Shown in pieces: positions 1 through 64,000 of a DNA stretch of 64,000 bases (within the stretch, counting starts at the first letter, position 1; each line of letters opens with the position of its first letter). The notes beneath the pieces were generated by a model that was not told the origin of the DNA, made no database searches, and was given only the letters and a program-made list of their open reading frames with translations. Source of the stretch: Hyphomicrobiales bacterium. GTDB taxonomy: Bacteria; Pseudomonadota; Alphaproteobacteria; Rhizobiales; Rhizobiaceae. Location of the stretch: positions 248,001 to 312,000 of the forward strand of contig JAJFHV010000010.1 in assembly GCA_021775415.1 (NCBI GenBank), given 5' to 3'. The position numbers were made by a program, and so were the translations under genes.

Positions 1-233
1 TGAATATCAGCTTCAACACGGACACTTACAACTGCGGGAGAAACGGCCTCAACCACATCCGCGAAGCTGAACGCAACAGGGGCTTCAACTTTTACTGCAT
101 CGGCCAGTGACGGTGTCACAGAAAGAATGCCCGAGCTGCCGACACCATAACCGACCACCCCAATTGCAAGGGCGGAGGCGAGCAGGATTTTTCGGAAGGG
201 TTTTAAAACGTTGGATTGAGAGGAGGTATTCAT
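1..233 (-). CDS. degP: Do/HtrA-family periplasmic serine endoprotease, N-terminal fragment
   Basis: The reading frame is open from an ATG at 233 to the window edge, about 77 residues. It begins with a basic stretch and a hydrophobic segment (residues about 14-40) that looks like a signal peptide, followed by FADVVEAVSPAVVSVRVE, the conserved entry of the Do/HtrA protease domain in rhizobia. A ribosome binding site (AAGGGA) lies about 8 bases upstream. The catalytic triad and PDZ domains are outside the window. The family degrades or refolds damaged envelope proteins in the periplasm. It is the last minus-strand gene after ccmIEFH, a neighbourhood seen in other rhizobia. The identification rests on the N-terminus only. 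Confidence 0.8.
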   Translation of the reverse strand, partial: MNTSSQSNVLKPFRKILLASALAIGVVGYGVGSSGILSVTPSLADAVKVEAPVAFSFADVVEAVSPAVVSVRVEADI

Positions 234-362
234 CGATATTCCCTTGTATTGGCTATGTAACCGGCAACCAGCACATTGTTGTGCGAAGCCATTGGAGCCA
301 ATATGGGGAACTCAAAATTACATTTGTATGTCCGACGAATTAAACTTTTGTAATGAAAGCAA

Positions 363-1595
363 TTAATCCGCGTAGTCGGTGACAATCTTCGCACCGCTCT
401 CAAGTGTACGATGCACCGGGCATTTATCGGCAATTTCCAGCAATTTTTGCCTTATTGTCTCGTCTTCGACGCCATCAATGGTGATCTTGCGCTCGAAAAC
501 ATCAATCTTCCCGCCCTTTCCACGCTCTTCTTCTGAGCACTCCATGCAATCAGCGGCATGAATTTTATCGTGCGATACGCCGACCGAAATACGCCCGATG
601 TCGAGTTTTTTGAAATCTGCATACATTCGAATTGTCATGGAGGTACACGCACCTAAAGAAGCTGAAAGATAATCATAGGGTGTGGGACCGGAATCAAGGC
701 CGCCAACCGAGAGAGGCTCGTCTGCAATTAAACGGTGCGATCCTGTAACAACAGTGTTTTGAAATTTTCCCATCCCGGTTTCTGAAACCAGTGTTTCTCC
801 GCCAATCTCTTCATCGTCCCCCATAGCAGCAGATGCGAGATAACGAGCACTCCAGGCACCGATAATATTTGCAGCAAACACTGCATCTTCTTCACTGCTT
901 ACCAAATGGTCTGCCTTGTCCAAAGATACGAAGCTCTTGGGATGTTTTGCTGTTAGAAATATCTGCTGGGCGTTCTCAATCCCCACGGTCTGATCAACTG
1001 GTGAATGTAAAACGAGGATGGGTTTTTTCAGCTTGGCGACGCGCTCCAGCACATCATTTGCCTGGAGATCTTCCAAAAACTGTTTGCGAATGGAGAATTC
1101 ACGACCCCCCAAATTTACCAAAGCCTCCCCAGCCTCACCGATTTCATCAATTTTTGCGCCAAAGTTGTGGACTACGTGATCTGCTTCTGCCGGGGCACCA
1201 ATGGTCGCGACCGCGGCTATTTCCGGAATATCGCCAGCAACGGACAGCACAGCTGCACCACCGAGCGAGTGTCCGATTAACAAGCTGGGGGCTGCAAAAT
1301 TCTCTCGAAGATAATTAGCGGCGACAATCAGGTCCTCGCGATTTGAAGAAAAATTTGTCGACGCAAAATCACCGCCGCTTTTACCAAGACCGGTAAAATC
1401 AAACCGCAGGACAGCAATGCCAAGTTTGGAAAGTTCGCCTGAGATTCGCCGTGTGGCATGAAGCTCTTTCGAGCAGGTAAAACAGTGGGCAAATATTGCG
1501 TAGGCCCGAACTGTACCCGCAGGAAGATCAAGGCGGGCAGAGAGCTTTGCCCCCTGGCTGCCTTCAAAGTCTACACGTTGTGTTGTTGAATTCAT
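363..1595 (-). CDS. Bifunctional alpha/beta-hydrolase-OsmC family protein
   Basis: This is a 410-residue fusion. Residues about 1-250 form an alpha/beta hydrolase with the nucleophile elbow GHSLGG, a probable acid in the SPVDQTVG region and the histidine in DKADHLV. Residues about 265-410 form an OsmC/Ohr-like domain with its two reactive cysteines in GACTSMT and CPVHRTL. OsmC proteins reduce organic peroxides with thiols. In this known fusion the hydrolase half may act on lipid or ester substrates, but its substrate is not established. The start at 1595 has a strong GGAGGA site. The gene follows ccmH by about 60 bp in the same direction. The domain assignment is secure and the physiological role is open. 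Confidence 0.88.
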   Translation of the reverse strand: MNSTTQRVDFEGSQGAKLSARLDLPAGTVRAYAIFAHCFTCSKELHATRRISGELSKLGIAVLRFDFTGLGKSGGDFASTNFSSNREDLIVAANYLRENFAAPSLLIGHSLGGAAVLSVAGDIPEIAAVATIGAPAEADHVVHNFGAKIDEIGEAGEALVNLGGREFSIRKQFLEDLQANDVLERVAKLKKPILVLHSPVDQTVGIENAQQIFLTAKHPKSFVSLDKADHLVSSEEDAVFAANIIGAWSARYLASAAMGDDEEIGGETLVSETGMGKFQNTVVTGSHRLIADEPLSVGGLDSGPTPYDYLSASLGACTSMTIRMYADFKKLDIGRISVGVSHDKIHAADCMECSEEERGKGGKIDVFERKITIDGVEDETIRQKLLEIADKCPVHRTLESGAKIVTDYAD

Positions 1596-1654
1596 TACAT
1601 CCTCCCGCAGGCTGGAATAGCCATAATCCGCTCGTTATCAATATCGTAAAGTGC

Positions 1655-2131
1655 TCAATCACTTTCATCCAGAATTTTCGTGAGCAATTTGTGTTCGCGC
1701 TTGCTTAGATGCTTTGGCTCAGTTGTCACCCCTTTGTTGGAGCGGAACAAAATTGCAGCGGCACAAACCCCAATCAGCAGAACAATTGCAGGCAGGAGCC
1801 AAAGAACAACCGTTTGGCCGCCAAACCTTGGCTTTAAAAGCACGAACTCACCATATCTTGCGACGAGATGATCCAGGATCAGAGTGTCTGTTAGACCTTC
1901 GGTGAGCTTTTCTCGGATCAGCACCCTCAAATCCTTTGCCAAAGGTGCATTGGAATCGTCGATGGACTGGTTTTGACAAACTAGACACCGGACTTGAGCG
2001 GAAAGAGCTCGGGCGCGGTTTTCCAATTGGACATCGGCAAGTATTTCGTCCGGCTCAACAGACCAAGCTGTATTTGGCGATACAAGGAGCGCCATCAGGA
2101 TCAAAAATGTTGCTGTCAACTTACTGAGCAT
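1655..2131 (-). CDS. ccmH: Cytochrome c-type biogenesis protein CcmH (CycL)
   Basis: The protein has 158 residues from the ATG at 2131. That start places a signal peptide (MLSKLTATFLILMALLV) first and overlaps the ccmF stop by 11 bp; an upstream in-frame codon would add 14 residues ahead of the signal. The thioredoxin-like motif RCLVCQNQSIDDSNA carries the CXXC that reduces apocytochrome c cysteines for haem attachment. One transmembrane segment follows at about residues 100-125. It acts in the periplasm with CcmF and CcmI as the haem ligation module of cytochrome c maturation System I. It is the last gene of the ccmIEFH run. Confidence 0.93.
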   Translation of the reverse strand: MLSKLTATFLILMALLVSPNTAWSVEPDEILADVQLENRARALSAQVRCLVCQNQSIDDSNAPLAKDLRVLIREKLTEGLTDTLILDHLVARYGEFVLLKPRFGGQTVVLWLLPAIVLLIGVCAAAILFRSNKGVTTEPKHLSKREHKLLTKILDESD

Positions 2132-4103
2132 TGGCAAACCGTCGCTTTGCACGTGAGGATTTTGGCGCACCAACTCTCAATCGCCGGTCCGAAAGCGACA
2201 GTAACCCACCGAACGCCATGATGACCGGACCAAACCAAATCAACAAAACCAATGGCTTCCACCAGACGCGAAGAACTGCCGCCCCATTTGCGCTGGTTTC
2301 ACCAGGAGAAAGATAAAGCTGTGAAAACCAGAAGGATTTGATTGCTGCTTCTGTGGTTGAAGACTGTCTTGCTGTGTAGAACCGTTTTGCGGGTTCAAGA
2401 CGTGTAACCAATGCACCACCGCGGCGGACCGAAATCAGAACCGCCTCCTCAACAAAATTTGGACCGTTTCTGGTCTGCAACCCATCGTGGCTGAGTTGAA
2501 ACCCTGCGACATCCATCGTTTCGCCCTTGGCGAGTTTTTTATTGTGCTCTTCTCCAAATGCAGTTGCACCGACAATCCCAAGGACCATCACACCAATTCC
2601 GAAGTGGGCGAAAGCGGTCCCCCAGGTTGATCTTGGCAATCCTGCAAGCCTGGCAAAGCGATTGTTCCATGAAGTTCCCGGCTGGCCTGACCTTTGAACA
2701 AGCTCAAACAATGAACCGCACATAACCCAGAATGCCAAACCAATTCCAAGCGAGGCCAACACAGGTCCATCTTCAGTAACAGCCAGTGTGACCACCACTG
2801 CCAATAGAGCCAGCCCGGCAGCAAAATACAATCTGCTCAATGCCGGCAGCAAATCGCTGCGCTTCCAGGAAAGCAGCGGGCCTATTGGCATTGCCATGAG
2901 CAAGGGGATCATCAACGGCCCAAAGGTCAAATTGAAATAAGGTGCCCCTACCGAGATTTTCGCGCCATTAATTGCCTCCAGCAACAATGGATAAAGTGTG
3001 CCTACGAACACCGTTGCGGTAGCAGTTGTTAAAAAGAGGTTGTTGAAGACCAACGCGCCTTCGCGAGACAAAGGCTGGAACAACCCCCCAGGCTGCAGCC
3101 GGTTGGCCCGCCACGCAAACAGGGTGAGTGAACCTCCGATGAACATAACGAGGATCGCCAATATGAATACTCCGCGTGTCGGATCACTGGCGAAGCTATG
3201 CACGGATGTAAGCACACCTGAGCGCACGAGGAATGTTCCAAGGAGTGAAAGGGAAAAGGTGAGAAGTGCCAGTAGAATTGTCCAGATTTTCAGGGCATCT
3301 CTTTTTTCCATGACAAGTGCTGAATGGATCAACGCCGTCCCAACCAGCCATGGCATGAAGGATGCATTTTCAACCGGGTCCCAAAACCACCAACCACCCC
3401 AGCCCAATTCATAGTAAGCCCAGTACGACCCCATGGCGATGCCGACTGTCAGGCACATCCAGGCAAGTAGCGCCCAAGGTCTGACAAAGCGCGCCCAAGC
3501 CGCATCGATGCGACCGCTGATCATCGCGGCGACGGCAAACGAAAACGTCAATGAAAAGCCGACGTAACCGAGGTATAACAACGGTGGATGGATCGCCAAT
3601 CCTATGTCCTGAAGCACCGGGTTTAGGTCCCTACCTTCCAGTGGAACCGGGGCCAAGCGCGCAAACGGGTTGGATGTCGTCAGGACAAACAACAGGAATA
3701 CGGATAAAATCCAGCCCTGCACACACAATACGAGAGTTTTAAGGCTGGCAGGAAGATTTCGTGCGAACGCGGCCAGCAATGCGGAAAAAAAAGCCAGTAT
3801 CAACACCCACAACAGCATTGAGCCTTCATGATTTCCCCAAACGCCCGTGAATTTAAACAACATGGGCTTCAGTGAATGAGAATTCTGCCAAACATTGATC
3901 AACGAAAAATCTGACGAGACATATGCATTTGTCAGCGTCCCAAATGAAAACAGGATTGCAAGAAATGAGGTGATTGCCGCGGCACTTGCGGTCGCCATCA
4001 AACCAGCGTCATTATATCTAACCCCCAACAAAGGCAGCGTTGATTGCACCAAGCCAAGTGCCAGAGCGAGAACCAGTGAATAATGTCCAAGTTCAGCAAT
4101 CAT
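2121..4103 (-). CDS. ccmF: Haem lyase subunit CcmF (CycK)
   Basis: This is a 660-residue polytopic membrane protein with many hydrophobic segments and the tryptophan-rich WWD motif (GGWWFWDPVENASFMPWL) that contacts haem. CcmF transfers haem from CcmE to the CXXCH motif of apocytochromes at the outer face of the inner membrane. Length and motif match the family. It overlaps ccmE by 4 bp (ATGA) and ccmH by 11 bp, which implies translational coupling within one operon. Confidence 0.97.
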   Translation of the reverse strand: MIAELGHYSLVLALALGLVQSTLPLLGVRYNDAGLMATASAAAITSFLAILFSFGTLTNAYVSSDFSLINVWQNSHSLKPMLFKFTGVWGNHEGSMLLWVLILAFFSALLAAFARNLPASLKTLVLCVQGWILSVFLLFVLTTSNPFARLAPVPLEGRDLNPVLQDIGLAIHPPLLYLGYVGFSLTFSFAVAAMISGRIDAAWARFVRPWALLAWMCLTVGIAMGSYWAYYELGWGGWWFWDPVENASFMPWLVGTALIHSALVMEKRDALKIWTILLALLTFSLSLLGTFLVRSGVLTSVHSFASDPTRGVFILAILVMFIGGSLTLFAWRANRLQPGGLFQPLSREGALVFNNLFLTTATATVFVGTLYPLLLEAINGAKISVGAPYFNLTFGPLMIPLLMAMPIGPLLSWKRSDLLPALSRLYFAAGLALLAVVVTLAVTEDGPVLASLGIGLAFWVMCGSLFELVQRSGQPGTSWNNRFARLAGLPRSTWGTAFAHFGIGVMVLGIVGATAFGEEHNKKLAKGETMDVAGFQLSHDGLQTRNGPNFVEEAVLISVRRGGALVTRLEPAKRFYTARQSSTTEAAIKSFWFSQLYLSPGETSANGAAVLRVWWKPLVLLIWFGPVIMAFGGLLSLSDRRLRVGAPKSSRAKRRFANAQ

Positions 4104-4546
4104 TGGGCTGTTTCACCCCCTTGCCACACGTCCTTTTTCTTTAGGAGTTCCTGGAGTTCTTTCGGGATGTAATTTTCATCATGCTTGGCAAGAACCTTGT
4201 CAGCATCAAAATGCCCATCGACATGCAGCGCACCTTCGGCGATCACCCCCTGCCCCTCGCGAAACAAGTCAGGCAGTATCCCGACAAACTCGACTGGCAG
4301 TACATTGTCGCCATCCGTCACCGAGAACGAGACATTTGCCCCTTCTGCTGAAACACTTCCTGCCTCAACAACGCCACCAATTCGAACACGTTGACCGGGG
4401 GAAGCTTTTTTGTGGACGATGATATCGGTTGGAAAGTGAAAGAAAACAATCTCATCACGAAGTGCCGTGGCAACGAGTGCGGCTGCAAAAAGCAGGACAA
4501 GCCCTATCCCGCCAATGCCCATCAATCTCTTCTGCTTTCGGGTCAT
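4100..4546 (-). CDS. ccmE: Cytochrome c maturation haem chaperone CcmE (CycJ)
   Basis: The protein has 148 residues. An N-terminal membrane anchor (residues about 10-28) precedes an OB-fold domain. The haem-binding motif LAKHDENYIP is present with its histidine and tyrosine in HXXXY spacing. CcmE carries haem covalently on that histidine and hands it to CcmF. It overlaps its neighbours ccmI and ccmF by 4 bp each. Confidence 0.97.
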   Translation of the reverse strand: MTRKQKRLMGIGGIGLVLLFAAALVATALRDEIVFFHFPTDIIVHKKASPGQRVRIGGVVEAGSVSAEGANVSFSVTDGDNVLPVEFVGILPDLFREGQGVIAEGALHVDGHFDADKVLAKHDENYIPKELQELLKKKDVWQGGETAQ

Positions 4547-5655
4547 TTCAAGTCAGCCTCAATTTTCTCCAACTTCTGAATAAATGTGATGTTATCTGAA
4601 AAATGGCTCCTGGCTTTCACGATTGCGCTTCGTGCTTCATCCTTGCGACCAAGTACCAGATAGGAACGGATCAGTCGTTCCCACCCGATGATATCATTCG
4701 GATCATCATCCAGCCGACCAGCCAACGAAGCAACCATTTGATTGATCATTTCGTTGCGATCTGCTGCATTCATTTCCTGGGCTTGTGAAACAGCGTCTTC
4801 GCTCAGCTCCGGTGTGCGGGACAGCAATGCTGCGCCGCTCAATTTGGAAATTTTGCTCTTGAGATTTGGCAGCCAGGGTTCGTCACCGGACGCATGATCA
4901 ACTATTAACTGCCAGGTAGTTACCGCTTTTTCGATATCGCCATTCTGTTCGCTGGCAAGACCGGAATAATATCCTGCCTGAATGTGCTCCGGTTTAATTC
5001 CAAGCACCTCATCGAACATGGTCAGGGCTTCTTTGGTAACGGTACCACTTGCCTGAACCACCAAAGCTTCCCCAAGCGCTGAGAGCAGATCTGGTTCGCG
5101 GTCAGAATATTGCAGCGCGTTGCGGTAGGCGGTCACCGCGTCATCTGCCCTTCCCAACCTCAGATAGATAGGCGCTATCAAGACCCAACCTTTAACATCG
5201 GACGGGTTTGCTGCAAGGCGAGCTTCTGCGATCTCAAGAACATCTGCAATAGACTGTATTGAGGGATCAGAAGCAGTTTCCTGAGCGGCCCTCAGTGTTT
5301 GGGGGAAATAGGCTCCGACAGACACATAAAATCCGAATGAAAATAATGGAACGAACAGGAGGGAACAGCAAAGAATAGCAGAGCGGGTTTTTGAATTCAG
5401 GCCTACTGTTGGCTCCGGCAGGTCACTTTCAAGCCGGATGAGCTTTCTGGCTTCCTCCGCCGTTGCTGCTTCCATAGCTTCGGCATCAAGTCGCCCCACC
5501 TTCAGATCTTGCTCAATTTCGGCAAGCCGTGCCTTGTAAAACACACGATCATGCCCGGAACCGGCAATTGCTGATGTCGACGGTTTTTCCGTGTAAAAAT
5601 ACAATACCATCACGGCGAGTGTCGCCATGGCCAATATAATAATCCAAAAGCTCAT
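4543..5655 (-). CDS. ccmI: Cytochrome c biogenesis protein CcmI (CycH), TPR-containing
   Basis: The protein has 370 residues. The N-terminus has a transmembrane helix (residues about 3-20), a cytoplasmic loop with an acidic helix and a second helix at about residues 90-115. A periplasmic tetratricopeptide region follows (for example around DVKGWVLIAPIYLRLGRADD and DIIGWERLIRSYLVLGRKDE). CcmI is the apocytochrome c chaperone that presents the substrate to CcmF/CcmH. It is the first gene of ccmIEFH; an ATGA overlap with ccmE supports co-transcription. Confidence 0.94.
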   Translation of the reverse strand: MSFWIIILAMATLAVMVLYFYTEKPSTSAIAGSGHDRVFYKARLAEIEQDLKVGRLDAEAMEAATAEEARKLIRLESDLPEPTVGLNSKTRSAILCCSLLFVPLFSFGFYVSVGAYFPQTLRAAQETASDPSIQSIADVLEIAEARLAANPSDVKGWVLIAPIYLRLGRADDAVTAYRNALQYSDREPDLLSALGEALVVQASGTVTKEALTMFDEVLGIKPEHIQAGYYSGLASEQNGDIEKAVTTWQLIVDHASGDEPWLPNLKSKISKLSGAALLSRTPELSEDAVSQAQEMNAADRNEMINQMVASLAGRLDDDPNDIIGWERLIRSYLVLGRKDEARSAIVKARSHFSDNITFIQKLEKIEADLK

Positions 5656-5695
5656 TTGGGTTACATAGCGTCTATGATCATCAAAAAAAAGAAGA

Positions 5696-6172
5696 TTAAG
5701 CTAATGGTGTCCAGGTACCGTCCGCGTTACGACATGCTGTTCCCGTCGCAGTTTCCGGCTGACCACCAATATAAATTGTATGAGTGTAGCGACGGCAATT
5801 TGATGCGCCTACCTGATAGGGCTGTTGGGGCACTACCTCACCATAGGTTTGGCCTGTACCTTGCCACCTGACAGGAGCACCACTTCGACCAGTTTCGAGT
5901 GCATTATATTCCGCCTGAAGTGCACTTTGTCGCGACTGATAGTCGAGACGTCTTCCGATATTGCCGCCAATAACCCCTCCAGCAAGCGCGCCAAGGGCGG
6001 TTGCAGCAACCCGTCCATTACCCTTGCCAAACTGATTTCCAACAATTCCGCCAATTACAGCACCAGAAACGGTTCCGACACTTTCGTTGTTTGCCGTACA
6101 CCCTGAAGCAACAATCAGGGAAATCCCGACGAGAGCAATTTTGATAGGGGCTGAAATGATCTGAATTTGCAT
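5696..6172 (-). CDS. Glycine-zipper 2TM-domain outer-membrane lipoprotein
   Basis: From the ATG at 6172 the product has 158 residues and begins with a lipoprotein signal ending in the lipobox VASGC. A glycine-zipper segment follows (AVIGGIVGNQFGKGNGRVAA and ALGALAGGVIGGNIGRRL). The C-terminal part (CRRYTHTIYIGG, GTACRNADGTWTPLA) resembles the surface-antigen-like domain of small rhizobial and rickettsial lipoproteins. An upstream in-frame ATG at 6229 would put 19 polar residues before the signal and is less likely. It lies between feuQ and ccmI on the same strand. Its function is unknown; a role in envelope integrity is inferred from the family. Confidence 0.83.
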   Translation of the reverse strand: MQIQIISAPIKIALVGISLIVASGCTANNESVGTVSGAVIGGIVGNQFGKGNGRVAATALGALAGGVIGGNIGRRLDYQSRQSALQAEYNALETGRSGAPVRWQGTGQTYGEVVPQQPYQVGASNCRRYTHTIYIGGQPETATGTACRNADGTWTPLA

Positions 6173-6282
6173 TGTGATACCGTCGGTGAAAAATCTAAAT
6201 TTCTTGTTACCCTTATGATTTTCGATCATGTCAAAATTGGGTCCTACGAAAACTTATCAATCTGCACAATTTCCAACCGCCA

Positions 6283-7650
6283 TCATTCAGCGCGGCCGGG
6301 CAATTCGATGCTTGCCTTCAATCCACCCAGATTCGACTTGGAAAGTTTGATGGTGCCTTCGTACTCATCAACAATATCGTGAACGATGGACAATCCAAGT
6401 CCCCATCCTCTGCCTCCTTCATCAATTCTACTACCGCGCTTTTGTGCCTGGGATATTTCAGTTTGGGTCATTCCACGACCATCATCTTCGACATGAACCA
6501 TTATTGACTGGTTTGAGCCGGCACCCTTTTCCGCACTGACGGTGACACGCGAGGTTGCAAATTTTGCCGCATTCTCAAGCAGATTTCCAAATATCTCCTG
6601 AAAATCGTGTTCTTCGCCCTCAAATATCAGCCTATTGGAATCAGCGACATTAGCGTCAATTTTTATGTCGGGATTGAGCTTGCCGACAACGGATGCGAGT
6701 TTTTCAAGCACGGGGACAATTTCAGTCCTTGCCAGCGCTGTTGAACGGCGTGCTGAAATTCGCGCCCGTTCGAGATAAACCTGTACTTGCCGCTGCATCT
6801 CGCCCAGTTGCTCACTAAGCAGTTTCATCTTGCCAGAGCGCGCACCGGAAAGCTCATTGTTCATTACTGCAAGCGGTGTTTTTAATGAGTGCGCAAGGTT
6901 TCCAACCTGCGTTCGGGCTCTTTCAATAATTGCATTATTCGATTTTATGAGGGCGTTGGTCTCATCAATCAAAGGCTGGATCTCATCGGGAAATTCACCC
7001 TCGATACTTTGAGACCTACCGGCTCGAATTTCTGCCAAACTGTCTGTCGCCTCGCTTAGCGGGCGCAAACCGAAGCGCACCAGAAAATAGGTTGCCAGCA
7101 CTACTGACAGTGCAAATACACACAGAATGATCGCAAGCCTGCGCCCGAATTCCCTAACTTCGTTGGTGAGGTTTTCCTTGTTTGCGGTGATGCGAAAACT
7201 ATAGAGATCATCGCCTTCTCCCAAAATCACCTGAGCTTCCAGACCCACCAGATTCTGGCCTGCGCTGTCCTTGAATTCGAAGGAGCGTTGAAACGTCTCA
7301 TCTAAAGGAATTTCATTGGGAATGGGTATTTGCTGGTCAGATAGCGAGAGAGATGCAAGGCGAACAGTGGGCTCGCCAATTTTTTCAACTGACCAATACC
7401 AGCCGGAATCAAATCGAGCGTAGCGCGCATCGCCAAGATTAGGAAATCCGGACAAAAAACCGTTCTCATCGATTTCAACCGCACCCATCAAATTGTATGC
7501 ATTGGCCGAAAGCAGCTCTTGAAATCGAGTTTCTGCGTTCTGTCGATAATCTGTCGAAATTACAAAAGCGACAACGGCAACACCAATCAACGCCACCAAC
7601 GATGAAAGCAGAAAAAGTCGAACTGAAAGGGTTTTTAGCCGCAAACGCAA
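6283..7650 (-). CDS. feuQ: Sensor histidine kinase, FeuQ/PhoQ-like
   Basis: The protein has 455 residues. Two transmembrane helices (about 10-32 and 171-192) flank a periplasmic sensor domain of about 135 residues. Then come a HAMP-like linker, the dimerisation/phospho-acceptor helix with H254 in NLAHSLKTPLAVMNNEL, and the ATPase domain with GNLLENAAKF (N box), DDGRGM (G1) and GWGLGLSIV (G2). It lies 9 bp after the response regulator. Similarity in layout and in the regulator's sequence points to FeuPQ of rhizobia, which controls cyclic glucan export and osmoadaptation in Sinorhizobium. The symbol is an inference by orthology. Confidence 0.8.
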   Translation of the reverse strand: MRLRLKTLSVRLFLLSSLVALIGVAVVAFVISTDYRQNAETRFQELLSANAYNLMGAVEIDENGFLSGFPNLGDARYARFDSGWYWSVEKIGEPTVRLASLSLSDQQIPIPNEIPLDETFQRSFEFKDSAGQNLVGLEAQVILGEGDDLYSFRITANKENLTNEVREFGRRLAIILCVFALSVVLATYFLVRFGLRPLSEATDSLAEIRAGRSQSIEGEFPDEIQPLIDETNALIKSNNAIIERARTQVGNLAHSLKTPLAVMNNELSGARSGKMKLLSEQLGEMQRQVQVYLERARISARRSTALARTEIVPVLEKLASVVGKLNPDIKIDANVADSNRLIFEGEEHDFQEIFGNLLENAAKFATSRVTVSAEKGAGSNQSIMVHVEDDGRGMTQTEISQAQKRGSRIDEGGRGWGLGLSIVHDIVDEYEGTIKLSKSNLGGLKASIELPGRAE

Positions 7651-7659
7651 AATGAGTAC

Positions 7660-8331
7660 CTACCCACCCGAACCAGGTTCCTGCAGCCGGTAACCCAACC
7701 CCCTCACGGTTTCGATCATGTCAGTCCCGAGTTTTTTTCTAAGTCGGCCGACGAACACTTCAATGGTATTGGAATCCTTGTCAAAGTCCTGATCATACAT
7801 GTGCTCAGTGAGTTCGGTTCGTGAAACTACCTTTCCCGTGTGGTGCAACAGGTAGGACAGCAATCTCAACTCATGCGATGTCAATTTTATCGCCCGGTCA
7901 TTGCAGGTCACTTTTGAAGTGCGGGTATCAAGCGTTACAGGCCCACAGGAGATTTCCGATGCTGCGTGACCTGCTGATCTGCGTATTAGTGCCCTCAATC
8001 TGGCAAGCACTTCTTCGATGTGAAACGGTTTGGACAGATAGTCATCGGCTCCCGCATCGATGCCAGAAACCTTGTCGCTCCATCGATCGCGGGCCGTCAG
8101 CATCAAAACCGGTGTTTTGTGGCCAGCGGCACGCCAGTTTTCGAGTACGGTTATCCCGTCCATTTTGGGGAGGCCAATGTCGAGAATTGCAGCATCATAA
8201 GGCTCGGTGTCACCGAGAAAATGCCCTTCCTCTCCATCCAACGCCTTGTCAACAACGTATCCGGCTTCGACACATGCTTCTTCAAGTTGCCGGTTTAGTT
8301 CGGGGTCATCTTCAACAATTAATATGCGCAT
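7660..8331 (-). CDS. feuP: OmpR/PhoB-type response regulator, FeuP-like
   Basis: The protein has 223 residues. The receiver domain has the acidic pocket at D8/D9, the phospho-acceptor D51 in DIGLPKMDG and the switch residues of LTARDRWSDKVSGIDAGADD. A winged-helix DNA-binding domain follows (LTSHELRLLSYLLHH, DSNTIEVFVGRLRKK, ETVRGLGYRL). The phrases EGHFLGDTEPYDA and RSAGHAASEI match what is known of rhizobial FeuP. It precedes the kinase gene by 9 bp and follows the small secreted-protein gene by 27 bp. Confidence 0.84.
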   Translation of the reverse strand: MRILIVEDDPELNRQLEEACVEAGYVVDKALDGEEGHFLGDTEPYDAAILDIGLPKMDGITVLENWRAAGHKTPVLMLTARDRWSDKVSGIDAGADDYLSKPFHIEEVLARLRALIRRSAGHAASEISCGPVTLDTRTSKVTCNDRAIKLTSHELRLLSYLLHHTGKVVSRTELTEHMYDQDFDKDSNTIEVFVGRLRKKLGTDMIETVRGLGYRLQEPGSGG

Positions 8332-8358
8332 TTGACACTCATCAAATTGGAACTGCTT

Positions 8359-8601
8359 TTATGGTCTGAAGCGGCGGGTTACGACTCTGGGCGGCTGACC
8401 ATTTAATGGTACGACGCGTACAGTGACAATACAAACCAATCGCCCATTGGCGTTCACTTTCGAACGCACAGCAAGCAAGGTTACATTGGGTCTGTTTGCT
8501 GCCTCAATGCGCGCACGTTCGCTACACGCATCCGCAAAAGCCGGATTTGGCGCAAGAATCAAAGCGGCAAACACCGCCAATATGGATAGGCTCAACTTCA
8601 T
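8359..8601 (-). CDS. feuN: Small secreted protein, candidate FeuN (negative regulator of FeuPQ)
   Basis: An 80-residue protein with a signal peptide (predicted cleavage AFA|DA near residue 23) and a mature part with two cysteines (C26, C57) that could form a disulfide. It is the first gene ahead of the feuP-like and feuQ-like genes and is probably co-transcribed with them. In Sinorhizobium meliloti a periplasmic protein of similar size, FeuN, inhibits FeuQ. The assignment rests on position, size and export signal rather than on a sequence comparison. Otherwise it would be a PepSY-less periplasmic small protein of unknown role. Confidence 0.65.
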   Translation of the reverse strand: MKLSLSILAVFAALILAPNPAFADACSERARIEAANRPNVTLLAVRSKVNANGRLVCIVTVRVVPLNGQPPRVVTRRFRP

Positions 8602-8658
8602 CTGCCCAAATTAACAGAAAGGCCCTGAACATAACATGAATGAAATTGTTGTTAGCTC

Positions 8659-8904
8659 TTAACGCTCTTTGGCATCATTGTTGCCTATCGTTGTGCATAG
8701 GCTAGTCCACACAGCGTTATGTTCAACAATCTGCAGAGCAGTGTCAGTCGTGTCTTTGGCTGACCAAGTGATTGGAAGAAAAGCTGTGCAGTACCAACTA
8801 TCTTCAGTCTTTTCTTTGAAACCCGTCGTCTGGCAGCCCGTCTGAAGCAGCGCCATGATGCCCAGCATTGCGACGTGCCCTGACCGCCTTTTCAAGCTTT
8901 TCAT
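8659..8904 (-). CDS. Small lipoprotein, resembles phage lysis-cassette (Rz1-like) lipoproteins
   Basis: An 81-residue product with a basic N-terminus, a hydrophobic segment and the lipobox LLQTGC, so a mature lipoprotein of about 57 residues. The core WYCTAFLPITWSAKDT...HNAVWTSLC recalls small lipoproteins found in the lysis region of alphaproteobacterial phages. No endolysin, holin or other phage gene lies nearby, so if it is of phage origin it is a lone remnant or a domesticated gene. The phage link is pattern recognition only. Confidence 0.6.
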   Translation of the reverse strand: MKSLKRRSGHVAMLGIMALLQTGCQTTGFKEKTEDSWYCTAFLPITWSAKDTTDTALQIVEHNAVWTSLCTTIGNNDAKER

Positions 8905-9006
8905 ATGCGTCCGCCTTTCGCCGGCTTGCGGATCGGTCGCGCGCTGCTTGTATTGCAGTGGAGCCCTAATTATATACTTGACGTACCAGAATCGTGACTC
9001 TACAAA

Positions 9007-9189
9007 ATGGCCCGTCAGGTCGGTACAGAATCCAGAGAAGAAATAGAAGTCACGTCAGAGATGGTGGAGGCTGGGCTAGAAGTCCTTAAGATGTTGCCTG
9101 AAGTTTCGTCAGAGCCTCTAGGGTCTGATCGGTTGCTCGTTGAAGATATATTTCACGCAATGCTCCGCGCTTCTGATGTTCGGCGGTAG
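9007..9189 (+). CDS. Small hypothetical protein (60 aa)
   Basis: The segment EIEVTSEMVEAGLEVLKMLP followed by VEDIFHAMLRA resembles a family of very short alphaproteobacterial proteins with an EVTxEMIEAG core and a C-terminal VEEIYRAM helix. This is why it is kept although it has no clear ribosome binding site. Its last 104 bases are antisense to the 3' end of the convergent gene ending at 9086. Its function is unknown. It could instead be a fortuitous frame. Confidence 0.5.
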   Translation: MARQVGTESREEIEVTSEMVEAGLEVLKMLPEVSSEPLGSDRLLVEDIFHAMLRASDVRR

Positions 9190-9652
9190 CCAGGAAGTTG
9201 CAAAATAAATGTACTAAAAACTTTCGGAGTACGAGCGTTTCCCATTCATCCTCAATTCTTTCTTCTGTGATCGGTGGAGTTTGATTGTTGGATTCTGCAA
9301 AGTTGCGCATTGGGCGAATTTCAAATTTCATTGTTTTTAAATCTGGAATTTTTACCCAATGAATTAGGTTGTTGCGAAACTGGTCAATGGGTTGAAGTAG
9401 TTGTTCGAGTCCTAACCAGAATGGCCTGAATTCGGATTGTTGAGATTGCCGAATTAGATCATCGACTAAGGCGTATCGCGACCGAGTATTTGTCATTCGC
9501 GAAAATATGGATAGTGATTTTTGGGGGTCAACACCAAGAAGGTACGTAAACAAGAAAACCAATTCTAGTTCCAGATTTGCATATTCTGTTAGATACTGGC
9601 CTTTTAGGGCATCTAAGCGGGTAACATTCACGAGGTCGGGTAATTTTGCCAT
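9086..9652 (-). CDS. Hypothetical protein with HEPN-like RxxxxH motif
   Basis: From the ATG at 9652 it has 188 residues, largely alpha-helical, without signal or membrane segment. The motif FRNNLIHW fits the R-X4-H active-site pattern of HEPN domains, which are often RNases in toxin, abortive-infection or defence settings. No antitoxin-like partner (for example a nucleotidyltransferase) sits next to it. An in-frame GTG at 9664 is an alternative start. The 3' end overlaps the small plus-strand ORF. Lower coding polish than neighbouring genes and its orphan status suggest accessory DNA. Confidence 0.65.
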   Translation of the reverse strand: MAKLPDLVNVTRLDALKGQYLTEYANLELELVFLFTYLLGVDPQKSLSIFSRMTNTRSRYALVDDLIRQSQQSEFRPFWLGLEQLLQPIDQFRNNLIHWVKIPDLKTMKFEIRPMRNFAESNNQTPPITEERIEDEWETLVLRKFLVHLFCNFLATAEHQKRGALREIYLQRATDQTLEALTKLQATS

Positions 9653-9739
9653 GTCAGATACCACTCAAAAAGTAGATGAGAAAAAGGGCGATGAGGTTTT
9701 AGCACGGATGCTGAAATCCTCGCCCATACCCACTAACTC

Positions 9740-10198
9740 CTATTTTACCACATCCTCCATCGGCCAGTCGACCAGATGCTTCTCGTAGTCATCGGGATCA
9801 ACATTATCGCCGGGGATTGCCCTGCCCTTCACGCTAATGCCTGCTTCATGAACCGTTTCAGTGCTGCCGGAGACCAGCGGATGCCACCAGTGCAGATCCT
9901 TGCCCTCTCCCGCCAGACGGTAGCCGCAGGTCGGTGGCAACCAGCCCAGATCGCGAACAGTTTGTGGAGTCAATTCAATGCAGTCTGAAACTTTCTTAAA
10001 CCGGTTTTTGTAATCCTTGCACCGGCAAGTTTCGCAGTTGAACAATTCGCAGGCCAGATTGGTCCAGTAGATTTCTCCGGTGTCCCAGTCTTCAAGCTTG
10101 TTGAGGCAACAGCGCCCGCAACCATCGCAGAGCGATTCCCACTCATCAGGGGAGAGTTCTTCGAACGATTTGGTTTTCCAGAATGGTTCATCAGGCAT
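9740..10198 (-). CDS. YcgN-family cysteine cluster protein (UPF0260)
   Basis: The protein has 152 residues. The conserved cysteine set is visible: CDGCGRCC near the N-terminus, then [14 protein letters not shown] and CIELTP...CGYRL. The family is thought to bind zinc or an Fe-S cluster, but no reaction is established. Length and motif order match YcgN proteins. It stands alone between the orphan-gene islet and the divergent penicillin-binding protein gene. Confidence 0.9.
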
Positions 10199-10311
10199 GG
10201 CTCCTATCCCTTAGCCTGTGCGAATTACTTACACCAGTCATACAAACAATGTTCCACTCAACATTCAGGGCTTGAAATTTGTCAATTTACCGTTAGGTCA
10301 ATTTGATGTCT

Positions 10312-10331
10312 CTTTCAGTTCAAACTGAAAG
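10312..10331. promoter_or_regulatory. Inverted repeat upstream of the penicillin-binding protein gene
   Basis: The 20-base sequence CTTTCAGTTCAAACTGAAAG has perfect 9-base arms around a 2-base centre. It lies about 50 bases upstream of the proposed TTG start at 10381 in an AT-rich intergenic region, which suits a regulator binding site. It has no following T-run, so it is unlikely to be a terminator. The cognate regulator is unknown. Confidence 0.4.
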
Positions 10332-10380
10332 CAAAGTGGTGTAAACTACTTGTGTTTCGACAATTGTGGGATGAGTTCCT

Positions 10381-12570
10381 TTGCGTGATCCGTTTGGCAG
10401 TTCAAATAAAGACAAGGGCTGGAACAAGCTTCTGGACATCGATTCATGGATCGATTCCTCACTTTACAACATGTTTTCGGGCGCTTCCGAGAGCTGGGAA
10501 TCAATCACGATATTTTTCCGCCGCTTCCGGGTAACCGGATTTCCGCGATTTCTTGTCGAAATATTTGATGAAGGCATAACGCTCGGGCTGATCGGATCAA
10601 TCGTGATGCTGGCGCTGGCGCTTCCGGCATTTGAGGAAACCCAGCGGGACTGGCGCAATCAGGATGATTATTCTGTCCTGTTCCTTGACCGCTACGGCAA
10701 GGAGATTGGTCGAAGGGGTATCAGGAAGAATGATGCCGAGGAGCTGGATTCCCTGCCTGATCATTTCATCAAGGCGGTGCTGGCTACAGAAGACCGCCGG
10801 TTTTTTGATCACTGGGGCATCGATTTTCCGGGTCTCTTCCGGGCAATGACCGAAAACATCAAGGCTAACTCGGTTGTTCAAGGCGGCAGTACGATTACCC
10901 AGCAGCTTGCAAAGAACCTTTTCCTTACAAATGAGCGAACGCTGGAACGAAAAATCAAGGAAGCGTTTCTCTCGACCTGGCTGGAATTCAACATCTCGAA
11001 GAAAGAGATTCTCAAGCTCTATATTGACCGGGCCTATATGGGTGGCGGCAATTTTGGTGTGGCGGCCGCTTCGCAGTATTATTTTGAAAAAAACATCAAG
11101 GATGTGAACCTTGCGGAAGCGGCAATGCTTGCCGGTCTTTACAAGGCGCCGGGCAAATACGCGCCGCACATTAACCTGCCTGCGGCCCGTGCGCGCGCCA
11201 ATGAGGTGCTTACCAACATGGTGCAAGCAGGCTTCATGACCGAGGGCCAGGTTATTGGTGCTCGTCGCGATCCCGCACAAATCGTCGAACGCCTGGATGT
11301 TGAGGGACCAAACTACTTCATGGATTGGGCCTATGATGAGGTGAGAAGAATTGCTGTGAAGTTTCCAATGCGCAATCTGGTCGTAAAATCTACAGTTGAT
11401 ATGGATTTGCAGCGGGCGGCGGAAGATTCAGTTGAATCCCATCTGCGCCAGTTCGGCAGCTCTTATCGGGTACGCGACGCGGCCATGGTGGTTCTTGACC
11501 ATACCGGCGCGGTGCGCGCCATGGTTGGTGGACGCGACTACGCACAAAGCCAGTTTAACCGGGCTTCAAGCTCTCGCCGCCAACCCGGATCTTCATTCAA
11601 GCCCTATGTCTACTCTTCTGCCATCGAACATTTTGGATATGATGAAAACACGAAAGTGACAGACGGTCCTGTTTGCGTCGTTCGATTTGGTCGTAACTGG
11701 TGTCCACGCAACTATTCCGGCGGTCATCGCGGGCGAATAACCCTCACAATCGGATTGGTGAAATCCATCAACACCATACCCGTGAAATTATATCTCGGCC
11801 GGGACAACCTCAAACAATTGGGTGGAGACCGTCTGGTTGATACGGTTCGAAAAATGGGAATTACTTCAGATTTGGTCGTAAACCCACCGATGGTTCTGGG
11901 GGCAAACGGCCTGTCTGTTTTGGAGATGGCGAGGGGATATGGCACGTTCATGACGGGCGGCAACAAGGTAAATTCCCACGGAATATTGCAAATCTCTGAT
12001 CCACTGGGAACTGTATTGTATGACGCACGTAAAGAACTTCCCAAGCCGGAGAGGGCCTTGAAAGTATCCACGGTCACCGTAATGAACAGGATTTTGGCGC
12101 AGGTTCCTGAATGGGGAACGGGCAGAAGAGCAGCTCTTGATGGCATCCGTGCCGGCGGGAAAACCGGGACCACCCAGGCTTATCGTGATGCGTGGTTTGT
12201 CGGCTTTACTGGCAACTACGTTGCTGCGGTATGGTTCGGGAATGACAATTACCAGTCCACCAACAGACTGACGGGCGGCAGGTTGCCGGCGATGACCTGG
12301 AAAAAATTCATGACATACGCGCACCAGAATATCGAACTGCGGCCGATTCCGTATATCGATAACCCATTGCCAGGAAAATCCGAAGAAGCCACAACTGCTG
12401 TTTCATCTGCCAGTGATGAATTGCAGAGGCCGCCGTCGAGACCAAAACTGCTCACCGACAATGCGGAAGAGGCATTGCGCCGAATTGAGGAAAAACTCCG
12501 CCGGGCAAAACCATTGAAACTGGCACCGGAGCTGGCTGGTACTACGGTCGGGAGTCAGGTAACTCAATGA
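10381..12570 (+). CDS. Class A penicillin-binding protein (transglycosylase/transpeptidase)
   Basis: The protein has 729 residues. A cytoplasmic N-terminus of about 65 residues precedes one transmembrane helix (about 66-84). The GT51 glycosyltransferase domain shows E137 in LATEDRRFFDHWG and GGSTITQQLAKNLF. The transpeptidase domain shows S404 of SSFK, SIN (462-464) and KTGT (594-597). It polymerises and cross-links peptidoglycan at the inner membrane. The frame begins at a TTG and no in-frame ATG lies near the membrane segment except M31, so the exact start is uncertain. It heads a plus-strand run with the DUF1214 and DUF1254-like genes. Confidence 0.92.
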   Translation: MRDPFGSSNKDKGWNKLLDIDSWIDSSLYNMFSGASESWESITIFFRRFRVTGFPRFLVEIFDEGITLGLIGSIVMLALALPAFEETQRDWRNQDDYSVLFLDRYGKEIGRRGIRKNDAEELDSLPDHFIKAVLATEDRRFFDHWGIDFPGLFRAMTENIKANSVVQGGSTITQQLAKNLFLTNERTLERKIKEAFLSTWLEFNISKKEILKLYIDRAYMGGGNFGVAAASQYYFEKNIKDVNLAEAAMLAGLYKAPGKYAPHINLPAARARANEVLTNMVQAGFMTEGQVIGARRDPAQIVERLDVEGPNYFMDWAYDEVRRIAVKFPMRNLVVKSTVDMDLQRAAEDSVESHLRQFGSSYRVRDAAMVVLDHTGAVRAMVGGRDYAQSQFNRASSSRRQPGSSFKPYVYSSAIEHFGYDENTKVTDGPVCVVRFGRNWCPRNYSGGHRGRITLTIGLVKSINTIPVKLYLGRDNLKQLGGDRLVDTVRKMGITSDLVVNPPMVLGANGLSVLEMARGYGTFMTGGNKVNSHGILQISDPLGTVLYDARKELPKPERALKVSTVTVMNRILAQVPEWGTGRRAALDGIRAGGKTGTTQAYRDAWFVGFTGNYVAAVWFGNDNYQSTNRLTGGRLPAMTWKKFMTYAHQNIELRPIPYIDNPLPGKSEEATTAVSSASDELQRPPSRPKLLTDNAEEALRRIEEKLRRAKPLKLAPELAGTTVGSQVTQ

Positions 12571-12611
12571 TGTTTTTTGCGTTACAGCGCTTGTAGGATT
12601 GGACAGATCTT

Positions 12612-13193
12612 TTGCGCCTGTTTTTCAATGTATTCATCGTAATTGTTATCGGTCTCGCTCTTGGGGGATATTCGGCCGACTATTCAATCCAGAGATCGCA
12701 CGGGATCGGGGCCATCAATATTGGCCAATGGTCTGCCTGGCCATTTGTTGGTGGTTCGGAAGTTGATCCGTACACAGCCGCCAAAGTTGCTGCTGACGGA
12801 ACCATCCCTCTAGGTGCTGCCGAAGGCCTCGCATTTGAGGCCGCAATCGATCAAGATGGGGATCTGCTTTCAAAAGAGTGCCGATATAATTTGACTGGGA
12901 TCACACCATCAGCACGGCTTTGGACCCTGGCTGCTTATGAAAACGACGGAAGCTATGTGAAACCGGGAGAAGCCGGAATTTCGTCAAAATACTCCGGAAA
13001 CATTGTGCGATTTCCTGATGGATCGTTCACGATTTCAATCAGCAACTCACCGCAGCCCGGGAACTGGTTGTCGGTTAGCGGCGAGGGAACGTTCAAACTG
13101 ATCTTGAGATTGTACGACACGCCGGTTACCAGCAGTTCAGGGTTGATTGATCCAATCATGCCGACAATTCGCAGACTGGATTGTGTGTCATGA
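12612..13193 (+). CDS. DUF1214 domain-containing membrane-anchored protein
   Basis: A 193-residue protein with an N-terminal hydrophobic anchor (residues 2-20) and a DUF1214-type beta-rich domain (PSARLWTLAAYENDGSY, NWLSVSGEGTFKLILRLYDT). It starts at a TTG preceded by a purine-rich stretch and ends in an ATGA overlap with the next gene. DUF1214 proteins commonly occur with DUF1254 partners and face the periplasm. Their activity is unknown. Confidence 0.84.
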   Translation: MRLFFNVFIVIVIGLALGGYSADYSIQRSHGIGAINIGQWSAWPFVGGSEVDPYTAAKVAADGTIPLGAAEGLAFEAAIDQDGDLLSKECRYNLTGITPSARLWTLAAYENDGSYVKPGEAGISSKYSGNIVRFPDGSFTISISNSPQPGNWLSVSGEGTFKLILRLYDTPVTSSSGLIDPIMPTIRRLDCVS

Positions 13194-13738
13194 GCTGGCG
13201 TCCGGTATATCTTTTGGTATGCGGGTTAATTCTCGCGGGCATTGTTCACATTGCAATTATTTTTCTCATTCCCTTTCTAGGGTCACGAGATGCCGCACAA
13301 CAAATTTCCGAGTACAGCCGAATTGGTCAATTTCAGCTAATACAAGACGGTCAGCAGGTCGGAATTTCCGATCGGGACCCATTTTTCCATCTGGCCGTGT
13401 GCCGCTATGACCTTGAGCAGAATGCGCTGATCGTAAGTGGCATGAAATCCTCAACATTCTGGTCTGCATCAGTGTTTGATGAGCGGGGCCGTGTCGTTTA
13501 CAGCCTGAATGACCGGACTGCCATCAAGAACCAATTGCAGTTGATTGTGCTTAATCCCATTCAAATGGCAGATTTACGCGAACACCAGCCAGAAGATGTT
13601 GAAACCTCAATTATTGTTGAAACATTGTCTAATCGTGGTTTTGTGCTGCTTCGGGTTTTGAATCGGGACAGTTCATGGCGAGCACGAACGCGGGAATTTT
13701 TGAGTGCCGCGACCTGTGGACCCTATGAAACCCGTTGA
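13190..13738 (+). CDS. DUF1254-like membrane-anchored protein
   Basis: From the ATG at 13190, which overlaps the preceding stop as ATGA, the protein has 182 residues. One N-terminal transmembrane helix precedes a soluble domain (HLAVCRYDLEQNALIVSG, FWSASVFDERGRVVYSLND). The pairing of a DUF1214 protein with a short DUF1254-type partner is common in this order. Both probably sit at the periplasmic face. No function is known. Confidence 0.78.
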   Translation: MSWRPVYLLVCGLILAGIVHIAIIFLIPFLGSRDAAQQISEYSRIGQFQLIQDGQQVGISDRDPFFHLAVCRYDLEQNALIVSGMKSSTFWSASVFDERGRVVYSLNDRTAIKNQLQLIVLNPIQMADLREHQPEDVETSIIVETLSNRGFVLLRVLNRDSSWRARTREFLSAATCGPYETR

Positions 13739-13743
13739 TTTTT

Positions 13744-14010
13744 TTAGCGCAGCGTTTCGTTCATGGATTTTGATGTGCGACGGACTTTTTCAACCGATGG
13801 GTTGTCAGTCATGAGCGAATAACGCACGCCTGAAAAAAACAGTATCTTGGCGCTAGTGTCTGACGCGTTGTCATTCACCCGCAACGCAGCGGTTTGCGAT
13901 ACGCGCTCAACTGGAAATCTGACTAATGCACCCATTTCAAGATCCTGCCCCAAAACAATCGAACCACAGTGGTGTGATTCTTCGACGATGAGTTGATTGA
14001 ACCGGATCAT
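13744..14010 (-). CDS. Hypothetical protein (88 aa)
   Basis: A short cytosolic product beginning MIRFNQLIVEESHHCGSIVL, with a basic C-terminus. It lies convergent to the DUF1254-like gene (5 bp between stops) and divergent from the DUF2336 gene. The frame fills the gap exactly and reads like a folded beta-rich domain, but no family is recognised with certainty. Confidence 0.55.
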   Translation of the reverse strand: MIRFNQLIVEESHHCGSIVLGQDLEMGALVRFPVERVSQTAALRVNDNASDTSAKILFFSGVRYSLMTDNPSVEKVRRTSKSMNETLR

Positions 14011-14091
14011 GGTTAACAGCCTGTTAATTTCATATTCGTAGAAAAGTCACGAAGTGAGAGAATCACCTTCATTCACGCGAGGCAAAACACT

Positions 14092-15222
14092 GTGCAGGCA
14101 CAAGAGCTACATCAAACATCTCAACCACCAAGGGTCTTGAGAAACACGCGAAAACCGGATCCGCTAATTGAAGCGAGCGTGCAGTTTGGAAGCAAACTCA
14201 GGCCTACCGAGAAGCAAGTGAACATCTTTAAAGAGCTGTTTTTCAATCTAATATTCAAGGCAGATGCAAGTGCGAAGAGAAAACTGTCAACGGCACTTGC
14301 CCGCAGTCACTACACGCCACGGACGATCGCAATTTTCTTTTCCATGGAGGAAATTGAAATATCTGCGCCGATGCTTTTGTTTTCACCCGTGCTGAGAGAA
14401 CGAGACCTCAACGCCGTGATCGAAAAGACCACAATCTCCCATTTACGGGTGATTGCGCGTCGGACGTCCCTCGAAACTTCCACTGTCAGGAAATTACTTT
14501 CACGTGACGACGATCAGGAACTTGTACGCAAACTATTAAAAAAGAACGCCAGCCTTCAACAAAATCAGGAGGCAATTGACCTGCTCAGCCTGCCCTCTTC
14601 CGCGTTTCAGATTGAGACGCCCGAGGAAGTCGGTGCCGAACAACCAACCATCCGGACAGAAGATGATTTTGATCAACCGGAGGCGAAGCCAACACACCAG
14701 AAGCTGTTTGAGATCGCAAACATTGGAGGCCGGCTCGCCAGAAAAAGACATTCGACTGTTCAAAGTTATGTCGGTTCGTCTGAACTATTTGAAAAGCAGT
14801 TGCTCGAATGTGCTCGGAAGGGTAACCACGCCAGTTTTGCTCAAACAGTTGAAAATGCCTGCGCTCTTGATGCAAGCGCAATTGTAGACATTATTGAACG
14901 ACAGGATGCCGGCATGCTGGCAAGCCTTCTGCGGGCGATGCACATCTCAAAGACTGTCAGTTGCCAAATTTTGCTCCTGCTAAACCGGGATATTGGAAGA
15001 AATGTAACGGTTTTCAGGGCGGTTAGCCAAAAATTTGATGAATTACGACGCTCCGAATGCCAGGCAATTTTTGAAAGGCTGGGGGCTCAATTTACCGATA
15101 GAGCTGCAACGCCAGCTGAACAACCTCTTGCAGAAGACTTTAACAAGGTGCTCCATAATCGACGTGACAGCATTATACCCCACCGTCAACAAACCGCTGA
15201 ACTTATGTATGGAACGCTGTAA
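14092..15222 (+). CDS. DUF2336 domain-containing protein
   Basis: The protein has 376 residues, starts at a GTG and consists mostly of short helical repeats, as expected for DUF2336 (a HEAT-like alpha-solenoid family of alphaproteobacteria). Recognisable stretches are ARSHYTPRTIAIFFSMEEIE and SAPMLLFSPVLRERDLNAVI. There is no signal peptide. The family has no defined reaction and probably serves as a protein-interaction scaffold. It ends 3 bp from the convergent DUF1491 stop. Confidence 0.85.
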   Translation: MQAQELHQTSQPPRVLRNTRKPDPLIEASVQFGSKLRPTEKQVNIFKELFFNLIFKADASAKRKLSTALARSHYTPRTIAIFFSMEEIEISAPMLLFSPVLRERDLNAVIEKTTISHLRVIARRTSLETSTVRKLLSRDDDQELVRKLLKKNASLQQNQEAIDLLSLPSSAFQIETPEEVGAEQPTIRTEDDFDQPEAKPTHQKLFEIANIGGRLARKRHSTVQSYVGSSELFEKQLLECARKGNHASFAQTVENACALDASAIVDIIERQDAGMLASLLRAMHISKTVSCQILLLLNRDIGRNVTVFRAVSQKFDELRRSECQAIFERLGAQFTDRAATPAEQPLAEDFNKVLHNRRDSIIPHRQQTAELMYGTL

Positions 15223-15225
15223 ACA

Positions 15226-15555
15226 CTATCCAATATTGAGTTCAAGTTCACCATCACCAGCTTCTGTCTCGATTATCCATAGATCAGGATCAAACTTGAT
15301 TTGTCGCTCAAGATAAGCATCTATTTCCAGCCGCTCGACATTTTCCAACACTCGCTCAAATTGACGATCACCTCGATCATCAGCCATTGATTGGGGAGCA
15401 GGAGCGAATAAATCCAGAGTTCCGTTCAGATGATTGTGAACCACAAAGAGCGCGCCAGCTTCCTTGGAACCAGATCGCACCACTGAAACATAGGCTCCGC
15501 GCTCACGTTCTACACGCATGAACACCGCGAACCACATAACACTTGTCAAACGCAT
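15226..15555 (-). CDS. DUF1491 family protein
   Basis: From the ATG at 15555 it has 109 residues and begins MRLTSVMWFAVFMRVERERG, the usual DUF1491 entry, followed by GSKEAGALFVV. A TTG 36 bases upstream overlaps the preceding stop codon and would extend it by 12 residues. DUF1491 proteins are small cytosolic proteins of unknown role. It follows the histidine kinase and peptidoglycan-binding genes in the same direction. Confidence 0.85.
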   Translation of the reverse strand: MRLTSVMWFAVFMRVERERGAYVSVVRSGSKEAGALFVVHNHLNGTLDLFAPAPQSMADDRGDRQFERVLENVERLEIDAYLERQIKFDPDLWIIETEAGDGELELNIG

Positions 15556-15587
15556 CGGAAATGCAACCCAATTTTCAAAGCCAACAA

Positions 15588-16358
15588 TCAAATATTGGTA
15601 AGAACCCCAATTTGTACCAATTTTTCCAAGGTATTGTTGTCTGGCTCGCCCGTGACATTCAAGTCGAATCGCGTTTGAAATTTGCGAATAGCCCGGCGGG
15701 TTTGGGATCCCATGACACCGTCCACATTTACTTCATCAAATCCAAACTCGCTCAGTCCTTTTTGAATTTTGGCAACTATTGCAGTACTTGCAGAAGCCTG
15801 TTGTGTGGAGTCTTTCAAACCAGGTTGGCTGGCCTTCGCGACAACGGTTTTCTTCGATTTGGACACCGCAAGTGCTGATTTCAAATTGGACAGCAGGCCA
15901 AAACTTGCTTCCCCGTCAGGAAGTATACCGGCACTGTCTTGATACGCGATGATTGCTTCCCGGGTGGCTGAACCGTAAATCCCGTCAATCTTGCCACCAT
16001 AATACCCAATCCCGGCAAGTGCTGATTGAACATCACGAACAATCGACGAATGAGCTGACGGCAGGGTTCTTCTGACCGGGCTCGCAGTGGGTACGGGAAT
16101 GTTTTTAACACTGATTTTCTGAGTTAAAACCGGATGTGCCAACAACACCGGTTTGCTGGTTACAGGAACAGAACGTGTAAGCATCATGTCCCTCGTCTTC
16201 CACAAGGGGTCAGGATGCGAACCGGATTGTGAATAGAGTGCATTTCCCGCCACCAGTGAAAACGCCAGTCCAAAGACCAATACACCGGTTGTTGAGGATG
16301 GATTTCTGGTTAAAAACCCAATGGCAGATCTGGTGATACGGTAGGGAATTCGGGTCAT
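15588..16358 (-). CDS. Membrane-anchored protein with two peptidoglycan-binding domains
   Basis: From the ATG at 16358, 4 bp after the upstream kinase stop, the protein has 256 residues. A transmembrane anchor (residues about 25-45) precedes two PG_binding_1 domains, one with GYYGGKIDGIYGSATREAII and one with FDEVNVDGVMGSQTRRAIRK. The second extends to the C-terminus. It probably tethers to the cell wall from the inner membrane. Its coupling to the kinase gene suggests related roles in envelope monitoring, which is an inference. Confidence 0.83.
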   Translation of the reverse strand: MTRIPYRITRSAIGFLTRNPSSTTGVLVFGLAFSLVAGNALYSQSGSHPDPLWKTRDMMLTRSVPVTSKPVLLAHPVLTQKISVKNIPVPTASPVRRTLPSAHSSIVRDVQSALAGIGYYGGKIDGIYGSATREAIIAYQDSAGILPDGEASFGLLSNLKSALAVSKSKKTVVAKASQPGLKDSTQQASASTAIVAKIQKGLSEFGFDEVNVDGVMGSQTRRAIRKFQTRFDLNVTGEPDNNTLEKLVQIGVLTNI

Positions 16359-16362
16359 GTCA

Positions 16363-17682
16363 CTATCCAATTTTCTTTGCAAGATTGAGTGGTTGAGCCT
16401 CGGAGATGCCATCCGGTTTTCGCAGGTACACGACTTCGGTCTCCGGATTAAATGGAACAGGATTAGATAAAGCCGCCGTGATTGGAAGGGCGATGCTGAT
16501 TGTGGTTCCCTGCCCTTCGACGCTGTCCACCAAAACCTCGCCATCGTGTAGTTTCACGAGGCCGTAGACGATAGACAAACCCAGACCGGTGCCTTCATGA
16601 TGGCGTGTATGGCTGCCATCAGCCTGGTAAAATGTTTCACCAAGTCGTGCGACTGTACCTGGTGCCATTCCAGATCCTGTGTCGATCACCTCAAGGATAA
16701 TCTTTCGTCCGTGCCTTGTGGCGCGAGAAACAACGCGGCTACCTGGTGTGGAAAATTTGATGGCGTTTGCAAGCAGGTTAAGCAGGATTTGCCGGATGGC
16801 GCACGGATCAGCGGTCATTTCGGGCAAGAGATCAGCGAATTCAACCAACAATCCAACACTTCTATCGGCAGCGATGGGTTGCATGATGTCGATGCAAGAC
16901 TGGATCAGGCGTTTCAAATCGAGTGGTTCCGGGGAAACCCGGTATTTGCCGGCCTCAATTTTTGAAATGTCCAGGATACCATTCAACACTTCGAGAAGAT
17001 GGCTGGCGGAATCATGTATAATATCCGCATATTGCTCCTGTTTTTCATGTGAGACAGGACCTGTTATCTTGCCCTTGAGCATCTCGGAAAACCCCATAAT
17101 TGCGTTCAGCGGGGTACGCAACTCGTGACTGGTGTTTGAAAGAAAGCTGCTTTTTGCTGAATTTGCAGATTCTGCACGTTCAATTTTTTTCGCAGCAAGT
17201 TCCTTCAACTGATGTTGTTCAGAAATATCCCTGGTTAGAACCAAAACGGAAGGGAGATCTTCTTCGTCTACCTCAATAGCGAATTGGGTGCATCGCATTT
17301 CGTACCACGGCTCTTCGGAGCCAGAGAATTCCAATGCTCGCGAAATTTTCCTGAACTGGGCACTGGTCTCTTGACCACCCCATGCACACTCAGACAATGC
17401 GCGAAGAACGGCGACACGGTCTTGAACATGAATGAGCTCAAGAAAGCCAGAACCCGTCAGATCACCGGGTTCAACACCAAGAACAGATTTTGCCTTGCTG
17501 GTTACATGCAAGGTTGTTCCATCGGGTTTGTGCAGCGATGCACAGTCAGACAGGAGTTCAAATGCAGACACGTGCTGACTAACCGTGAGGTTAGTCGCAC
17601 CCGCTTCGGTTTGCGAACCAGCGGCGTCACCACAAAACGTGGAGCTTAATCTGCTTATCGACTTTCTGAACGCGGTACTCAA
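16363..17682 (-). CDS. PAS-domain sensor histidine kinase, cytosolic
   Basis: The protein has 439 residues and no obvious transmembrane segment. Residues about 35-155 form a PAS fold. The phospho-acceptor is H186 in SNTSHELRTPLNAIMGFSEM. The ATPase domain shows NLLANAIKFS, DTGSGM and GTGLGLSIVYGL. The start is a TTG with GAGG about 10 bases upstream; no closer ATG preserves the PAS domain. HisKA of this type occurs in PleC/DivJ/PdhS-like kinases of alphaproteobacteria, but no specific ortholog can be named. No response regulator is adjacent. Confidence 0.85.
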   Translation of the reverse strand: MSTAFRKSISRLSSTFCGDAAGSQTEAGATNLTVSQHVSAFELLSDCASLHKPDGTTLHVTSKAKSVLGVEPGDLTGSGFLELIHVQDRVAVLRALSECAWGGQETSAQFRKISRALEFSGSEEPWYEMRCTQFAIEVDEEDLPSVLVLTRDISEQHQLKELAAKKIERAESANSAKSSFLSNTSHELRTPLNAIMGFSEMLKGKITGPVSHEKQEQYADIIHDSASHLLEVLNGILDISKIEAGKYRVSPEPLDLKRLIQSCIDIMQPIAADRSVGLLVEFADLLPEMTADPCAIRQILLNLLANAIKFSTPGSRVVSRATRHGRKIILEVIDTGSGMAPGTVARLGETFYQADGSHTRHHEGTGLGLSIVYGLVKLHDGEVLVDSVEGQGTTISIALPITAALSNPVPFNPETEVVYLRKPDGISEAQPLNLAKKIG

Positions 17683-17747
17683 AACTTGCCTCGCGAAATT
17701 ATCGTTAGCAAATGTGGTTACACAACGTATTTAATGGAATCCTAAAT

Positions 17748-17803
17748 CCCCGTACTTGCCCCATTTATTGGGGCCAGAAAGCCGAGAATCACCGGGGTTT
17801 TTC
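17748..17803. other. Nested inverted repeats in the kinase-DUF5330 intergenic region
   Basis: An inner hairpin GCCCC-ATTTATT-GGGGC (17758-17774) is nested in an outer pair CCCCG (17748-17752) / CGGGG (17793-17797). The outer pair is followed by TTTTT on the plus strand. It looks like a terminator but no plus-strand gene precedes it. The rest of this 299-base gap contains only AT-rich sequence and the start of the DUF5330 gene. Confidence 0.3.
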
Positions 17804-17981
17804 AATGCATGGTAAACAGTATCTTTCAATTTGTAGCGATTCCGCATTTGTGACGTGAATTCGGACAACATCGGAATTTCCATAAAAGTTTAGTCAATTG
17901 CCATTGTTTAGCTAAAATCACATTTAACAAAAATCAGTTATAGGTTTGCTCAAGGACGTATTCAAACAACAGGTAGGCCCA

Positions 17982-18305
17982 ATGTTTCGTTTAGCCACTG
18001 CGCTATTTATCGCCGCCATGCTGCTGCCAAACTCTGATCTTGGCAATCGGACAACCATAATCGGTGCCGGTCAAGCAACTACGATTGAAGTCAGCGCACT
18101 CGATGGCCTGAGTGCTGCAAAATCGATCTATGATGATTTGAGTGGGTTTTGTGAGCGTAATCACGAAACCTGTGTGACTGGAAAAGCTCTAATCGGCCAG
18201 CTGGAAACAAAGGCTCGCGAAGGCCTTGTAATGCTTTCTGATGGACCTGCCGAAAAGCAGCCAACAAATCCTGATGAAATTTTGACGGGTTCAATCGAAC
18301 AGTAA
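17982..18305 (+). CDS. DUF5330 domain-containing secreted protein
   Basis: From the ATG at 17982 (AGGTAG about 7 bases upstream) the protein has 107 residues. It starts with a hydrophobic export or anchor segment (FRLATALFIAAMLLP). Its core, AKSIYDDLSGFCERNHETC, matches DUF5330, a family of small exported rhizobial proteins with a cysteine pair. A TTG 36 bases upstream is an alternative. Its function is unknown. Confidence 0.78.
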   Translation: MFRLATALFIAAMLLPNSDLGNRTTIIGAGQATTIEVSALDGLSAAKSIYDDLSGFCERNHETCVTGKALIGQLETKAREGLVMLSDGPAEKQPTNPDEILTGSIEQ

Positions 18306-18392
18306 GAATCTGTTCAGGAATCCGCAATCCAGCAATTTTTCCAGTTTTTTTTGCCCTGTAACGGCCTATATAGGCATGGGACAGGAGCGTTT

Positions 18393-18803
18393 ATGGATAT
18401 TAAAGAAATCATAGAGAATTTTGAGTTCCTTGAAGACTGGGATGACCGTTACAAATATCTCATCGAACTCGGTTCCATGCTTGATGCGCTTCCAGAAGAA
18501 GACCAAACACGGGAAAACAAGGTTCAAGGATGTGTGAGCCAGGTTTGGGTTACTTCAACCAAATCAGAAGGAAGCGATCCGGTGCTTACCTTCAAGGGTG
18601 AATCGGATGCGCATATTGTGCGTGGACTGATTGCAATCGCATTTGCAGTTTTTTCCAATAAACACGCTTCTGAAATTCTTGCGTGCGACGAGAAGCTGGT
18701 TTTCGAGAAGATTGGCCTGTCCGAACACATTACGCCACAGCGATCAAACGGTTTGAGATCTTTGGTGACGCGTATCAAGGCTGACGCCCAGGCTGCAGCT
18801 TAG
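18393..18803 (+). CDS. sufE: SufE family cysteine desulfurase activator
   Basis: The protein has 136 residues from the ATG at 18393 (GGAG upstream). The sulfur-accepting cysteine is C47 in NKVQGCVSQVWV, preceded by DDRYKYLIELG. SufE takes persulfide sulfur from SufS and passes it to the SufBCD scaffold for Fe-S cluster assembly. No other suf gene lies in the window, which is usual in this order. Its 3' end overlaps the convergent DUF6456 gene by 29 bp. Confidence 0.93.
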   Translation: MDIKEIIENFEFLEDWDDRYKYLIELGSMLDALPEEDQTRENKVQGCVSQVWVTSTKSEGSDPVLTFKGESDAHIVRGLIAIAFAVFSNKHASEILACDEKLVFEKIGLSEHITPQRSNGLRSLVTRIKADAQAAA

Positions 18804-19608
18804 GTCGATAATCTGCTGCTCCCCATGCTCGTACCAGCCCCGATCTGGAGTTGTTGGTTTGCACAATTCCGTAGTGGCGCGCCAATTGTGAAAGGGCGGT
18901 TTTGAGCATAAGTTTTGCAGAGCGCGGTGGCCAACATCTTTCTCGTTCGACCAATTCAACGCCTTTCAAGAAACAACAAATATCAAGCGCAACTCCGGCA
19001 AGTTCCGGGCCGAGTGATTCGATTGCCCCGCCCACCCGATTGCGAGCATCCAGGGAAAAGTCAGACATTTCAGAGGGATCAACTCCATTTGTGCGTTTAC
19101 TTCCACCAATTTCAGAGCTCCAGTTTGCCGAGATATTCGGTTGCAATTGTGCACGTTCAAAATCCCTGCGAAACCTTTCTCCGGCCTGAAATTCTTCTTC
19201 TCGTAGATAAGCCCCACCCTTGCGGGATTTTCTGAACCGCAATCTGGAAAGCGGAGACTCGGCCAAATTTATCGAAACTGTATGCCCGCCATCTGCCTGC
19301 TGGGTACGTGCAGTGCTTAATGAACGATCTGACAATCCGCGCGAAGGATCAGGATGAAGTGCAAATTTCAGATACAACAGTCCGGCATCCGAAGCCTTCA
19401 TTTGGGTTTGCGTCACCACCACGTGTTTTGCAGCGATGGCCGCATCCAACACGCTCGCATCAAATCGAACGATACGGTTTTGCAAATCCAGACAGTATTT
19501 ATCTGCCTGCCTGGAAAAGCTTGTGCCCGATTTTGGATATTTCGAGAGTAGCTTCAACAATCGCAGTGATTGCTTTTCTAAAGAACGCCGCACTTCCGAT
19601 TTATGCAT
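18775..19608 (-). CDS. DUF6456 domain-containing protein
   Basis: The protein has 277 residues. The C-terminal half (FRRDFERAQLQPNISANWSS, GVALDICCFLKGVELVERER, WPPRSAKLMLKTALSQLARHY) matches the DUF6456 helical domain found next to DnaA-like regulators in Hyphomicrobiales. The start overlaps the stop of the upstream HTH gene by 8 bp (19601-19608). Such coupling suggests the two products work together. DNA binding is plausible but not shown. Confidence 0.83.
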   Translation of the reverse strand: MHKSEVRRSLEKQSLRLLKLLSKYPKSGTSFSRQADKYCLDLQNRIVRFDASVLDAAIAAKHVVVTQTQMKASDAGLLYLKFALHPDPSRGLSDRSLSTARTQQADGGHTVSINLAESPLSRLRFRKSRKGGAYLREEEFQAGERFRRDFERAQLQPNISANWSSEIGGSKRTNGVDPSEMSDFSLDARNRVGGAIESLGPELAGVALDICCFLKGVELVERERCWPPRSAKLMLKTALSQLARHYGIVQTNNSRSGLVRAWGAADYRPKLQPGRQP

Positions 19609-20077
19609 TGTTGGTATCCTTTCGCCAGGACACCGGAGCGCTCAGGCTCAACATCATGCTAACCGCTTGCTCTAATCCAGTAATCCAACCGTCGAACAAT
19701 GGCTCGTCCCGCAGATCTTCAACAACCTTGCAAGAATAGGCAATCGTAGTTCGATCCCGTCCATAAATGCGTGAAATGTCACCGTAGGAAAGAGAAAGTG
19801 ATGTGTGCATCAAGTAAATGGCAACTTGTCTTGCCCGACTTGATTTTGCATCTCCCCGCACCGGCCCCAACAGTTTGTTGGCCGATACTTTGGCACCTGA
19901 GGCAAGCATCTGATTAATCAAACGCACCATCAAGTGAACGCTGGCACACGGCATTGAACCGGGGCTAGACAGGGACTGATCGATCGTTGCCTCGTTGCAA
20001 CTTTGATTAGTTCCATCTGTTTTTTTCGGTTTTCGTATGTTTTGAAGGGGGGTTGTATGACTTACCGCACTCAACAT
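19601..20077 (-). CDS. DnaA domain-IV-like helix-turn-helix protein
   Basis: From the ATG at 20077 (strong GGGAGAG site) the protein has 158 residues. Residues about 50-135 match the C-terminal DNA-binding domain of DnaA: RARQVAIYLMHTSLSLSYGD then ISRIYGRDRTTIAYSCK, the counterpart of the DnaA signature GRDHTTV. The AAA+ domain is absent. It could bind DnaA-box-like sites and influence replication or transcription, which is inferred. An upstream in-frame ATG at 20182 would add 35 hydrophobic or basic residues and is less likely. Confidence 0.85.
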   Translation of the reverse strand: MLSAVSHTTPLQNIRKPKKTDGTNQSCNEATIDQSLSSPGSMPCASVHLMVRLINQMLASGAKVSANKLLGPVRGDAKSSRARQVAIYLMHTSLSLSYGDISRIYGRDRTTIAYSCKVVEDLRDEPLFDGWITGLEQAVSMMLSLSAPVSWRKDTNNA

Positions 20078-20282
20078 GATTTTTCTCTCCCGCACTAGGA
20101 ATATATTCCGTTTTACCATTGCTGGAAAGTAAGGGAGGAAAAAAATTTTTCCTAGAACAAGAAAACCTGCCGAATTTTTCAATCAAGACAGTATCTTATG
20201 AATGAATAGTACATCAGCGCGTCGAAAATGAGTTCCCACCCGAGATAAAGGCGAGAAAGTTCTGATTTTGAAAGGGAGCGTC

Positions 20283-20618
20283 ATGCAACCAAAATCGACA
20301 GAATTTTTGAACTCACTTGTCGCCAAACTTCAGCCAGAAGCAAACTCCTTCGTAAATGCACGAGCAGCGATCGCTTGTGAGAAGCCCAATGTTTTTCAAG
20401 CCATCGCAAACCTGACGGGGATCGACCTCAGAGACAGTGGAGATGAAATACAACCGAAGCTTAACGACGTTCTACAACGGTTGCAGTCGGGCCTGCGTCA
20501 GGAACGCAGAAACAGTCGGGCCGGCTCGCCGCTTTACGATTCAAATCGGCATATTGCCCTCAACGAAGCATTCAAGGCAATTTCTGCAATACAAAACAAT
20601 AAAACACCGACCTGGTGA
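20283..20618 (+). CDS. Conserved hypothetical protein (111 aa)
   Basis: The product starts at the ATG at 20283 with AAAGGGAG ahead of it. It is polar and helical, without signal or membrane segment. Its coding end runs into the transcription terminator shared with mucR. I do not recognise the family with certainty. A similar small protein is often seen near mucR in this order, which is why it is considered a real gene. Confidence 0.6.
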   Translation: MQPKSTEFLNSLVAKLQPEANSFVNARAAIACEKPNVFQAIANLTGIDLRDSGDEIQPKLNDVLQRLQSGLRQERRNSRAGSPLYDSNRHIALNEAFKAISAIQNNKTPTW

Positions 20619-20636
20619 CCCCAGATCGGTGTTTTT
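20602..20636. terminator. Bidirectional intrinsic terminator
   Basis: The arms AAACACCGA (20602-20610) and TCGGTGTTT (20626-20634) with inner CTGG/CCAG pairs form a strong hairpin. It is followed by TTTTTT on the plus strand and by TTTTATT on the minus strand. It sits between the convergent 111-aa gene (ends 20618) and mucR (ends 20654), so it can serve both. Confidence 0.85.
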
Positions 20637-20653
20637 TAACAGGTCAATCAAAA

Positions 20654-21100
20654 TTATTTTTTGAGCTTTGTACCCGCTTTGCGTCCCAGGCCCATTTCGC
20701 GGGCAAGCCGAGAGCGGGCTTTTGCATAGTTTGGTGCTACCATTGGATAGTCCATTGGAAGGCCCCACTTCTCGCGGTATTCCTCTGGAGAAATATCAAA
20801 ATGACTGCGGAGGTGACGCTTCAACGATTTGAATTTTTTTCCGTCTTCAAGACAGATCAAATAATCATCATTAATAGATTTTTTGATTGAGACAGCAGGC
20901 TTCGCCCGTTCAGCTGGCTGTGCATTACCCAAATTACTGGCTTTTGCCAGCGCTGAATATACTTCGCCAACCAAACCTGGTAGCTCATTCGTTGATACTG
21001 GATTATTGCTCACATATGCAGAAACGACCTCTGAGGTCATTTCCAGTACGATGTCTATACCTCCAGAGTGTTCACCTGTGTCATTTAGTGGGTTTTCCAT
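20654..21100 (-). CDS. mucR: MucR/Ros family zinc-finger transcriptional regulator
   Basis: The protein has 148 residues. An N-terminal oligomerisation region precedes the Ros/MucR DNA-binding domain ([31 protein letters not shown]). The metal site reads C83, D86, H96, H100, so the second ligand is aspartate instead of cysteine, a variant known from Mesorhizobium Ros homologs. MucR proteins act as H-NS-like silencers on AT-rich targets, controlling exopolysaccharide, motility and virulence genes and usually their own promoter. Confidence 0.95.
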
Positions 21101-21566
21101 CTTTCTTCTCTCTTTCGATTACAAGGCCCCCATTTAATACCCGTCAATCGACGATCGTCTGTCGGTTACAACCTTATCAACCGAATCAATATAGTATTGC
21201 CGCCAAACCCGGGTATTGAGTTGCTAATTATGCCTGAATAAAATAAAAGTCAATATAACTTTAGTAATCCTGTGTACCATGCATATATAAGTTATACGAA
21301 ATATTTCATTAGAATATTTAATTTACATAGTATTGTATACATATAATCTTAAGGTTGCGTACCTGCGCTATACATGTAGCAATTTCAACCTGGAATACGA
21401 TTTCGTGAGTTGATGCAATCTTGCGTTGTTTTCCGACAATTTTTCTCAAACACATAACCTGATCGTTACTCAACAGGATTGCGATTAACTATGGATCGAC
21501 ATATTGAAACTGTGGCGGGCGACCCTATGTCGAAATCCAGTGAACTCACACAATTCGGGAAATCTA
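21101..21566. promoter_or_regulatory. AT-rich intergenic region between mucR and msrB
   Basis: This 466-base gap contains no convincing gene. It holds the divergent control regions of mucR and msrB. A 10-base palindrome GACGATCGTC (21150-21159) lies about 50 bases upstream of mucR. From about 21226 to 21355 the sequence is dominated by A and T with repeated ATATTT/AATATT runs, the type of DNA that MucR proteins bind. Autoregulation of mucR here is an inference. Confidence 0.5.
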
Positions 21567-21962
21567 ATGGCGAAAATTGAGAAAACAGAAACTGAATGGC
21601 GTGAGCAACTTTCGCCCGAGCAATTTCATGTAACAAGAGAGCACGGCACTGAACGTGCTTTTACCGGGCCCCACCAGGATGAGCACCGTCCCGGTAAGTT
21701 TTCGTGTGTATGTTGTGGAAAGCCAGTATTTTTAACTGAGACGAAATTCGACTCAGGCACTGGGTGGCCAAGTTTCTACCAACCCATCGATGCAGATGCT
21801 GTTAGCGAAAAAACGGACCGCAAATTCTTCATGGTTCGGACAGAAATCCAGTGTGCGGATTGTGAAGCCCATATTGGGCACGTGTTCAACGATGGTCCAA
21901 ATCCAACCGGATTGCGCTATTGCATGAACGGCCACGCACTTACCTTCGAGCCTGACGAATAA
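21567..21962 (+). CDS. msrB: Peptide-methionine (R)-S-oxide reductase
   Basis: From the ATG at 21567 the protein has 131 residues. Zinc ligands are C47/C50 and C96/C99. The substrate pocket is [10 protein letters not shown], and the catalytic cysteine is C119 in [11 protein letters not shown]. It reduces methionine-R-sulfoxide in oxidised proteins using thioredoxin. It lacks an export signal, so it acts in the cytosol. The gene precedes the oligopeptidase B gene by 33 bp. Confidence 0.95.
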
Positions 21963-21995
21963 GCAAACTGTACCCATCCTGATTGGATCGCATTT

Positions 21996-24077
21996 ATGGG
22001 CTCTGACCCCAAACCTCCTGTTGCCAAAAAACACCCGCTCAAAACAACGGTCCACGAGGTCACCCGCATCGATTACTATGCTTGGATGAGGGCGGATAAC
22101 TGGCAGGAAGTGATGCAGGACCCTACTGCCCTCGACGCCAGTATCCGTAAGTACCTGGAAGCTGAAAACGGCTACCAGGAAGCCCTGATGGCGGATACGA
22201 CGGATCTGCAGAAAACTTTGTTCAGTGAAATGAAAGGCCGCATCAAGGCAGACGATTCTTCGGTCCCAATGCAGGATGGGGATTGGGCGTATGGCGTTTC
22301 TTATGTTGAAGGTGGCGAACATCCCCAGTTCATTCGTGAGCAGATGAATGGAAGTAAGCGTACCGTTCTTCTGGATGGAGACATGGAAGCCCGAGACACA
22401 TCCTATTTCAGCATTGGCGGCTGCAGTCATTCACCCGATCACAAGACAATTGCCTGGTCTTGTGATGACAAGGGATCAGAATATTACACGATAGCATTCA
22501 GGGATTCTCAAACTGGCAAGGATGGCGAAACGGCCATTCCCAAAACCAACGGCGGCGGTGTTTGGACGAAGCAATCGAATGGGTTTTTCTACACAAAACT
22601 TGATGAAAACCACCGCCCTTCAAAATTGTATCTGCACACATTGGGTTCAGATGCCAAGGATCGCCTGGTTTTTGAAGAATCCGACCCCGGTTTTTTCATG
22701 AGTGCCGGCAAAAGCCAATCCGGTGATACGGTCATCATTGATATTCACGACCACCAAACCTCAGAGGCGTGGTTAATTCCAGCCGACGCGCCCGACACAA
22801 AACCGGTCTTGGTGGCAGAACGGAAAATCGGGGTGGAATACTCGGTTGATGAGGGAAGTGGCACGCTCTACATTCTCACCAATCGGGATAATGCGGAAGA
22901 TTTCAAAATTGTCTCTGCACCGCTTCAAACGCCGCACCCTGACCACTGGTCCGATCTTGTTCCTCATGAACAAGGACGATTGATACTGGCTCATTCAATT
23001 TATGCTCGCCATCTGGTTTGGCTGGAGCGTCGCGACGGGTTGCCAAGAATTGTTATCCATCGGCTTTCAGATGGCAAACAACACGCCATTGCCTTTGACG
23101 AAGAGGCCTATTCCCTGGGGTTTGGCGGGGCTTACGAATACGACACAGATACCATCCGATTTACCTACTCATCCATGACAACGCCGGCACAGACGTTTGA
23201 CTACAATATGGAAACCGGTGAGCGCGTACTCCTTAAAACCCAGGAAGTGCCATCGGGACATGATCCGGATCACTATGTGACCCGACGCATTGAAGCAGAA
23301 GCCGATGACGGAGAGACAGTCCCGATATCGCTTGTCTATCACAAGGATACACCCCTGGATGGCTCCGCACCGTGTCTCTTGTATGGCTACGGCTCCTACG
23401 GCGTCACAATCCCTGCCTCATTCAATACCAATATTTTGTCCCTTGCTGACCGTGGTTTGGTCTATGCCATCGCCCATGTCAGAGGCGGAAAAGACAAAGG
23501 ATTCCGCTGGTATGATCTGGGCAGACGCCAAAACAAACCGAATACTTTTAGCGACTTCATTGCTGCTGCCGAACACCTCATCGCAGAAAAATTCACATCA
23601 AAAGGCAGAATCATTGCTCATGGCGGAAGTGCTGGCGGCATGCTGATGGGCGCAGCCGCTAACATGAGGCCAGAACTTTTTGCAGGAATTGTAGCAGAAG
23701 TACCGTTTGTCGATGTCCTGACCACCATGCTGGATGACACACTGCCGCTGACGCCGCCGGAATGGCCGGAATGGGGCAATCCGCTGGCCAGCAAGGATGA
23801 TCACGACATGATCCTGTCCTATTCGCCCTTTGATCAAATCAGCCAACAGGAATATCCCCCAATACTTGCGGTTGGCGGATTAACCGACCCACGCGTCACT
23901 TACTGGGAACCGGCCAAGTGGGTGGCTAAACTGCGGGAATACAAGACCGGAGACAATCCGGTTCTACTCAAGACCAATATGGATGCAGGCCATGGCGGTG
24001 CGGCAGGACGTTTCCAGCGACTTGAAGAAGTGGCGTTCAGTTATGCATTCGCGTTGAAATCCGCAGGCAAAGCTTGA
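21996..24077 (+). CDS. ptrB: S9 family oligopeptidase B
   Basis: The protein has 693 residues. An N-terminal beta-propeller (about 70-410) precedes the alpha/beta-hydrolase catalytic domain. The nucleophile is in AHGGSAGGMLMG, the aspartate in GGLTDPRVTYWEPAKWVAKL and the histidine in MDAGHGGAAGR. Oligopeptidase B cleaves small peptides after Arg or Lys in the cytosol. Length and order match the family. It follows msrB closely and is probably co-transcribed. Confidence 0.95.
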   Translation: MGSDPKPPVAKKHPLKTTVHEVTRIDYYAWMRADNWQEVMQDPTALDASIRKYLEAENGYQEALMADTTDLQKTLFSEMKGRIKADDSSVPMQDGDWAYGVSYVEGGEHPQFIREQMNGSKRTVLLDGDMEARDTSYFSIGGCSHSPDHKTIAWSCDDKGSEYYTIAFRDSQTGKDGETAIPKTNGGGVWTKQSNGFFYTKLDENHRPSKLYLHTLGSDAKDRLVFEESDPGFFMSAGKSQSGDTVIIDIHDHQTSEAWLIPADAPDTKPVLVAERKIGVEYSVDEGSGTLYILTNRDNAEDFKIVSAPLQTPHPDHWSDLVPHEQGRLILAHSIYARHLVWLERRDGLPRIVIHRLSDGKQHAIAFDEEAYSLGFGGAYEYDTDTIRFTYSSMTTPAQTFDYNMETGERVLLKTQEVPSGHDPDHYVTRRIEAEADDGETVPISLVYHKDTPLDGSAPCLLYGYGSYGVTIPASFNTNILSLADRGLVYAIAHVRGGKDKGFRWYDLGRRQNKPNTFSDFIAAAEHLIAEKFTSKGRIIAHGGSAGGMLMGAAANMRPELFAGIVAEVPFVDVLTTMLDDTLPLTPPEWPEWGNPLASKDDHDMILSYSPFDQISQQEYPPILAVGGLTDPRVTYWEPAKWVAKLREYKTGDNPVLLKTNMDAGHGGAAGRFQRLEEVAFSYAFALKSAGKA

Positions 24078-24086
24078 GCCGGTATT

Positions 24087-25007
24087 TTATTTCTTTGGTG
24101 GACTGATTATCGGCGGAACGCTTTTCAGATACGCAGCTATTGCCTCACGATCTGCCTCAGAAAGCTTCGCCATGTTTTCCTGAACCGAGGTCATCGAACC
24201 GCCAAAACTGTCAAATGATGGTGTAAATCCAGTTTCCAGTGAATAGGTAATGTCCTTGAGTGACCAGTCCCCTATTCCACTCGCATGCGGTGTGATGTTT
24301 GGGATACTCCCCTTGCCTTCCGGCGCCGGTCCGCCACCGAGCCACTGAGAGGTTTTCATACCACCAATCAAATTGCGCGGTGTATGGCATTCACCACAAT
24401 GCCCAAGCGCTTCGACAAGATAACGTCCCTCTTCGACAATTGAATCGTCATCGGGAGTCTGCAGGATTGCTCCTTCTTTCAAATTGACGAGCTTCCACAA
24501 GCCAAGTCCTCTTCTAAAACGAAATGGCAGCGGTAATTCATGCGGAACGTTTTCGACTGCAACCGGCGGAAGGGATTTTAAAAACGCCCATAAATCGGCC
24601 AGATCACCGGGCTTCATTCTTGTGTAGGTCGTGTAGGGAAAAGCCGGATAATAGTGCGAACCATCCGGGCTGACACCTTTGATCATCGCATTGGCAAAAT
24701 CAGCCCCGGACCAATCGCCAATGCCTTGCGATGGATGTGGTGATATGTTGGGCGCGTAGAACGTGCCAAAGGGCGTCTTGAGCGGATGCTGTCCGCCCAG
24801 TTTCAACTTCTCGTCACCTTTTGTTTCCTTTTTTGTATGGCAGGAACTGCAGCCGCCAAGCCAAAAGATGCGCTCACCTTTCAACGCATCGCCGTCTTCT
24901 ATGCCGGCAAGATAAACATCATCAACATGCCCGGGCCGGGTCAAAAGCCAGAACAAAGCGATGCCGCAAACCCCGAGAATTACGAGTGATAGTGCGATCC
25001 GCTTCAT
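24087..25007 (-). CDS. Dihaem c-type cytochrome
   Basis: The protein has 306 residues. An uncleaved N-terminal anchor or signal (residues 3-22) precedes two cytochrome c domains, with haem motifs CSSCH (53-57) and CGECH (about 205). Each domain has the NISPHPSQGIGDWS / NITPHASGIGDWS stretch typical of the cytochrome subunits of membrane dehydrogenases. It would pass electrons in the periplasm and depends on the Ccm system encoded at the left end. No partner dehydrogenase is adjacent. Confidence 0.88.
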   Translation of the reverse strand: MKRIALSLVILGVCGIALFWLLTRPGHVDDVYLAGIEDGDALKGERIFWLGGCSSCHTKKETKGDEKLKLGGQHPLKTPFGTFYAPNISPHPSQGIGDWSGADFANAMIKGVSPDGSHYYPAFPYTTYTRMKPGDLADLWAFLKSLPPVAVENVPHELPLPFRFRRGLGLWKLVNLKEGAILQTPDDDSIVEEGRYLVEALGHCGECHTPRNLIGGMKTSQWLGGGPAPEGKGSIPNITPHASGIGDWSLKDITYSLETGFTPSFDSFGGSMTSVQENMAKLSEADREAIAAYLKSVPPIISPPKK

Positions 25008-25046
25008 GACGGCTGGATAGACCCCGCTAGAACTTTGTCTTGGATA

Positions 25047-25649
25047 TTAAGACGTAGCAGCCTCGTACATCTGGTGGACATATTCCCAGTTGATGAGGTT
25101 ATCGACGAACGCTTCAAGATACTTCGGACGCGCGTTACGGTAATCGATGTAATAGGAGTGCTCCCAAACATCACAGCCAAGGATAGGTGTTGCGCCATTA
25201 ACAAGCGGATTTTCACCATTGGGTGTTTTCATGATTTCCAGTTTGCCGTCTTTAACCGCAATCCAGCACCAGCCGGACCCAAACTGGGTTGTACCGGCAG
25301 CCATGAAATCCTCACGGAACTTGTCGTATCCGCCCAGATCTGACTCAATTGCACTTTCAAGCGCTCCCGGCATTTTCTTGCCGCCACCGTCCTTGGTCAT
25401 CCAGCTCCAGAAATGAATGTGATTATAGTGCTGTGCGGCATTGTTGAAGAGGCCGGCATTTGAACCATGACTATCGCGAACCACGTCTTCGAGGGACTTT
25501 CCCTCATGGCCTGAATCCTTCAGCAAATTGTTGCCGTTGGTGACATAGGCCTGATGATGCTTGTCATGATGAAATTCGAGCGTTTCAGCCGACATGTACG
25601 GCCCAAGGGAATCATAAGCGTAAGGTAGATCGGGCAATTCAAAAGCCAT
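25047..25649 (-). CDS. sodB: Superoxide dismutase, Fe-type
   Basis: From the ATG at 25649 the protein has 200 residues, the usual length. The metal ligands are H27, H77, D160 and H164 (CDVWEHSYYIDYRNARPKYL). Q73 in AAQHYNH points to iron rather than manganese. There is no signal peptide, so it acts in the cytosol. An in-frame start 51 bases upstream would add an atypical extension. It is divergent from the haloacid dehalogenase gene. Confidence 0.96.
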   Translation of the reverse strand: MAFELPDLPYAYDSLGPYMSAETLEFHHDKHHQAYVTNGNNLLKDSGHEGKSLEDVVRDSHGSNAGLFNNAAQHYNHIHFWSWMTKDGGGKKMPGALESAIESDLGGYDKFREDFMAAGTTQFGSGWCWIAVKDGKLEIMKTPNGENPLVNGATPILGCDVWEHSYYIDYRNARPKYLEAFVDNLINWEYVHQMYEAATS

Positions 25650-25808
25650 GGGGTTTCTCCTCAAATTTGGGTATAGAATATGTTCTCGTTGATAGCACAA
25701 TTAAGACGTTCGGGTAATTTTCACAATGGCCTCAATCGGCTTTGTTAGAGGAAATTACATTGCAAATCCGGGAGGCGTGAACCAGCCTCATTCGCAACAG
25801 GAGTTTTC

Positions 25809-26471
25809 ATGCCCTATAAAGCCTTCGTATTCGACGCGTACGGCACCTTGTTTGATGTCCATTCTGCAGTTTCGCGCCATGTGGACATTGTCGGCGAAAA
25901 CCCCGCCCGGGTGTCTAAAATCTGGCGGAACAAACAGCTTGAATACACATGGACACGGTCTCCCATCGGCAAATACAAGGACTTCTGGCAGTTGACGTCA
26001 GAGGCGCTAAGTTTTGCGCTTGAGGCTGTACCCGGTTCCAACAAGGATGCACATGAAGTGCTGCTTGCGGCCTACTTGTCTTTGGATTGCTACCAGGAAG
26101 TACCAGCGGTTTTATCGAAGCTGAAAGAGTCTGGAGCGAAGACCGCCATTCTTTCCAATGGATCACCTGACATGCTTGGCAGTGCTGTAGAATCTGCCGG
26201 CATCGCCGAATTTCTGGATGATCAGTTCTCCGTGCACGAAGTAGGAGCCTTCAAGACGGATTTTGCCACCTATGGCATGGTCACAGCAAATTATGGTTTC
26301 GAACCGGGTGAAATCGCCTTTCAATCATCAAATCGCTGGGACGCAGCAGCCGCAACAGCCTTTGGGTTTGATGCGCACTGGATCAATCGCACTGGCCAGC
26401 CAAATGAATACAATGATCTTCCCCCGAAAGCAGTTTTCAGCAATCTCAATGGGCTGCTGGACTTGATTTAG
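25809..26471 (+). CDS. Haloacid dehalogenase, type II
   Basis: The protein has 220 residues. The nucleophile is D9 in FVFDAYGTLFD. Motif II is ILSNGSPDML, the lysine motif is VGAFKTDFATY and the acidic motif is SSNRWDAAAATAFGF, all as in L-2-haloacid dehalogenases, which convert (S)-2-haloacids to (R)-2-hydroxyacids. The usual KPDP is KTDF here. A general HAD phosphatase role cannot be excluded. Confidence 0.88.
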   Translation: MPYKAFVFDAYGTLFDVHSAVSRHVDIVGENPARVSKIWRNKQLEYTWTRSPIGKYKDFWQLTSEALSFALEAVPGSNKDAHEVLLAAYLSLDCYQEVPAVLSKLKESGAKTAILSNGSPDMLGSAVESAGIAEFLDDQFSVHEVGAFKTDFATYGMVTANYGFEPGEIAFQSSNRWDAAAATAFGFDAHWINRTGQPNEYNDLPPKAVFSNLNGLLDLI

Positions 26472-26510
26472 ATTGCCACCTCCAGACGTTCTATTCATCA
26501 ATCTTGATGT

Positions 26511-26536
26511 CTGCGTTGGGTCGGAAGCGGACATTA
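26511..26536 (+). repeat. Intergenic repeat, copy 1 (TTGGGTCGGAAGCGGACAT)
   Basis: The sequence around TTGGGTCGGAAGCGGACAT recurs in the same orientation about 955 bases further on with one mismatch in the core. The core resembles short intergenic repeats scattered through many Hyphomicrobiales genomes. The two copies flank the lipoprotein hydrolase gene. The extent outside the core is uncertain. Confidence 0.5.
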
Positions 26537-26589
26537 CCGGATTGGCGATGGTCCTCACCCGTGCCTGCGGCGTTAACATAGCGAGGCCA

Positions 26590-27375
26590 TTAACGTGACC
26601 CTTCTCTCGCCGATTTTGTCGCGCGTTTCTTAAGTTTTCTAGTCAGTTCTGCAATACTGTTCAGTGTTGCAGTTTGATAAGGTGGATACTTGTCCACGTT
26701 TACGTGAGTGACGGTAGAATCTGTCGAAACGTCTATGTTTTGTAAGTTGCCTTTAAAGTCATTTGCTGCATGAATGCGGTTGTCAGACGACTTGCTGCTC
26801 GCACCAATGCGTTTATCCGCTGATTTTGGGAGGTAGTAATTCACGACTTTCTTGATACCCTTGCCAACACTGCCCGTTTCAACCGGGTCAAAAGCAATCA
26901 CCAATCCAACATCAACATTGTTGCTCGCAAGATAATTGGCAAACTTACTGCTTTCATTAGCGCCCAGCGAGTGACCTATTATGATCACAGGGTATGACAC
27001 CTTCTTACGGCTTGCCCTCACAACAATGTCCTGGGCAACCTGAGGCCACTGCGTATAGGAAAAATTCGCGGCATCGTATCCATTTTGACGCAGCTGAATT
27101 GCCATATCGTCAATGCCACGGGAAAACACGTTCGCAAGCCCTCGCATCAGATAAGTCTCACCCGAACGCTTAACGTGCTTTTTTGACCGGTTGATAATGT
27201 CAGTGGCCTGAACTGAATCCGCTTCCAGCTTATCCAATTCTATAGGCGCTGTTATCGCCCGCGAGACATTCGTGGAGGTTTTGTTGCGAGTCGAAGAATC
27301 GGCAACACAGCCATACAAAGCGGTTGCTGCAATGATGATCAACAGCTTCACCCAGAAACTCAAACACCTGAACAT
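26590..27375 (-). CDS. Putative lipoprotein with alpha/beta-hydrolase fold
   Basis: The protein has 261 residues. The N-terminus is a lipoprotein signal ending in ATALYGC. The nucleophile elbow is GHSLGAN, preceded by YPVIIIGH; an aspartate occurs in VIAFDPVETGS and a histidine in VTHVNVDKY. It is probably a surface or periplasmic serine hydrolase (esterase or thioesterase-like). The C-terminus is strongly basic (KLKKRATKSAREGSR). It is flanked by two copies of an intergenic repeat, and no operon partner is visible. Confidence 0.75.
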   Translation of the reverse strand: MFRCLSFWVKLLIIIAATALYGCVADSSTRNKTSTNVSRAITAPIELDKLEADSVQATDIINRSKKHVKRSGETYLMRGLANVFSRGIDDMAIQLRQNGYDAANFSYTQWPQVAQDIVVRASRKKVSYPVIIIGHSLGANESSKFANYLASNNVDVGLVIAFDPVETGSVGKGIKKVVNYYLPKSADKRIGASSKSSDNRIHAANDFKGNLQNIDVSTDSTVTHVNVDKYPPYQTATLNSIAELTRKLKKRATKSAREGSR

Positions 27376-27470
27376 TTTTTGCCCTCAAATCAGAAGACCT
27401 GAATTGTTGCTACCTTTCGTAGCATATTTAATGCGATTATTATTGTCACGTTTGGAGATTGATGAATGCT

Positions 27471-27496
27471 TTGGGTCAGAAGCGGACATAACGTAG
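27471..27496 (+). repeat. Intergenic repeat, copy 2 (TTGGGTCAGAAGCGGACAT)
   Basis: This second copy of the element at 26511 carries one base change in the core. Immediately downstream lies ATGACGTCCGTTCT, an imperfect inverted counterpart of AGAAGCGGACAT, so this copy can form a hairpin over roughly 27478-27516. Confidence 0.5.
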
Positions 27497-27532
27497 CCTT
27501 TACATGACGTCCGTTCTACCGCTGAAAATTGA

Positions 27533-29122
27533 CTAAAAACCTTTCTTCAGGCTGCCCAAAATTCCACGCACCAATGCCCGGCCCAGTTGGGTAGCGATGG
27601 TTCTTGATAGCGACTTCACCGCTGCCTCGGTTACGGTTTGACGTCCCCGACTAGTGCGTTTTCTGGTTGAACGACTTTTGGAGCGTGAGCGTTTTGTCGG
27701 CCGGTCATCCCTGCCAAAATCCGGGAGCTGGAAGCCTGAGCGCGTCTTGCGCATTCGGCCGCCCTCTTCACGCTCGTCGTCCTCACGCGCCTCCTGTTCA
27801 GCTTCGCGTTTCGCGGCTTCTTCGGCTCGTTTGTTCAGAATTTCAAATGCAGATTCCCGGTCAATTGTCTTGTCGTATTGCGCGCCAACCGGGCTTAACT
27901 TCATCACTTTTTCCCGCTCCGCATCAGTAAGCGGGCCAAGCCGTGAAGAAGGCGGCCGGATCAATGTGCGCTGCACAATTGAAGGCACACCCTTTTTCAT
28001 CAGCGTTGAAACCAGTGCCTCACCTACGCCCAATTGAGTAATCACGTCTTTCGCCTCAAAATCCGGGTTTGGCCGGAACGTATCGGCTGCAACCCGAACC
28101 GCTTTTTGTTCGCGCGGCGTATAGGCGCGTAGCGCGTGCTGAACCCGGTTGCCAAGTTGGGAGAGCACGCTGTCTGGAATGTCGATCGGGTTTTGCGTAA
28201 CAAAATATACCCCAACGCCCTTGGAGCGGATCAGTTTTACGATTTGCTCGACCTTCTCGATCAGTACCTTTGGCGCTTCGGAAAACAGCAAATGCGCTTC
28301 GTCGAAAAAGAATACCAGCCGCGGCCTGTCCGGGTCGCCAACTTCGGGTAGCTCCTCAAACAATTCTGAAAGCAGCCAGAGCAGGAACGTTGAATAAAGC
28401 TTTGGTGAGCTCATCAGTTTGTCGGCTGCAAGAATGCTTACTGCACCCCGACCATCGCGGGTGGTGCGCATGATGTCGGCAATCTGTAGCGCTGGTTCCG
28501 CAAAAAACCCTTCACCGCCCTGTTGTTCAAGCACCAGCAATTGGCGCTGGATTGCACCAATCGATTGTTTGGACATGTAGCCATAGGTTGTTGTAATTTC
28601 CTTTGCCCGCTCCCCCATTGTGACAAGCAAGGTTCGCAAATCCTTCAAATCAAGCAGCAACATGCCTTCATCGTCAGCCAATTTGAACGCGATGTTCAAA
28701 ACACCTTCCTGGGTGCCGTTCAGATCCAGAAGTCGGGATAATAATAGCGGTCCCATCTCAGAAATGGTGGTACGAACCTGATGACCTTTCTTGCCGAACA
28801 GGTCCCAGAAAATGACCGGGAATTCCTGAAAATCATATTCGTCCAGGCCGATCGTCTCTGCCCGTTTCAGCAGAAAATCCTTGCCCTCGCCAATGGCTGC
28901 AAGGCCGGAAAGGTCGCCCTTCACGTCTGCGCAAAAGACTGGAACACCGGCATTGGAGAAGCCTTCGGTCAATATCTGAAGTGAAACCGTTTTACCGGTA
29001 CCCGTGGCGCCGGTGATCAACCCATGGCGGTTTGCCAGTGCCAAATTGAGATATTCCGGTTTGTTTATCGCATCATCCGGTTTGCGGCTTGTGCCCAGAT
29101 AAAGCTGACCTTCGGTAATCAT
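27533..29122 (-). CDS. HerA-like ATPase, DUF853 family
   Basis: The protein has 529 residues. The Walker A motif is GATGTGKT (38-45) and the Walker B is LVFFFDEAHLLF. The sensor-like region VGVYFVTQNPIDIPDSVLSQ and the phrase RVQHALRAYTPREQKAVR are characteristic of the DUF853 (YjgR-type) group of HerA/FtsK-like ATPases. A basic, serine-rich linker (about residues 450-495) precedes the C-terminal helices. The cellular role of the family is not established; DNA or protein translocation is inferred from the fold. Confidence 0.92.
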   Translation of the reverse strand: MITEGQLYLGTSRKPDDAINKPEYLNLALANRHGLITGATGTGKTVSLQILTEGFSNAGVPVFCADVKGDLSGLAAIGEGKDFLLKRAETIGLDEYDFQEFPVIFWDLFGKKGHQVRTTISEMGPLLLSRLLDLNGTQEGVLNIAFKLADDEGMLLLDLKDLRTLLVTMGERAKEITTTYGYMSKQSIGAIQRQLLVLEQQGGEGFFAEPALQIADIMRTTRDGRGAVSILAADKLMSSPKLYSTFLLWLLSELFEELPEVGDPDRPRLVFFFDEAHLLFSEAPKVLIEKVEQIVKLIRSKGVGVYFVTQNPIDIPDSVLSQLGNRVQHALRAYTPREQKAVRVAADTFRPNPDFEAKDVITQLGVGEALVSTLMKKGVPSIVQRTLIRPPSSRLGPLTDAEREKVMKLSPVGAQYDKTIDRESAFEILNKRAEEAAKREAEQEAREDDEREEGGRMRKTRSGFQLPDFGRDDRPTKRSRSKSRSTRKRTSRGRQTVTEAAVKSLSRTIATQLGRALVRGILGSLKKGF

Positions 29123-29291
29123 TGAAAACTTCCCCTAAATTTGGCGGCAAAATCCCGCTTCCCTGCCAATTCATATTTGCAATTCATGCCAATCGCAAAG
29201 GCGAATTCGGCTAAATTCCATATATTGCCCGGTTTGGAGCCGCGAATTGGCACGATTCCTGCATATCACAGGGAGAATAAGGACATGCAGC

Positions 29292-30671
29292 ATGAATCTC
29301 GACAGACGATCTTTCCTTGGCGGTCTTGGAACAACCAGCCTTGCAACCGTTGCCGCTACCACGTCGGCGAACGCGGTTTCACCGGCTTTTGCGGATCTTC
29401 GGGGCGGTTATGACGCCACGCAATCGGGATTGCGACCCGGCGCGGTTGATGATCAAAGCAAATTGCTACAGAAGGTTCTTGACGCGGCGGCGGTAGAAGA
29501 CAAGCCGGTGTTCTTGCCGCCCGGGCGTTACATCGTATCCAATATTACCCTGCCCGCGCGTACCCGGCTTATGGGCGTTCCCGGTGCTTCGCGGCTGATA
29601 TATTCAGGGGGCGGGCATTTCCTGATGTCTGAAAATTCTGAACATCTGGAATTTACCGGGCTTGTTCTAGATGGTGCCAATCGACCGCTTGAATCCTACG
29701 CGGATGCAGCGCTTCGGGTTAACAGTGCTGATCATGTGGTCGTGGATAATTGCGAAATTATTGGTAGTAGCGAAATAGGCATACAGGTCGACCGTTCCTC
29801 CGGCAGGATTGAGCGCAGCAGGATCAGTGGTGCAGCAGGAAACTGCGGTGTCTTTGCCCTGGAAAACAATCAAATGCTGATATCCGGCAATACGGTTGAA
29901 GACTGTGCCAATGCGGGCGTTCTTGTATATCGCTGGAAATCCGGTGAAGACGGCACGATCGTTACCGGAAACCGTGTTGCCCGCATTGCCGCCCAAAAAG
30001 GCGGCACCGGTCCGTGGGGCAATGGCATCAATGTTTATCAGGCAGATTCGGTGATTGTCTCCAACAACCATGTCAGCGACTGCGCGTTCTCAACGATCCG
30101 TTCAAACTCCGGCAACAACATCCAAATCACAGGCAATACCTGCCTCAGGGCGGGAGAAACATCGGTTTATTCTGAATTTGCCTATAATGGTGCGCTGGTT
30201 GCCAACAACATCATCGATGGCGGTGCCAGAGGCATTTCTATTGTAAATCTGGACCAGGGTGGAAGACTGGCTGTTTGCGCAAATAACCTAATCCGCAATA
30301 TTCATGAAAATGCCCCTTACGAAATGGAGCCGTTCATATTTGGTGATGGCATATCGGCGGAGGCTGATATTGCGATTACTGGAAATGTTATTGATACAAC
30401 CGCCAATTTTGGCCTGAAACTTGGCTGGGGCAATTACCTGCGTAATGTGGTCGCCAATTCAAATGTAGTCCGCAATACTAAAACGGGCATCTATGTTTCT
30501 GTCGTGGAGGGAACCGGAAATGCAAGCATTACCGGCAACATGCTTTCCAATTTGAAGGGTGCCGGTATTGCCGGATATCACTGGAATGACGCGATAACGG
30601 GAGACTTGGCAAAATCAGGAAGCGAAGATTTCCCCAATCTCACCATCACCGACAATACGGTTTCAAACTAG
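29292..30671 (+). CDS. TIGR03808 family TAT-exported right-handed beta-helix protein
   Basis: From the ATG at 29292 the protein has 459 residues and begins MNLDRRSFLGGLGTTSLATV, a twin-arginine signal. The rest is a run of beta-helix coils with NTVEDCANAGVLV, GNRVARIA and NVIDTTANFGLKL-type repeats, as in pectate-lyase-like folds. TIGR03808 proteins of this order have no established activity; polysaccharide binding or cleavage is possible. An upstream in-frame start would put residues before the TAT signal. It ends 14 bases from the convergent hemA stop. Confidence 0.92.
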   Translation: MNLDRRSFLGGLGTTSLATVAATTSANAVSPAFADLRGGYDATQSGLRPGAVDDQSKLLQKVLDAAAVEDKPVFLPPGRYIVSNITLPARTRLMGVPGASRLIYSGGGHFLMSENSEHLEFTGLVLDGANRPLESYADAALRVNSADHVVVDNCEIIGSSEIGIQVDRSSGRIERSRISGAAGNCGVFALENNQMLISGNTVEDCANAGVLVYRWKSGEDGTIVTGNRVARIAAQKGGTGPWGNGINVYQADSVIVSNNHVSDCAFSTIRSNSGNNIQITGNTCLRAGETSVYSEFAYNGALVANNIIDGGARGISIVNLDQGGRLAVCANNLIRNIHENAPYEMEPFIFGDGISAEADIAITGNVIDTTANFGLKLGWGNYLRNVVANSNVVRNTKTGIYVSVVEGTGNASITGNMLSNLKGAGIAGYHWNDAITGDLAKSGSEDFPNLTITDNTVSN

Positions 30672-30684
30672 GATCTGAAACGAA

Positions 30685-31899
30685 CTAGGCGACCGCACGC
30701 GCAAGAGCACATTGCGACCAAAGATCAGACAGGGCACTCACGAGTTTCTCCACATCCGCATCCGTGTGCAGTGGTGATGGGGTAATGCGCAGGCGTTCTG
30801 TACCCTTTGGTACGGTCGGGTAATTGATCGGCTGCACATAGATGCCGTAGTTGTCCAGCAGCAGATCACTGAGCCATTTACACTTAACAGGGTCCTTCAC
30901 CATCACTGGAATGATATGGCCTGGATTGGGTGTATGTGGAATACCTAGAGCATCGAGCCTTGAGCGAACCAATCTCACCCGTTCCTGTTGGCGAGCCCGT
31001 TCAAATTCGCTTTGTTTCAGATGCCTGACGCTGGCAAGTGCACCTGCGGCAATTGCCGGAGGCAATGCTGTTGTGAATATGAAACCTGATGAAAAGCTGC
31101 GAACAAAATCGCAGAGCTCAGCGGAAGCAGCGATGTAACCACCCATGACACCATAGGCTTTGCCGAGGGTTCCTTCGATCACAGTCAGTCGATCCAGAAG
31201 ACCTTCTTTTTCCGCAATACCGCCACCGCGCTCGCCATACATACCAACGGCATGAACTTCGTCGAGATAGGTCATTGCACCGTGCTTTTCTGCAACGTCA
31301 CAGATTTCAGCAATGGGTGCGATGTCACCATCCATCGAGTAGATCGATTCAAAAGCCACCAGTTTTGGGGCTTCAGCAGGAAACTCGGACAGCTTGCGAT
31401 CCAGATCCTCCGGTGAATTGTGTTTCCAGATGCGTTTTTCAGCCCTGGAATGACGAATGCCCTCAATCATTGAGGCGTGGTTTTCTTCGTCTGAAAATAC
31501 CACACAGCCCGGAATCTCCGCACCAAGCGTACCCAATGTCGCCCAGTTAGAAACATATCCTGAAGTGAAAAGAAGTGCAGATTCCTTACCGTGAAGGTCA
31601 GCGAGTTCTTGTTCCAACAGAACATGATTGTGGTTGGTGCCGGAAATATTCCGTGTGCCCCCTGCCCCGGAACCTGATTGCTCGATGGTGTTTTTCATCG
31701 CCTCTACTACAGAAGGATGTTGTCCCATACCGAGATAATCGTTTGAACACCAGACCGTCACTTCATGCGTTTCACCGTCGATGTGGCGTGTCGCGCGGGG
31801 GAAATCCCCTGCGTGTCTTTCCAGATCAGCAAACACACGATAGCGCCCCTCTTCATGAAGGTCATTCAATCGCGTCTTAAAAAACTTTTGATAATCCAT
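30685..31899 (-). CDS. hemA: 5-aminolevulinate synthase
   Basis: The protein has 404 residues from the ATG at 31899 ([18 protein letters not shown]). It is a PLP enzyme condensing succinyl-CoA and glycine to 5-aminolevulinate, the first step of haem synthesis in alphaproteobacteria. Visible motifs are [43 protein letters not shown] and the PLP lysine in [15 protein letters not shown]. An FNR/FixK-type box lies 136 bases upstream, pointing to oxygen-responsive control. It is monocistronic as far as can be seen. Confidence 0.97.
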
Positions 31900-32034
31900 C
31901 TCTACCAACCCGTACTCGCGGCTCGAAGTTCATTTATAGACCAGTTTTGTCAATGCTGTCAGCATTTCCGACAAAAATACCAGTCCGTTTCGTCGCACCT
32001 GACACTTTCAATAAGCATATTTCACGCAGCAACA

Positions 32035-32048
32035 TTGATCTAGATCAG
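32035..32048. promoter_or_regulatory. FNR/FixK-type box upstream of hemA
   Basis: TTGATCTAGATCAG matches the FNR/FixK consensus TTGAT-N4-ATCAA at 13 of 14 positions counting the symmetric centre. It is 136 bases upstream of the hemA start and overlaps the last codons of the hydantoinase gene. Low-oxygen activation of hemA by FixK or FnrL is established in Bradyrhizobium and Rhodobacter, which supports function here. Confidence 0.65.
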
Positions 32049-34052
32049 GCCAAATCTTGGACGACCCGTAGCAGTGGTTACGATTTTCGCCTCAACGAAA
32101 TGACGCGAACCGTCAACGTCAGGTGCATCGATTTGAACATCCGTTTCAAATACCGGATTATCAGCGCCTGCTTCATCTGCAAGCCCGGCAACCAAATCCA
32201 TAAGGAAAGAAGTTGCCTCCCCGATCGCAGATTGTTCATCGGTAAATACCTTCGGCCCGTCGCTGCTAACCAAATTATAGCTGTTTCCGCCATCCGGACT
32301 GGTAACCAGAACAGATTTCTGGATCCGAACTTCGCCAGCGACCGCGCCAATCGCGTTGGCCACATCGGCATGTTCCGGTATCACGCACTCGGAATTCAAT
32401 TTCTCACCGATTGCTGGATAATAGGTTGGTGCGGATGCTCCCAGGCCTACGAGAGGACGGTCAAGAGTAAGATTGAACCGCACCAGACTACCTTCTTTTT
32501 TGAGGGCACGATCCAGTAACACCGACGCGCCGGGACCAACCGGCACACCATCCTCAGCCATACAGGTACCCAGAATGGCATTACAGCTTTGAAGGGTTAG
32601 TTGGTCCTTGATTTTTTCACAAAGTGTTTGGGGAGAGCTGGCAATTGGCGTGCCCCTACGGTCGCGCATCCGGCAAAAAGTTTCAGCCGCAAGCTGGGCT
32701 GCGTTACTATCCCAATTTGATTGCAGACCAAGTACGTGCATGGCATCCGAGGGTGTAAAACCTGAGACAAAGGCAACGCCGCGAGAAACCAGTCGATTAA
32801 GCGTTCCTGCTTCTGCTGCGCTTCTCAGCAACTTATCAAGCGGTTGAGGAACTTCGGTCAATTTGTCGAACAGGCTTTTCTCAGTCGATTTTAACCCAAC
32901 GCCTTTGAGATCAATTCCCTGAACCCTTGTTGCGAATTTTACTGCGTGTTGGCCGGGAAATTCCACTCCGAGCTGGCGCTTGAGCTCGGTGTGAACAACT
33001 TCACCATATTCCTTTGCCAACAGACTTACGGGAATCAAACGGCGCGGCCCGAGCAACAAACCGGTTTGCTTGTTGAAGTCATCGATTGAAACTTCAGAAT
33101 CTCCACCCAAACCAAAAGTGCGCATGGCAACGGCTTCAACCATGGTTCGAAGCCCACCGACTTCGGCACCATCTGGGTCAATGCGCGGCCAACCTTTGTC
33201 GAGAATAGCAACATCGGTTGTAGTTCCCCCTATATCGGAGACCAGCGCATCGCCCGCACCGAGTAAAAACTTAGCCCCAACCAGACTGGCAGCAGGACCA
33301 GACAGGATTGTCTCGATAGGCCGTTTCAATGCAAAATCGGCTGTCACGAGCGCACCATCTCCACGAACCACCATCATCGGCGCTGTAATTCCGGTTTTTT
33401 CCAGGTGCCCTCTGGTCGCCATAATGAGATCACGAATGGTCGGGATCAATCGTGCATTAAGCAGGGTTGTAAGCGCGCGCTTGGGTCCGCCAAGCTTGGA
33501 TGAAAGTTCATGACTGCAGGTTACCGGCAACCCGCTTAGTTCGATGAGGTGATCGCGTACGGCAATTTCATGCGAAGCATTGCGAACGGCAAAATATCCG
33601 GCAACTGCAAATCCGGAGATATTATCCAATTGCTCAGCAACGAATTTTCCGAGGGGCGAAAGATCAATCGGACGCTCATTTCCATGCACGTCGTGACCAC
33701 CAGAAAGATAGACAACCGGATCATTTCCCAATGAGGATTTTAGCCCGGCCTTGTCCAAATCTTCCGGGCCAAACCCGATCATCACCAGTCCAACACTGCT
33801 GCCTTTACCTTCAACCAGCGCATTGGTGGCAAGAGTTGTAGAAAGGGACACCAGTGCGATTTTCGACGCGGCATCGCCAATTTCGTGGAGCGCCCCATCA
33901 ACGGCGCCTGCGATACCAATCGACAGATCGTGCTTTGTGGTGATGGACTTGGCCTTGGCAACAACACCAGACTGCTCGTTGAACAGCACAGCGTCGGAAT
34001 AGGTGCCACCAGTATCAATGCCGAGCAGAAGATTTCCCACAGAGCCGTTCAT
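32040..34052 (-). CDS. Hydantoinase/oxoprolinase family protein (HyuA-like)
   Basis: The protein has 670 residues with actin-like ATPase motifs: LLGIDTGGTYSDAVLF at the N-terminus (phosphate 1) and LVSDIGGTTTDVAIL near residue 260 (phosphate 2), then ISVGAP-free VGGLRTMVEAVAMRTFGLGG. The family hydrolyses cyclic amides (hydantoins, 5-oxoproline) or carboxylates ketones with ATP. A HyuB partner is absent and the length fits the single-subunit type. Substrate unknown. Confidence 0.88.
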   Translation of the reverse strand: MNGSVGNLLLGIDTGGTYSDAVLFNEQSGVVAKAKSITTKHDLSIGIAGAVDGALHEIGDAASKIALVSLSTTLATNALVEGKGSSVGLVMIGFGPEDLDKAGLKSSLGNDPVVYLSGGHDVHGNERPIDLSPLGKFVAEQLDNISGFAVAGYFAVRNASHEIAVRDHLIELSGLPVTCSHELSSKLGGPKRALTTLLNARLIPTIRDLIMATRGHLEKTGITAPMMVVRGDGALVTADFALKRPIETILSGPAASLVGAKFLLGAGDALVSDIGGTTTDVAILDKGWPRIDPDGAEVGGLRTMVEAVAMRTFGLGGDSEVSIDDFNKQTGLLLGPRRLIPVSLLAKEYGEVVHTELKRQLGVEFPGQHAVKFATRVQGIDLKGVGLKSTEKSLFDKLTEVPQPLDKLLRSAAEAGTLNRLVSRGVAFVSGFTPSDAMHVLGLQSNWDSNAAQLAAETFCRMRDRRGTPIASSPQTLCEKIKDQLTLQSCNAILGTCMAEDGVPVGPGASVLLDRALKKEGSLVRFNLTLDRPLVGLGASAPTYYPAIGEKLNSECVIPEHADVANAIGAVAGEVRIQKSVLVTSPDGGNSYNLVSSDGPKVFTDEQSAIGEATSFLMDLVAGLADEAGADNPVFETDVQIDAPDVDGSRHFVEAKIVTTATGRPRFGLI

Positions 34053-34141
34053 GTGTCATTTTCCGTAAATTCATTCAGACAGTTCAAACCGTGGAAAATG
34101 TGTTGGGCGAACTGGACAAAATGATCAAGCCCTAAAATCGA

Positions 34142-36913
34142 CTAGCCACTGTTGCGCAGGGCAGCAGATATTCCATTGATGGTCAATTGAATGCCCCGCA
34201 ACACCTTGTCATCTTCACATTCCTTTTCGCGGTACTCGCGCAGCAGCTCGACCTGAATGTGATTGAGTGGGTCCATATAGGGGAAGCGGTTCTGGATTGA
34301 ACGGTCCAGCAAGGGGTTGGCATCAAGCAGTTTTTCCTGGCCCGTAATCTTGAAGAGCATCTCGACAGTTAACTCCCATTCCTCGCGGATACGGGTAAAA
34401 ATCTCTTTGCGCAGGGTTCTATCGGGAACCAGCTCCGAATAGCTTTCAGCGATGCCAAGATCTGTTTTGGAAAGCACCATGTCCATGTTGGAAATCTGGG
34501 CTTGAAAGAACGGCCAAGTTTCAAACATTTTCTGCAACAGTTCCAAGCCGTCTTTCGGATTGTTGTCGAGATAGCCTTTTATTGCTGAACCAAAGCCATA
34601 CCAACCGGGCAGCATCAACCGGCATTGTGCCCAACTAAACACCCAGGGAATTGCACGCAAATCTTCAACCTTGCGGGTCTTTTTGCGCGATGGCGGTCTT
34701 GAGCCGATGTTCAGGGTTGCAATTTCGTTGATCACGGTGGCCGACCAGAAATAGTCTTCAAAACCAGGGGTCTCATAAACAAGGAACCGATAGGTTTGAA
34801 AAGCAATGTCGGATATCTCTTCCATCGCTTTCATCCAGGTTTTTGGCGGCTCTTTCTGGTTGGTTTGCACCAGTGTCGCTTCAAGCGTTGCAGCGGCCAG
34901 AATTTCGAGGTTTCGACGACCAAGCTCCGGGTTGGTGTATTTACTCGAAATAATTTCACCCTGTTCGGTCAAGCGCAACTGACCGTTTACGGCACCATTT
35001 GGTTGGGCAAGGATCGCCTCATAGCTTGGACCGCCTCCGCGGCCAACAGTCCCGCCGCGTCCATGGAACAGCCGAAGACGAATTTTCTCTTTTTCAAACA
35101 GGGTGATCAGTTCAGTCTCTGCTTTGTAGAGCTCCCAACCTGATGTGATGAAGCCGCCGTCCTTGTTGCTGTCGGAGTATCCAAGCATGACCTCCTGATT
35201 GCTGCCCATGCATTCAACCAGCCGGCGATATTCCGGAATTTCCAACAGCTGTTTCATGATATCTGCGCATGCCTGTAGGTCAGCTATGGTTTCAAACAGC
35301 GGGATCATCCGCATTGAAGTTTGACCGTCTGGGGAGACAAGACCGACCTGTTTTAACAGCACTGCCAGTTCAAGGATGTCGGATGCACTGGTGGTGTTGG
35401 AGATGATCGCATTGACGATTGCGTCTTCGCCATAGTTTGTTTTTATGCGCGCTGCCGCCTTGAAAATGGCAATTTCTTTTTCGGTATCGTCTGAATAGGT
35501 CAAGTCTGTGCGCAGCAGTGAGCGATTGTTGACCAATTCTGCTGTCAGCAGTTCAATGCGAGCGTCTTCGGCAAGTTTTGAGTATCCTGTGCCCGGAGCA
35601 ACAGCCTCCAGCAGCTCTGCAATGACGGTCTCATGAACACTCGAATTCTGTCGCATATCGAGGATAGCGAGATGAAAGCCAAAACAATCGACGGCCCGAT
35701 GCAGATATCTCAGTCGACCCCGGGTCAAAGCTTTTGAGCCATTCTCAAGCAATGAGTGAGATATCGCTTCCAAATCGACATTCAACTCTTGCGGGCTCAC
35801 ATAGGGCTGCAAATCCCTGACTGAATCCAATATTGAATCCGCATCACCGATATTTCGCATCGTGGCGGCCAAGCGGGCATACATGCCTGAAATCGCACTG
35901 CGATAGGGTTCTTCCTGTTCTACATAAGATTTTTCAGGTGATTGATCGGCGAGCTTTTGAACTGCATCCGATACAGAGACATTACGCGTAGAAAGCGAAA
36001 GTTCATCGCGCAGTTTATCCAGCTGTTCGAGATAGAATTTGAGAACTGCAGTACTCTGTCGACGCATCGTTTCCGACATAACACCCGCATCAACAAACGG
36101 ATTGCCGTCCCGGTCCCCACCGATCCAGGCACCCATATGGAAGAACGAATTAACCGTTGTTTCCGGATCACCTGAAATTTTTGCCAGCGCATCGTCAATT
36201 TCCGCATACATGCGTGGCAGCTGTTTGAAGAACGTGTAGTCATAGTACGACAGACCGTTGGACACTTCATCAAGCACACTGAGTTTGGTTTGGCGCAGCA
36301 GGTTTGTTTGCCACAAAATCAAGACGGCGCGCTTCAACTTGGCTTCAATCTCGGCCCGCTCTGCTTCAGTCCAGCCCCCTCGATCGCGTTGATCTATCAG
36401 ATCAGCCATGGCGATTTCTCGTCGCATGGTGCTTTGACGTCGGACTTCGGTTGGGTGCGCAGTTAGTACTGGACTTACATGGGCGTTGTTGAAAAACTCA
36501 ATCAGTTCGTCGACTGAAACCCCCGCTGCAATCGCTTTACCAATCGCATTTTCGAGAGTTCCATCCCGGGCGGGCGACCCGGCAAGCTCATGCGCCCTGC
36601 TGCGGCGAATGTGATGTTCGTCCTCTGCCATGTTTGCCAAATGCGAAAAATAACTGAAAGCACGAACAACCTGAACCGTTTCACTTGGGGTGAGACACTT
36701 CAGGATTTCTTTCAGTTCCCGTTTGGCAGGCGCATCCGCATCGCGGTGAAAGCGAATGGAAGTCTTGCGGATTTTTTCAATGATGTCGAAGGCGTATTCA
36801 CCCTCTTGCTCACGAACCACGTCACCCAAAATCCGACCGAGAAAACGAATGTCTTCGCGTAACGGTTCATCTTTCTTCGCCCCCTGATCGGGGCCGGTGG
36901 CGTGCTCGTCCAT
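34142..36913 (-). CDS. ppc: Phosphoenolpyruvate carboxylase
   Basis: The protein has 923 residues. Active-site signatures are VLTAHPTEVRRQSTMRREI, the second signature LGYSDSNKDGGFITSGWEL and the glycine-rich loop FHGRGGTVGRGGGPSYEAI. The C-terminal NGISAALRNSG fits the usual NGIAAGLRNTG. It carboxylates PEP to oxaloacetate, replenishing the TCA cycle. It lies 28 bp after the aminotransferase gene on the same strand. Confidence 0.97.
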   Translation of the reverse strand: MDEHATGPDQGAKKDEPLREDIRFLGRILGDVVREQEGEYAFDIIEKIRKTSIRFHRDADAPAKRELKEILKCLTPSETVQVVRAFSYFSHLANMAEDEHHIRRSRAHELAGSPARDGTLENAIGKAIAAGVSVDELIEFFNNAHVSPVLTAHPTEVRRQSTMRREIAMADLIDQRDRGGWTEAERAEIEAKLKRAVLILWQTNLLRQTKLSVLDEVSNGLSYYDYTFFKQLPRMYAEIDDALAKISGDPETTVNSFFHMGAWIGGDRDGNPFVDAGVMSETMRRQSTAVLKFYLEQLDKLRDELSLSTRNVSVSDAVQKLADQSPEKSYVEQEEPYRSAISGMYARLAATMRNIGDADSILDSVRDLQPYVSPQELNVDLEAISHSLLENGSKALTRGRLRYLHRAVDCFGFHLAILDMRQNSSVHETVIAELLEAVAPGTGYSKLAEDARIELLTAELVNNRSLLRTDLTYSDDTEKEIAIFKAAARIKTNYGEDAIVNAIISNTTSASDILELAVLLKQVGLVSPDGQTSMRMIPLFETIADLQACADIMKQLLEIPEYRRLVECMGSNQEVMLGYSDSNKDGGFITSGWELYKAETELITLFEKEKIRLRLFHGRGGTVGRGGGPSYEAILAQPNGAVNGQLRLTEQGEIISSKYTNPELGRRNLEILAAATLEATLVQTNQKEPPKTWMKAMEEISDIAFQTYRFLVYETPGFEDYFWSATVINEIATLNIGSRPPSRKKTRKVEDLRAIPWVFSWAQCRLMLPGWYGFGSAIKGYLDNNPKDGLELLQKMFETWPFFQAQISNMDMVLSKTDLGIAESYSELVPDRTLRKEIFTRIREEWELTVEMLFKITGQEKLLDANPLLDRSIQNRFPYMDPLNHIQVELLREYREKECEDDKVLRGIQLTINGISAALRNSG

Positions 36914-36943
36914 ATCACTGGTTCCGGTTATTTATATCTTCTG

Positions 36944-38314
36944 TTAGCCCAATACTGCGTGAACAGCCTTCTTGGTCGCATCAACGATGATGTCCGCCTC
37001 TTCTTTGCTCAAGCAAAGCGGCGGCGAAAAACCAAGTATGTTGCCGTGGGGCATTGCCCTGGCTATCACACCCAAGCTGGCCATTTCGGCGATGATCGTT
37101 GCTGATACTTTTCTCGAAGCATCAAAGTAAGTACGTTTTTCACGATCTTCTACCAGTTCGACACCGCACAACATACCTTCGCCGCGGACATCACCTACAT
37201 TTTTGTGGTCGCCGAGCGCATCACGCATTGCAGCCTTAAGATAAGCACCCACCTCGCCAGCGCTCTTAACCAGTCCAAGCTCATCCAGGAGCTTCAGGTT
37301 GGCAACACCGGCTGCGGCACTGATCGGGTGGGCAGAATAAGTCCAACCGTGGCCCATCGGCCCAAACTCGTCATTTCCCTGCACCAGAACATCCCAAACC
37401 TTTTTGGAAAAGATCGAACCGGAAAGTGGTGCGTATGCAGAAGTTAGTCCCTTGGCGATGGTGATCATATCCGCTTCCAGACCAAAGTGATCACTGCCAA
37501 ACATCGAGCCCAACCGTCCAAAGCCGGTTACGACCTCATCAACGATCAACAAAATGTCATGCTTTTTGAGAACCGGCTGGATTTTGTCCCAGTAACCGGC
37601 TGGCGGCGGCACAATACCGCCGGTACCAAGCATCGGCTCTCCTACGAAGGCTGCAATTGTGTCAGCCCCTTCGCGTTCGATCAGAGCTTCAAGCTCTGCC
37701 GCGCAATAATCACTGAACTGCTCTTCACTCATGGAGATATCATCACGGCTGAACCAGGACGGAGCAACCGTGTGCAAAACACCTTCGAAAGGCAGGTCAA
37801 ACTTGTTGTGAAACAGTGGAAGTCCTGTAAGCGAACCAGACGCCAAACCCGAGCCATGATAGGCACGCCAGCGTGAGATGATCTTTTTCTTTTCAGGGCG
37901 ACCCAAAATATTGTTGTAGTAGCGAACCATCTTCATGTTGGTTTCGTTTGCATCGGAACCGCCGAGGCCAAAATACACCCGGCTCATGTTCTCCGGCGCA
38001 CGTTCAATCACCATTTTTGCAAGGGTAATCGCAGCTTCTGAGCCGTGACCCATATAGGCGTGAAAATAGGCTAACTCTTTTGCCTGTTCGGCGATAGCGT
38101 CGGAAATTTCCGTACGACCATGGCCGACATTCACGCAAAACAGTCCGGCAAAAGCGTCAAGCAGCCGAGTGCCGTCGCGATCTTCGATGAAAACCCCATC
38201 CGCTTTGGAAACGATACGAGTAGGAGACTCCCCGCGCGCATGCATCGCCGTGTGGGTAGAGGGATGCATAAAGTAATCCCGGTCCCAGGCATCCAATTGA
38301 TCGTTCTTTAGCAT
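36944..38314 (-). CDS. Class III PLP-dependent aminotransferase
   Basis: From the ATG at 38314 the protein has 456 residues. The PLP lysine is in MITIAKGLTSAYAPLSG, preceded by the aspartate in LLIVDEVVTGFGRLGS. HGWTYSAHPISAAAG is typical of omega-amino acid:pyruvate, taurine or putrescine-type aminotransferases. The substrate cannot be read from the sequence. It is followed by ppc in the same direction. Confidence 0.9.
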   Translation of the reverse strand: MLKNDQLDAWDRDYFMHPSTHTAMHARGESPTRIVSKADGVFIEDRDGTRLLDAFAGLFCVNVGHGRTEISDAIAEQAKELAYFHAYMGHGSEAAITLAKMVIERAPENMSRVYFGLGGSDANETNMKMVRYYNNILGRPEKKKIISRWRAYHGSGLASGSLTGLPLFHNKFDLPFEGVLHTVAPSWFSRDDISMSEEQFSDYCAAELEALIEREGADTIAAFVGEPMLGTGGIVPPPAGYWDKIQPVLKKHDILLIVDEVVTGFGRLGSMFGSDHFGLEADMITIAKGLTSAYAPLSGSIFSKKVWDVLVQGNDEFGPMGHGWTYSAHPISAAAGVANLKLLDELGLVKSAGEVGAYLKAAMRDALGDHKNVGDVRGEGMLCGVELVEDREKRTYFDASRKVSATIIAEMASLGVIARAMPHGNILGFSPPLCLSKEEADIIVDATKKAVHAVLG

Positions 38315-38388
38315 ATGAGCCTCCTGTAATTCGTCTGTTTCGCACACATATCTCGAACTTGTAACGGTATTTATTACCGCAGGTGAAA

Positions 38389-39207
38389 TTATTCGCCGAC
38401 AAATGCCTTTTCCAGGACAAAGCTGCCCGGGTGACTGTTTGCGCCTTCAATAAGACCATTTGCTTCGCATATGGAACGCACATCATGATTGAAGCCCATG
38501 GATCCGCAAATCATTACTCGATCATGTTCCGGATCGAAACCCTCAATTCCAAGATCCAAGAACAACTTGCCACTCTCAATCAAATCCGTAATCCGGCCCT
38601 GGTTGGGTGATATTTCGCGGGTGGTGGTTGGATAGTATTTCAGTTTCTCCACCACTTCTTCACCCACGAGAAGATCCTGTGGCAGGCTTTCGACAAGCTG
38701 TCTTCCATAAGCCAGTTCCGCCACATCACGACAGGTCTGGGTCAGGATCACATTGTCAAATTTCTCATAGGTTTCCGGGTCGCGAACAAGCGAGGCGAAC
38801 GGTGCGATGCCTGTACCCGTCGCCAGCATGAACAATCTCTTGCCCGGCAAGAGAGCGTCCAAAACGAGTGTGCCGACCGGCTTGGGGCGCAAGATGACCT
38901 GGTCGCCCGGTTGAATATTTTGCAGCATCGACGTCAATGGTCCGTTAGGAACCTTGATTGAGTAAAACTCCAACTCGTCGTCCCAGGACGGCGAAGCAAT
39001 TGAATACGCACGAAGAACGGGTTTGCCGTTGTCGCCTGGAAGGCCGATCATCACGAATTCACCGGAGCGAAAACGCAAGCTTCTGGGGCGGGTTAAACGA
39101 AAGGAAAACAGGTTGTCCGTCCAGTGTTGCACACTTGTTACCGTCTGGGCATCTGGATGTAATGGGGTCGCGTTTTCTATAACGCCTGGATTGAGGAGTT
39201 GGTTCAT
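38389..39207 (-). CDS. fpr: Ferredoxin-NADP+ reductase
   Basis: The protein has 272 residues from the ATG at 39207. A TTG 12 bases upstream is an alternative; the ATG has GGA about 10 bases ahead. The FAD domain shows LRAYSIASPSWDDELEFYS and the NADP domain shows LATGTGIAPFASLVRD and VMICGSMGFNHDVRSICE, ending in VLEKAFVGE. As the last gene of the sulfur reduction operon it probably supplies reduced ferredoxin to the sulfite reductase, which is an inference from context. Confidence 0.94.
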   Translation of the reverse strand: MNQLLNPGVIENATPLHPDAQTVTSVQHWTDNLFSFRLTRPRSLRFRSGEFVMIGLPGDNGKPVLRAYSIASPSWDDELEFYSIKVPNGPLTSMLQNIQPGDQVILRPKPVGTLVLDALLPGKRLFMLATGTGIAPFASLVRDPETYEKFDNVILTQTCRDVAELAYGRQLVESLPQDLLVGEEVVEKLKYYPTTTREISPNQGRITDLIESGKLFLDLGIEGFDPEHDRVMICGSMGFNHDVRSICEANGLIEGANSHPGSFVLEKAFVGE

Positions 39208-39227
39208 TTCTATGTCCAATTAGTTGA

Positions 39228-39698
39228 TTAGGCAGATTCTTTTTTATCGGCGCTTGAGTTACGACCGGTCAGTCGATCGAGATAGTTCGCTTGCACCCGC
39301 GTAATACTGTCTCGCCATTGTTTTTCCGGTTGTCGCCCGGCCTGCGGCGCGGGCATCTCCACTTCGTCAAATCCGCAACGAAGCGCTAGCGGGTACTGGT
39401 CCGCCAGAACATGACCATTAGCGCGCAACAGGCCTTCAAATCCCAGTTGCCGGAGCCGCTTGGCAAGGCTGAAACCGCGCCCATCAGTGAATGAGGGAAA
39501 AGGAATGCGGATTGCTGACACCAACCCGAGCAATCCGACAATAGCATCCGCATCGGTTGAGTTGGCGATGTCGAGACCGGTTGTTTCTTTGTCACGTTCA
39601 TGGGTATCGAGATCGAATTGCTCAAGCGGAATGAATGAGCCGCCGGCACCGAGCCATTCATCCTCACTGAATTTTCCATCTCTAATGATGACTGTCAT
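39228..39698 (-). CDS. DUF934 domain-containing protein
   Basis: The protein has 156 residues. Its core, FTDGRGFSLAKRLRQLGFEG and ADQYPLALRCGFDEVE, defines DUF934. Such proteins almost always sit beside cysH and cysI in alpha- and betaproteobacteria and are presumed to assist assimilatory sulfite reduction. It lies between cysH (30 bp) and fpr (20 bp before the fpr ATG) in the same direction. The biochemical role is not known. Confidence 0.92.
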   Translation of the reverse strand: MTVIIRDGKFSEDEWLGAGGSFIPLEQFDLDTHERDKETTGLDIANSTDADAIVGLLGLVSAIRIPFPSFTDGRGFSLAKRLRQLGFEGLLRANGHVLADQYPLALRCGFDEVEMPAPQAGRQPEKQWRDSITRVQANYLDRLTGRNSSADKKESA

Positions 39699-39728
39699 TT
39701 ATTTTTCCGATCCTATCCCACACCCAAA

Positions 39729-40451
39729 TCAGGCGACTTGGCGCACAATTTTGTTGTTCACTACATGAATACCGCACTCGGTTTTTTCTGAATCTGCCCA
39801 GCGACCACTCCTTACGTCAGCGCCTGACTTCACACGGGCGGTGCATGGCGCACAGCCAATTGATGTAAATCCGTCTGCCACAAGCGGATGGCGTGGCAGG
39901 GCATGGAGCTTGAAATACGCCTCTATGTCTTCACGATCCCAATGCAGGAGCGGATTGATTTTCAACCGTCCATTTTCATCTGCCTCGATAGGGCGAATAT
40001 TTGCACGATCGGAACTCTGGTGACGTTTGCGGCCATTGATCCAACTGTCAAAGCCTTCCAGTGCATCTTCAAGCGGTCGGGTTTTGCGTAGATCACAACA
40101 AGCGTCTGGGTCTTTCAGGTGCAAACGACCGAATACATCCTCGCGGCGAATTTGTGTGCTGGATGCCGAAACGGTTCTCACGTCGCTCAGCCGGAGGTAA
40201 TCGGCAAGCTTGCGCTGATAATCAAGGGTTTCCTGAAACATCATCCTTGTGTCCACGAACAATACCGGGACGCTACGATCAACCCGCGAAGCCAAATGGA
40301 GAAGCACCGCTGATTCCGCACCAAATGAGGACACCAACGCCGTATTTCCTGCGATGCCGTCAACCAACACCTGTTTCAGGAGGGTGAGGCTTGATTGCTC
40401 GATCCATTCCAAACTTGTTTGTTCAGCCAGGGTTTCAACTCTATGCAGCAT
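39729..40451 (-). CDS. cysH: Phosphoadenylyl/adenylyl-sulfate reductase
   Basis: From the ATG at 40451 the protein has 240 residues. An upstream in-frame codon would add 36 residues inside cysI. The nucleotide motif is SSFGAESAVLLHL. The cysteines C118-C119, C200 and C203 match a [4Fe-4S] site and C226 in ECGIH is catalytic, so APS is the likely substrate as in other rhizobia. It reduces activated sulfate to sulfite with thioredoxin. It overlaps the cysI end by 11 bp. Confidence 0.94.
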   Translation of the reverse strand: MLHRVETLAEQTSLEWIEQSSLTLLKQVLVDGIAGNTALVSSFGAESAVLLHLASRVDRSVPVLFVDTRMMFQETLDYQRKLADYLRLSDVRTVSASSTQIRREDVFGRLHLKDPDACCDLRKTRPLEDALEGFDSWINGRKRHQSSDRANIRPIEADENGRLKINPLLHWDREDIEAYFKLHALPRHPLVADGFTSIGCAPCTARVKSGADVRSGRWADSEKTECGIHVVNNKIVRQVA

Positions 40452-42108
40452 TGCGCTCAGCTTCCGGGTAGAGGGCGGCAACAAATGGGTTGCTACCAAG
40501 ACGACGATAGGATTGGAGAAATGTTTCTTCGCTGCCTTCACGGATTTCCAGATATGCATTGATTAAACGTTCAAGTGCCGGAATAAGCTCATCTGCAGCA
40601 AATCCAGGCCCTGCCCGCTCGCCCAGTGCCATGGTCTCGGTCGCGTCACCACCCAGCGTAATCTGGTAATTTTCAACACCTGCCTTATCGAGACCAAGTA
40701 TCCCGATGTGGCCAACATGATGATGACCGCAAGCATTGATACAGCCTGAAATCTTGATCTTCATCTCACCGATTTCATGCTCCAACTTCAATTCGCTGAA
40801 ACGAGTGGAAATTTCCTGGGCAATCGGGATTGAACGCGCGGTCGCAAGCGCGCAATAGTCCATTCCGGGACAAGCGATGATGTCCGAGATCAGCCCAATG
40901 TTTGCCGTTGCCAGTCCAACTTCTTTCAATGCCTGATAAATCGCAGGGATGTCGGCTTTGCGCACGTGTGGCAAAACGATGTTTTGTTCGTGGCTGATAC
41001 GAAGCTCGTCATGACCATATTGTTCGGCCAAATCAGCTACGACACGCATCTGTTCAGAAGTCGCATCACCGGGAGTGCCACCGACAGGTTTCAGTGAAAT
41101 CGTGACAATGCCGTAAGCCGGATTGCGATGCTCAGCCACATTGGTCTCAACAAATGATCGCAGTGCGGGATTCTTATCTATTTCCTGCTCAAATGCGGTT
41201 GTTTGAACATTATTGAACTGGGGCGGCTCAAAAAATTGCGCAATCCGCGCAACCAGCTCATCCGAGGGGCGCTGGAACTCCGGCTTGATGCGTTCGTAAG
41301 CCACCTCAACCGCAGATTTGATTTCTTCAAGGCCTGCCTCATGAACCAGAATTTTTATGCGCGCCTTGTATTTATTGTCACGACGACCACGCAAATTATA
41401 AACCTGCAGTATCGCTTCAAGATAAGGCAGCAACTCCGCTTTCGGCAAAAATTCCCGGATGACTTTGCCAACCATTGGAGTTCTACCCAATCCACCGCCA
41501 ACGATGATTTCATAACCCGGCTCACCGGCATCATTGGAAACCATACGAACACCAATGTCGTGAGCTTTGGTTACTGCCCGGTCATTGGGGGCACCGGAGA
41601 TGGCAATCTTGAATTTTCGCGGCAGGAATTGAAACTCCGGATGGTCGGTGGACCATTGCCGCAGAAGCTCAGCCGTTGGACGCGGATCTTCAATCTCGTC
41701 AGCCGCAGCGCCCGCAAAATGGTCTGCCGTTACATTTCGAATACAGTTACCGGATGTCTGTATGGCATGCATGCTGACGTCTGCCAGCGCATCCAGAATG
41801 TCGGGCACGTCTTTCAGTTTTGGCCAATTGTACTGGATGTTCTGTCGGGTGGTGAAGTGGCCGTAACCCTTGTCCCACTTGTCCGCGATGAGTGCGAGTT
41901 GCCGCATTTGCCGGCTGTCCAGCGTTCCATAGGGGATTGCTACGCGTAGCATATAGGCATGTAACTGTAGATACAGGCCATTCATCAGCCGTAGCGGTTT
42001 GAACTCATCTTCGGTCAGTGAACCATCAATGCGCTTTTCGACCTGGCCACGGAACTGGCGTACCCGCTCGCGGACAAACTTCTCATCAAATTCGTCGTAA
42101 ACATACAT
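40441..42108 (-). CDS. cysI: Assimilatory nitrite/sulfite reductase, sirohaem type
   Basis: The protein has 555 residues. The [4Fe-4S]-sirohaem ligands are CPGMDYC and CINAC (in KISGCINACGHHHVGHIG). Sirohaem contacts TRQNIQYNW and CIRNVTADHFAGAA are present. Reduction of sulfite to sulfide is inferred because it is coupled with cysG and cysH; the ferredoxin reductase gene at the operon end suggests ferredoxin as donor. Confidence 0.95.
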   Translation of the reverse strand: MYVYDEFDEKFVRERVRQFRGQVEKRIDGSLTEDEFKPLRLMNGLYLQLHAYMLRVAIPYGTLDSRQMRQLALIADKWDKGYGHFTTRQNIQYNWPKLKDVPDILDALADVSMHAIQTSGNCIRNVTADHFAGAAADEIEDPRPTAELLRQWSTDHPEFQFLPRKFKIAISGAPNDRAVTKAHDIGVRMVSNDAGEPGYEIIVGGGLGRTPMVGKVIREFLPKAELLPYLEAILQVYNLRGRRDNKYKARIKILVHEAGLEEIKSAVEVAYERIKPEFQRPSDELVARIAQFFEPPQFNNVQTTAFEQEIDKNPALRSFVETNVAEHRNPAYGIVTISLKPVGGTPGDATSEQMRVVADLAEQYGHDELRISHEQNIVLPHVRKADIPAIYQALKEVGLATANIGLISDIIACPGMDYCALATARSIPIAQEISTRFSELKLEHEIGEMKIKISGCINACGHHHVGHIGILGLDKAGVENYQITLGGDATETMALGERAGPGFAADELIPALERLINAYLEIREGSEETFLQSYRRLGSNPFVAALYPEAERNAA

Positions 42109-42114
42109 AATAGA

Positions 42115-42417
42115 TCAAGCCTCTGTCTGTTTGCCGTGGGGATAGTTTGAAGGTCCCCTGGAACGAAATTCTTCACGAAAATGAGTTGCTTCAGGCGTGC
42201 CATCAGCGCTGTAGCGGGCATCAACCAGATAAGGTCCAATCAAGCGGTCATGTTGTTGGTTGGCTTCTGAAAGCGCTGCATTTGCTGCCGCCTCTTCCTC
42301 AAAAATGGCGACGTCAGATAGATGCCTGCTCCATTCACCGGAAGCAGTCATGTAAATGACATCGCCATCAAAGAGGTCGTTTGCGGTCAACATCTTGGGA
42401 GTAAATGCACGAGCCAT
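42115..42417 (-). CDS. DUF2849 domain-containing protein
   Basis: A 100-residue cytosolic protein typical of DUF2849 (LTANDLFDGDVIYMTASGEW, YLVDARYSADGTPEATHFRE). Its start overlaps the cysG stop by one base and it ends 6 bases before the cysI start. The family occurs only in this operon context in alphaproteobacteria as far as I know; a helper role in sulfite reduction is inferred. Confidence 0.92.
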   Translation of the reverse strand: MARAFTPKMLTANDLFDGDVIYMTASGEWSRHLSDVAIFEEEAAANAALSEANQQHDRLIGPYLVDARYSADGTPEATHFREEFRSRGPSNYPHGKQTEA

Positions 42418-43823
42418 CAGAGCGCCCCAACTTTCAAGGTATTGGATTCAACGATTTGTCTGGCGTGGCCTGCTGCTTCACGCGGCTCAACACCAAGAAG
42501 CAGAATTGCCGGCCCCTCGGAATCCCTTGCCGCGACGGACAATTCAGCAAGCGTTGAGGCAATGATCTTCTGGTCGGGACGGGAAGCATTTTCAACGATG
42601 CTCACCGGCGTATCAGGAGCCGCGCCGTGCATCAGCAAACGGGCGCTTAAAAACTGCGCGGTTCTCAATCCCATGTAAATCGCGGCAACGCTGCCTTCTT
42701 TGGCAAGGGTGCGCCAGTCATGCTCGGCAAAACCCTCGACGTCATGACCGGTTATGACCTGGAGCGCAGAGTTACGATTGCGTTTGGTGAGTGATACGCC
42801 GAGACTTGCAGCGGCGGCAGATGCGGCTGTGATCCCAGGAACAATTTCCCAGGCAATATCAGAGGCATCGAGCGCATCCATCTCCTCATCGAGACGACCG
42901 AATACGACCGGATCACCGGATTTAAGACGTACAACCTTGGCGCCGGTTGAAGCATGTTCAATCATCAGGATGTTGATATCTTCCTGCTTCCAGGCATCAC
43001 CGAAACCCATCTTGCCGGTTTCAACAATAACCGCTTCACGACGCGCAAGCTCCAGAACCTGAACTGATACCAGCCGATCGTGGATAACCACATCTGCGTC
43101 CGCCAAAATGCGTCGGGCTTTTACAGTTAAAAGATCAGGATCGCCTGGACCTGCACCCATCAGAAAAACGCGTCCAGCTTCTGGCCGTTCTTCGCCTGTT
43201 TCAACGAATAGCTGCTCCAGAACCTCGCTGGCACCCGCTACGCCTTTGCGTCTCAGCGCAAGCGGTCCTTCTACGAAGAAAAACCGTGTCCAGAAGCGTC
43301 GACGTCGGCTGCCGTGTGGCAAGGTTGAGGCTTTTGAGCGAAAACGTTCGCCAATGCGTGCCAGAATACCTAACTCACCGGGCAGGTTTTCCTCGATCTC
43401 TGCTTTCAATTTGCGGGCAAGAACCGGTGCGGTTCCTTCAGTACCGATTGCAATTGTAACAGGATCACGGTCAACGATTGCCGGCGTGATGAATTCACTT
43501 GCCTCCAGATTGTCAACAACGTTGAAGAGTACACCCGCTTCTCTGGCCAATTGAGCGGTGCGCGCATCGTGGTCCGGATCATCAGACGCTGCATAAACCA
43601 TCGTGGCGGCTGCAATATCTTCCTGGCATACATCTCTCGAGATCACTTTGAGAAGACCAGCATCTTCCCAACTGCGTATCCGATCCGCCGGATGTTGGGA
43701 AAACACCACCACTTGCGCCTCTGTCTTGAGCAACAGGCGCAGTTTGGCAATCGCTGTCTCACCGCCGCCACACACGATAACGTGGCGATTTCTCAGATCG
43801 AGGAACACAGGAAAATGGCGCAT
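42417..43823 (-). CDS. cysG: Sirohaem synthase (precorrin-2 dehydrogenase / uroporphyrinogen-III methyltransferase)
   Basis: The protein has 468 residues. The N-terminal part (1-210) has the NAD site VIVCGGGETAIAKLRLLL and performs dehydrogenation and ferrochelation. The C-terminal part has VFLMGAGPGDPDLLTVKARR, VVIHDRLVS and MGFGDAWKQEDINILMIEHA and methylates uroporphyrinogen III with SAM. It makes the sirohaem used by the cysI product and is the first gene of the operon. Confidence 0.96.
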   Translation of the reverse strand: MRHFPVFLDLRNRHVIVCGGGETAIAKLRLLLKTEAQVVVFSQHPADRIRSWEDAGLLKVISRDVCQEDIAAATMVYAASDDPDHDARTAQLAREAGVLFNVVDNLEASEFITPAIVDRDPVTIAIGTEGTAPVLARKLKAEIEENLPGELGILARIGERFRSKASTLPHGSRRRRFWTRFFFVEGPLALRRKGVAGASEVLEQLFVETGEERPEAGRVFLMGAGPGDPDLLTVKARRILADADVVIHDRLVSVQVLELARREAVIVETGKMGFGDAWKQEDINILMIEHASTGAKVVRLKSGDPVVFGRLDEEMDALDASDIAWEIVPGITAASAAAASLGVSLTKRNRNSALQVITGHDVEGFAEHDWRTLAKEGSVAAIYMGLRTAQFLSARLLMHGAAPDTPVSIVENASRPDQKIIASTLAELSVAARDSEGPAILLLGVEPREAAGHARQIVESNTLKVGAL

Positions 43824-43975
43824 AACAAATTGGACTTTCTTCGCAAACGGGGATTGCGCGAATTTATTCCAATATGTGGTTTGATCACCGCATTTTCAAA
43901 GCACGGTATTCTAGCGAAATACGATTATCGGAAAATTGATACTCCAAAGTGAATGATTGCAGAAAATGAACAGCA

Positions 43976-44611
43976 TCATGCTCGAAACACATGAACAATA
44001 CCCCGAATTTCCTCGATTTCCAGGTATGGGATTTCGAACTGTTCTTCGAGATTCAATCCCTGTCTCTCGATCTCCAGCGGCAGTTTTTCTTCCCATCCGC
44101 AATCGTCCCAACCCTTGCCATTCACGGTCAGTATCGCGAGGCCTTCGGGTACCAGCACATCAACCAGAATACCCAGATGCTCGGGATGCGGGGGGCCATA
44201 CCCAAAAACGCCACTGGCAAAAACGGCATCGAACGGTTCAACATTCAGTTTTTGTGTCAAATCTGCCTCTGCAAGACTTTGATAAGCACCTGTTTTATCA
44301 GCGATTTCCAACATTTCTGGTGACAAATCCAGCCCATGTATGTTGTCGTAACCCTGTCGCATAAGTGCGACACCGGAAAGGCCGGTTCCGCAGCCTGCAT
44401 CCAGAATCCGGGCTGATTTATCCGGAACCCTTTTGGCAAATTCTACGGCCGCCGTTTCAAAACCCACATAGCCAAATTCACCAACACTGTCGGCTTCATA
44501 GGTCTTGGCCCAATCCCGATAAAGCTCCTTCTGCATCTCAACCGTTTTGGTCCGGTATACATCTCCGAGTTTCGGGCTTTTGGTGGTGTGGTTCGCACCT
44601 TTATCGTTCAT
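43976..44611 (-). CDS. Class I SAM-dependent methyltransferase
   Basis: From the ATG at 44611, with a clear AGGAGG site upstream, the protein has 211 residues. The SAM-binding motif I is ILDAGCGTGLSG, followed by HGLDLSPEML and DAVFASGVFGYGPPHPEHL. It methylates an unknown small molecule. An upstream in-frame start within the preceding gene is rejected. It lies 14 bp after the TIGR03084 gene. Confidence 0.86.
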   Translation of the reverse strand: MNDKGANHTTKSPKLGDVYRTKTVEMQKELYRDWAKTYEADSVGEFGYVGFETAAVEFAKRVPDKSARILDAGCGTGLSGVALMRQGYDNIHGLDLSPEMLEIADKTGAYQSLAEADLTQKLNVEPFDAVFASGVFGYGPPHPEHLGILVDVLVPEGLAILTVNGKGWDDCGWEEKLPLEIERQGLNLEEQFEIPYLEIEEIRGIVHVFRA

Positions 44612-44625
44612 TTGAAGGTTACCTC

Positions 44626-45420
44626 CTACTGGGTAAATCTGGTGCCAGGTGCCGGCGGTGTTTCCGGTTTTCCAGCAAAGCACTGGGCATTTTCCATCCA
44701 TTGGCGGGCCGTCTCGCCAGTGGTAATTACATCCGTGTCCGCAACGTTTCGAACCTGGGTGACGATCTGGCAAAAACCGGTCGCAGAACCCTCCACGTGA
44801 TTATCGTCCTGGCTTTCATTCCACTCCCAGACCGCACCTGACGGGGCGTGCAATTTCACATGAGGTGATGGTTCAGGGATCTTTTCTTTGCGGTTTTCAA
44901 ATGTCCAGCCAAAAGCCAACACTCCCAGATGGGCAATGTTTTTGATCCTGTCAGTATCCACACGCGCAATCCCCAGCAGGTCAAAGATTTCCTGTCCATG
45001 CGCCCAGGTTTCCATTTGCCGTGCGGTGATGAACGATTTTGCACTCATATCCGGACCGGCCCACTTCAATCGGAGCTTGGGATCAGCTTTCGCATAGTTT
45101 GCAGCAGTTTCTTCGCAAACGGCCTTCCAGGCTTCAAACAGTTTTCTGCCGGACAAATTTCCCAGCCATTCACCCTGGGTTTCAACAAGCGTCCTGCCTT
45201 CTTTCACAGCCGCCGCGATCGGTGCATAAAACGCCAGAAATTTGTCCCCATCTTCAAGCGTGAGATTTGCAGCGTGATTAAACAGATGCAGATGTCCTAT
45301 CACGTCATTGATGGTCCAGTCCTTGAACTGGGTGTGACGTTCAAAATCACTATCTGATAATGGCTCCAGGATTTTTGAAAGTGCATGACATTCCTCCAAA
45401 AAGTCTGTCGCTTGCTGCAT
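44626..45420 (-). CDS. TIGR03084 family DinB/mycothiol-isomerase-like metal-binding protein
   Basis: The protein has 264 residues. Candidate metal ligands are H43/H45 in NDVIGHLHLFNH and the histidine in ARQMETWAHGQEIFDLLG, as in the DinB-like four-helix fold. The C-terminal domain ends with GTATGFCQ-type sequence here reading GSATGFCQIVTQVRNVADTD. TIGR03084 proteins have no defined reaction. It is followed by the methyltransferase gene in the same direction. Confidence 0.86.
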   Translation of the reverse strand: MQQATDFLEECHALSKILEPLSDSDFERHTQFKDWTINDVIGHLHLFNHAANLTLEDGDKFLAFYAPIAAAVKEGRTLVETQGEWLGNLSGRKLFEAWKAVCEETAANYAKADPKLRLKWAGPDMSAKSFITARQMETWAHGQEIFDLLGIARVDTDRIKNIAHLGVLAFGWTFENRKEKIPEPSPHVKLHAPSGAVWEWNESQDDNHVEGSATGFCQIVTQVRNVADTDVITTGETARQWMENAQCFAGKPETPPAPGTRFTQ

Positions 45421-45461
45421 TTGAACATCCTCACAACATCAGGAACCCGGACGGGACCTTT

Positions 45462-46769
45462 TTACGCGCCGGGTTTTGAGGCTTCACCTGCAATGTAAAC
45501 CTCGGCCACAGTCCGGTCGTCTCCCAAGGTTTGCATGACAAACAGCTCTTCTTCAAGAGTGGACACTGTTTCCATCCGGAGGCTCATGGCTGATGTCGCG
45601 TTTGCATCAAGCACCAGAATATCCGCATCCGAACCGGGCGAAAGATTGCCGATCCTGTCTTCAAGCCCCAGGGCGCAGGCATTTCCGAGAGTGGTTTGGT
45701 AGAATGAATAAACTGGCGTGAGACGCTGTCCTTGAAGCTGCATAACCTTGAACGCTTCATCAAGTGTCTTGAGCATTGAATAGCTGGTGCCGCCGCCGAT
45801 ATCGGTCGCAACACCAATTCGCACCGGATGCTTGCCGTTCCTCAATTTTTCAAAATTAAACAATCCACTTCCAAGGAACAGGTTCGAGGTCGGGCAAAAT
45901 ACTGCAACCGAACCCGATTCAGACATTGCGGCAATCTCACGATCAGACAGGTGGATGCTGTGACCGAAGAGTGATTTAGGCCCAAGCAAACCATACTGCG
46001 CATAGATATCAGTATAGTCCTTACACTGAGGGAACAGTTCACAGGCTAAAGCGATTTCGTTTGCGTTCTCAGATAGATGCGTTTGCACAAAACACTCTGG
46101 ATGCTCTTGCGCAAGGGCTCCGGACATTTCCATTTGCGCTGGCGTTGAGGTAATCGCAAAGCGCGGCGAAATCGCATAGTGCTGGCGCCCGGTACCATGC
46201 CATGTTTCGATCAGCGCCTTGGTGTCGTCGTAACCAGACTGGGGTGTATCCAGCAGCCCAACGGGCGCATTACGATCCATCATCACCTTGCCGCCAATCA
46301 TCAACATGTTGCGGCGATGACTTTCAGCAAAAAACACTTCAGCGGATTGTTTGTGAACTGAGCAATAGGCTGCAGCGGTCGTCGTTCCATGTTTTATCAG
46401 CTCGTCAAAAAAGACCGATGCGATGCGGGCACCGTGCTCAGTGGAGCCAAACTTCTGTTCTTCAACAAATGTGTAGGTATTGAGCCAGGTCAGAAGGTCT
46501 GGCGCATAGGATCCAATTATTTGCACCTGTGGAAAATGCAAATGCGGGTCAATAAATCCTGCAATCAGAATATACGGTCGATGATCAACTACTTCGATGT
46601 TATCCAGTGCATTCAATTTAACATCAGCATAAGACCCCGTAGCTTTGATTATGCCGTCGTCCACGTGAACCGCACCATCTTCCTCATAAACATATGAGTC
46701 AGATTCGCTGCCAAGAACTGGTTCAGACAGAAATGAAAGAGTACGACCTCTGAGAATTTTCCCAGTCAT
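45462..46769 (-). CDS. guaD: Guanine deaminase
   Basis: The protein has 435 residues of the amidohydrolase fold. Zinc-site motifs are DPHLHFPQ, QTHLSEN, FGHSIHLSD and the aspartate in GVATDIGGGTSYSML. HGTTTAAAYCSVH is typical of guanine deaminase. It converts guanine to xanthine, feeding xanthine dehydrogenase. It overlaps puuD by 4 bp and is the last gene of the hiuH-to-guaD operon. Confidence 0.94.
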   Translation of the reverse strand: MTGKILRGRTLSFLSEPVLGSESDSYVYEEDGAVHVDDGIIKATGSYADVKLNALDNIEVVDHRPYILIAGFIDPHLHFPQVQIIGSYAPDLLTWLNTYTFVEEQKFGSTEHGARIASVFFDELIKHGTTTAAAYCSVHKQSAEVFFAESHRRNMLMIGGKVMMDRNAPVGLLDTPQSGYDDTKALIETWHGTGRQHYAISPRFAITSTPAQMEMSGALAQEHPECFVQTHLSENANEIALACELFPQCKDYTDIYAQYGLLGPKSLFGHSIHLSDREIAAMSESGSVAVFCPTSNLFLGSGLFNFEKLRNGKHPVRIGVATDIGGGTSYSMLKTLDEAFKVMQLQGQRLTPVYSFYQTTLGNACALGLEDRIGNLSPGSDADILVLDANATSAMSLRMETVSTLEEELFVMQTLGDDRTVAEVYIAGEASKPGA

Positions 46770-48013
46770 TTAAGCGCAATCTCTTTGGTTGAAGCTGTTT
46801 CAAACCATCGGACGATCAATTGTCTCTCATCGTCGGTGATGTTGGTCAAATTACCTGGCGGCATGGCATGCGATCTGCCAGCGTGGAGGTAAATTTGCTT
46901 TCCTTGATTGGCAATTGCATTTCCTGAATCCAGATAAACACCTTTGGGTGCCCGGTGAATACCGTCCCAAACCGGTTCGGCGGTGTGGCACATTGAGCAA
47001 CGGGTCATCACGACTTCCTCCACCCCAGCAAAGTGTTGTGATGCCTGAAGCTCCTGCCCAGATTGTGAGAGCATGGTTGATCCGTCAGCACTGCCAGTTA
47101 GCACTTTTGGCACCGTTGAAAGCCACATGATGATTATAAATGCCAGCCCTGCGATCAACCAGGTCCATGTCGGATTGCTGCGACGGGAATGGCGTTCATT
47201 GAAATAATGGCGAATTACCACTCCAATCAAAAATACCAGCGTGGCAATCACCCAGTTAAATTCAGTCGCGAAAGCCAATGGGTAATGGTTTGAAAGCATG
47301 AAGAAAATTACAGGCAGCGTCAGGTAATTATTGTGGGTTGAGCGCTGCTTGGCGATCATGCCGTAAACGGGATCTGGTTGGTTACCGGCGATCAAATCCG
47401 CAACAACTATTTTCTGGTTTGGGATAATAATCATTGCGACATTTGCAGACATGATCGTCGCAGTGAATGCACCCAGATGCAGGAACGCGGCACGTCCGGT
47501 GAATACCTGCGTATAACCCCATGCGGCAGCAACCAGCACCACGAATAGTGCAATCATCAAGCCGGTGTCGCTCTTGCCCAAAAACAGCTTGCAGAGATTA
47601 TCATAGAGCAACCAGCCGACAACAATCGATGCAACTGATATGCCGATGGCAGCGAGGGATGAGACATCCAGTACGTTTCGGTCAATCAGATAGAGCTCAG
47701 CATTTGCGTAATAAACCACGCACATTACCGCGAAGCCGGAAATCCAAGTCATGTAGGATTCCCATTTGAACCACGTCAAATGCTCCGGCATTTGCTCAGG
47801 CGCAACGAGATATTTCTGGATGTGATAAAATCCACCACCGTGGACCTGCCATTCTTCGCCATTCGCGCCCTTGGGCAGATTTGGAACTTTGCGCAATCCC
47901 AAGTCCAGTGCGATGAAGTAAAATGAGGAACCGATCCAGGCAATGGCGGTAATTACGTGCAACCAGCGCAGTGCAAACTCGATCCAGTCCCAGGCAATCG
48001 TGAATTCATACAT
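46766..48013 (-). CDS. puuD: Membrane urate hydroxylase PuuD with C-terminal cytochrome c domain
   Basis: The protein has 415 residues with about eight transmembrane segments (HVITAIAWIGSSFYFIALDL in the first). The C-terminal c-type cytochrome domain has MTRCSMCHTAEPVW. PuuD oxidises urate to 5-hydroxyisourate and passes electrons to the respiratory chain instead of to oxygen directly. It needs the Ccm machinery for its haem c. It abuts xdhC (1-bp overlap) and overlaps guaD by 4 bp. Confidence 0.94.
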   Translation of the reverse strand: MYEFTIAWDWIEFALRWLHVITAIAWIGSSFYFIALDLGLRKVPNLPKGANGEEWQVHGGGFYHIQKYLVAPEQMPEHLTWFKWESYMTWISGFAVMCVVYYANAELYLIDRNVLDVSSLAAIGISVASIVVGWLLYDNLCKLFLGKSDTGLMIALFVVLVAAAWGYTQVFTGRAAFLHLGAFTATIMSANVAMIIIPNQKIVVADLIAGNQPDPVYGMIAKQRSTHNNYLTLPVIFFMLSNHYPLAFATEFNWVIATLVFLIGVVIRHYFNERHSRRSNPTWTWLIAGLAFIIIMWLSTVPKVLTGSADGSTMLSQSGQELQASQHFAGVEEVVMTRCSMCHTAEPVWDGIHRAPKGVYLDSGNAIANQGKQIYLHAGRSHAMPPGNLTNITDDERQLIVRWFETASTKEIALK

Positions 48014-48861
48014 CAGACATCAACCGAAACGAGATTGGGCGATTCGATCGTCGGAATTTCCCTGGACAAATGCGTAACAATTTCTGCGGTGACGAGAGCC
48101 GCGATGATTTCCGGACGTTTGTCACCTGATCCGTTGCTACCAATCGGACAAACCAGGGCTTCTGTATTTTTGATCTCTCCACCTTCGTGTTTGAACCAGC
48201 TTTCGAATTTCTTGCGTTTGGTACGAGAGCCGATCAGGCCGACATAGGCTGCATCATTTCTTTCAAGCGCGGTTTTGGTGATCAGAAAATCCAGCGCATG
48301 ATCATGGGTGAGCACCACAAACGCCGCATTGGCAGGCGCGTCCAGCACAACCGATTCCGGAATGGCCGAATTCAGTTTTTCCACATCGGCTACAATTTCT
48401 GACAGAATGTCACCACGCGTGTCCACCACGATGACGTGGTAAGGTAGCGGCGCAAGTGCAATTGCCAACGCTGCACCGATGTGACCAGCCCCGAAAATGT
48501 ACACCGTTCTTTGATGTTTATGTTCCTCATCGAGCAACTTCAGCAATGCGCCCCATGCGACTTCATCAATGTGCTCAATCCCAAGAGAAACGCTACCCCC
48601 ACAACACTGGCCGATTTCCGGGCCCAGCTTGACATCCATCACACCAAATTCAGCTTCTCCTGCGAGAGCTGCTCGGGCGCGTTGAATCACCATGTGCTCC
48701 AGAACCCCACCGCCGATGGTGCCGCAAATTGTGTTCTCGGACACCAGCATAAGTGCGTCTTTATCGCGTGGTGTGGATCCGGCAGTATCGGTAATCGACA
48801 CCAGGGCCAGCCGGTTTTCCTGTGCAAGGAATGCCTTGGCTGATGAGCTTGTCAGGCGCAT
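48013..48861 (-). CDS. xdhC: Xanthine dehydrogenase accessory protein XdhC
   Basis: The protein has 282 residues. The N-terminal XdhC/CoxI domain contains the cysteine motif GPEIGQCCGGSVSLG. The C-terminal Rossmann domain shows YIFGAGHIGAALA and AFVVLTHDHALDF. XdhC binds the molybdenum cofactor, aids its sulfuration and inserts it into XdhB. It abuts both neighbours (1-bp overlaps). Confidence 0.94.
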   Translation of the reverse strand: MRLTSSSAKAFLAQENRLALVSITDTAGSTPRDKDALMLVSENTICGTIGGGVLEHMVIQRARAALAGEAEFGVMDVKLGPEIGQCCGGSVSLGIEHIDEVAWGALLKLLDEEHKHQRTVYIFGAGHIGAALAIALAPLPYHVIVVDTRGDILSEIVADVEKLNSAIPESVVLDAPANAAFVVLTHDHALDFLITKTALERNDAAYVGLIGSRTKRKKFESWFKHEGGEIKNTEALVCPIGSNGSGDKRPEIIAALVTAEIVTHLSREIPTIESPNLVSVDV

Positions 48862-51215
48862 TAGTTGGGTCTTTCTTTTTTCAACCGTTCAATTGTCATC
48901 AATACATGCTCTGGCGTTGCCGGTGTATCCATGCGTGGCGCGATCTTGTAGTCAGCAACGCTTGCTGCCGCCATGGACAAGGCCTGGTGGACTGACATCG
49001 CCAACATCAATGGGGGTTCTCCGACTGCTTTGGAACGGCGAATTGTCCGCTCCGGATTTGTGGACCATTTGGCAAGCTCCACATTGAATATCCGGGGCAT
49101 GTCCGATGCAAGCGGAATTTTATAGGTGGAAGGCGCGTGGGTACGTAAACGTCCACTGTCGTCCCACCACAATTCCTCGCTGGTCAGCCATCCCATGCCT
49201 TGAATGAAACCACCCTCGACCTGTCCCAGATCAATCGCGGGATTGAGGGAGTTACCAACGTCATGAAGGATATCAACCCGGTCAACCTGATATTCGCCAG
49301 TCAGCGTATCCACACTGACCTCGGAAACAGATGCACCGTAAGAGAAATAGTAAAACGGTCTTCCGGTACCCTTCTCCCGGTCCCAGTGGATGTCCGGGGT
49401 CTTGTAGAAACCGGCGGCGGACAATTGAACCCGCGCCATGTAAGCAGCCTTGATAAACTCACCAAAGGAAACCGATTTGTCGCCCAGTTGAACCTGATTG
49501 GAAGCAAATGTGATTTCTTCCGCATCTACCTTGTAATGTTCTGCGCCAAATTCCACCAAACGTTTCTTGATCTGCTGCGCCGCATTTTGCGCGGCCATGC
49601 CATTGAGATCACTGCCTGATGAAGCTGCAGTTGCGGAAGTGTTCGGGACCTTGCCAGTATGGGTTGCAGTGATTTTGATCCGATCAAGATCAACCTGAAA
49701 CTCATCCGCAACAACCTGGGCAACCTTGGTGTTCAGTCCCTGCCCCATTTCGGTGCCACCATGGTTCAAATGAATGCTGCCATCATTATACACATGCACC
49801 AATGCACCTGCCTGATTGTACCAGGTGGCAGTGAAAGAGATACCGAATTTCACCGGCGCTAGCGCAATACCTTTTTTGATTACTGGATTGGCTTTGTTGA
49901 ATTTCAAAATCTCTTTTCGCCGGGAGGCGTAGTCAGAAGATTGTTCAAGCTCGCCAACAACTCGTTCAAGAATGTTGTCGGTTACGGTCTGGTGATAAGG
50001 AGTGACATTACGATCCTCGACGCCGTAGAAATTGGCTTTACGGATATCCAGAGGATCCCTGCCCAACGCATAGGCAATATCTTCAATGATGCGCTCACCG
50101 CCCAGCATGCCTTGTGGTCCGCCAAAGCCACGGAAAGCGGTATTGGAAACTGTGTTGGTTTTAAGCGGATGAGAGCGCAAAACCACATTTGGAAAATAGT
50201 AGCAATTGTCGGCATGAAAGAGTGTGCGGTCTGTAACCGGGCCGGACAGGTCAGCAGAAAACCCGCATCGGGCTGAAAAATCTGCTTCTACCGCTTCTAT
50301 CCGCCCTTCATCGTCAAATGCTGCTTTATAGTCCACATGAAAATCGTGCCGCTTGCCGGTCGAGATCATGTCGTCATCGCGATCGGGGCGGATTTTGACA
50401 GCCACATTATGCTTCTTGGCAGCAATCGCAGCGATTACGGCAAACAGATTTGACTGGGTTTCCTTGCCGCCAAACCCGCCACCCATGCGGCGCACCAAAA
50501 CGGTTACTGCATTGGCCGGAACATTGAGCGCATGGCTTACCATGTGCTGGACTTCACTTGGGTGCTGGGTTGAAGAATACACCGTGACGCAATCATCTTC
50601 TTCCGGGATGGCCATTGCGATATGGCCTTCAAGGTAGAAGTGGTCCTGACCGCCGATCCGCATCTCGCCTGAAATTGTGTTTGTCGCAGATTTCATCACC
50701 GGCTCTGGATCGCCGCGTGACAGCGTTAGCGGTGCTGTGACATTCGGGTATCCGGCATCTCTTGCTTCGACTACGTCGGTCACATGGCGCAGATCGCGGT
50801 ATTCGACCTTGGCCTTTTCACAGGCATGCCGTGCTGCCTCACGTGATGTCGCAACAACTGCGAACATTGGTTGCCCCAGAAACTCCACCGTCTTCTCGGC
50901 AAAAATCGGCTCATCGTTCAGGCCAGTTGGAGAAATGTCATTGTGACCGGGAATATCGTCAACCGTGAGCACGTCAACAACACCATCCGCTGCACGAACC
51001 GCATCGAGGTTGATCTCAACAATCTCCGCATGCGCCCGCTCTGACAAACCGCAATAAGCGTGCAATGTGCCAACCACCTCAACGATATCGTCGATGTATT
51101 CCGCGGCTCCGGTGACATGCTTTACTGCGGAATCATGAGCAATGGGTTCGTGAACATTGCCTACAATCGGCTGGTCGGTATTTTTATTTGATTTCAACAA
51201 TTCCGAAATCCTCAT
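48861..51215 (-). CDS. xdhB: Xanthine dehydrogenase, molybdopterin-binding subunit
   Basis: The protein has 784 residues. Molybdopterin contacts include RMGGGFGGKETQ and NTAFRGFGGPQGM. The active-site glutamate lies in KAVGEPPLMLAMSVHQAL. It hydroxylates hypoxanthine and xanthine to urate together with XdhA. It overlaps xdhA by 4 bp. Confidence 0.96.
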   Translation of the reverse strand: MRISELLKSNKNTDQPIVGNVHEPIAHDSAVKHVTGAAEYIDDIVEVVGTLHAYCGLSERAHAEIVEINLDAVRAADGVVDVLTVDDIPGHNDISPTGLNDEPIFAEKTVEFLGQPMFAVVATSREAARHACEKAKVEYRDLRHVTDVVEARDAGYPNVTAPLTLSRGDPEPVMKSATNTISGEMRIGGQDHFYLEGHIAMAIPEEDDCVTVYSSTQHPSEVQHMVSHALNVPANAVTVLVRRMGGGFGGKETQSNLFAVIAAIAAKKHNVAVKIRPDRDDDMISTGKRHDFHVDYKAAFDDEGRIEAVEADFSARCGFSADLSGPVTDRTLFHADNCYYFPNVVLRSHPLKTNTVSNTAFRGFGGPQGMLGGERIIEDIAYALGRDPLDIRKANFYGVEDRNVTPYHQTVTDNILERVVGELEQSSDYASRRKEILKFNKANPVIKKGIALAPVKFGISFTATWYNQAGALVHVYNDGSIHLNHGGTEMGQGLNTKVAQVVADEFQVDLDRIKITATHTGKVPNTSATAASSGSDLNGMAAQNAAQQIKKRLVEFGAEHYKVDAEEITFASNQVQLGDKSVSFGEFIKAAYMARVQLSAAGFYKTPDIHWDREKGTGRPFYYFSYGASVSEVSVDTLTGEYQVDRVDILHDVGNSLNPAIDLGQVEGGFIQGMGWLTSEELWWDDSGRLRTHAPSTYKIPLASDMPRIFNVELAKWSTNPERTIRRSKAVGEPPLMLAMSVHQALSMAAASVADYKIAPRMDTPATPEHVLMTIERLKKERPN

Positions 51216-52681
51216 GCAGCAGACATTGTGGGAAGGCTACTCAACAATTCCGGAGTAGCTGTTTCTGAGTAGAAGCGGTGCAGCAGGTTTTTCGCAACTT
51301 GCTGACGATATTTTGCTGATGCACGCCAGTCACTCAAAGGTTCATAGTCTTGGTCAAATTGCTCGATTGCGAAAGCGACCGTTTCTTCATTCCAGGGTTT
51401 ACCAATCAGTGCGGCTTCAACGTTGGAGGCACGTTTTGGTGTGCCCGCCATGCCGCCGAACGCGATTTTGATTGCTTCGACGCTGCCAGCTTCATCAAGG
51501 CGCAACAGGAATGCCCCACACACAGCGGAGATATCTTCATCGCGACGCTTGGAAATCTTGTAGACGGCGAATTGGTCATTCTTGCCCAGGGCAGGAATGT
51601 GAACTTGCTCAACAAACTCGCCCGGTGCGCGATCCTGCTTGCCGTATTCGATGAAAAATTCTTCAAGCGGAATGGTTCTGTTACCCGAGGTGCCACGCAG
51701 GGTCAGCGTAGCGCCCAGCACAATCAATGGCGGCGGTGTATCGCCAATCGGAGAACCATTCGCAATGTTGCCGCCAACGGTTCCCATATTGCGAACCTGC
51801 TCACCACCAATCCGGTCCCAGAACGGCCCAAGTTGCGGAAAGTGTTTTACCAATGGTCCGTAGGCATCTGAGTAACTCACACCCGCACCCAGCGTTACAC
51901 CGTTCGCGTTGCTATCAATTGTTTGCAGTTCTTCCAGATGACTAATGAAGATTGCAGGCGAAATGTCCCGCATGAATTTGGTAACCCAAAGACCAGCATC
52001 GGTCGCCCCGGCAACCAGGGTTGCCTCGGGTTGATCCTCGATTGCACGTGCCAAATCTTCGAGATTTGCCGGAACAATTATCTGATCTGCCATCGAAATT
52101 CGATTTTCGGTTTTGAGCGACTTCAAGCATTGGATGATTTCCTTGCGCTCCGCCATTAAGCAATCGTCTTCCGGTAGGCCATTTTCTGCCATCGCTTCAG
52201 CGGCTTTGATGATTGGTGCATAACCCGTGCACCGGCACAGATTTCCCTGCAGTGATTTTTCGATTTCGTGCCGGTTTGGGTGGGGATTTTCCAGCCACAA
52301 ACCATAAAGTGACATCACGAAACCAGGCGTGCAAAAACCGCACTGTGAACCATGATGATCCACCATCGCTCGCTGGACTGGATGCAAGTCACCATCATAT
52401 CCCTTCAGGTGCTCCACTGTCACAACGTGACAGCCATGGAGCGAGCCCAGCAGCCGAATACAAGCGGTAACAGATTCATACTTCAGTCCGTCGCCAACCA
52501 TACGTCCAATGAGGACGGTACAAGCACCACAGTCTCCTTCCGCACAGCCTTCCTTCGTGCCGCGCAGGAACTTGTCCAGGCGCAAATAATCAAGCAGAGT
52601 TTGGGAAGCTGAAACTTCGTCAAGTGTCACGATCTGGTCGTTGAGCCTGAAGGAAATCTCTGTTTGAACGGATGCGGCCAT
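51212..52681 (-). CDS. xdhA: Xanthine dehydrogenase small subunit (2Fe-2S and FAD)
   Basis: The protein has 489 residues. Two [2Fe-2S] sites are seen: CAEGDCGACTVLIG near the N-terminus, then QCGFCTPGF and GNLCRCTGY. The FAD domain follows with VRNMGTVGGNIANGSPIGD. It carries electrons from the molybdenum subunit to NAD+. Its start lies 6 bases after the hiuH stop. Confidence 0.96.
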   Translation of the reverse strand: MAASVQTEISFRLNDQIVTLDEVSASQTLLDYLRLDKFLRGTKEGCAEGDCGACTVLIGRMVGDGLKYESVTACIRLLGSLHGCHVVTVEHLKGYDGDLHPVQRAMVDHHGSQCGFCTPGFVMSLYGLWLENPHPNRHEIEKSLQGNLCRCTGYAPIIKAAEAMAENGLPEDDCLMAERKEIIQCLKSLKTENRISMADQIIVPANLEDLARAIEDQPEATLVAGATDAGLWVTKFMRDISPAIFISHLEELQTIDSNANGVTLGAGVSYSDAYGPLVKHFPQLGPFWDRIGGEQVRNMGTVGGNIANGSPIGDTPPPLIVLGATLTLRGTSGNRTIPLEEFFIEYGKQDRAPGEFVEQVHIPALGKNDQFAVYKISKRRDEDISAVCGAFLLRLDEAGSVEAIKIAFGGMAGTPKRASNVEAALIGKPWNEETVAFAIEQFDQDYEPLSDWRASAKYRQQVAKNLLHRFYSETATPELLSSLPTMSAA

Positions 52682-52686
52682 CTCCC

Positions 52687-53058
52687 TTAACTTCCCCGAT
52701 ACGTTGAGAATGAATAGGGTGAGACCAGCAAAGGCACGTGATAGTGGGATGAAGTATCACTGATACCAAACCGGATCGGAACTATATCAAGGAATGGTGG
52801 GTCGGTAATTTTTACACCGTTTTCCTTCAAATAATCCCCCACATGAAAGCGTAATTCATAATTCCCCGTTTTGAATTCTGTACCCGACAGGATGGGGCCA
52901 TCACACCGGCCATCGGAATTGGTTTTTGTGCTGTACAGCGAGGCTCGCTTCTCACCCTCCATGAGAAAAAGCTCAATCATCATATTCGATGCAGGCAGGC
53001 CGGACATGGTATCAAGTACATGAGTAGTCAGATAACCACCTGGATTTTCTTCAGCCAC
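52687..53058 (-). CDS. hiuH: 5-Hydroxyisourate hydrolase
   Basis: The protein has 123 residues of the transthyretin-like fold. The N-terminal [11 protein letters not shown] and the C-terminal SFSTYRGS tetrapeptide signature (YRGS) are diagnostic. It hydrolyses 5-hydroxyisourate to OHCU. It lacks the periplasmic signal found in some homologs, so it acts in the cytosol. It is the first gene of the minus-strand purine operon. Confidence 0.96.
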
Positions 53059-53221
53059 ACCGGGCTCCTTTCGGCATTCAATGGGACAGTTTACGTTATA
53101 GCCTTATTTGTGCGATAGCAGGTACACATTCAAAAGACTTTCAATGTTTTATATATAAACAATCTGCATTACTCGCGATAATTGGTAGAAAGAATTATCC
53201 CATTTTGCTGCCGGGAGCACC
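53059..53221. promoter_or_regulatory. Divergent promoter region of the purine catabolic genes
   Basis: This 163-base AT-rich gap separates the minus-strand hiuH operon from the plus-strand puuE-allA genes and must hold both promoters. A 12-base perfect palindrome TTTATATATAAA (53148-53159) is the most striking element. It may be a -10 region or an operator. No purine regulator gene lies in the window. Confidence 0.5.
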
Positions 53222-54640
53222 ATGACAAGATACCCAAGAGATTTGCAGGGATATGGCCCCCAAACAATCGATCCGAAATGGCCGGGTGGTGCCAAAATAG
53301 CCGTTCAATTCGTTGTCAACTACGAAGAAGGTGGCGAAAACAACATTCTCCACGGTGACAAAGCCTCCGAAGCCTTCTTGTCCGAGATCGTAGGTGCCGC
53401 GGCCTGGCCCGGTCAACGGCACTGGAATATGGAATCCATATACGAATACGGGGCCAGAGCCGGATTTTGGCGACTGCATCGCATGTTCACCTCTCGCGAC
53501 ATACCAGTCACGGTCTACGGAGTGGCAACTGCCTTGCAACGCTCACCTGCACAAGTAGCGGCAATGCAGGATGCAGATTGGGAAATTGCTTCTCATGGAT
53601 TGAAATGGATCGAATACAAGGATTTCAAGCCGGCCGAAGAGCGAAAGCACATCCGTGAGGCGATCCGCATTCACACGGAAGTCACCGGAGAACCGCCACG
53701 CGGCTGGTACACCGGGCGCTGCTCGGTCAATACGGTGGATCTGGTCTCTGAGGAAAATTGTTTTGATTATGTCTCGGATTCCTATTCTGACGACCTGCCC
53801 TATTGGCGTGAACATAAAAACAACGCTCAACTTGTCATCCCCTATACGCTGGATGCCAACGACATGCGGTTTGCTTCCCCTCAAGGATTCAACTCCGGGG
53901 ATCAATTTTTCACCTATCTCAAAGACAGCTTCGATGTGTTGTATGAAGAAGGCACCCAGGGCGCACCAAAGATGATGAACATCGGGCTGCATTGCCGCCT
54001 TGTCGGAAGGCCCGGACGTGCAGCTGCCCTTGCGCGGTTTCTTGATTATGTGAGGGGGCACAAGAAAGTCTGGCTGGCAAAACGGATAGAAATCGCCGAA
54101 CATTGGCAAAAGACCCATCCTTATGAGCCGCGTATGCAACCCTTTTCCCTATCCCGCAAAAAATTCGTTGAAGCCTATGGCGGGATATTTGAGCACAGTC
54201 CCTGGATTGCAGAACGTGCCTTCAAGCGTGAAACTGGTCCGGCTTTTGACACCGCAGCCGGCCTTCACGCCTTGCTGTGCAGAGAATTTCGATCCGCCAG
54301 CAAAAAGGAAAGATTGGGCGTATTAACTGCACACCCGGATCTTGCCGGCAAGCTTGCACAAGCAAAGCGGCTAACAGCAAGTTCCACGAACGAACAGGCG
54401 TCCGCCGGTCTTGATGCAATGACTGACAAGGAAAGATCAGAATTCCAAAAACTCAACACAGAGTATGTGCAGAAGCACGGGTTTCCTTTTATCATCGCAG
54501 TCCGTGACAACACCAAGGTGTCTATCCGCAAAGCCTTCAAGCTGCGCATCAAGAATGATAGCGCGACCGAATTTGAAACCGCGTGCAGGCAGGTTGAGCG
54601 GATCGCATATCACCGTCTCACCAATATTCTTCCAGAGTAG
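53222..54640 (+). CDS. Bifunctional allantoinase (PuuE) / OHCU decarboxylase (UraD)
   Basis: This is a 472-residue fusion. Residues about 1-305 are a NodB-like deacetylase of the PuuE type (QFVVNYEEGGENNILHGD, ASHGLKWIEYK, GWYTGRCSVNTV), which opens allantoin to allantoate without metal. Residues about 310-472 are the UraD domain with the histidine in LTAHPDLAGKLA and the downstream HGFPFIIAVRDNTK, which decarboxylates OHCU to S-allantoin. The fusion puts two successive steps in one chain. It is followed directly by allA. Confidence 0.93.
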   Translation: MTRYPRDLQGYGPQTIDPKWPGGAKIAVQFVVNYEEGGENNILHGDKASEAFLSEIVGAAAWPGQRHWNMESIYEYGARAGFWRLHRMFTSRDIPVTVYGVATALQRSPAQVAAMQDADWEIASHGLKWIEYKDFKPAEERKHIREAIRIHTEVTGEPPRGWYTGRCSVNTVDLVSEENCFDYVSDSYSDDLPYWREHKNNAQLVIPYTLDANDMRFASPQGFNSGDQFFTYLKDSFDVLYEEGTQGAPKMMNIGLHCRLVGRPGRAAALARFLDYVRGHKKVWLAKRIEIAEHWQKTHPYEPRMQPFSLSRKKFVEAYGGIFEHSPWIAERAFKRETGPAFDTAAGLHALLCREFRSASKKERLGVLTAHPDLAGKLAQAKRLTASSTNEQASAGLDAMTDKERSEFQKLNTEYVQKHGFPFIIAVRDNTKVSIRKAFKLRIKNDSATEFETACRQVERIAYHRLTNILPE

Positions 54641-55135
54641 ATGATGGAACAGATACTGATTCAACCGCTAACCCGCAAAGCGTTTCAGCCTTTCGGCGAT
54701 ATAATCGACACGAAAGAGGCAGAAAATTTCACCATCAACAATGGTATGTGCCAGCGATTTCACGATCTTACCCCGATTGAAACCGCTGGAGAAGACGCAA
54801 GACCCCTGATCAACATCTTCCGCTGTCAGCCGTATGATTTACCCCTTGAACTCAAGATGGTTGAGCGACATCCGCTTGGTAGTCAGGCATTCGTGCCACT
54901 ATCACAAAATCCATTCCTGGTGATTGTTGCGGAAGATGAGGATGGCAGGGCAATTCACCTACGAGCTTTTCTCACCGAGCCCGGGCAAGGCATCAATTTT
55001 CACCGAAATACCTGGCACGGTGTTTTAACTGCTTTAAACGAGGCCTGTGATTTTCTGGTTGTGGACAGGGGCGGCGAAGATAACAATCTTGAAGAATGCC
55101 ACTTCTCAGAACCTTTCTTGGTTTTAGCTCCGTAG
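54641..55135 (+). CDS. allA: Ureidoglycolate lyase
   Basis: The protein has 164 residues; it starts at the first of two ATG codons directly after the preceding stop. The cupin-like signature GINFHRNTWHGVLTAL and VDRGGEDNNLEECHF match AllA. It cleaves ureidoglycolate to glyoxylate and urea. The zero spacing to the puuE-uraD gene implies one transcript. Confidence 0.93.
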   Translation: MMEQILIQPLTRKAFQPFGDIIDTKEAENFTINNGMCQRFHDLTPIETAGEDARPLINIFRCQPYDLPLELKMVERHPLGSQAFVPLSQNPFLVIVAEDEDGRAIHLRAFLTEPGQGINFHRNTWHGVLTALNEACDFLVVDRGGEDNNLEECHFSEPFLVLAP

Positions 55136-55237
55136 TTTCACACGTTATCTTTCCACTCTAATTTTTAATGCTTCCTGCCGCTACGAATATACTCTAGATT
55201 ATTGTCATCTTATTGATAAAAATATGCGGGAATCCTC

Positions 55238-55873
55238 ATGACTGCAAAAGATCAGCAACGTTATTGCATGCGCCCGATGACTGTTGATGATCTTGACACC
55301 GTTGCACTGTGGTTTGAGCATCTGGCAGATCTATGCCTGTTTGACCGCAGTTCACCGGTGCCGGTTAACCGGACTGCACTGGAAGGCAACTGGAAGGACA
55401 GTTTGGCCTCCACCGGGCCACAGCGTGGCTACTGGTTTGCACTGGATGATGCCTCTGGAGATATCGTCGGGATCGCGGGAATCGAGAACATAAATTACAC
55501 GAATGGCGATGGCATTCTGGCGATTTACCTCTCTGATCAGGCTCGCGGAAAGGGTCTGGCAGCCAAGGCGAGCTGTTTACTGCTTGATCTTGCATTTGAT
55601 CAGTTGCGGTTGAACCGGATAACGTCCTACTATCGGGAAGACAACGACGTAACGGCCAAGCTGACCAATACAATTGGATTTTCCAAAGAAGGTCTTATGC
55701 GAAAGGCCTGGTTTGTTGGTGGCAAATACTTTGATATTGTTGTAGTGGGCATCTTGGGTGATGAGTGGGCAGAGTCCCGCAAGAAACTTGCAGTGGAATT
55801 GGGCGGTTCCACACAGTTGCAATTTGGACGCCCGCCATGGTCAGCGAGGGTGTGGCCAGAAGCGCTGACGTAG
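55238..55873 (+). CDS. GNAT family N-acetyltransferase
   Basis: The protein has 211 residues. The acetyl-CoA site appears as SDQARGKGLAAKASCLLLDL, followed by LRLNRITSYYREDNDVTAKL as in RimJ/RimL-type GNAT enzymes. The acceptor is unknown. The ATG has GGGA about 8 bases upstream. It follows allA by 102 bases and is probably a separate unit. Confidence 0.88.
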   Translation: MTAKDQQRYCMRPMTVDDLDTVALWFEHLADLCLFDRSSPVPVNRTALEGNWKDSLASTGPQRGYWFALDDASGDIVGIAGIENINYTNGDGILAIYLSDQARGKGLAAKASCLLLDLAFDQLRLNRITSYYREDNDVTAKLTNTIGFSKEGLMRKAWFVGGKYFDIVVVGILGDEWAESRKKLAVELGGSTQLQFGRPPWSARVWPEALT

Positions 55874-55950
55874 ATTCGGGGAGAAGTTTCAGTAATGTAC
55901 AATCGGGGCGCTGACGGCGTGGATTTCACGCAGTCGGTAGAATTTGTTTT

Positions 55951-57714
55951 ATGACTGGCGAAAGTAAAAATTCCGTTCGGCGCACGCTTCAGGCTGCGTT
56001 ATTTGCGGATGTCGTCGGCTATAGCCGCATGATGGGTGAAGACGAACTCGCCACCCTGAAAGCGGTCAGGGAAAATATCGGCATATTTCAAACTCACTGC
56101 AATGAACATGAAGGCACTATTGAACAAATCCGTGGTGACGGGGTGTTTGCAATTTTTGATAGCGCGGTAAATGCGGTGCAGTGCGCAATCGACGCTCAAC
56201 ACGCAATAAACTCGATGAACGAAAACATCGAGCGCCCGATAAAGTTCCGGGTTGGTATTAACCTTGGTGAGGTACTCCGTGATGATACCGGCCTTCATGG
56301 GGACAGTCTGAACATCGCCTCGAGACTTGAAAGCATGGCTGAACCTGGAACGGTTTGCGTAAGCAGTGCAGTTTACGAGCAAATCAGAAACAAACTTGCT
56401 TTTGGATATGAATGCCTGGGCGAGCAAAGACTGAAAAACATCAGTGAGCCCATCACTGCGTTTTGTGTTCACCGCGAAGTTGACGGTGTGACCATGGCGG
56501 CAAGCCCACGGGTTGCGACCGCTCAGCAAAAAGTTTCCCTGGCAACCAAACCGTCGGTTGTGGTTCTCCCGTTCAAGGATCGAAGTGGCAACCCGGATGA
56601 AGGCTGGTTTGCAGACGGCATCACAGAAGACATCACATCCAACCTTTCAAAATTTCACAATCTGTTTGTGATCGCCCGAAATTCGGCGTTCCTTTACAAG
56701 GATCGTGACATTCGACCTCAGCAGGTCGCCAAGGAACTGGGCGTTCGTTATGTGGCTCAAGGTACTATCCGCAAAGCAGGAAATCGCACCCGAATTTCAG
56801 TTGAATTGGCGGATGCCGAAACAGAGCACATGATCTGGGCAGAGCGATACGACCGCAACCTTGATGATATATTTGAGGTCCAGGACGAAATCGCAAACAC
56901 GGTAGTGGCTGCAACGGCAGTTCAGATTGAAGCCTCCGAGGCTGGCCGATCGAGTTTGATACCACCATCAGACATGGCTGCCTATGACCTGGTGCTTCAG
57001 GGGCAACAGTATGTTCTGAAATACCGACGTCCGGACAATCATGAAGCACGGCGGCTTTATCAGGCAGCATATGATGTGGATTCCAGATATGCACGGGCAA
57101 ATGCTGCGATTTCCAGAACAATGAACATCGACTGGCGATACGCATGGTGTGAAGATCAGGCGACGGCGCTCGATCAGGCACTGGAATATGCTCAAAACGC
57201 TATCGCACTGGATCAGGTGGATGCCCGTGGATTTGGTGAATTGGGTTTTGCGCATCTGTATCGCAAAGAGCACGATGCGGCACTTGATGCCTATGATCGG
57301 GCACGAAAACTAAACCCAAATGACGCTGACTTGATGTCGGATATGGCAGATGCACTTTGTCACGCCGGGCGATCCGAGGAAGGCGTTGAGCTGTTGAAAA
57401 AGGCGATGCAGCTCAACCCGTTCTATCCCGACCAGTATCTTTGGCACCTTGGCGGCGCCTACTACAATTTGAAGCAATATGAAGAAGCAATTGCCGCTTT
57501 ACAGAAAATGCATAATCCTGCTGAAGGACGGCGTCTGCTAGCTGCCAGCTGCGGACAGTTGGGACGCATTGAAGAGGCAAAATACCACGCCGAAAAAGTG
57601 CTGGAAGCGCACCCCAGTTTTTCACTAAAGGCCTGGGCGGACGTGCAACCCGACAAATTTCAAAAAGACGTAGATCATTTTGTCGAAGGCCTAGAAAAAG
57701 CCGGCCTTCACTGA
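55951..57714 (+). CDS. Class III adenylate/guanylate cyclase with TolB-N-like and TPR domains
   Basis: The protein has 587 residues. The N-terminal cyclase domain (about 12-175) has the metal aspartate in LFADVVGYSRMM and the second in IRGDGVFAIFD, with RVGINLGEV and NIASRLE. A middle domain (VVLPFKDRSGNPDEGWFADG, LGVRYVAQGTIRKAGN) is the TolB/CadC-like module common in these rhizobial cyclases. TPR repeats complete the C-terminus. No membrane segment is visible. It converges on the repeat-protein gene with 27 bases between stops. Confidence 0.9.
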   Translation: MTGESKNSVRRTLQAALFADVVGYSRMMGEDELATLKAVRENIGIFQTHCNEHEGTIEQIRGDGVFAIFDSAVNAVQCAIDAQHAINSMNENIERPIKFRVGINLGEVLRDDTGLHGDSLNIASRLESMAEPGTVCVSSAVYEQIRNKLAFGYECLGEQRLKNISEPITAFCVHREVDGVTMAASPRVATAQQKVSLATKPSVVVLPFKDRSGNPDEGWFADGITEDITSNLSKFHNLFVIARNSAFLYKDRDIRPQQVAKELGVRYVAQGTIRKAGNRTRISVELADAETEHMIWAERYDRNLDDIFEVQDEIANTVVAATAVQIEASEAGRSSLIPPSDMAAYDLVLQGQQYVLKYRRPDNHEARRLYQAAYDVDSRYARANAAISRTMNIDWRYAWCEDQATALDQALEYAQNAIALDQVDARGFGELGFAHLYRKEHDAALDAYDRARKLNPNDADLMSDMADALCHAGRSEEGVELLKKAMQLNPFYPDQYLWHLGGAYYNLKQYEEAIAALQKMHNPAEGRRLLAASCGQLGRIEEAKYHAEKVLEAHPSFSLKAWADVQPDKFQKDVDHFVEGLEKAGLH

Positions 57715-57741
57715 AGCCAAATTAGGGACTGAAGACGACGA

Positions 57742-58299
57742 TCAGTCAGAGTTATCGCCGCTTAACCTTGCGCCGGATACCCGTGCGCCCGACACTCTCG
57801 CACCACTTACCCTTGCACCCGACACTCTTGCTCCAGATACCCTGGCCCCTGAAACGCGTGCGCCACTGACCGCCATTCCGCCTCCGCCATCACCTTCAGG
57901 GTCAAGCAGTAGCTGACTTAGCGGCCCACTGGACATATCCAGTCGAAGGGAGAAGTCGGCTTGATCATAGGCCCAACACATAAGGTCCGATGAAAAATCA
58001 AAGTCCTGCGCCGCAATTTGCGTGTTTTCAGATTTTAGATTTTTAGCCTTAGCACCATCGCCGTGAACCAGAAAAATCGTCGGCACTTCGAGCTCATAGT
58101 ATTTACCGACATAGCTGTAGCCATAAATTCGGGCAAATCTTGTTTCTTTCCCGTTGGCGAGCTGATCGGAGAGAAAATGATTATTGCCGGTGCTTGCGTT
58201 GGATTTTAGTTCAGCACCATCCAAAATTTTATGTTCCATGTCGTCCATTACAAAGCCGAATAGAACAATCTTTGATGCGTCTAGTAGTGTTTCACCCAT
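57742..58299 (-). CDS. Candidate multi-core RiPP precursor with seven VSGAR repeats
   Basis: The protein has 185 residues and no signal peptide. Residues 1-137 form a unique acidic domain (MGETLLDASKIVLFGFVMDD at the start) that I do not recognise. A GDGGGG hinge follows, then seven exact VSGAR units (144-178), a final LSGD and the tail NSD. A GGAG site precedes the ATG. It lies 108 bases after the HEXXH peptidase of the YcaO-TfuA genes. The inference is a leader domain plus repeated cores. In the register A-R-V-S-G the repeat also resembles pentapeptide-repeat proteins (A(D/N)LXX), the main alternative. Cysteine occurs only in the N-domain. Confidence 0.75.
   Translation of the reverse strand: MGETLLDASKIVLFGFVMDDMEHKILDGAELKSNASTGNNHFLSDQLANGKETRFARIYGYSYVGKYYELEVPTIFLVHGDGAKAKNLKSENTQIAAQDFDFSSDLMCWAYDQADFSLRLDMSSGPLSQLLLDPEGDGGGGMAVSGARVSGARVSGARVSGARVSGARVSGARVSGARLSGDNSD
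57754..57870 (-). repeat. Coding tandem repeat, 15-bp units encoding VSGAR
   Basis: Seven consecutive 15-base units (57766-57870) plus a terminal LSGD unit (57754-57765) encode the repeat domain of the candidate precursor. No two units are identical in DNA: valine uses GTC, GTT, GTA and GTG; serine uses AGT, TCA, TCT, TCG and TCC; arginine uses CGC, CGG, AGG and AGA. The peptide is invariant across the seven. Confidence 0.95.
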
Positions 58300-58374
58300 A
58301 GTCTAACTCCGAATTGCTGCCCCGACTTGTATTTTGAAATTTCAGTTGTGCTGGAAATCCCCTAACTAACTAGA

Positions 58375-58403
58375 TTATCACAATAATACCGGTATCAAAG
58401 CAA
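58375..58403 (-). promoter_or_regulatory. Candidate sigma-70 promoter for the repeat-protein gene
   Basis: On the minus strand TTGCTT (58398-58403) and TGATAA (58375-58380) are separated by 17 bases, a good fit to -35 and -10 elements. Transcription would begin about 70 bases before the ATG at 58299. It overlaps the stop region of neither gene and would allow expression separate from the upstream biosynthetic genes. Confidence 0.4.
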
Positions 58404-58407
58404 CCCC

Positions 58408-59700
58408 CTATCCAAGCGTATGTGGAGTAACAGTCCTATCCGAAAACAAATGACTGTTTGGGGACATCTTTTCGAGGCGCGGTCCTGGTTTTACCAAGCC
58501 AATTTCGCGCATCCGAAAATTGTTTGATATGATACGATTGAAACGCCCGCCAGTGATGAACTTATCTACGTCTTGAAGGGCCACATTCACACCTTGATAG
58601 GTCAAGGTCTCCGAATCCAGCAACCGCCATGCATCCGCGAGATAGGTTCCAAGATAATCTCGTGCAAGTAAAAGCGCTTCTTTAAATCCTTCCGGATTCT
58701 GCCTGTAAAAATTGTCGAATTTTTCCTGCATCACAGCTACATACCTGTCGCTCCCTTCAAGTTTGTCCGAAAGGTCTTCCATCTCTGCGGAAACCAGGCC
58801 CTCGTCCAGCAAATTTTCATGGAAAACATCGACAAGAATATCAAACATTGCGCCTGTCAGCGGTTGAGAGAGTTTGTGTTCACTATCCCAACCGTCAACA
58901 AATTCCGACAGTACCTGATCGTTGGCCGCCAACCGGATTTGCGTGTTGTCAGAGGTCTCGGCAAAGCGGCTTAGCCGGTTCAGTGTGTAAAGGTTGCCAC
59001 TGGTGTTATCCAAAACCGCGTTGGTGACAGAATCAAAATGCAGGGATGCCAGCAGCGCAACCAGGTCTGCGGCAGACTCATGAAATCCAAAATACTCTGG
59101 ATTATCGTCATCCTGCGAGGGCATTCCGATTTCAGAATATATAATGCCATGGCCAATTTCATGGGCGATCACATCGAAGTTCAAGAAGAATGCGCTGTAG
59201 TTTTCCTCAACTTTTATGCCGCCAGCCTCAAGAAAACCCCACCCCATAAATGCATTATCAACCGATGGCAAAAGAGAGAGTTCAAGCCGCTCGTAATCCT
59301 CGCGAAAATGCCATTCAATTTTTCGATCGAAATACCGTTCCCACACATCAAGGGTAAAGCGGGCGCAGCCAAACAAATGGGCCGATTCAAATTCGCGCGT
59401 TCCAGGTTCCAGATGATCAAAATGTCCATCCGGGCCAGGTTGCGCCGGTGGATGAACTTCCGCGTGCCACGGGGGCAGGAACAATAATGGCTCACCGTTC
59501 TCATTTTCGTGCATACCGTAATGGGTCTGCTTGCCAACCGGATAGACGGTGTACATGCGCTCATCGGACGGGCCAGGCATGAGCGACCCGGATGGCGAAG
59601 ATACGTAGACAGTTTCCGGCTGCTGATCCTCATCAACTTCCGGCGCCTGCGGGAAAAGCCGGAACCGGGTCCCGGTAGTTTGTTCATGCATTACTGCCAT
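58408..59700 (-). CDS. Cytosolic zinc metallopeptidase, M4-like gluzincin
   Basis: From the ATG at 59700 (13 bases after the tfuA stop, GAGAAGAG upstream) the protein has 430 residues. The zinc motif is HEIGH (180-184) and the third ligand is probably E208 in FHESAADLVALL, 24 residues downstream, as in thermolysin-like gluzincins. The N-terminus is polar and has no signal peptide or propeptide-like region, unlike secreted M4 enzymes. By position it could remove the leader or separate repeat units of the precursor, which is an inference. Longer in-frame starts (59730, 59793) overlap tfuA. Confidence 0.8.
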   Translation of the reverse strand: MAVMHEQTTGTRFRLFPQAPEVDEDQQPETVYVSSPSGSLMPGPSDERMYTVYPVGKQTHYGMHENENGEPLLFLPPWHAEVHPPAQPGPDGHFDHLEPGTREFESAHLFGCARFTLDVWERYFDRKIEWHFREDYERLELSLLPSVDNAFMGWGFLEAGGIKVEENYSAFFLNFDVIAHEIGHGIIYSEIGMPSQDDDNPEYFGFHESAADLVALLASLHFDSVTNAVLDNTSGNLYTLNRLSRFAETSDNTQIRLAANDQVLSEFVDGWDSEHKLSQPLTGAMFDILVDVFHENLLDEGLVSAEMEDLSDKLEGSDRYVAVMQEKFDNFYRQNPEGFKEALLLARDYLGTYLADAWRLLDSETLTYQGVNVALQDVDKFITGGRFNRIISNNFRMREIGLVKPGPRLEKMSPNSHLFSDRTVTPHTLG

Positions 59701-59713
59701 AGTTCGGCTCTTC

Positions 59714-61066
59714 TCACTTTTGCCCGCCATTGTGGACGTGCAAATACTCTTGCACAAGCAATCGATAGAATGCTTCGCGATTAAGCAATCCAATTTCGTG
59801 AAGATGATTATCGATGTTTTCCGGAATTTCCTGTTTCAGAATTTGACAAAAATGCCAGTCCAGTAGAGCCACGTTTGGCAGCCCAATCTCTTGCGGTCCA
59901 GAAACTACGGAGCCCCCATCTCCTCTTTTGGCCAGCTTAGACCGAGCACGCTCAGCCAGCGTGTGGTATTTGTCACCGAGTTTCAATGTTTTGATCATTT
60001 CACGGCGGAATGCAGCAGAAGCAGTATCGATTGCATTTTGCTTGTGAACTTCTTCACCGAGCATTTCTTCGAGCGCTTCTGCACTCAAATCATTCTGCGC
60101 AAGCCATTGGTCCAGCGTTTTTCGATTCAATAAACCGTGCTGTTTGCGGAAATTATTGATCTTTTCCGCAATCGCACTGTGGTCAACTTGTTGTGGCGGC
60201 AGCGTTACTCCCGTCGTTGCAAGAAACCGAAGCATTGCGGCTTCTCTAACGCGATGAAATTCATCAGGTTTCAGTCTTAGCTCATTCAGCACTGCATCAG
60301 CGTCGATACCGTCGGATGAATCATCCTTGACGCTCTTTTCTCGCCATTTCGAAGTTGCGCGGTTCCAAAGATTTGTCCATTCAAATTCGAAAGATGCATC
60401 ATGAGCAGGGCCGTCATCTTCATCGGTTGCTTGCATTGCCTCCAGCATAGACACGGCATCCAGCTTTTTTTGATCAATCGAATTTTCTTTCAGCCAATGC
60501 TCAAACTTCCCGGCTTGCGAAGGCTTCAAGCCAATAGTTTGTGCATATGCAATCAGGGTTCTCCAGGTTCGATCCCCGTAGTCCCGCGACTTTGCGAATG
60601 CGCCGATTTCGGCGGCTACCGATTTGGGCAATGCTTTTTCTGCTGCGGCGTAATTCAGGGTTGCACGAATACTGACCATCGGCTCCGAGAGCGCCGGATA
60701 CCCAAGCTCTGGTGGCCCATGAGTAACAGCAACCTCATCGTCATCTTCCAACTTGCCCGACTGATAGTCCTGAAAAATTTCTCCAACACCTTGCATACCG
60801 AAGTCCGCCAATTCTGCAGCCCGCAACGCACCCATGCTCGATGCACCAAACACATGCACGCCTTGCGACATCGCCCACAGGATTTCCTTGTGCCAGATGG
60901 ACGCTACACCATCAAAATATCCGTCGATAATACCAATACATTTGGGGTTCAAATCCATGGCTCGATAGACGTCACCCTGTGCAGCCGGCGGCAGGCAGGT
61001 CGCTCCAATAACCGCACGCACTTCGGTCTTGGATATGGTCGGGCCAATGAAAACTACCGTGCTCAT
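59714..61066 (-). CDS. TfuA-domain protein, partner of YcaO
   Basis: The protein has 450 residues. The TfuA domain (about 1-135) shows VVFIGPTIS, IGIIDGYFDGVASIWHKEIL and HVFGASSMGALRAAELADFG. The C-terminal 300 residues are helical and include two related segments, HGLLNRKTLDQWLAQNDLS and IGLLNREAFYRLLVQEYL. TfuA proteins recruit or supply sulfur to YcaO enzymes for backbone thioamide formation, and TfuA was first found in the trifolitoxin locus. The start overlaps the ycaO stop by 4 bp. Confidence 0.93.
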   Translation of the reverse strand: MSTVVFIGPTISKTEVRAVIGATCLPPAAQGDVYRAMDLNPKCIGIIDGYFDGVASIWHKEILWAMSQGVHVFGASSMGALRAAELADFGMQGVGEIFQDYQSGKLEDDDEVAVTHGPPELGYPALSEPMVSIRATLNYAAAEKALPKSVAAEIGAFAKSRDYGDRTWRTLIAYAQTIGLKPSQAGKFEHWLKENSIDQKKLDAVSMLEAMQATDEDDGPAHDASFEFEWTNLWNRATSKWREKSVKDDSSDGIDADAVLNELRLKPDEFHRVREAAMLRFLATTGVTLPPQQVDHSAIAEKINNFRKQHGLLNRKTLDQWLAQNDLSAEALEEMLGEEVHKQNAIDTASAAFRREMIKTLKLGDKYHTLAERARSKLAKRGDGGSVVSGPQEIGLPNVALLDWHFCQILKQEIPENIDNHLHEIGLLNREAFYRLLVQEYLHVHNGGQK

Positions 61067-62313
61067 GTCCCGATTCCCGATCTTGGGCCTGGAACGTAGC
61101 TGTCATCGTCGTGCGGGGCTTCCAACCCCGGAATGATCACCCGGACCACCGGGATATCGAAATCAGGATTTGTCAGATCCACCGAAATAACTTGCGCAAT
61201 CCCAACCGAATTCAGGCACGATATCAGCCAATCCAGATCATCCTGAAGTGTTTCAGCCTCATGGCTGGGAACATCGCCGAACCGGAGTACCGGTGTTTCG
61301 TCTGAAATAAGTGCACGCGCTGCTTTGTGCTTTTCGTGCAAACCTGCTTCCAGATATTCATCTTCAAGCAGATCATCCCTTGCCCCGGATATATAGGTTA
61401 GTCGTGTCTGAACCGCTTCGGTTAGCGTTCGTGACAGAGCGATCGCCTTGCTTGGGTGGCACCCTGCCCCAGCTCCAATGTGTTCAGGTGCAGAGGTTTC
61501 CGGGTTGATTAAGAGACCATAGAAGGCAGTAATCCCGATGTCACTCGTGGTTTCCCAAATAGCCAATTCCAGGCCGGCTTTTGTTATCCGGTCGATAATT
61601 TCTCGACATTCCGGGTCATCCACGCTCTCCACCTTCAGCCGCGTCACCTCGCGATCACCGGGCTGCATTTGATGCCAGATCGTCGTAGCATCGCGTTCAA
61701 TCACCTCGCAAATTGCATGGCATTGGGCCTCCAGAATATGATTACCCGAAGCCAACCCATTGGTGCTGCAGTGAAAACACCCATGCCCGGGCGGACTGGG
61801 TTGCGTATAGTCCGCATGCACCATCTCAAAAGGAACCCAGATGTTTTGCCGATCGATGAGGTTGATACCTTCAATCCACAAAATGCGGGTGCCCGCATCA
61901 AAATATGAACCAGCGACTTGCTGCAATTGGGCAGGATCAGCAAGCACATGATCCTTCACCAGATCATCATAAGTACCGTAGATAACCGGACGGGTGATAT
62001 GTTCTGCATGCCAGGTTTCAATTGACTCCATTAATGCGGATGCCTTTGCCGCATCAAGATCAAGGCCCTTGCCCTGGGACACAGCGACAGAACGCGAATT
62101 GGGTCGCGTAACCATGACGACCGGAATGCCAACGCGATCCAAACCGGTAATATTGGCAATTCTGGTGATTCCCATTTGGATGAGATGTGGTTTGGCACGA
62201 GCGATTGTATCAGTTGGGGAAATGATCCTGTGGGTGCCAGTCCGGTAGAATTTCGTCGGTGCCTTGGCAGCTGCGGCTCTTTTGGTGGTTTTGCCAGCGC
62301 GACCTGTTTTCAT
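61063..62313 (-). CDS. YcaO-family ATP-dependent peptide-modifying enzyme
   Basis: The protein has 416 residues. The three ATP/Mg motifs are seen: SALMESIETWHAEH (E96, E99), AICEVIERDATTIW (E203, E206, R207) and RTLTEAVQTRLTYI (E299, Q302). It ends with the proline-rich tail SYVPGPRSGIGT. YcaO enzymes phosphorylate backbone amides to form azolines, amidines or thioamides. With TfuA next to it and no E1-like partner in the window, thioamidation is the likelier chemistry. Both ends overlap neighbours by 4 bp. Confidence 0.94.
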   Translation of the reverse strand: MKTGRAGKTTKRAAAAKAPTKFYRTGTHRIISPTDTIARAKPHLIQMGITRIANITGLDRVGIPVVMVTRPNSRSVAVSQGKGLDLDAAKASALMESIETWHAEHITRPVIYGTYDDLVKDHVLADPAQLQQVAGSYFDAGTRILWIEGINLIDRQNIWVPFEMVHADYTQPSPPGHGCFHCSTNGLASGNHILEAQCHAICEVIERDATTIWHQMQPGDREVTRLKVESVDDPECREIIDRITKAGLELAIWETTSDIGITAFYGLLINPETSAPEHIGAGAGCHPSKAIALSRTLTEAVQTRLTYISGARDDLLEDEYLEAGLHEKHKAARALISDETPVLRFGDVPSHEAETLQDDLDWLISCLNSVGIAQVISVDLTNPDFDIPVVRVIIPGLEAPHDDDSYVPGPRSGIGT

Positions 62314-64000
62314 TCTGCTTTGTTTCCGTTGACCTGTCTGAGTTTCAGATTTTGTGGATCGTAAGGTGGCCGGTCCAGTATCTTTGCCGCACTGACATCA
62401 CCACATATTTCTACAGACAATTCCGCCCCGGAAGCAAACTGATTTGTTCTCAGATATGCAAAGGCCAATTTTTTCCTGGTCCGGTGCCCATAGCTGCCAG
62501 AGGTTATAAGCCCGCATACTTTACCACCCGAAAGCACCGAGTGCAGCCCGAATGGATCGCGACCTTCACCCGTGATTTCGATGAGCTTCAAGCTCATTTC
62601 AACGGGTCGACTGGCGAGCACCTCACATCCGGAAAACTGCCTTCCTTCCAATTTTAACAGACGATCAAGACCAGCTTCAATTGGCGAACGCTCAGTGGAA
62701 AGGTCCATACCCCAGGCAGGATATCCCTTTTCCAACCGCATGGAGTTGGCCGCGTAGGAACCGAAATGGCCAATTCCAAATTCAACACCAGCACTCATGA
62801 TAGTGCGATAAAGTTTTGGGAGAACTGCCATTGGCGCATGAAACTCCCATCCGGTTTCCCCGACATAGGATACCCGGAGTGCGAGAACCTTAATCCCTGC
62901 AATTTCAATTACTTGTGACGACAACCACTTAAACTGATTCAAACAGTTATTTCCGTTTGCAATCTTCGTCAGTACTTGCGGCGCGAGTGGACCCATCATT
63001 GCGAGGATGCCTTTCGACTCCGTCACATCATCCACAGACACATCGCCGATAGACACTGCATGAAGGCGCAACAAGTCATGATCATGATGCCGGGCGGCAG
63101 CGGCAGACGTGAGGTAGAAATGATCCTCCGCAAGTTTTACGACGGTAAATTCCGATGCAATGCCTCCCTTGGGAGTAAGCGCATGAATGAGCCCTACCCG
63201 ACCGACTGTCTTGGGTGGCGTGTTGGCACCAAGCGTGTTCATGAACCGCTCAGCACCTTTGCCATTTACCTCAAATTTCGAGAAAGGCGACAGATCAGAA
63301 ACACCGACGCGGGTTGATACAATTTCACATTCACGCGCTACGGCGTTGAACCAGTCGGGTCGGTTGAATGTTAGCGTTGCTTCACGGCTTTCATCAGCGC
63401 CAGCAAACCAGTTTGGCCGTTCCCAACCATACGCTTGGCCGAACACCGCACCGGCTGCATCCATTTCACTGTGGACCGTGGACATGAATCGTGGCCTTCC
63501 GGCCTCGCGCTCTTCATAGGGAAAATGGATAGCAAACTGATTACCGAAACTTTCGACCGCCTTATCTATTCTGTAGTTGCGGTCTGCGAAATTTCCGAAG
63601 CGACGTGGGTCAAGTGCGAGCGCGTCCATTGGAGGTTCTTCGCCAATCATCCATTCGGCAAGAAATTTTCCGGCACCCCCACCTTCCATTACACCCATGC
63701 TGGAGCCAGTGAGCAGCCAACAGTTTTTCACCCCAAATGCCGGGCCAATTAGTGCATTGGCATCAGGCGTGAAGGTTATCGGTCCATTGACGATTGTTTT
63801 GATGCCGCCTTCTGCAAGCGCTGGCACCCGCTCCATCGCCGCTTCAATAATATGTTCCACATTGTCGAGATCACCCGGTACGAGCTCCATGCCAAATTCC
63901 GGTGGCACCTGGTCAATTGACCACGGCTTGCCGTTTTTCTCGTAAGGCCCGACAATCAGGCCATCGCGCTCCTGGCGCACATACCAGCTTTCTTCTGGGT
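62310..64000 (-). CDS. FAD-dependent oxidoreductase fused to GcvT-type aminomethyltransferase, 5' truncated
   Basis: The frame is open to the right edge (the last codons read PEESWYVRQERDG), leaving about 560 residues. The first part is the C-terminal half of a DAO-like FAD oxidoreductase (PDANALIGPAFGVKNCWLLT, GAGKFLAEWMIGEEP). From about STVHSEMDAAGAVFGQAYGW a GcvT folate-binding domain follows (RVGVSDLSPFSKFEVNGKGA, LRVSYVGETGWEFHAP, YGHRTRKKLAFAYL). The family includes dimethylglycine and sarcosine dehydrogenases. The stop overlaps the ycaO start (ATGA), so it may be a tailoring enzyme or merely a co-transcribed metabolic gene. Confidence 0.88.
   Translation of the reverse strand, partial: PEESWYVRQERDGLIVGPYEKNGKPWSIDQVPPEFGMELVPGDLDNVEHIIEAAMERVPALAEGGIKTIVNGPITFTPDANALIGPAFGVKNCWLLTGSSMGVMEGGGAGKFLAEWMIGEEPPMDALALDPRRFGNFADRNYRIDKAVESFGNQFAIHFPYEEREAGRPRFMSTVHSEMDAAGAVFGQAYGWERPNWFAGADESREATLTFNRPDWFNAVARECEIVSTRVGVSDLSPFSKFEVNGKGAERFMNTLGANTPPKTVGRVGLIHALTPKGGIASEFTVVKLAEDHFYLTSAAAARHHDHDLLRLHAVSIGDVSVDDVTESKGILAMMGPLAPQVLTKIANGNNCLNQFKWLSSQVIEIAGIKVLALRVSYVGETGWEFHAPMAVLPKLYRTIMSAGVEFGIGHFGSYAANSMRLEKGYPAWGMDLSTERSPIEAGLDRLLKLEGRQFSGCEVLASRPVEMSLKLIEITGEGRDPFGLHSVLSGGKVCGLITSGSYGHRTRKKLAFAYLRTNQFASGAELSVEICGDVSAAKILDRPPYDPQNLKLRQVNGNKAE

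What the first reader, a model, noticed from the sequence alone, without database searches (positions are those of the whole stretch)
57742..62313. YcaO-TfuA-metallopeptidase operon with a repetitive VSGAR precursor: candidate new RiPP system
Seen: ycaO and tfuA overlap by ATGA, the HEXXH peptidase follows 13 bp later, and the next gene encodes a 137-residue N-domain, a glycine hinge and seven VSGAR units. Known: TfuA-YcaO pairs make backbone thioamides; in the actinobacterial thiovarsolin pathway the precursor is modular with repeated Arg-containing cores (APR), which the GAR of each unit recalls. Inference: this alphaproteobacterial locus makes several copies of a short modified peptide from one precursor. 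A precursor with such a large leader and so many identical short cores is unusual.
Basis: partly seen in the sequence, partly recalled or inferred. Interest (0 to 1): 0.92.

Follow-up and report, generated by a model that had tools for sequence, protein, structure and literature searches.

The report
Candidate multi-copy modified-peptide gene cassette
A bacterial gene cassette appears to make several copies of one tiny peptide, probably sulfur-modified, from a single repeat-tailed protein; it recurs in many marine and soil bacteria and we found no description of it.

Summary
On the minus strand, ycaO (61063-62313) and tfuA (59714-61066) overlap by 4 bp, a metallopeptidase (58408-59700) follows 13 bp later, then a 185-residue protein (57742-58299) with seven exact VSGAR units. 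The units differ by 106 synonymous and 0 nonsynonymous changes over all pairs: the peptide, not the DNA, is kept. Of 72 related loci with enough upstream DNA, 67 carry ycaO, tfuA and the peptidase beside the repeat protein. The leader is conserved while the unit changes wholesale (16 exact unit types, periods 4-7), as expected of RiPP cores and not of a pentapeptide-repeat fold. A cyclase-TPR gene usually lies convergent to it, and a GNAT acetyltransferase accompanies V-S-G-type units only (67 of 75 tails against 0 of 22 others). Best reading: YcaO-TfuA thioamidates each unit, the thermolysin-like peptidase cuts, the GNAT caps. It works like thiovarsolin but with an unrelated large leader and its own protease. 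Against a strict link: five examined Rhizobium plasmid loci lack ycaO/tfuA nearby, and two genomes have none detected. No chemistry is shown. Two TfuA surveys used a 20-120-residue precursor window, which would miss it.

The parts
57742..58299 (-). precursor protein, 185 aa: conserved leader domain (residues 1 to about 137) plus repeat tail
   Evidence: 13 columns invariant over 21 rows, all in the leader; residues 11-30 and 41-90 modelled with block pLDDT 75-93; tail about 45
57766..57870 (-). array of seven exact VSGAR units (predicted core peptides), then LSGDN
   Evidence: 106 synonymous, 0 nonsynonymous differences over 21 pairs of units
58408..59700 (-). zinc metallopeptidase of thermolysin-like (M4/M36) fold; no export signal seen by eye (no tool run)
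   Evidence: HExxH in 95 of 95 ORFs (genomes fetched twice count twice); H180, E181, H184, E208, H275 invariant in 24 rows; model pLDDT 87.9; Foldseek best E 2.3e-6 (M36), 1.7e-5 (thermolysin)
59714..61066 (-). TfuA, with a C-terminal extension that matches SurA_N_3/PpiC-like models below their cut-offs
   Evidence: PF07812 153.4 bits; PDB 6xp8 E 4.4e-31; serine of the SMGALR-type motif kept in 95 of 95 ORFs
61063..62313 (-). YcaO, nearer to the thioamidating than to the azoline-forming type
   Evidence: PF02624 284.8 bits; best PDB relative 6pe3 (MJ1094) 134.8 bits against TruD 78.9 bits
55951..57714 (+). class III nucleotide cyclase fused to TPRs, convergent with the precursor (27 bp between the two genes)
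   Evidence: homolog (at least 200 bits) in 69 of 72 loci with at least 2.9 kb downstream; 18 of 19 family genomes, 2 of 4 class genomes
55238..55873 (+). GNAT acetyltransferase, directly upstream of the cyclase gene
   Evidence: PF13302 58.3 bits (cut-off 25.4); in 64 of 72 loci with at least 2.9 kb downstream (one, L129, weak), but in 10 of 19 family genomes (one, L049, weak) and 1 of 4 class genomes

Best explanation
This is a multi-core RiPP cassette of the YcaO-TfuA kind. The 57742-58299 protein is the precursor: a folded leader of about 137 residues presents a disordered tail of seven identical VSGAR cores. YcaO with TfuA (drawing sulfide from a ThiS-type carrier) replaces a backbone oxygen by sulfur in each unit, most likely at the residue before the basic residue (A-R here), as in thiovarsolin (P-R) and StdA (N-K). 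The thermolysin-like peptidase then cuts the tail, plausibly in front of the hydrophobic residue of each unit (R|V), releasing several copies of a pentapeptide. In the V-S-G branch, to which this locus belongs, the linked GNAT caps the new N-termini. The cyclase-TPR protein senses or regulates. Shown: gene order and its conservation, conserved leader, selection on the unit, folds and active-site motifs, the tie of GNAT to V-S-G units. Inferred: thioamide and its position, cutting, acetyl cap, regulation. The biological role is not known.
For: Cassette kept: 67 of 72 loci with at least 4.8 kb upstream have ycaO, tfuA and peptidase beside the precursor; genome-sampled sets 17 of 19 and 3 of 4. 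Leader conserved, cores variable: 16 exact unit types among 97 distinct C-termini, 9 of which have no exact repeat. Peptide-level selection: 3481 synonymous against 807 nonsynonymous differences in 50 arrays; about 27% synonymous expected of random single changes in a sample of 16 codons. YcaO and TfuA nearest the McrA-type thioamidation pair. ThiS family in the genome, two hits. Genes kept when split: three Leisingera/Rhodobacteraceae genomes carry ycaO-tfuA-peptidase elsewhere, G529 has its YcaO on another contig. Peptidase fold and active site. GNAT (100 bits or more) in 67 of 75 V-S-G-type tails and 0 of 22 others, contig ends not controlled. Passages read: thiovarsolin's thioamide lies between Pro and Arg of repeated cores, StdA's between Asn and Lys.
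Against: No product mass is known. Five of five examined Rhizobium plasmid loci, genome G038 and gamma MAG L122 have leader, tail and peptidase without ycaO/tfuA, so not every member needs them. Two Paracoccus loci lack the peptidase. The GNAT is missing in 9 of 19 family genomes and 3 of 4 class genomes (some contigs end early). Some units lack a basic residue (GMNV, ANVSG) or a large hydrophobic one (GANAR). Of 97 C-termini 9 have no exact repeat. No transporter recurs widely: one ABC-type cluster in 4 of 34 loci, of mixed kinds. The tail passes the Pentapeptide cut-off. No RRE was looked for by tool.
Confidence: 0.6

Rival explanations
1. The tail is modified but stays on the protein. YcaO-TfuA makes a poly-thioamidated C-terminal tail on a folded domain, as with McrA and uL16, and the peptidase matures or degrades the protein rather than cutting out units.
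For: The leader is large and partly folded in the model; the nearest YcaO/TfuA models are those for McrA glycine thioamidation. E. coli YcaO recognises a folded surface (PMC13063428, passages). No transporter recurs widely. The last residue is D in at least 90% of the 21 aligned sequences.
Against: Units are identical or nearly so within a protein and differ completely between lineages, which fits interchangeable cores better. An endopeptidase-like gene accompanies 68 of 72 copies.
Confidence: 0.22
2. It is a small pentapeptide-repeat protein: the repeats form a right-handed beta-helix and ycaO/tfuA have another substrate.
For: PF00805 21.5 bits against a cut-off of 20.2; 35 of 52 relatives match it at E up to 0.1; ARVSG fits A(D/N)Lxx loosely (pattern recalled); the profile's best PDB matches are designed pentapeptide-repeat proteins (that beta1 is such a design is recalled).
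Against: Relatives with the same leader carry 4-, 6- and 7-residue units and 5-residue units without the pattern. AlphaFold2 gives the tail pLDDT about 45 and no strands, though the model as a whole is modest (65.7). Seven repeats are under two coils (recalled: four per coil).
Confidence: 0.08
3. Peptidase, repeat protein and cyclase are the real system, and ycaO-tfuA is an optional add-on that changes its product; without it the units act unmodified.
For: Rhizobium plasmid loci, G038 and L122 keep cyclase, peptidase and repeat protein without ycaO/tfuA.
Against: In the genome-sampled sets only 1 of 23 genomes has no TfuA. Six of these seven loci have other units (SRSGG-like, SSGGR). Paracoccus keeps ycaO-tfuA and lacks the peptidase instead.
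Confidence: 0.1

Closest known systems
Thiovarsolins (VarA/VarY/VarT, Streptomyces varsoviensis; PMC6511847, passages read)
   Same: YcaO-TfuA pair; one precursor with up to five repeats; Arg ends the core; product N-acetylated
   Different: Repeats there are imperfect, core APR/GPR, no specific protease in that cluster, a heme-oxygenase-like dehydrogenase present. Here: exact 5-residue units, a leader of about 137 residues that matches no Pfam family, an own peptidase, GNAT and cyclase; none of the 10 window ORFs scanned is a heme oxygenase, ATP-grasp ligase or amidinotransferase
McrA glycine thioamidation pair (YcaO/TfuA of methanogens)
   Same: Nearest NCBIfam models and PDB relatives of both enzymes
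   Different: Scores below the equivalog cut-offs (239 of 365; 203.1 of 235.2 bits); a repeat-tailed protein is the linked candidate substrate; bacterial
StdA/StdGH of Streptomyces thermodiastaticus (PMC13174530, passages read)
   Same: YcaO-TfuA thioamidates the residue before a Lys; a protease domain takes part
   Different: One SNKEWQE motif, MNIO and carbamoyltransferase, S8/S53 peptidase
Pentapeptide-repeat proteins (PF00805)
   Same: Tail passes the family's gathering score
   Different: Units of 4-7 residues in relatives, no helix predicted, leader matches no Pfam family
TIGR04510 / TIGR04500 peptide modification and maturation models
   Same: Cyclase-TPR and the TfuA C-terminus match these models
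   Different: Far below the cut-offs (55.3 of 400; 23.9 of 180 bits)

Membership tests
YcaO-TfuA thioamidated RiPPs | adjacent YcaO and TfuA genes | tested here: met
   overlap of 4 bp; both far above the Pfam cut-offs
YcaO-TfuA thioamidated RiPPs | YcaO of the thioamide rather than azoline type | tested here: met
   MJ1094 134.8 bits against TruD 78.9; TIGR03266 239 bits (below its cut-off of 365), SagD-type TIGR03604 155.2 bits. By similarity only; the motifs of PMC8120280 section 15 were not tested
YcaO-TfuA thioamidated RiPPs | precursor with conserved leader and variable core | tested here: met
   13 invariant leader columns in 21 rows, 16 exact unit types in 97 distinct C-termini (9 without exact repeat). 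That the protein is the substrate is inferred
YcaO-TfuA thioamidated RiPPs | thioamide in the product | not testable with these tools
   needs mass spectrometry
thiovarsolin family | APR/GPR core and VarO/VarL/VarS-type genes | tested here: not met
   units are VSGAR; none of these enzymes among the 10 ORFs of 52687-63998 scanned; genes beyond the window were only listed
pentapeptide-repeat protein PF00805 | profile score over the gathering cut-off | tested here: met
   21.5 against 20.2 bits
pentapeptide-repeat protein PF00805 | five-residue period kept across the family | tested here: not met
   relatives of the same leader with periods 4, 6, 7 (this locus itself has period 5)
pentapeptide-repeat protein PF00805 | right-handed beta-helix | tested here: inconclusive
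   tail pLDDT about 45, no strands; low-confidence model
M4/M36 (thermolysin-like) peptidases | HExxH and downstream Glu zinc ligand | tested here: met
   HExxH in 95 of 95 ORFs; E208 invariant in 24 rows
M4/M36 (thermolysin-like) peptidases | Pfam Peptidase_M4 cut-off | tested here: not met
   13.1 against 22.4 bits; the predicted fold does match
TIGR04510 peptide-modification cyclase | curated cut-off | tested here: not met
   55.3 against 400 bits

The most novel reading that the evidence does not exclude
A so far undescribed class of multi-core thioamidated RiPPs in Rhizobiaceae, the Roseobacter clade and some other Proteobacteria. A folded leader (whole proteins about 150 to 313 residues, some with a phage-structural-like insert) carries swappable 4-7-residue cores. 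The cores are thioamidated, cut out by a dedicated cytoplasmic thermolysin-like protease, in the V-S-G branch N-acetylated by a linked GNAT, and tied to cyclic-nucleotide signalling by a linked cyclase, with no dedicated exporter seen: possibly an internal or quorum-type signal rather than an antibiotic.
Probability: 0.4. Interest if true: 0.85.

Novelty: new variant of a known kind. Interest (0 to 1): 0.74.

Why it matters
Few classes of YcaO-TfuA products are characterised; a 2026 preprint counts four before its own (passage). This cassette is found in culturable marine genera (Ruegeria, Leisingera, Roseovarius, Labrenzia) and comes with a ready series of natural core variants. It has its own candidate protease and acetyltransferase, so the path from precursor to product can be tested in vitro. 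It also points to a blind spot: the two TfuA surveys I looked into used RiPPER with a 20-120-residue window, and the Pfam label 'pentapeptide repeat' can hide these proteins.

Tried and rejected
Chance or DNA slippage: rejected by the synonymous-only variation. Pentapeptide helix: disfavoured, with its supporting scores told. Relation of the leader to a known fold: Foldseek against PDB best E 2.8; Pfam over 52 members gave no family outside the tail in more than 2 members; PDB profile matches fell on the tail region except three weak ones. A check of TfuA's catalytic Ser-Lys pair was dropped because the primary paper is not held; only the SMGALR serine was counted. My patterns for the YcaO ATP motifs matched 0, 87 and 83 of 94 ORFs; the first was too strict to use. 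Promoter- and terminator-like sites: about chance level. The stricter peptidase pattern matched 91 of 95; the other four read HESAGD and keep the Glu.

Literature: eight searches listed nothing that I recognised as this family; 'VSGAR', 'VSGAK', 'GMNAR' returned 0 papers. Listings were capped, most listed papers were not opened, supplements were not read, and most subscription papers are not held.

Rows set aside: 15 of the 34 genomes, whose matches begin at query residue 93 or later (one, L048, was looked at); 8 of 80 loci with under 4.8 kb upstream (L072, L112, L117 and L125 of these still show all three genes); 3 of 53 non-redundant loci (L080, L134, L135) left out of the array count. The 80 loci are the best of 146, lean to close relatives and overlap the family set; this is why GNAT looks commoner there (64 of 72) than in the genome-sampled sets (10 of 19, 1 of 4). 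Plasmids: 6 of 51 records looked at.
Full report
OBSERVATION. On the minus strand ycaO (61063-62313) overlaps tfuA (59714-61066) by 4 bp, the peptidase (58408-59700) starts 13 bp on, and the 185-residue protein (57742-58299) follows after 108 bp. ycaO itself overlaps by 4 bp the end of an upstream DAO/GcvT-type gene. The tail holds seven exact VSGAR units at 57766-57870. Between them are 106 synonymous and no nonsynonymous nucleotide differences over 21 pairs: codons drift, the peptide does not.

A FAMILY. A search of 297 genomes of the family gave matches in 34; in 15 the match begins at query residue 93 or later (the repeat tail, mostly), and the other 19, own genome included, share the leader. 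In the class, 5 of 385 genomes matched at E up to 1e-6, own included. A scan of genome contigs with the leader alignment gave 146 relatives, of which the best 80 were kept: Ruegeria, Leisingera, Roseovarius, Labrenzia, Nitratireductor, Aminobacter, Mesorhizobium, Aurantimonas, Paracoccus and metagenome bins, some labelled Gammaproteobacteria. tblastn found the leader in 51 plasmid records, 49 of them Rhizobium and 2 Paracoccus.

NEIGHBOURS. I built profiles of each gene and scanned the loci. Among 72 of the 80 loci with at least 4.8 kb upstream, 67 have ycaO, tfuA and peptidase together. In the genome-sampled sets 17 of 19 family genomes have all three adjacent. Of the other two, L045 is cut by a contig end and the set lies on another contig of that genome; G038 has no TfuA or YcaO found in an 88%-complete genome. 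In the class set 3 of 4 have all three; the fourth has tfuA and peptidase adjacent and its one YcaO on another contig. All five Rhizobium plasmid loci examined have cyclase-peptidase-precursor and no ycaO/tfuA in the stretch read; three of those plasmids, searched whole, have no TfuA, and the one searched has no YcaO. Their chromosomes were not searched. Paracoccus L050 and L135 have ycaO-tfuA but no peptidase.

TWO MORE GENES. A class III cyclase fused to TPRs (window 55951-57714) lies near the precursor, usually convergent, in 69 of 72 loci with at least 2.9 kb downstream, 18 of 19 family and 2 of 4 class genomes. A GNAT (window 55238-55873, PF13302 58.3 bits) lies behind it in 64 of 72, but in only 10 of 19 family and 1 of 4 class genomes (one weak hit in each of the first two counts). 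The GNAT follows the unit: 67 of 75 C-termini with V-S-G-type units have it (100 bits or more), 0 of 22 others do (contig ends not controlled). An all-against-all comparison of neighbouring ORFs in 34 loci, listing clusters in three or more loci, showed no widely recurrent transporter; one cluster of ABC-type proteins occurs in 4 of 34, and the three ORFs I scanned in two of these loci are ABC transporters of different kinds.

THE TAIL. Among 97 proteins distinct in their last 120 residues the exact repeat is AKVSG in 44, ARVSG in 22 and one of 14 other units in 22; 9 have no exact repeat (the five Rhizobium loci, L049, L050, L135, L142). The units include VSGGR, VSGSR, VSGKR, GMNAR, GANAR, VRGAS, ANVSG, AYSGGK (6), DLVGRS (6), AGSFVRS (7) and GMNV (4). 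In the 65 of 80 loci with VSGA-like units the copy number runs from 4 to 10, most often 7 (41 of 65). In 50 arrays the differences between units are 3481 synonymous and 807 nonsynonymous, edge units included, where about 27% synonymous is expected of random single changes in a sample of 16 codons. So each lineage keeps one unit and replaces it as a whole.

FOLDS. The precursor model (52 sequences) is modest (mean pLDDT 65.7): a small strand-rich leader core and a tail with pLDDT about 45 and no strands; no PDB fold matched (best E 2.8). The peptidase model is good (87.9) and matches M36 (E 2.3e-6) and thermolysin (1.7e-5). HExxH is kept in 95 of 95 ORFs, and H180, E181, H184, E208, H275 are invariant in 24. 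YcaO's nearest solved relative is MJ1094 and TfuA's is 6xp8. The genome has two ThiS-family hits; PMC13185837 (passages) states that TfuA hydrolyses ThiS-COSH to feed YcaO.

MECHANISM. Thiovarsolin carries the thioamide between Pro and Arg of repeated APR cores and is N-acetylated; its cluster has no specific protease (PMC6511847, passages). StdA carries it between Asn and Lys (PMC13174530, passages). Most units here also hold a small residue before Arg or Lys, so I predict a thioamide at A-R in VSGAR; glycine, as in McrA, is the alternative. Thermolysin-like enzymes prefer a hydrophobic residue after the cut (recalled), and most units contain one, giving R|VSGAR. The GNAT would cap the new amine. 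These steps are inference. Against them: units without a basic residue (GMNV, ANVSG) or a large hydrophobic one (GANAR), the ycaO-less branch, the peptidase-less Paracoccus loci, the many loci without GNAT.

WHY IT MAY HAVE BEEN MISSED. The survey of TfuA clusters (PMC8120280; sections 11, 12, 13, 15 and passages) used RiPPER at standard settings, which take 20-120 residues (PMC6511847, passages). Precursors here run from about 150 (L144) to 313 residues. The sections read describe no such precursor, peptidase, GNAT or cyclase, and the main text holds 'repeat', 'pentapeptide' and 'protease' 0 times; its supplements were not read, and it notes over 500 Rhizobium clusters that I could not compare. 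Two marine surveys (PMC9502895, PMC8269258; one figure-legend passage each) name 'TfuA-related' clusters only as a class.

VERDICT. A real, conserved cassette, apparently undescribed, that looks built to work like a multi-core thioamidated RiPP pathway. I file it as a new variant of a known kind until chemistry is shown.

Noticed in passing
window 62310-63998 (-): A DAO/GcvT (dimethylglycine or sarcosine dehydrogenase-like) gene overlaps the ycaO start by 4 bp; a second 820-aa gene of that look lies beyond the window. Only 3 of 34 compared loci (this one included) have such a gene near, so it looks lineage-specific.
   Followed up: partly
window 59714-61066 (-), TfuA residues about 270-342: The C-terminal part of TfuA matches SurA_N_3 and TIGR04500 below their cut-offs; several relatives have a shorter TfuA. 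Possibly the substrate-binding part.
   Followed up: no
L133 precursor residues 30-84; L119 precursor residues 36-138: Some precursor leaders carry an insert resembling phage virion, head-decoration or tail-fibre domains (PHROGs, E down to 9.9e-9; 2 of the 3 relatives scanned).
   Followed up: partly
L051 and L052 (Rhizobium plasmids), about 9600-9955: A small extra gene of unknown function follows the precursor in this ycaO-less version.
   Followed up: no
L055 (Rhizobium beringeri TP66 plasmid): In this record the reading frames of both the cyclase and the precursor are interrupted, unlike in the four other Rhizobium plasmids read.
   Followed up: no
L124 and L149 (same gamma MAG): Two peptidase copies 89% identical lie on different contigs, suggesting two copies of the cassette or mixed strains.
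   Followed up: partly
L144 (G529): tfuA, peptidase and precursor (GMNV x4) together, with the only YcaO found in the genome on another contig.
   Followed up: partly
window 55238-55873 and relatives: The GNAT occurs only with V-S-G-type units (67 of 75 against 0 of 22 C-termini), as if capping went with one product type.
   Followed up: partly
window 52687-55135: Purine (urate) catabolism genes: HIUase, OHCU decarboxylase fused to a polysaccharide-deacetylase domain, ureidoglycolate lyase.
   Followed up: no
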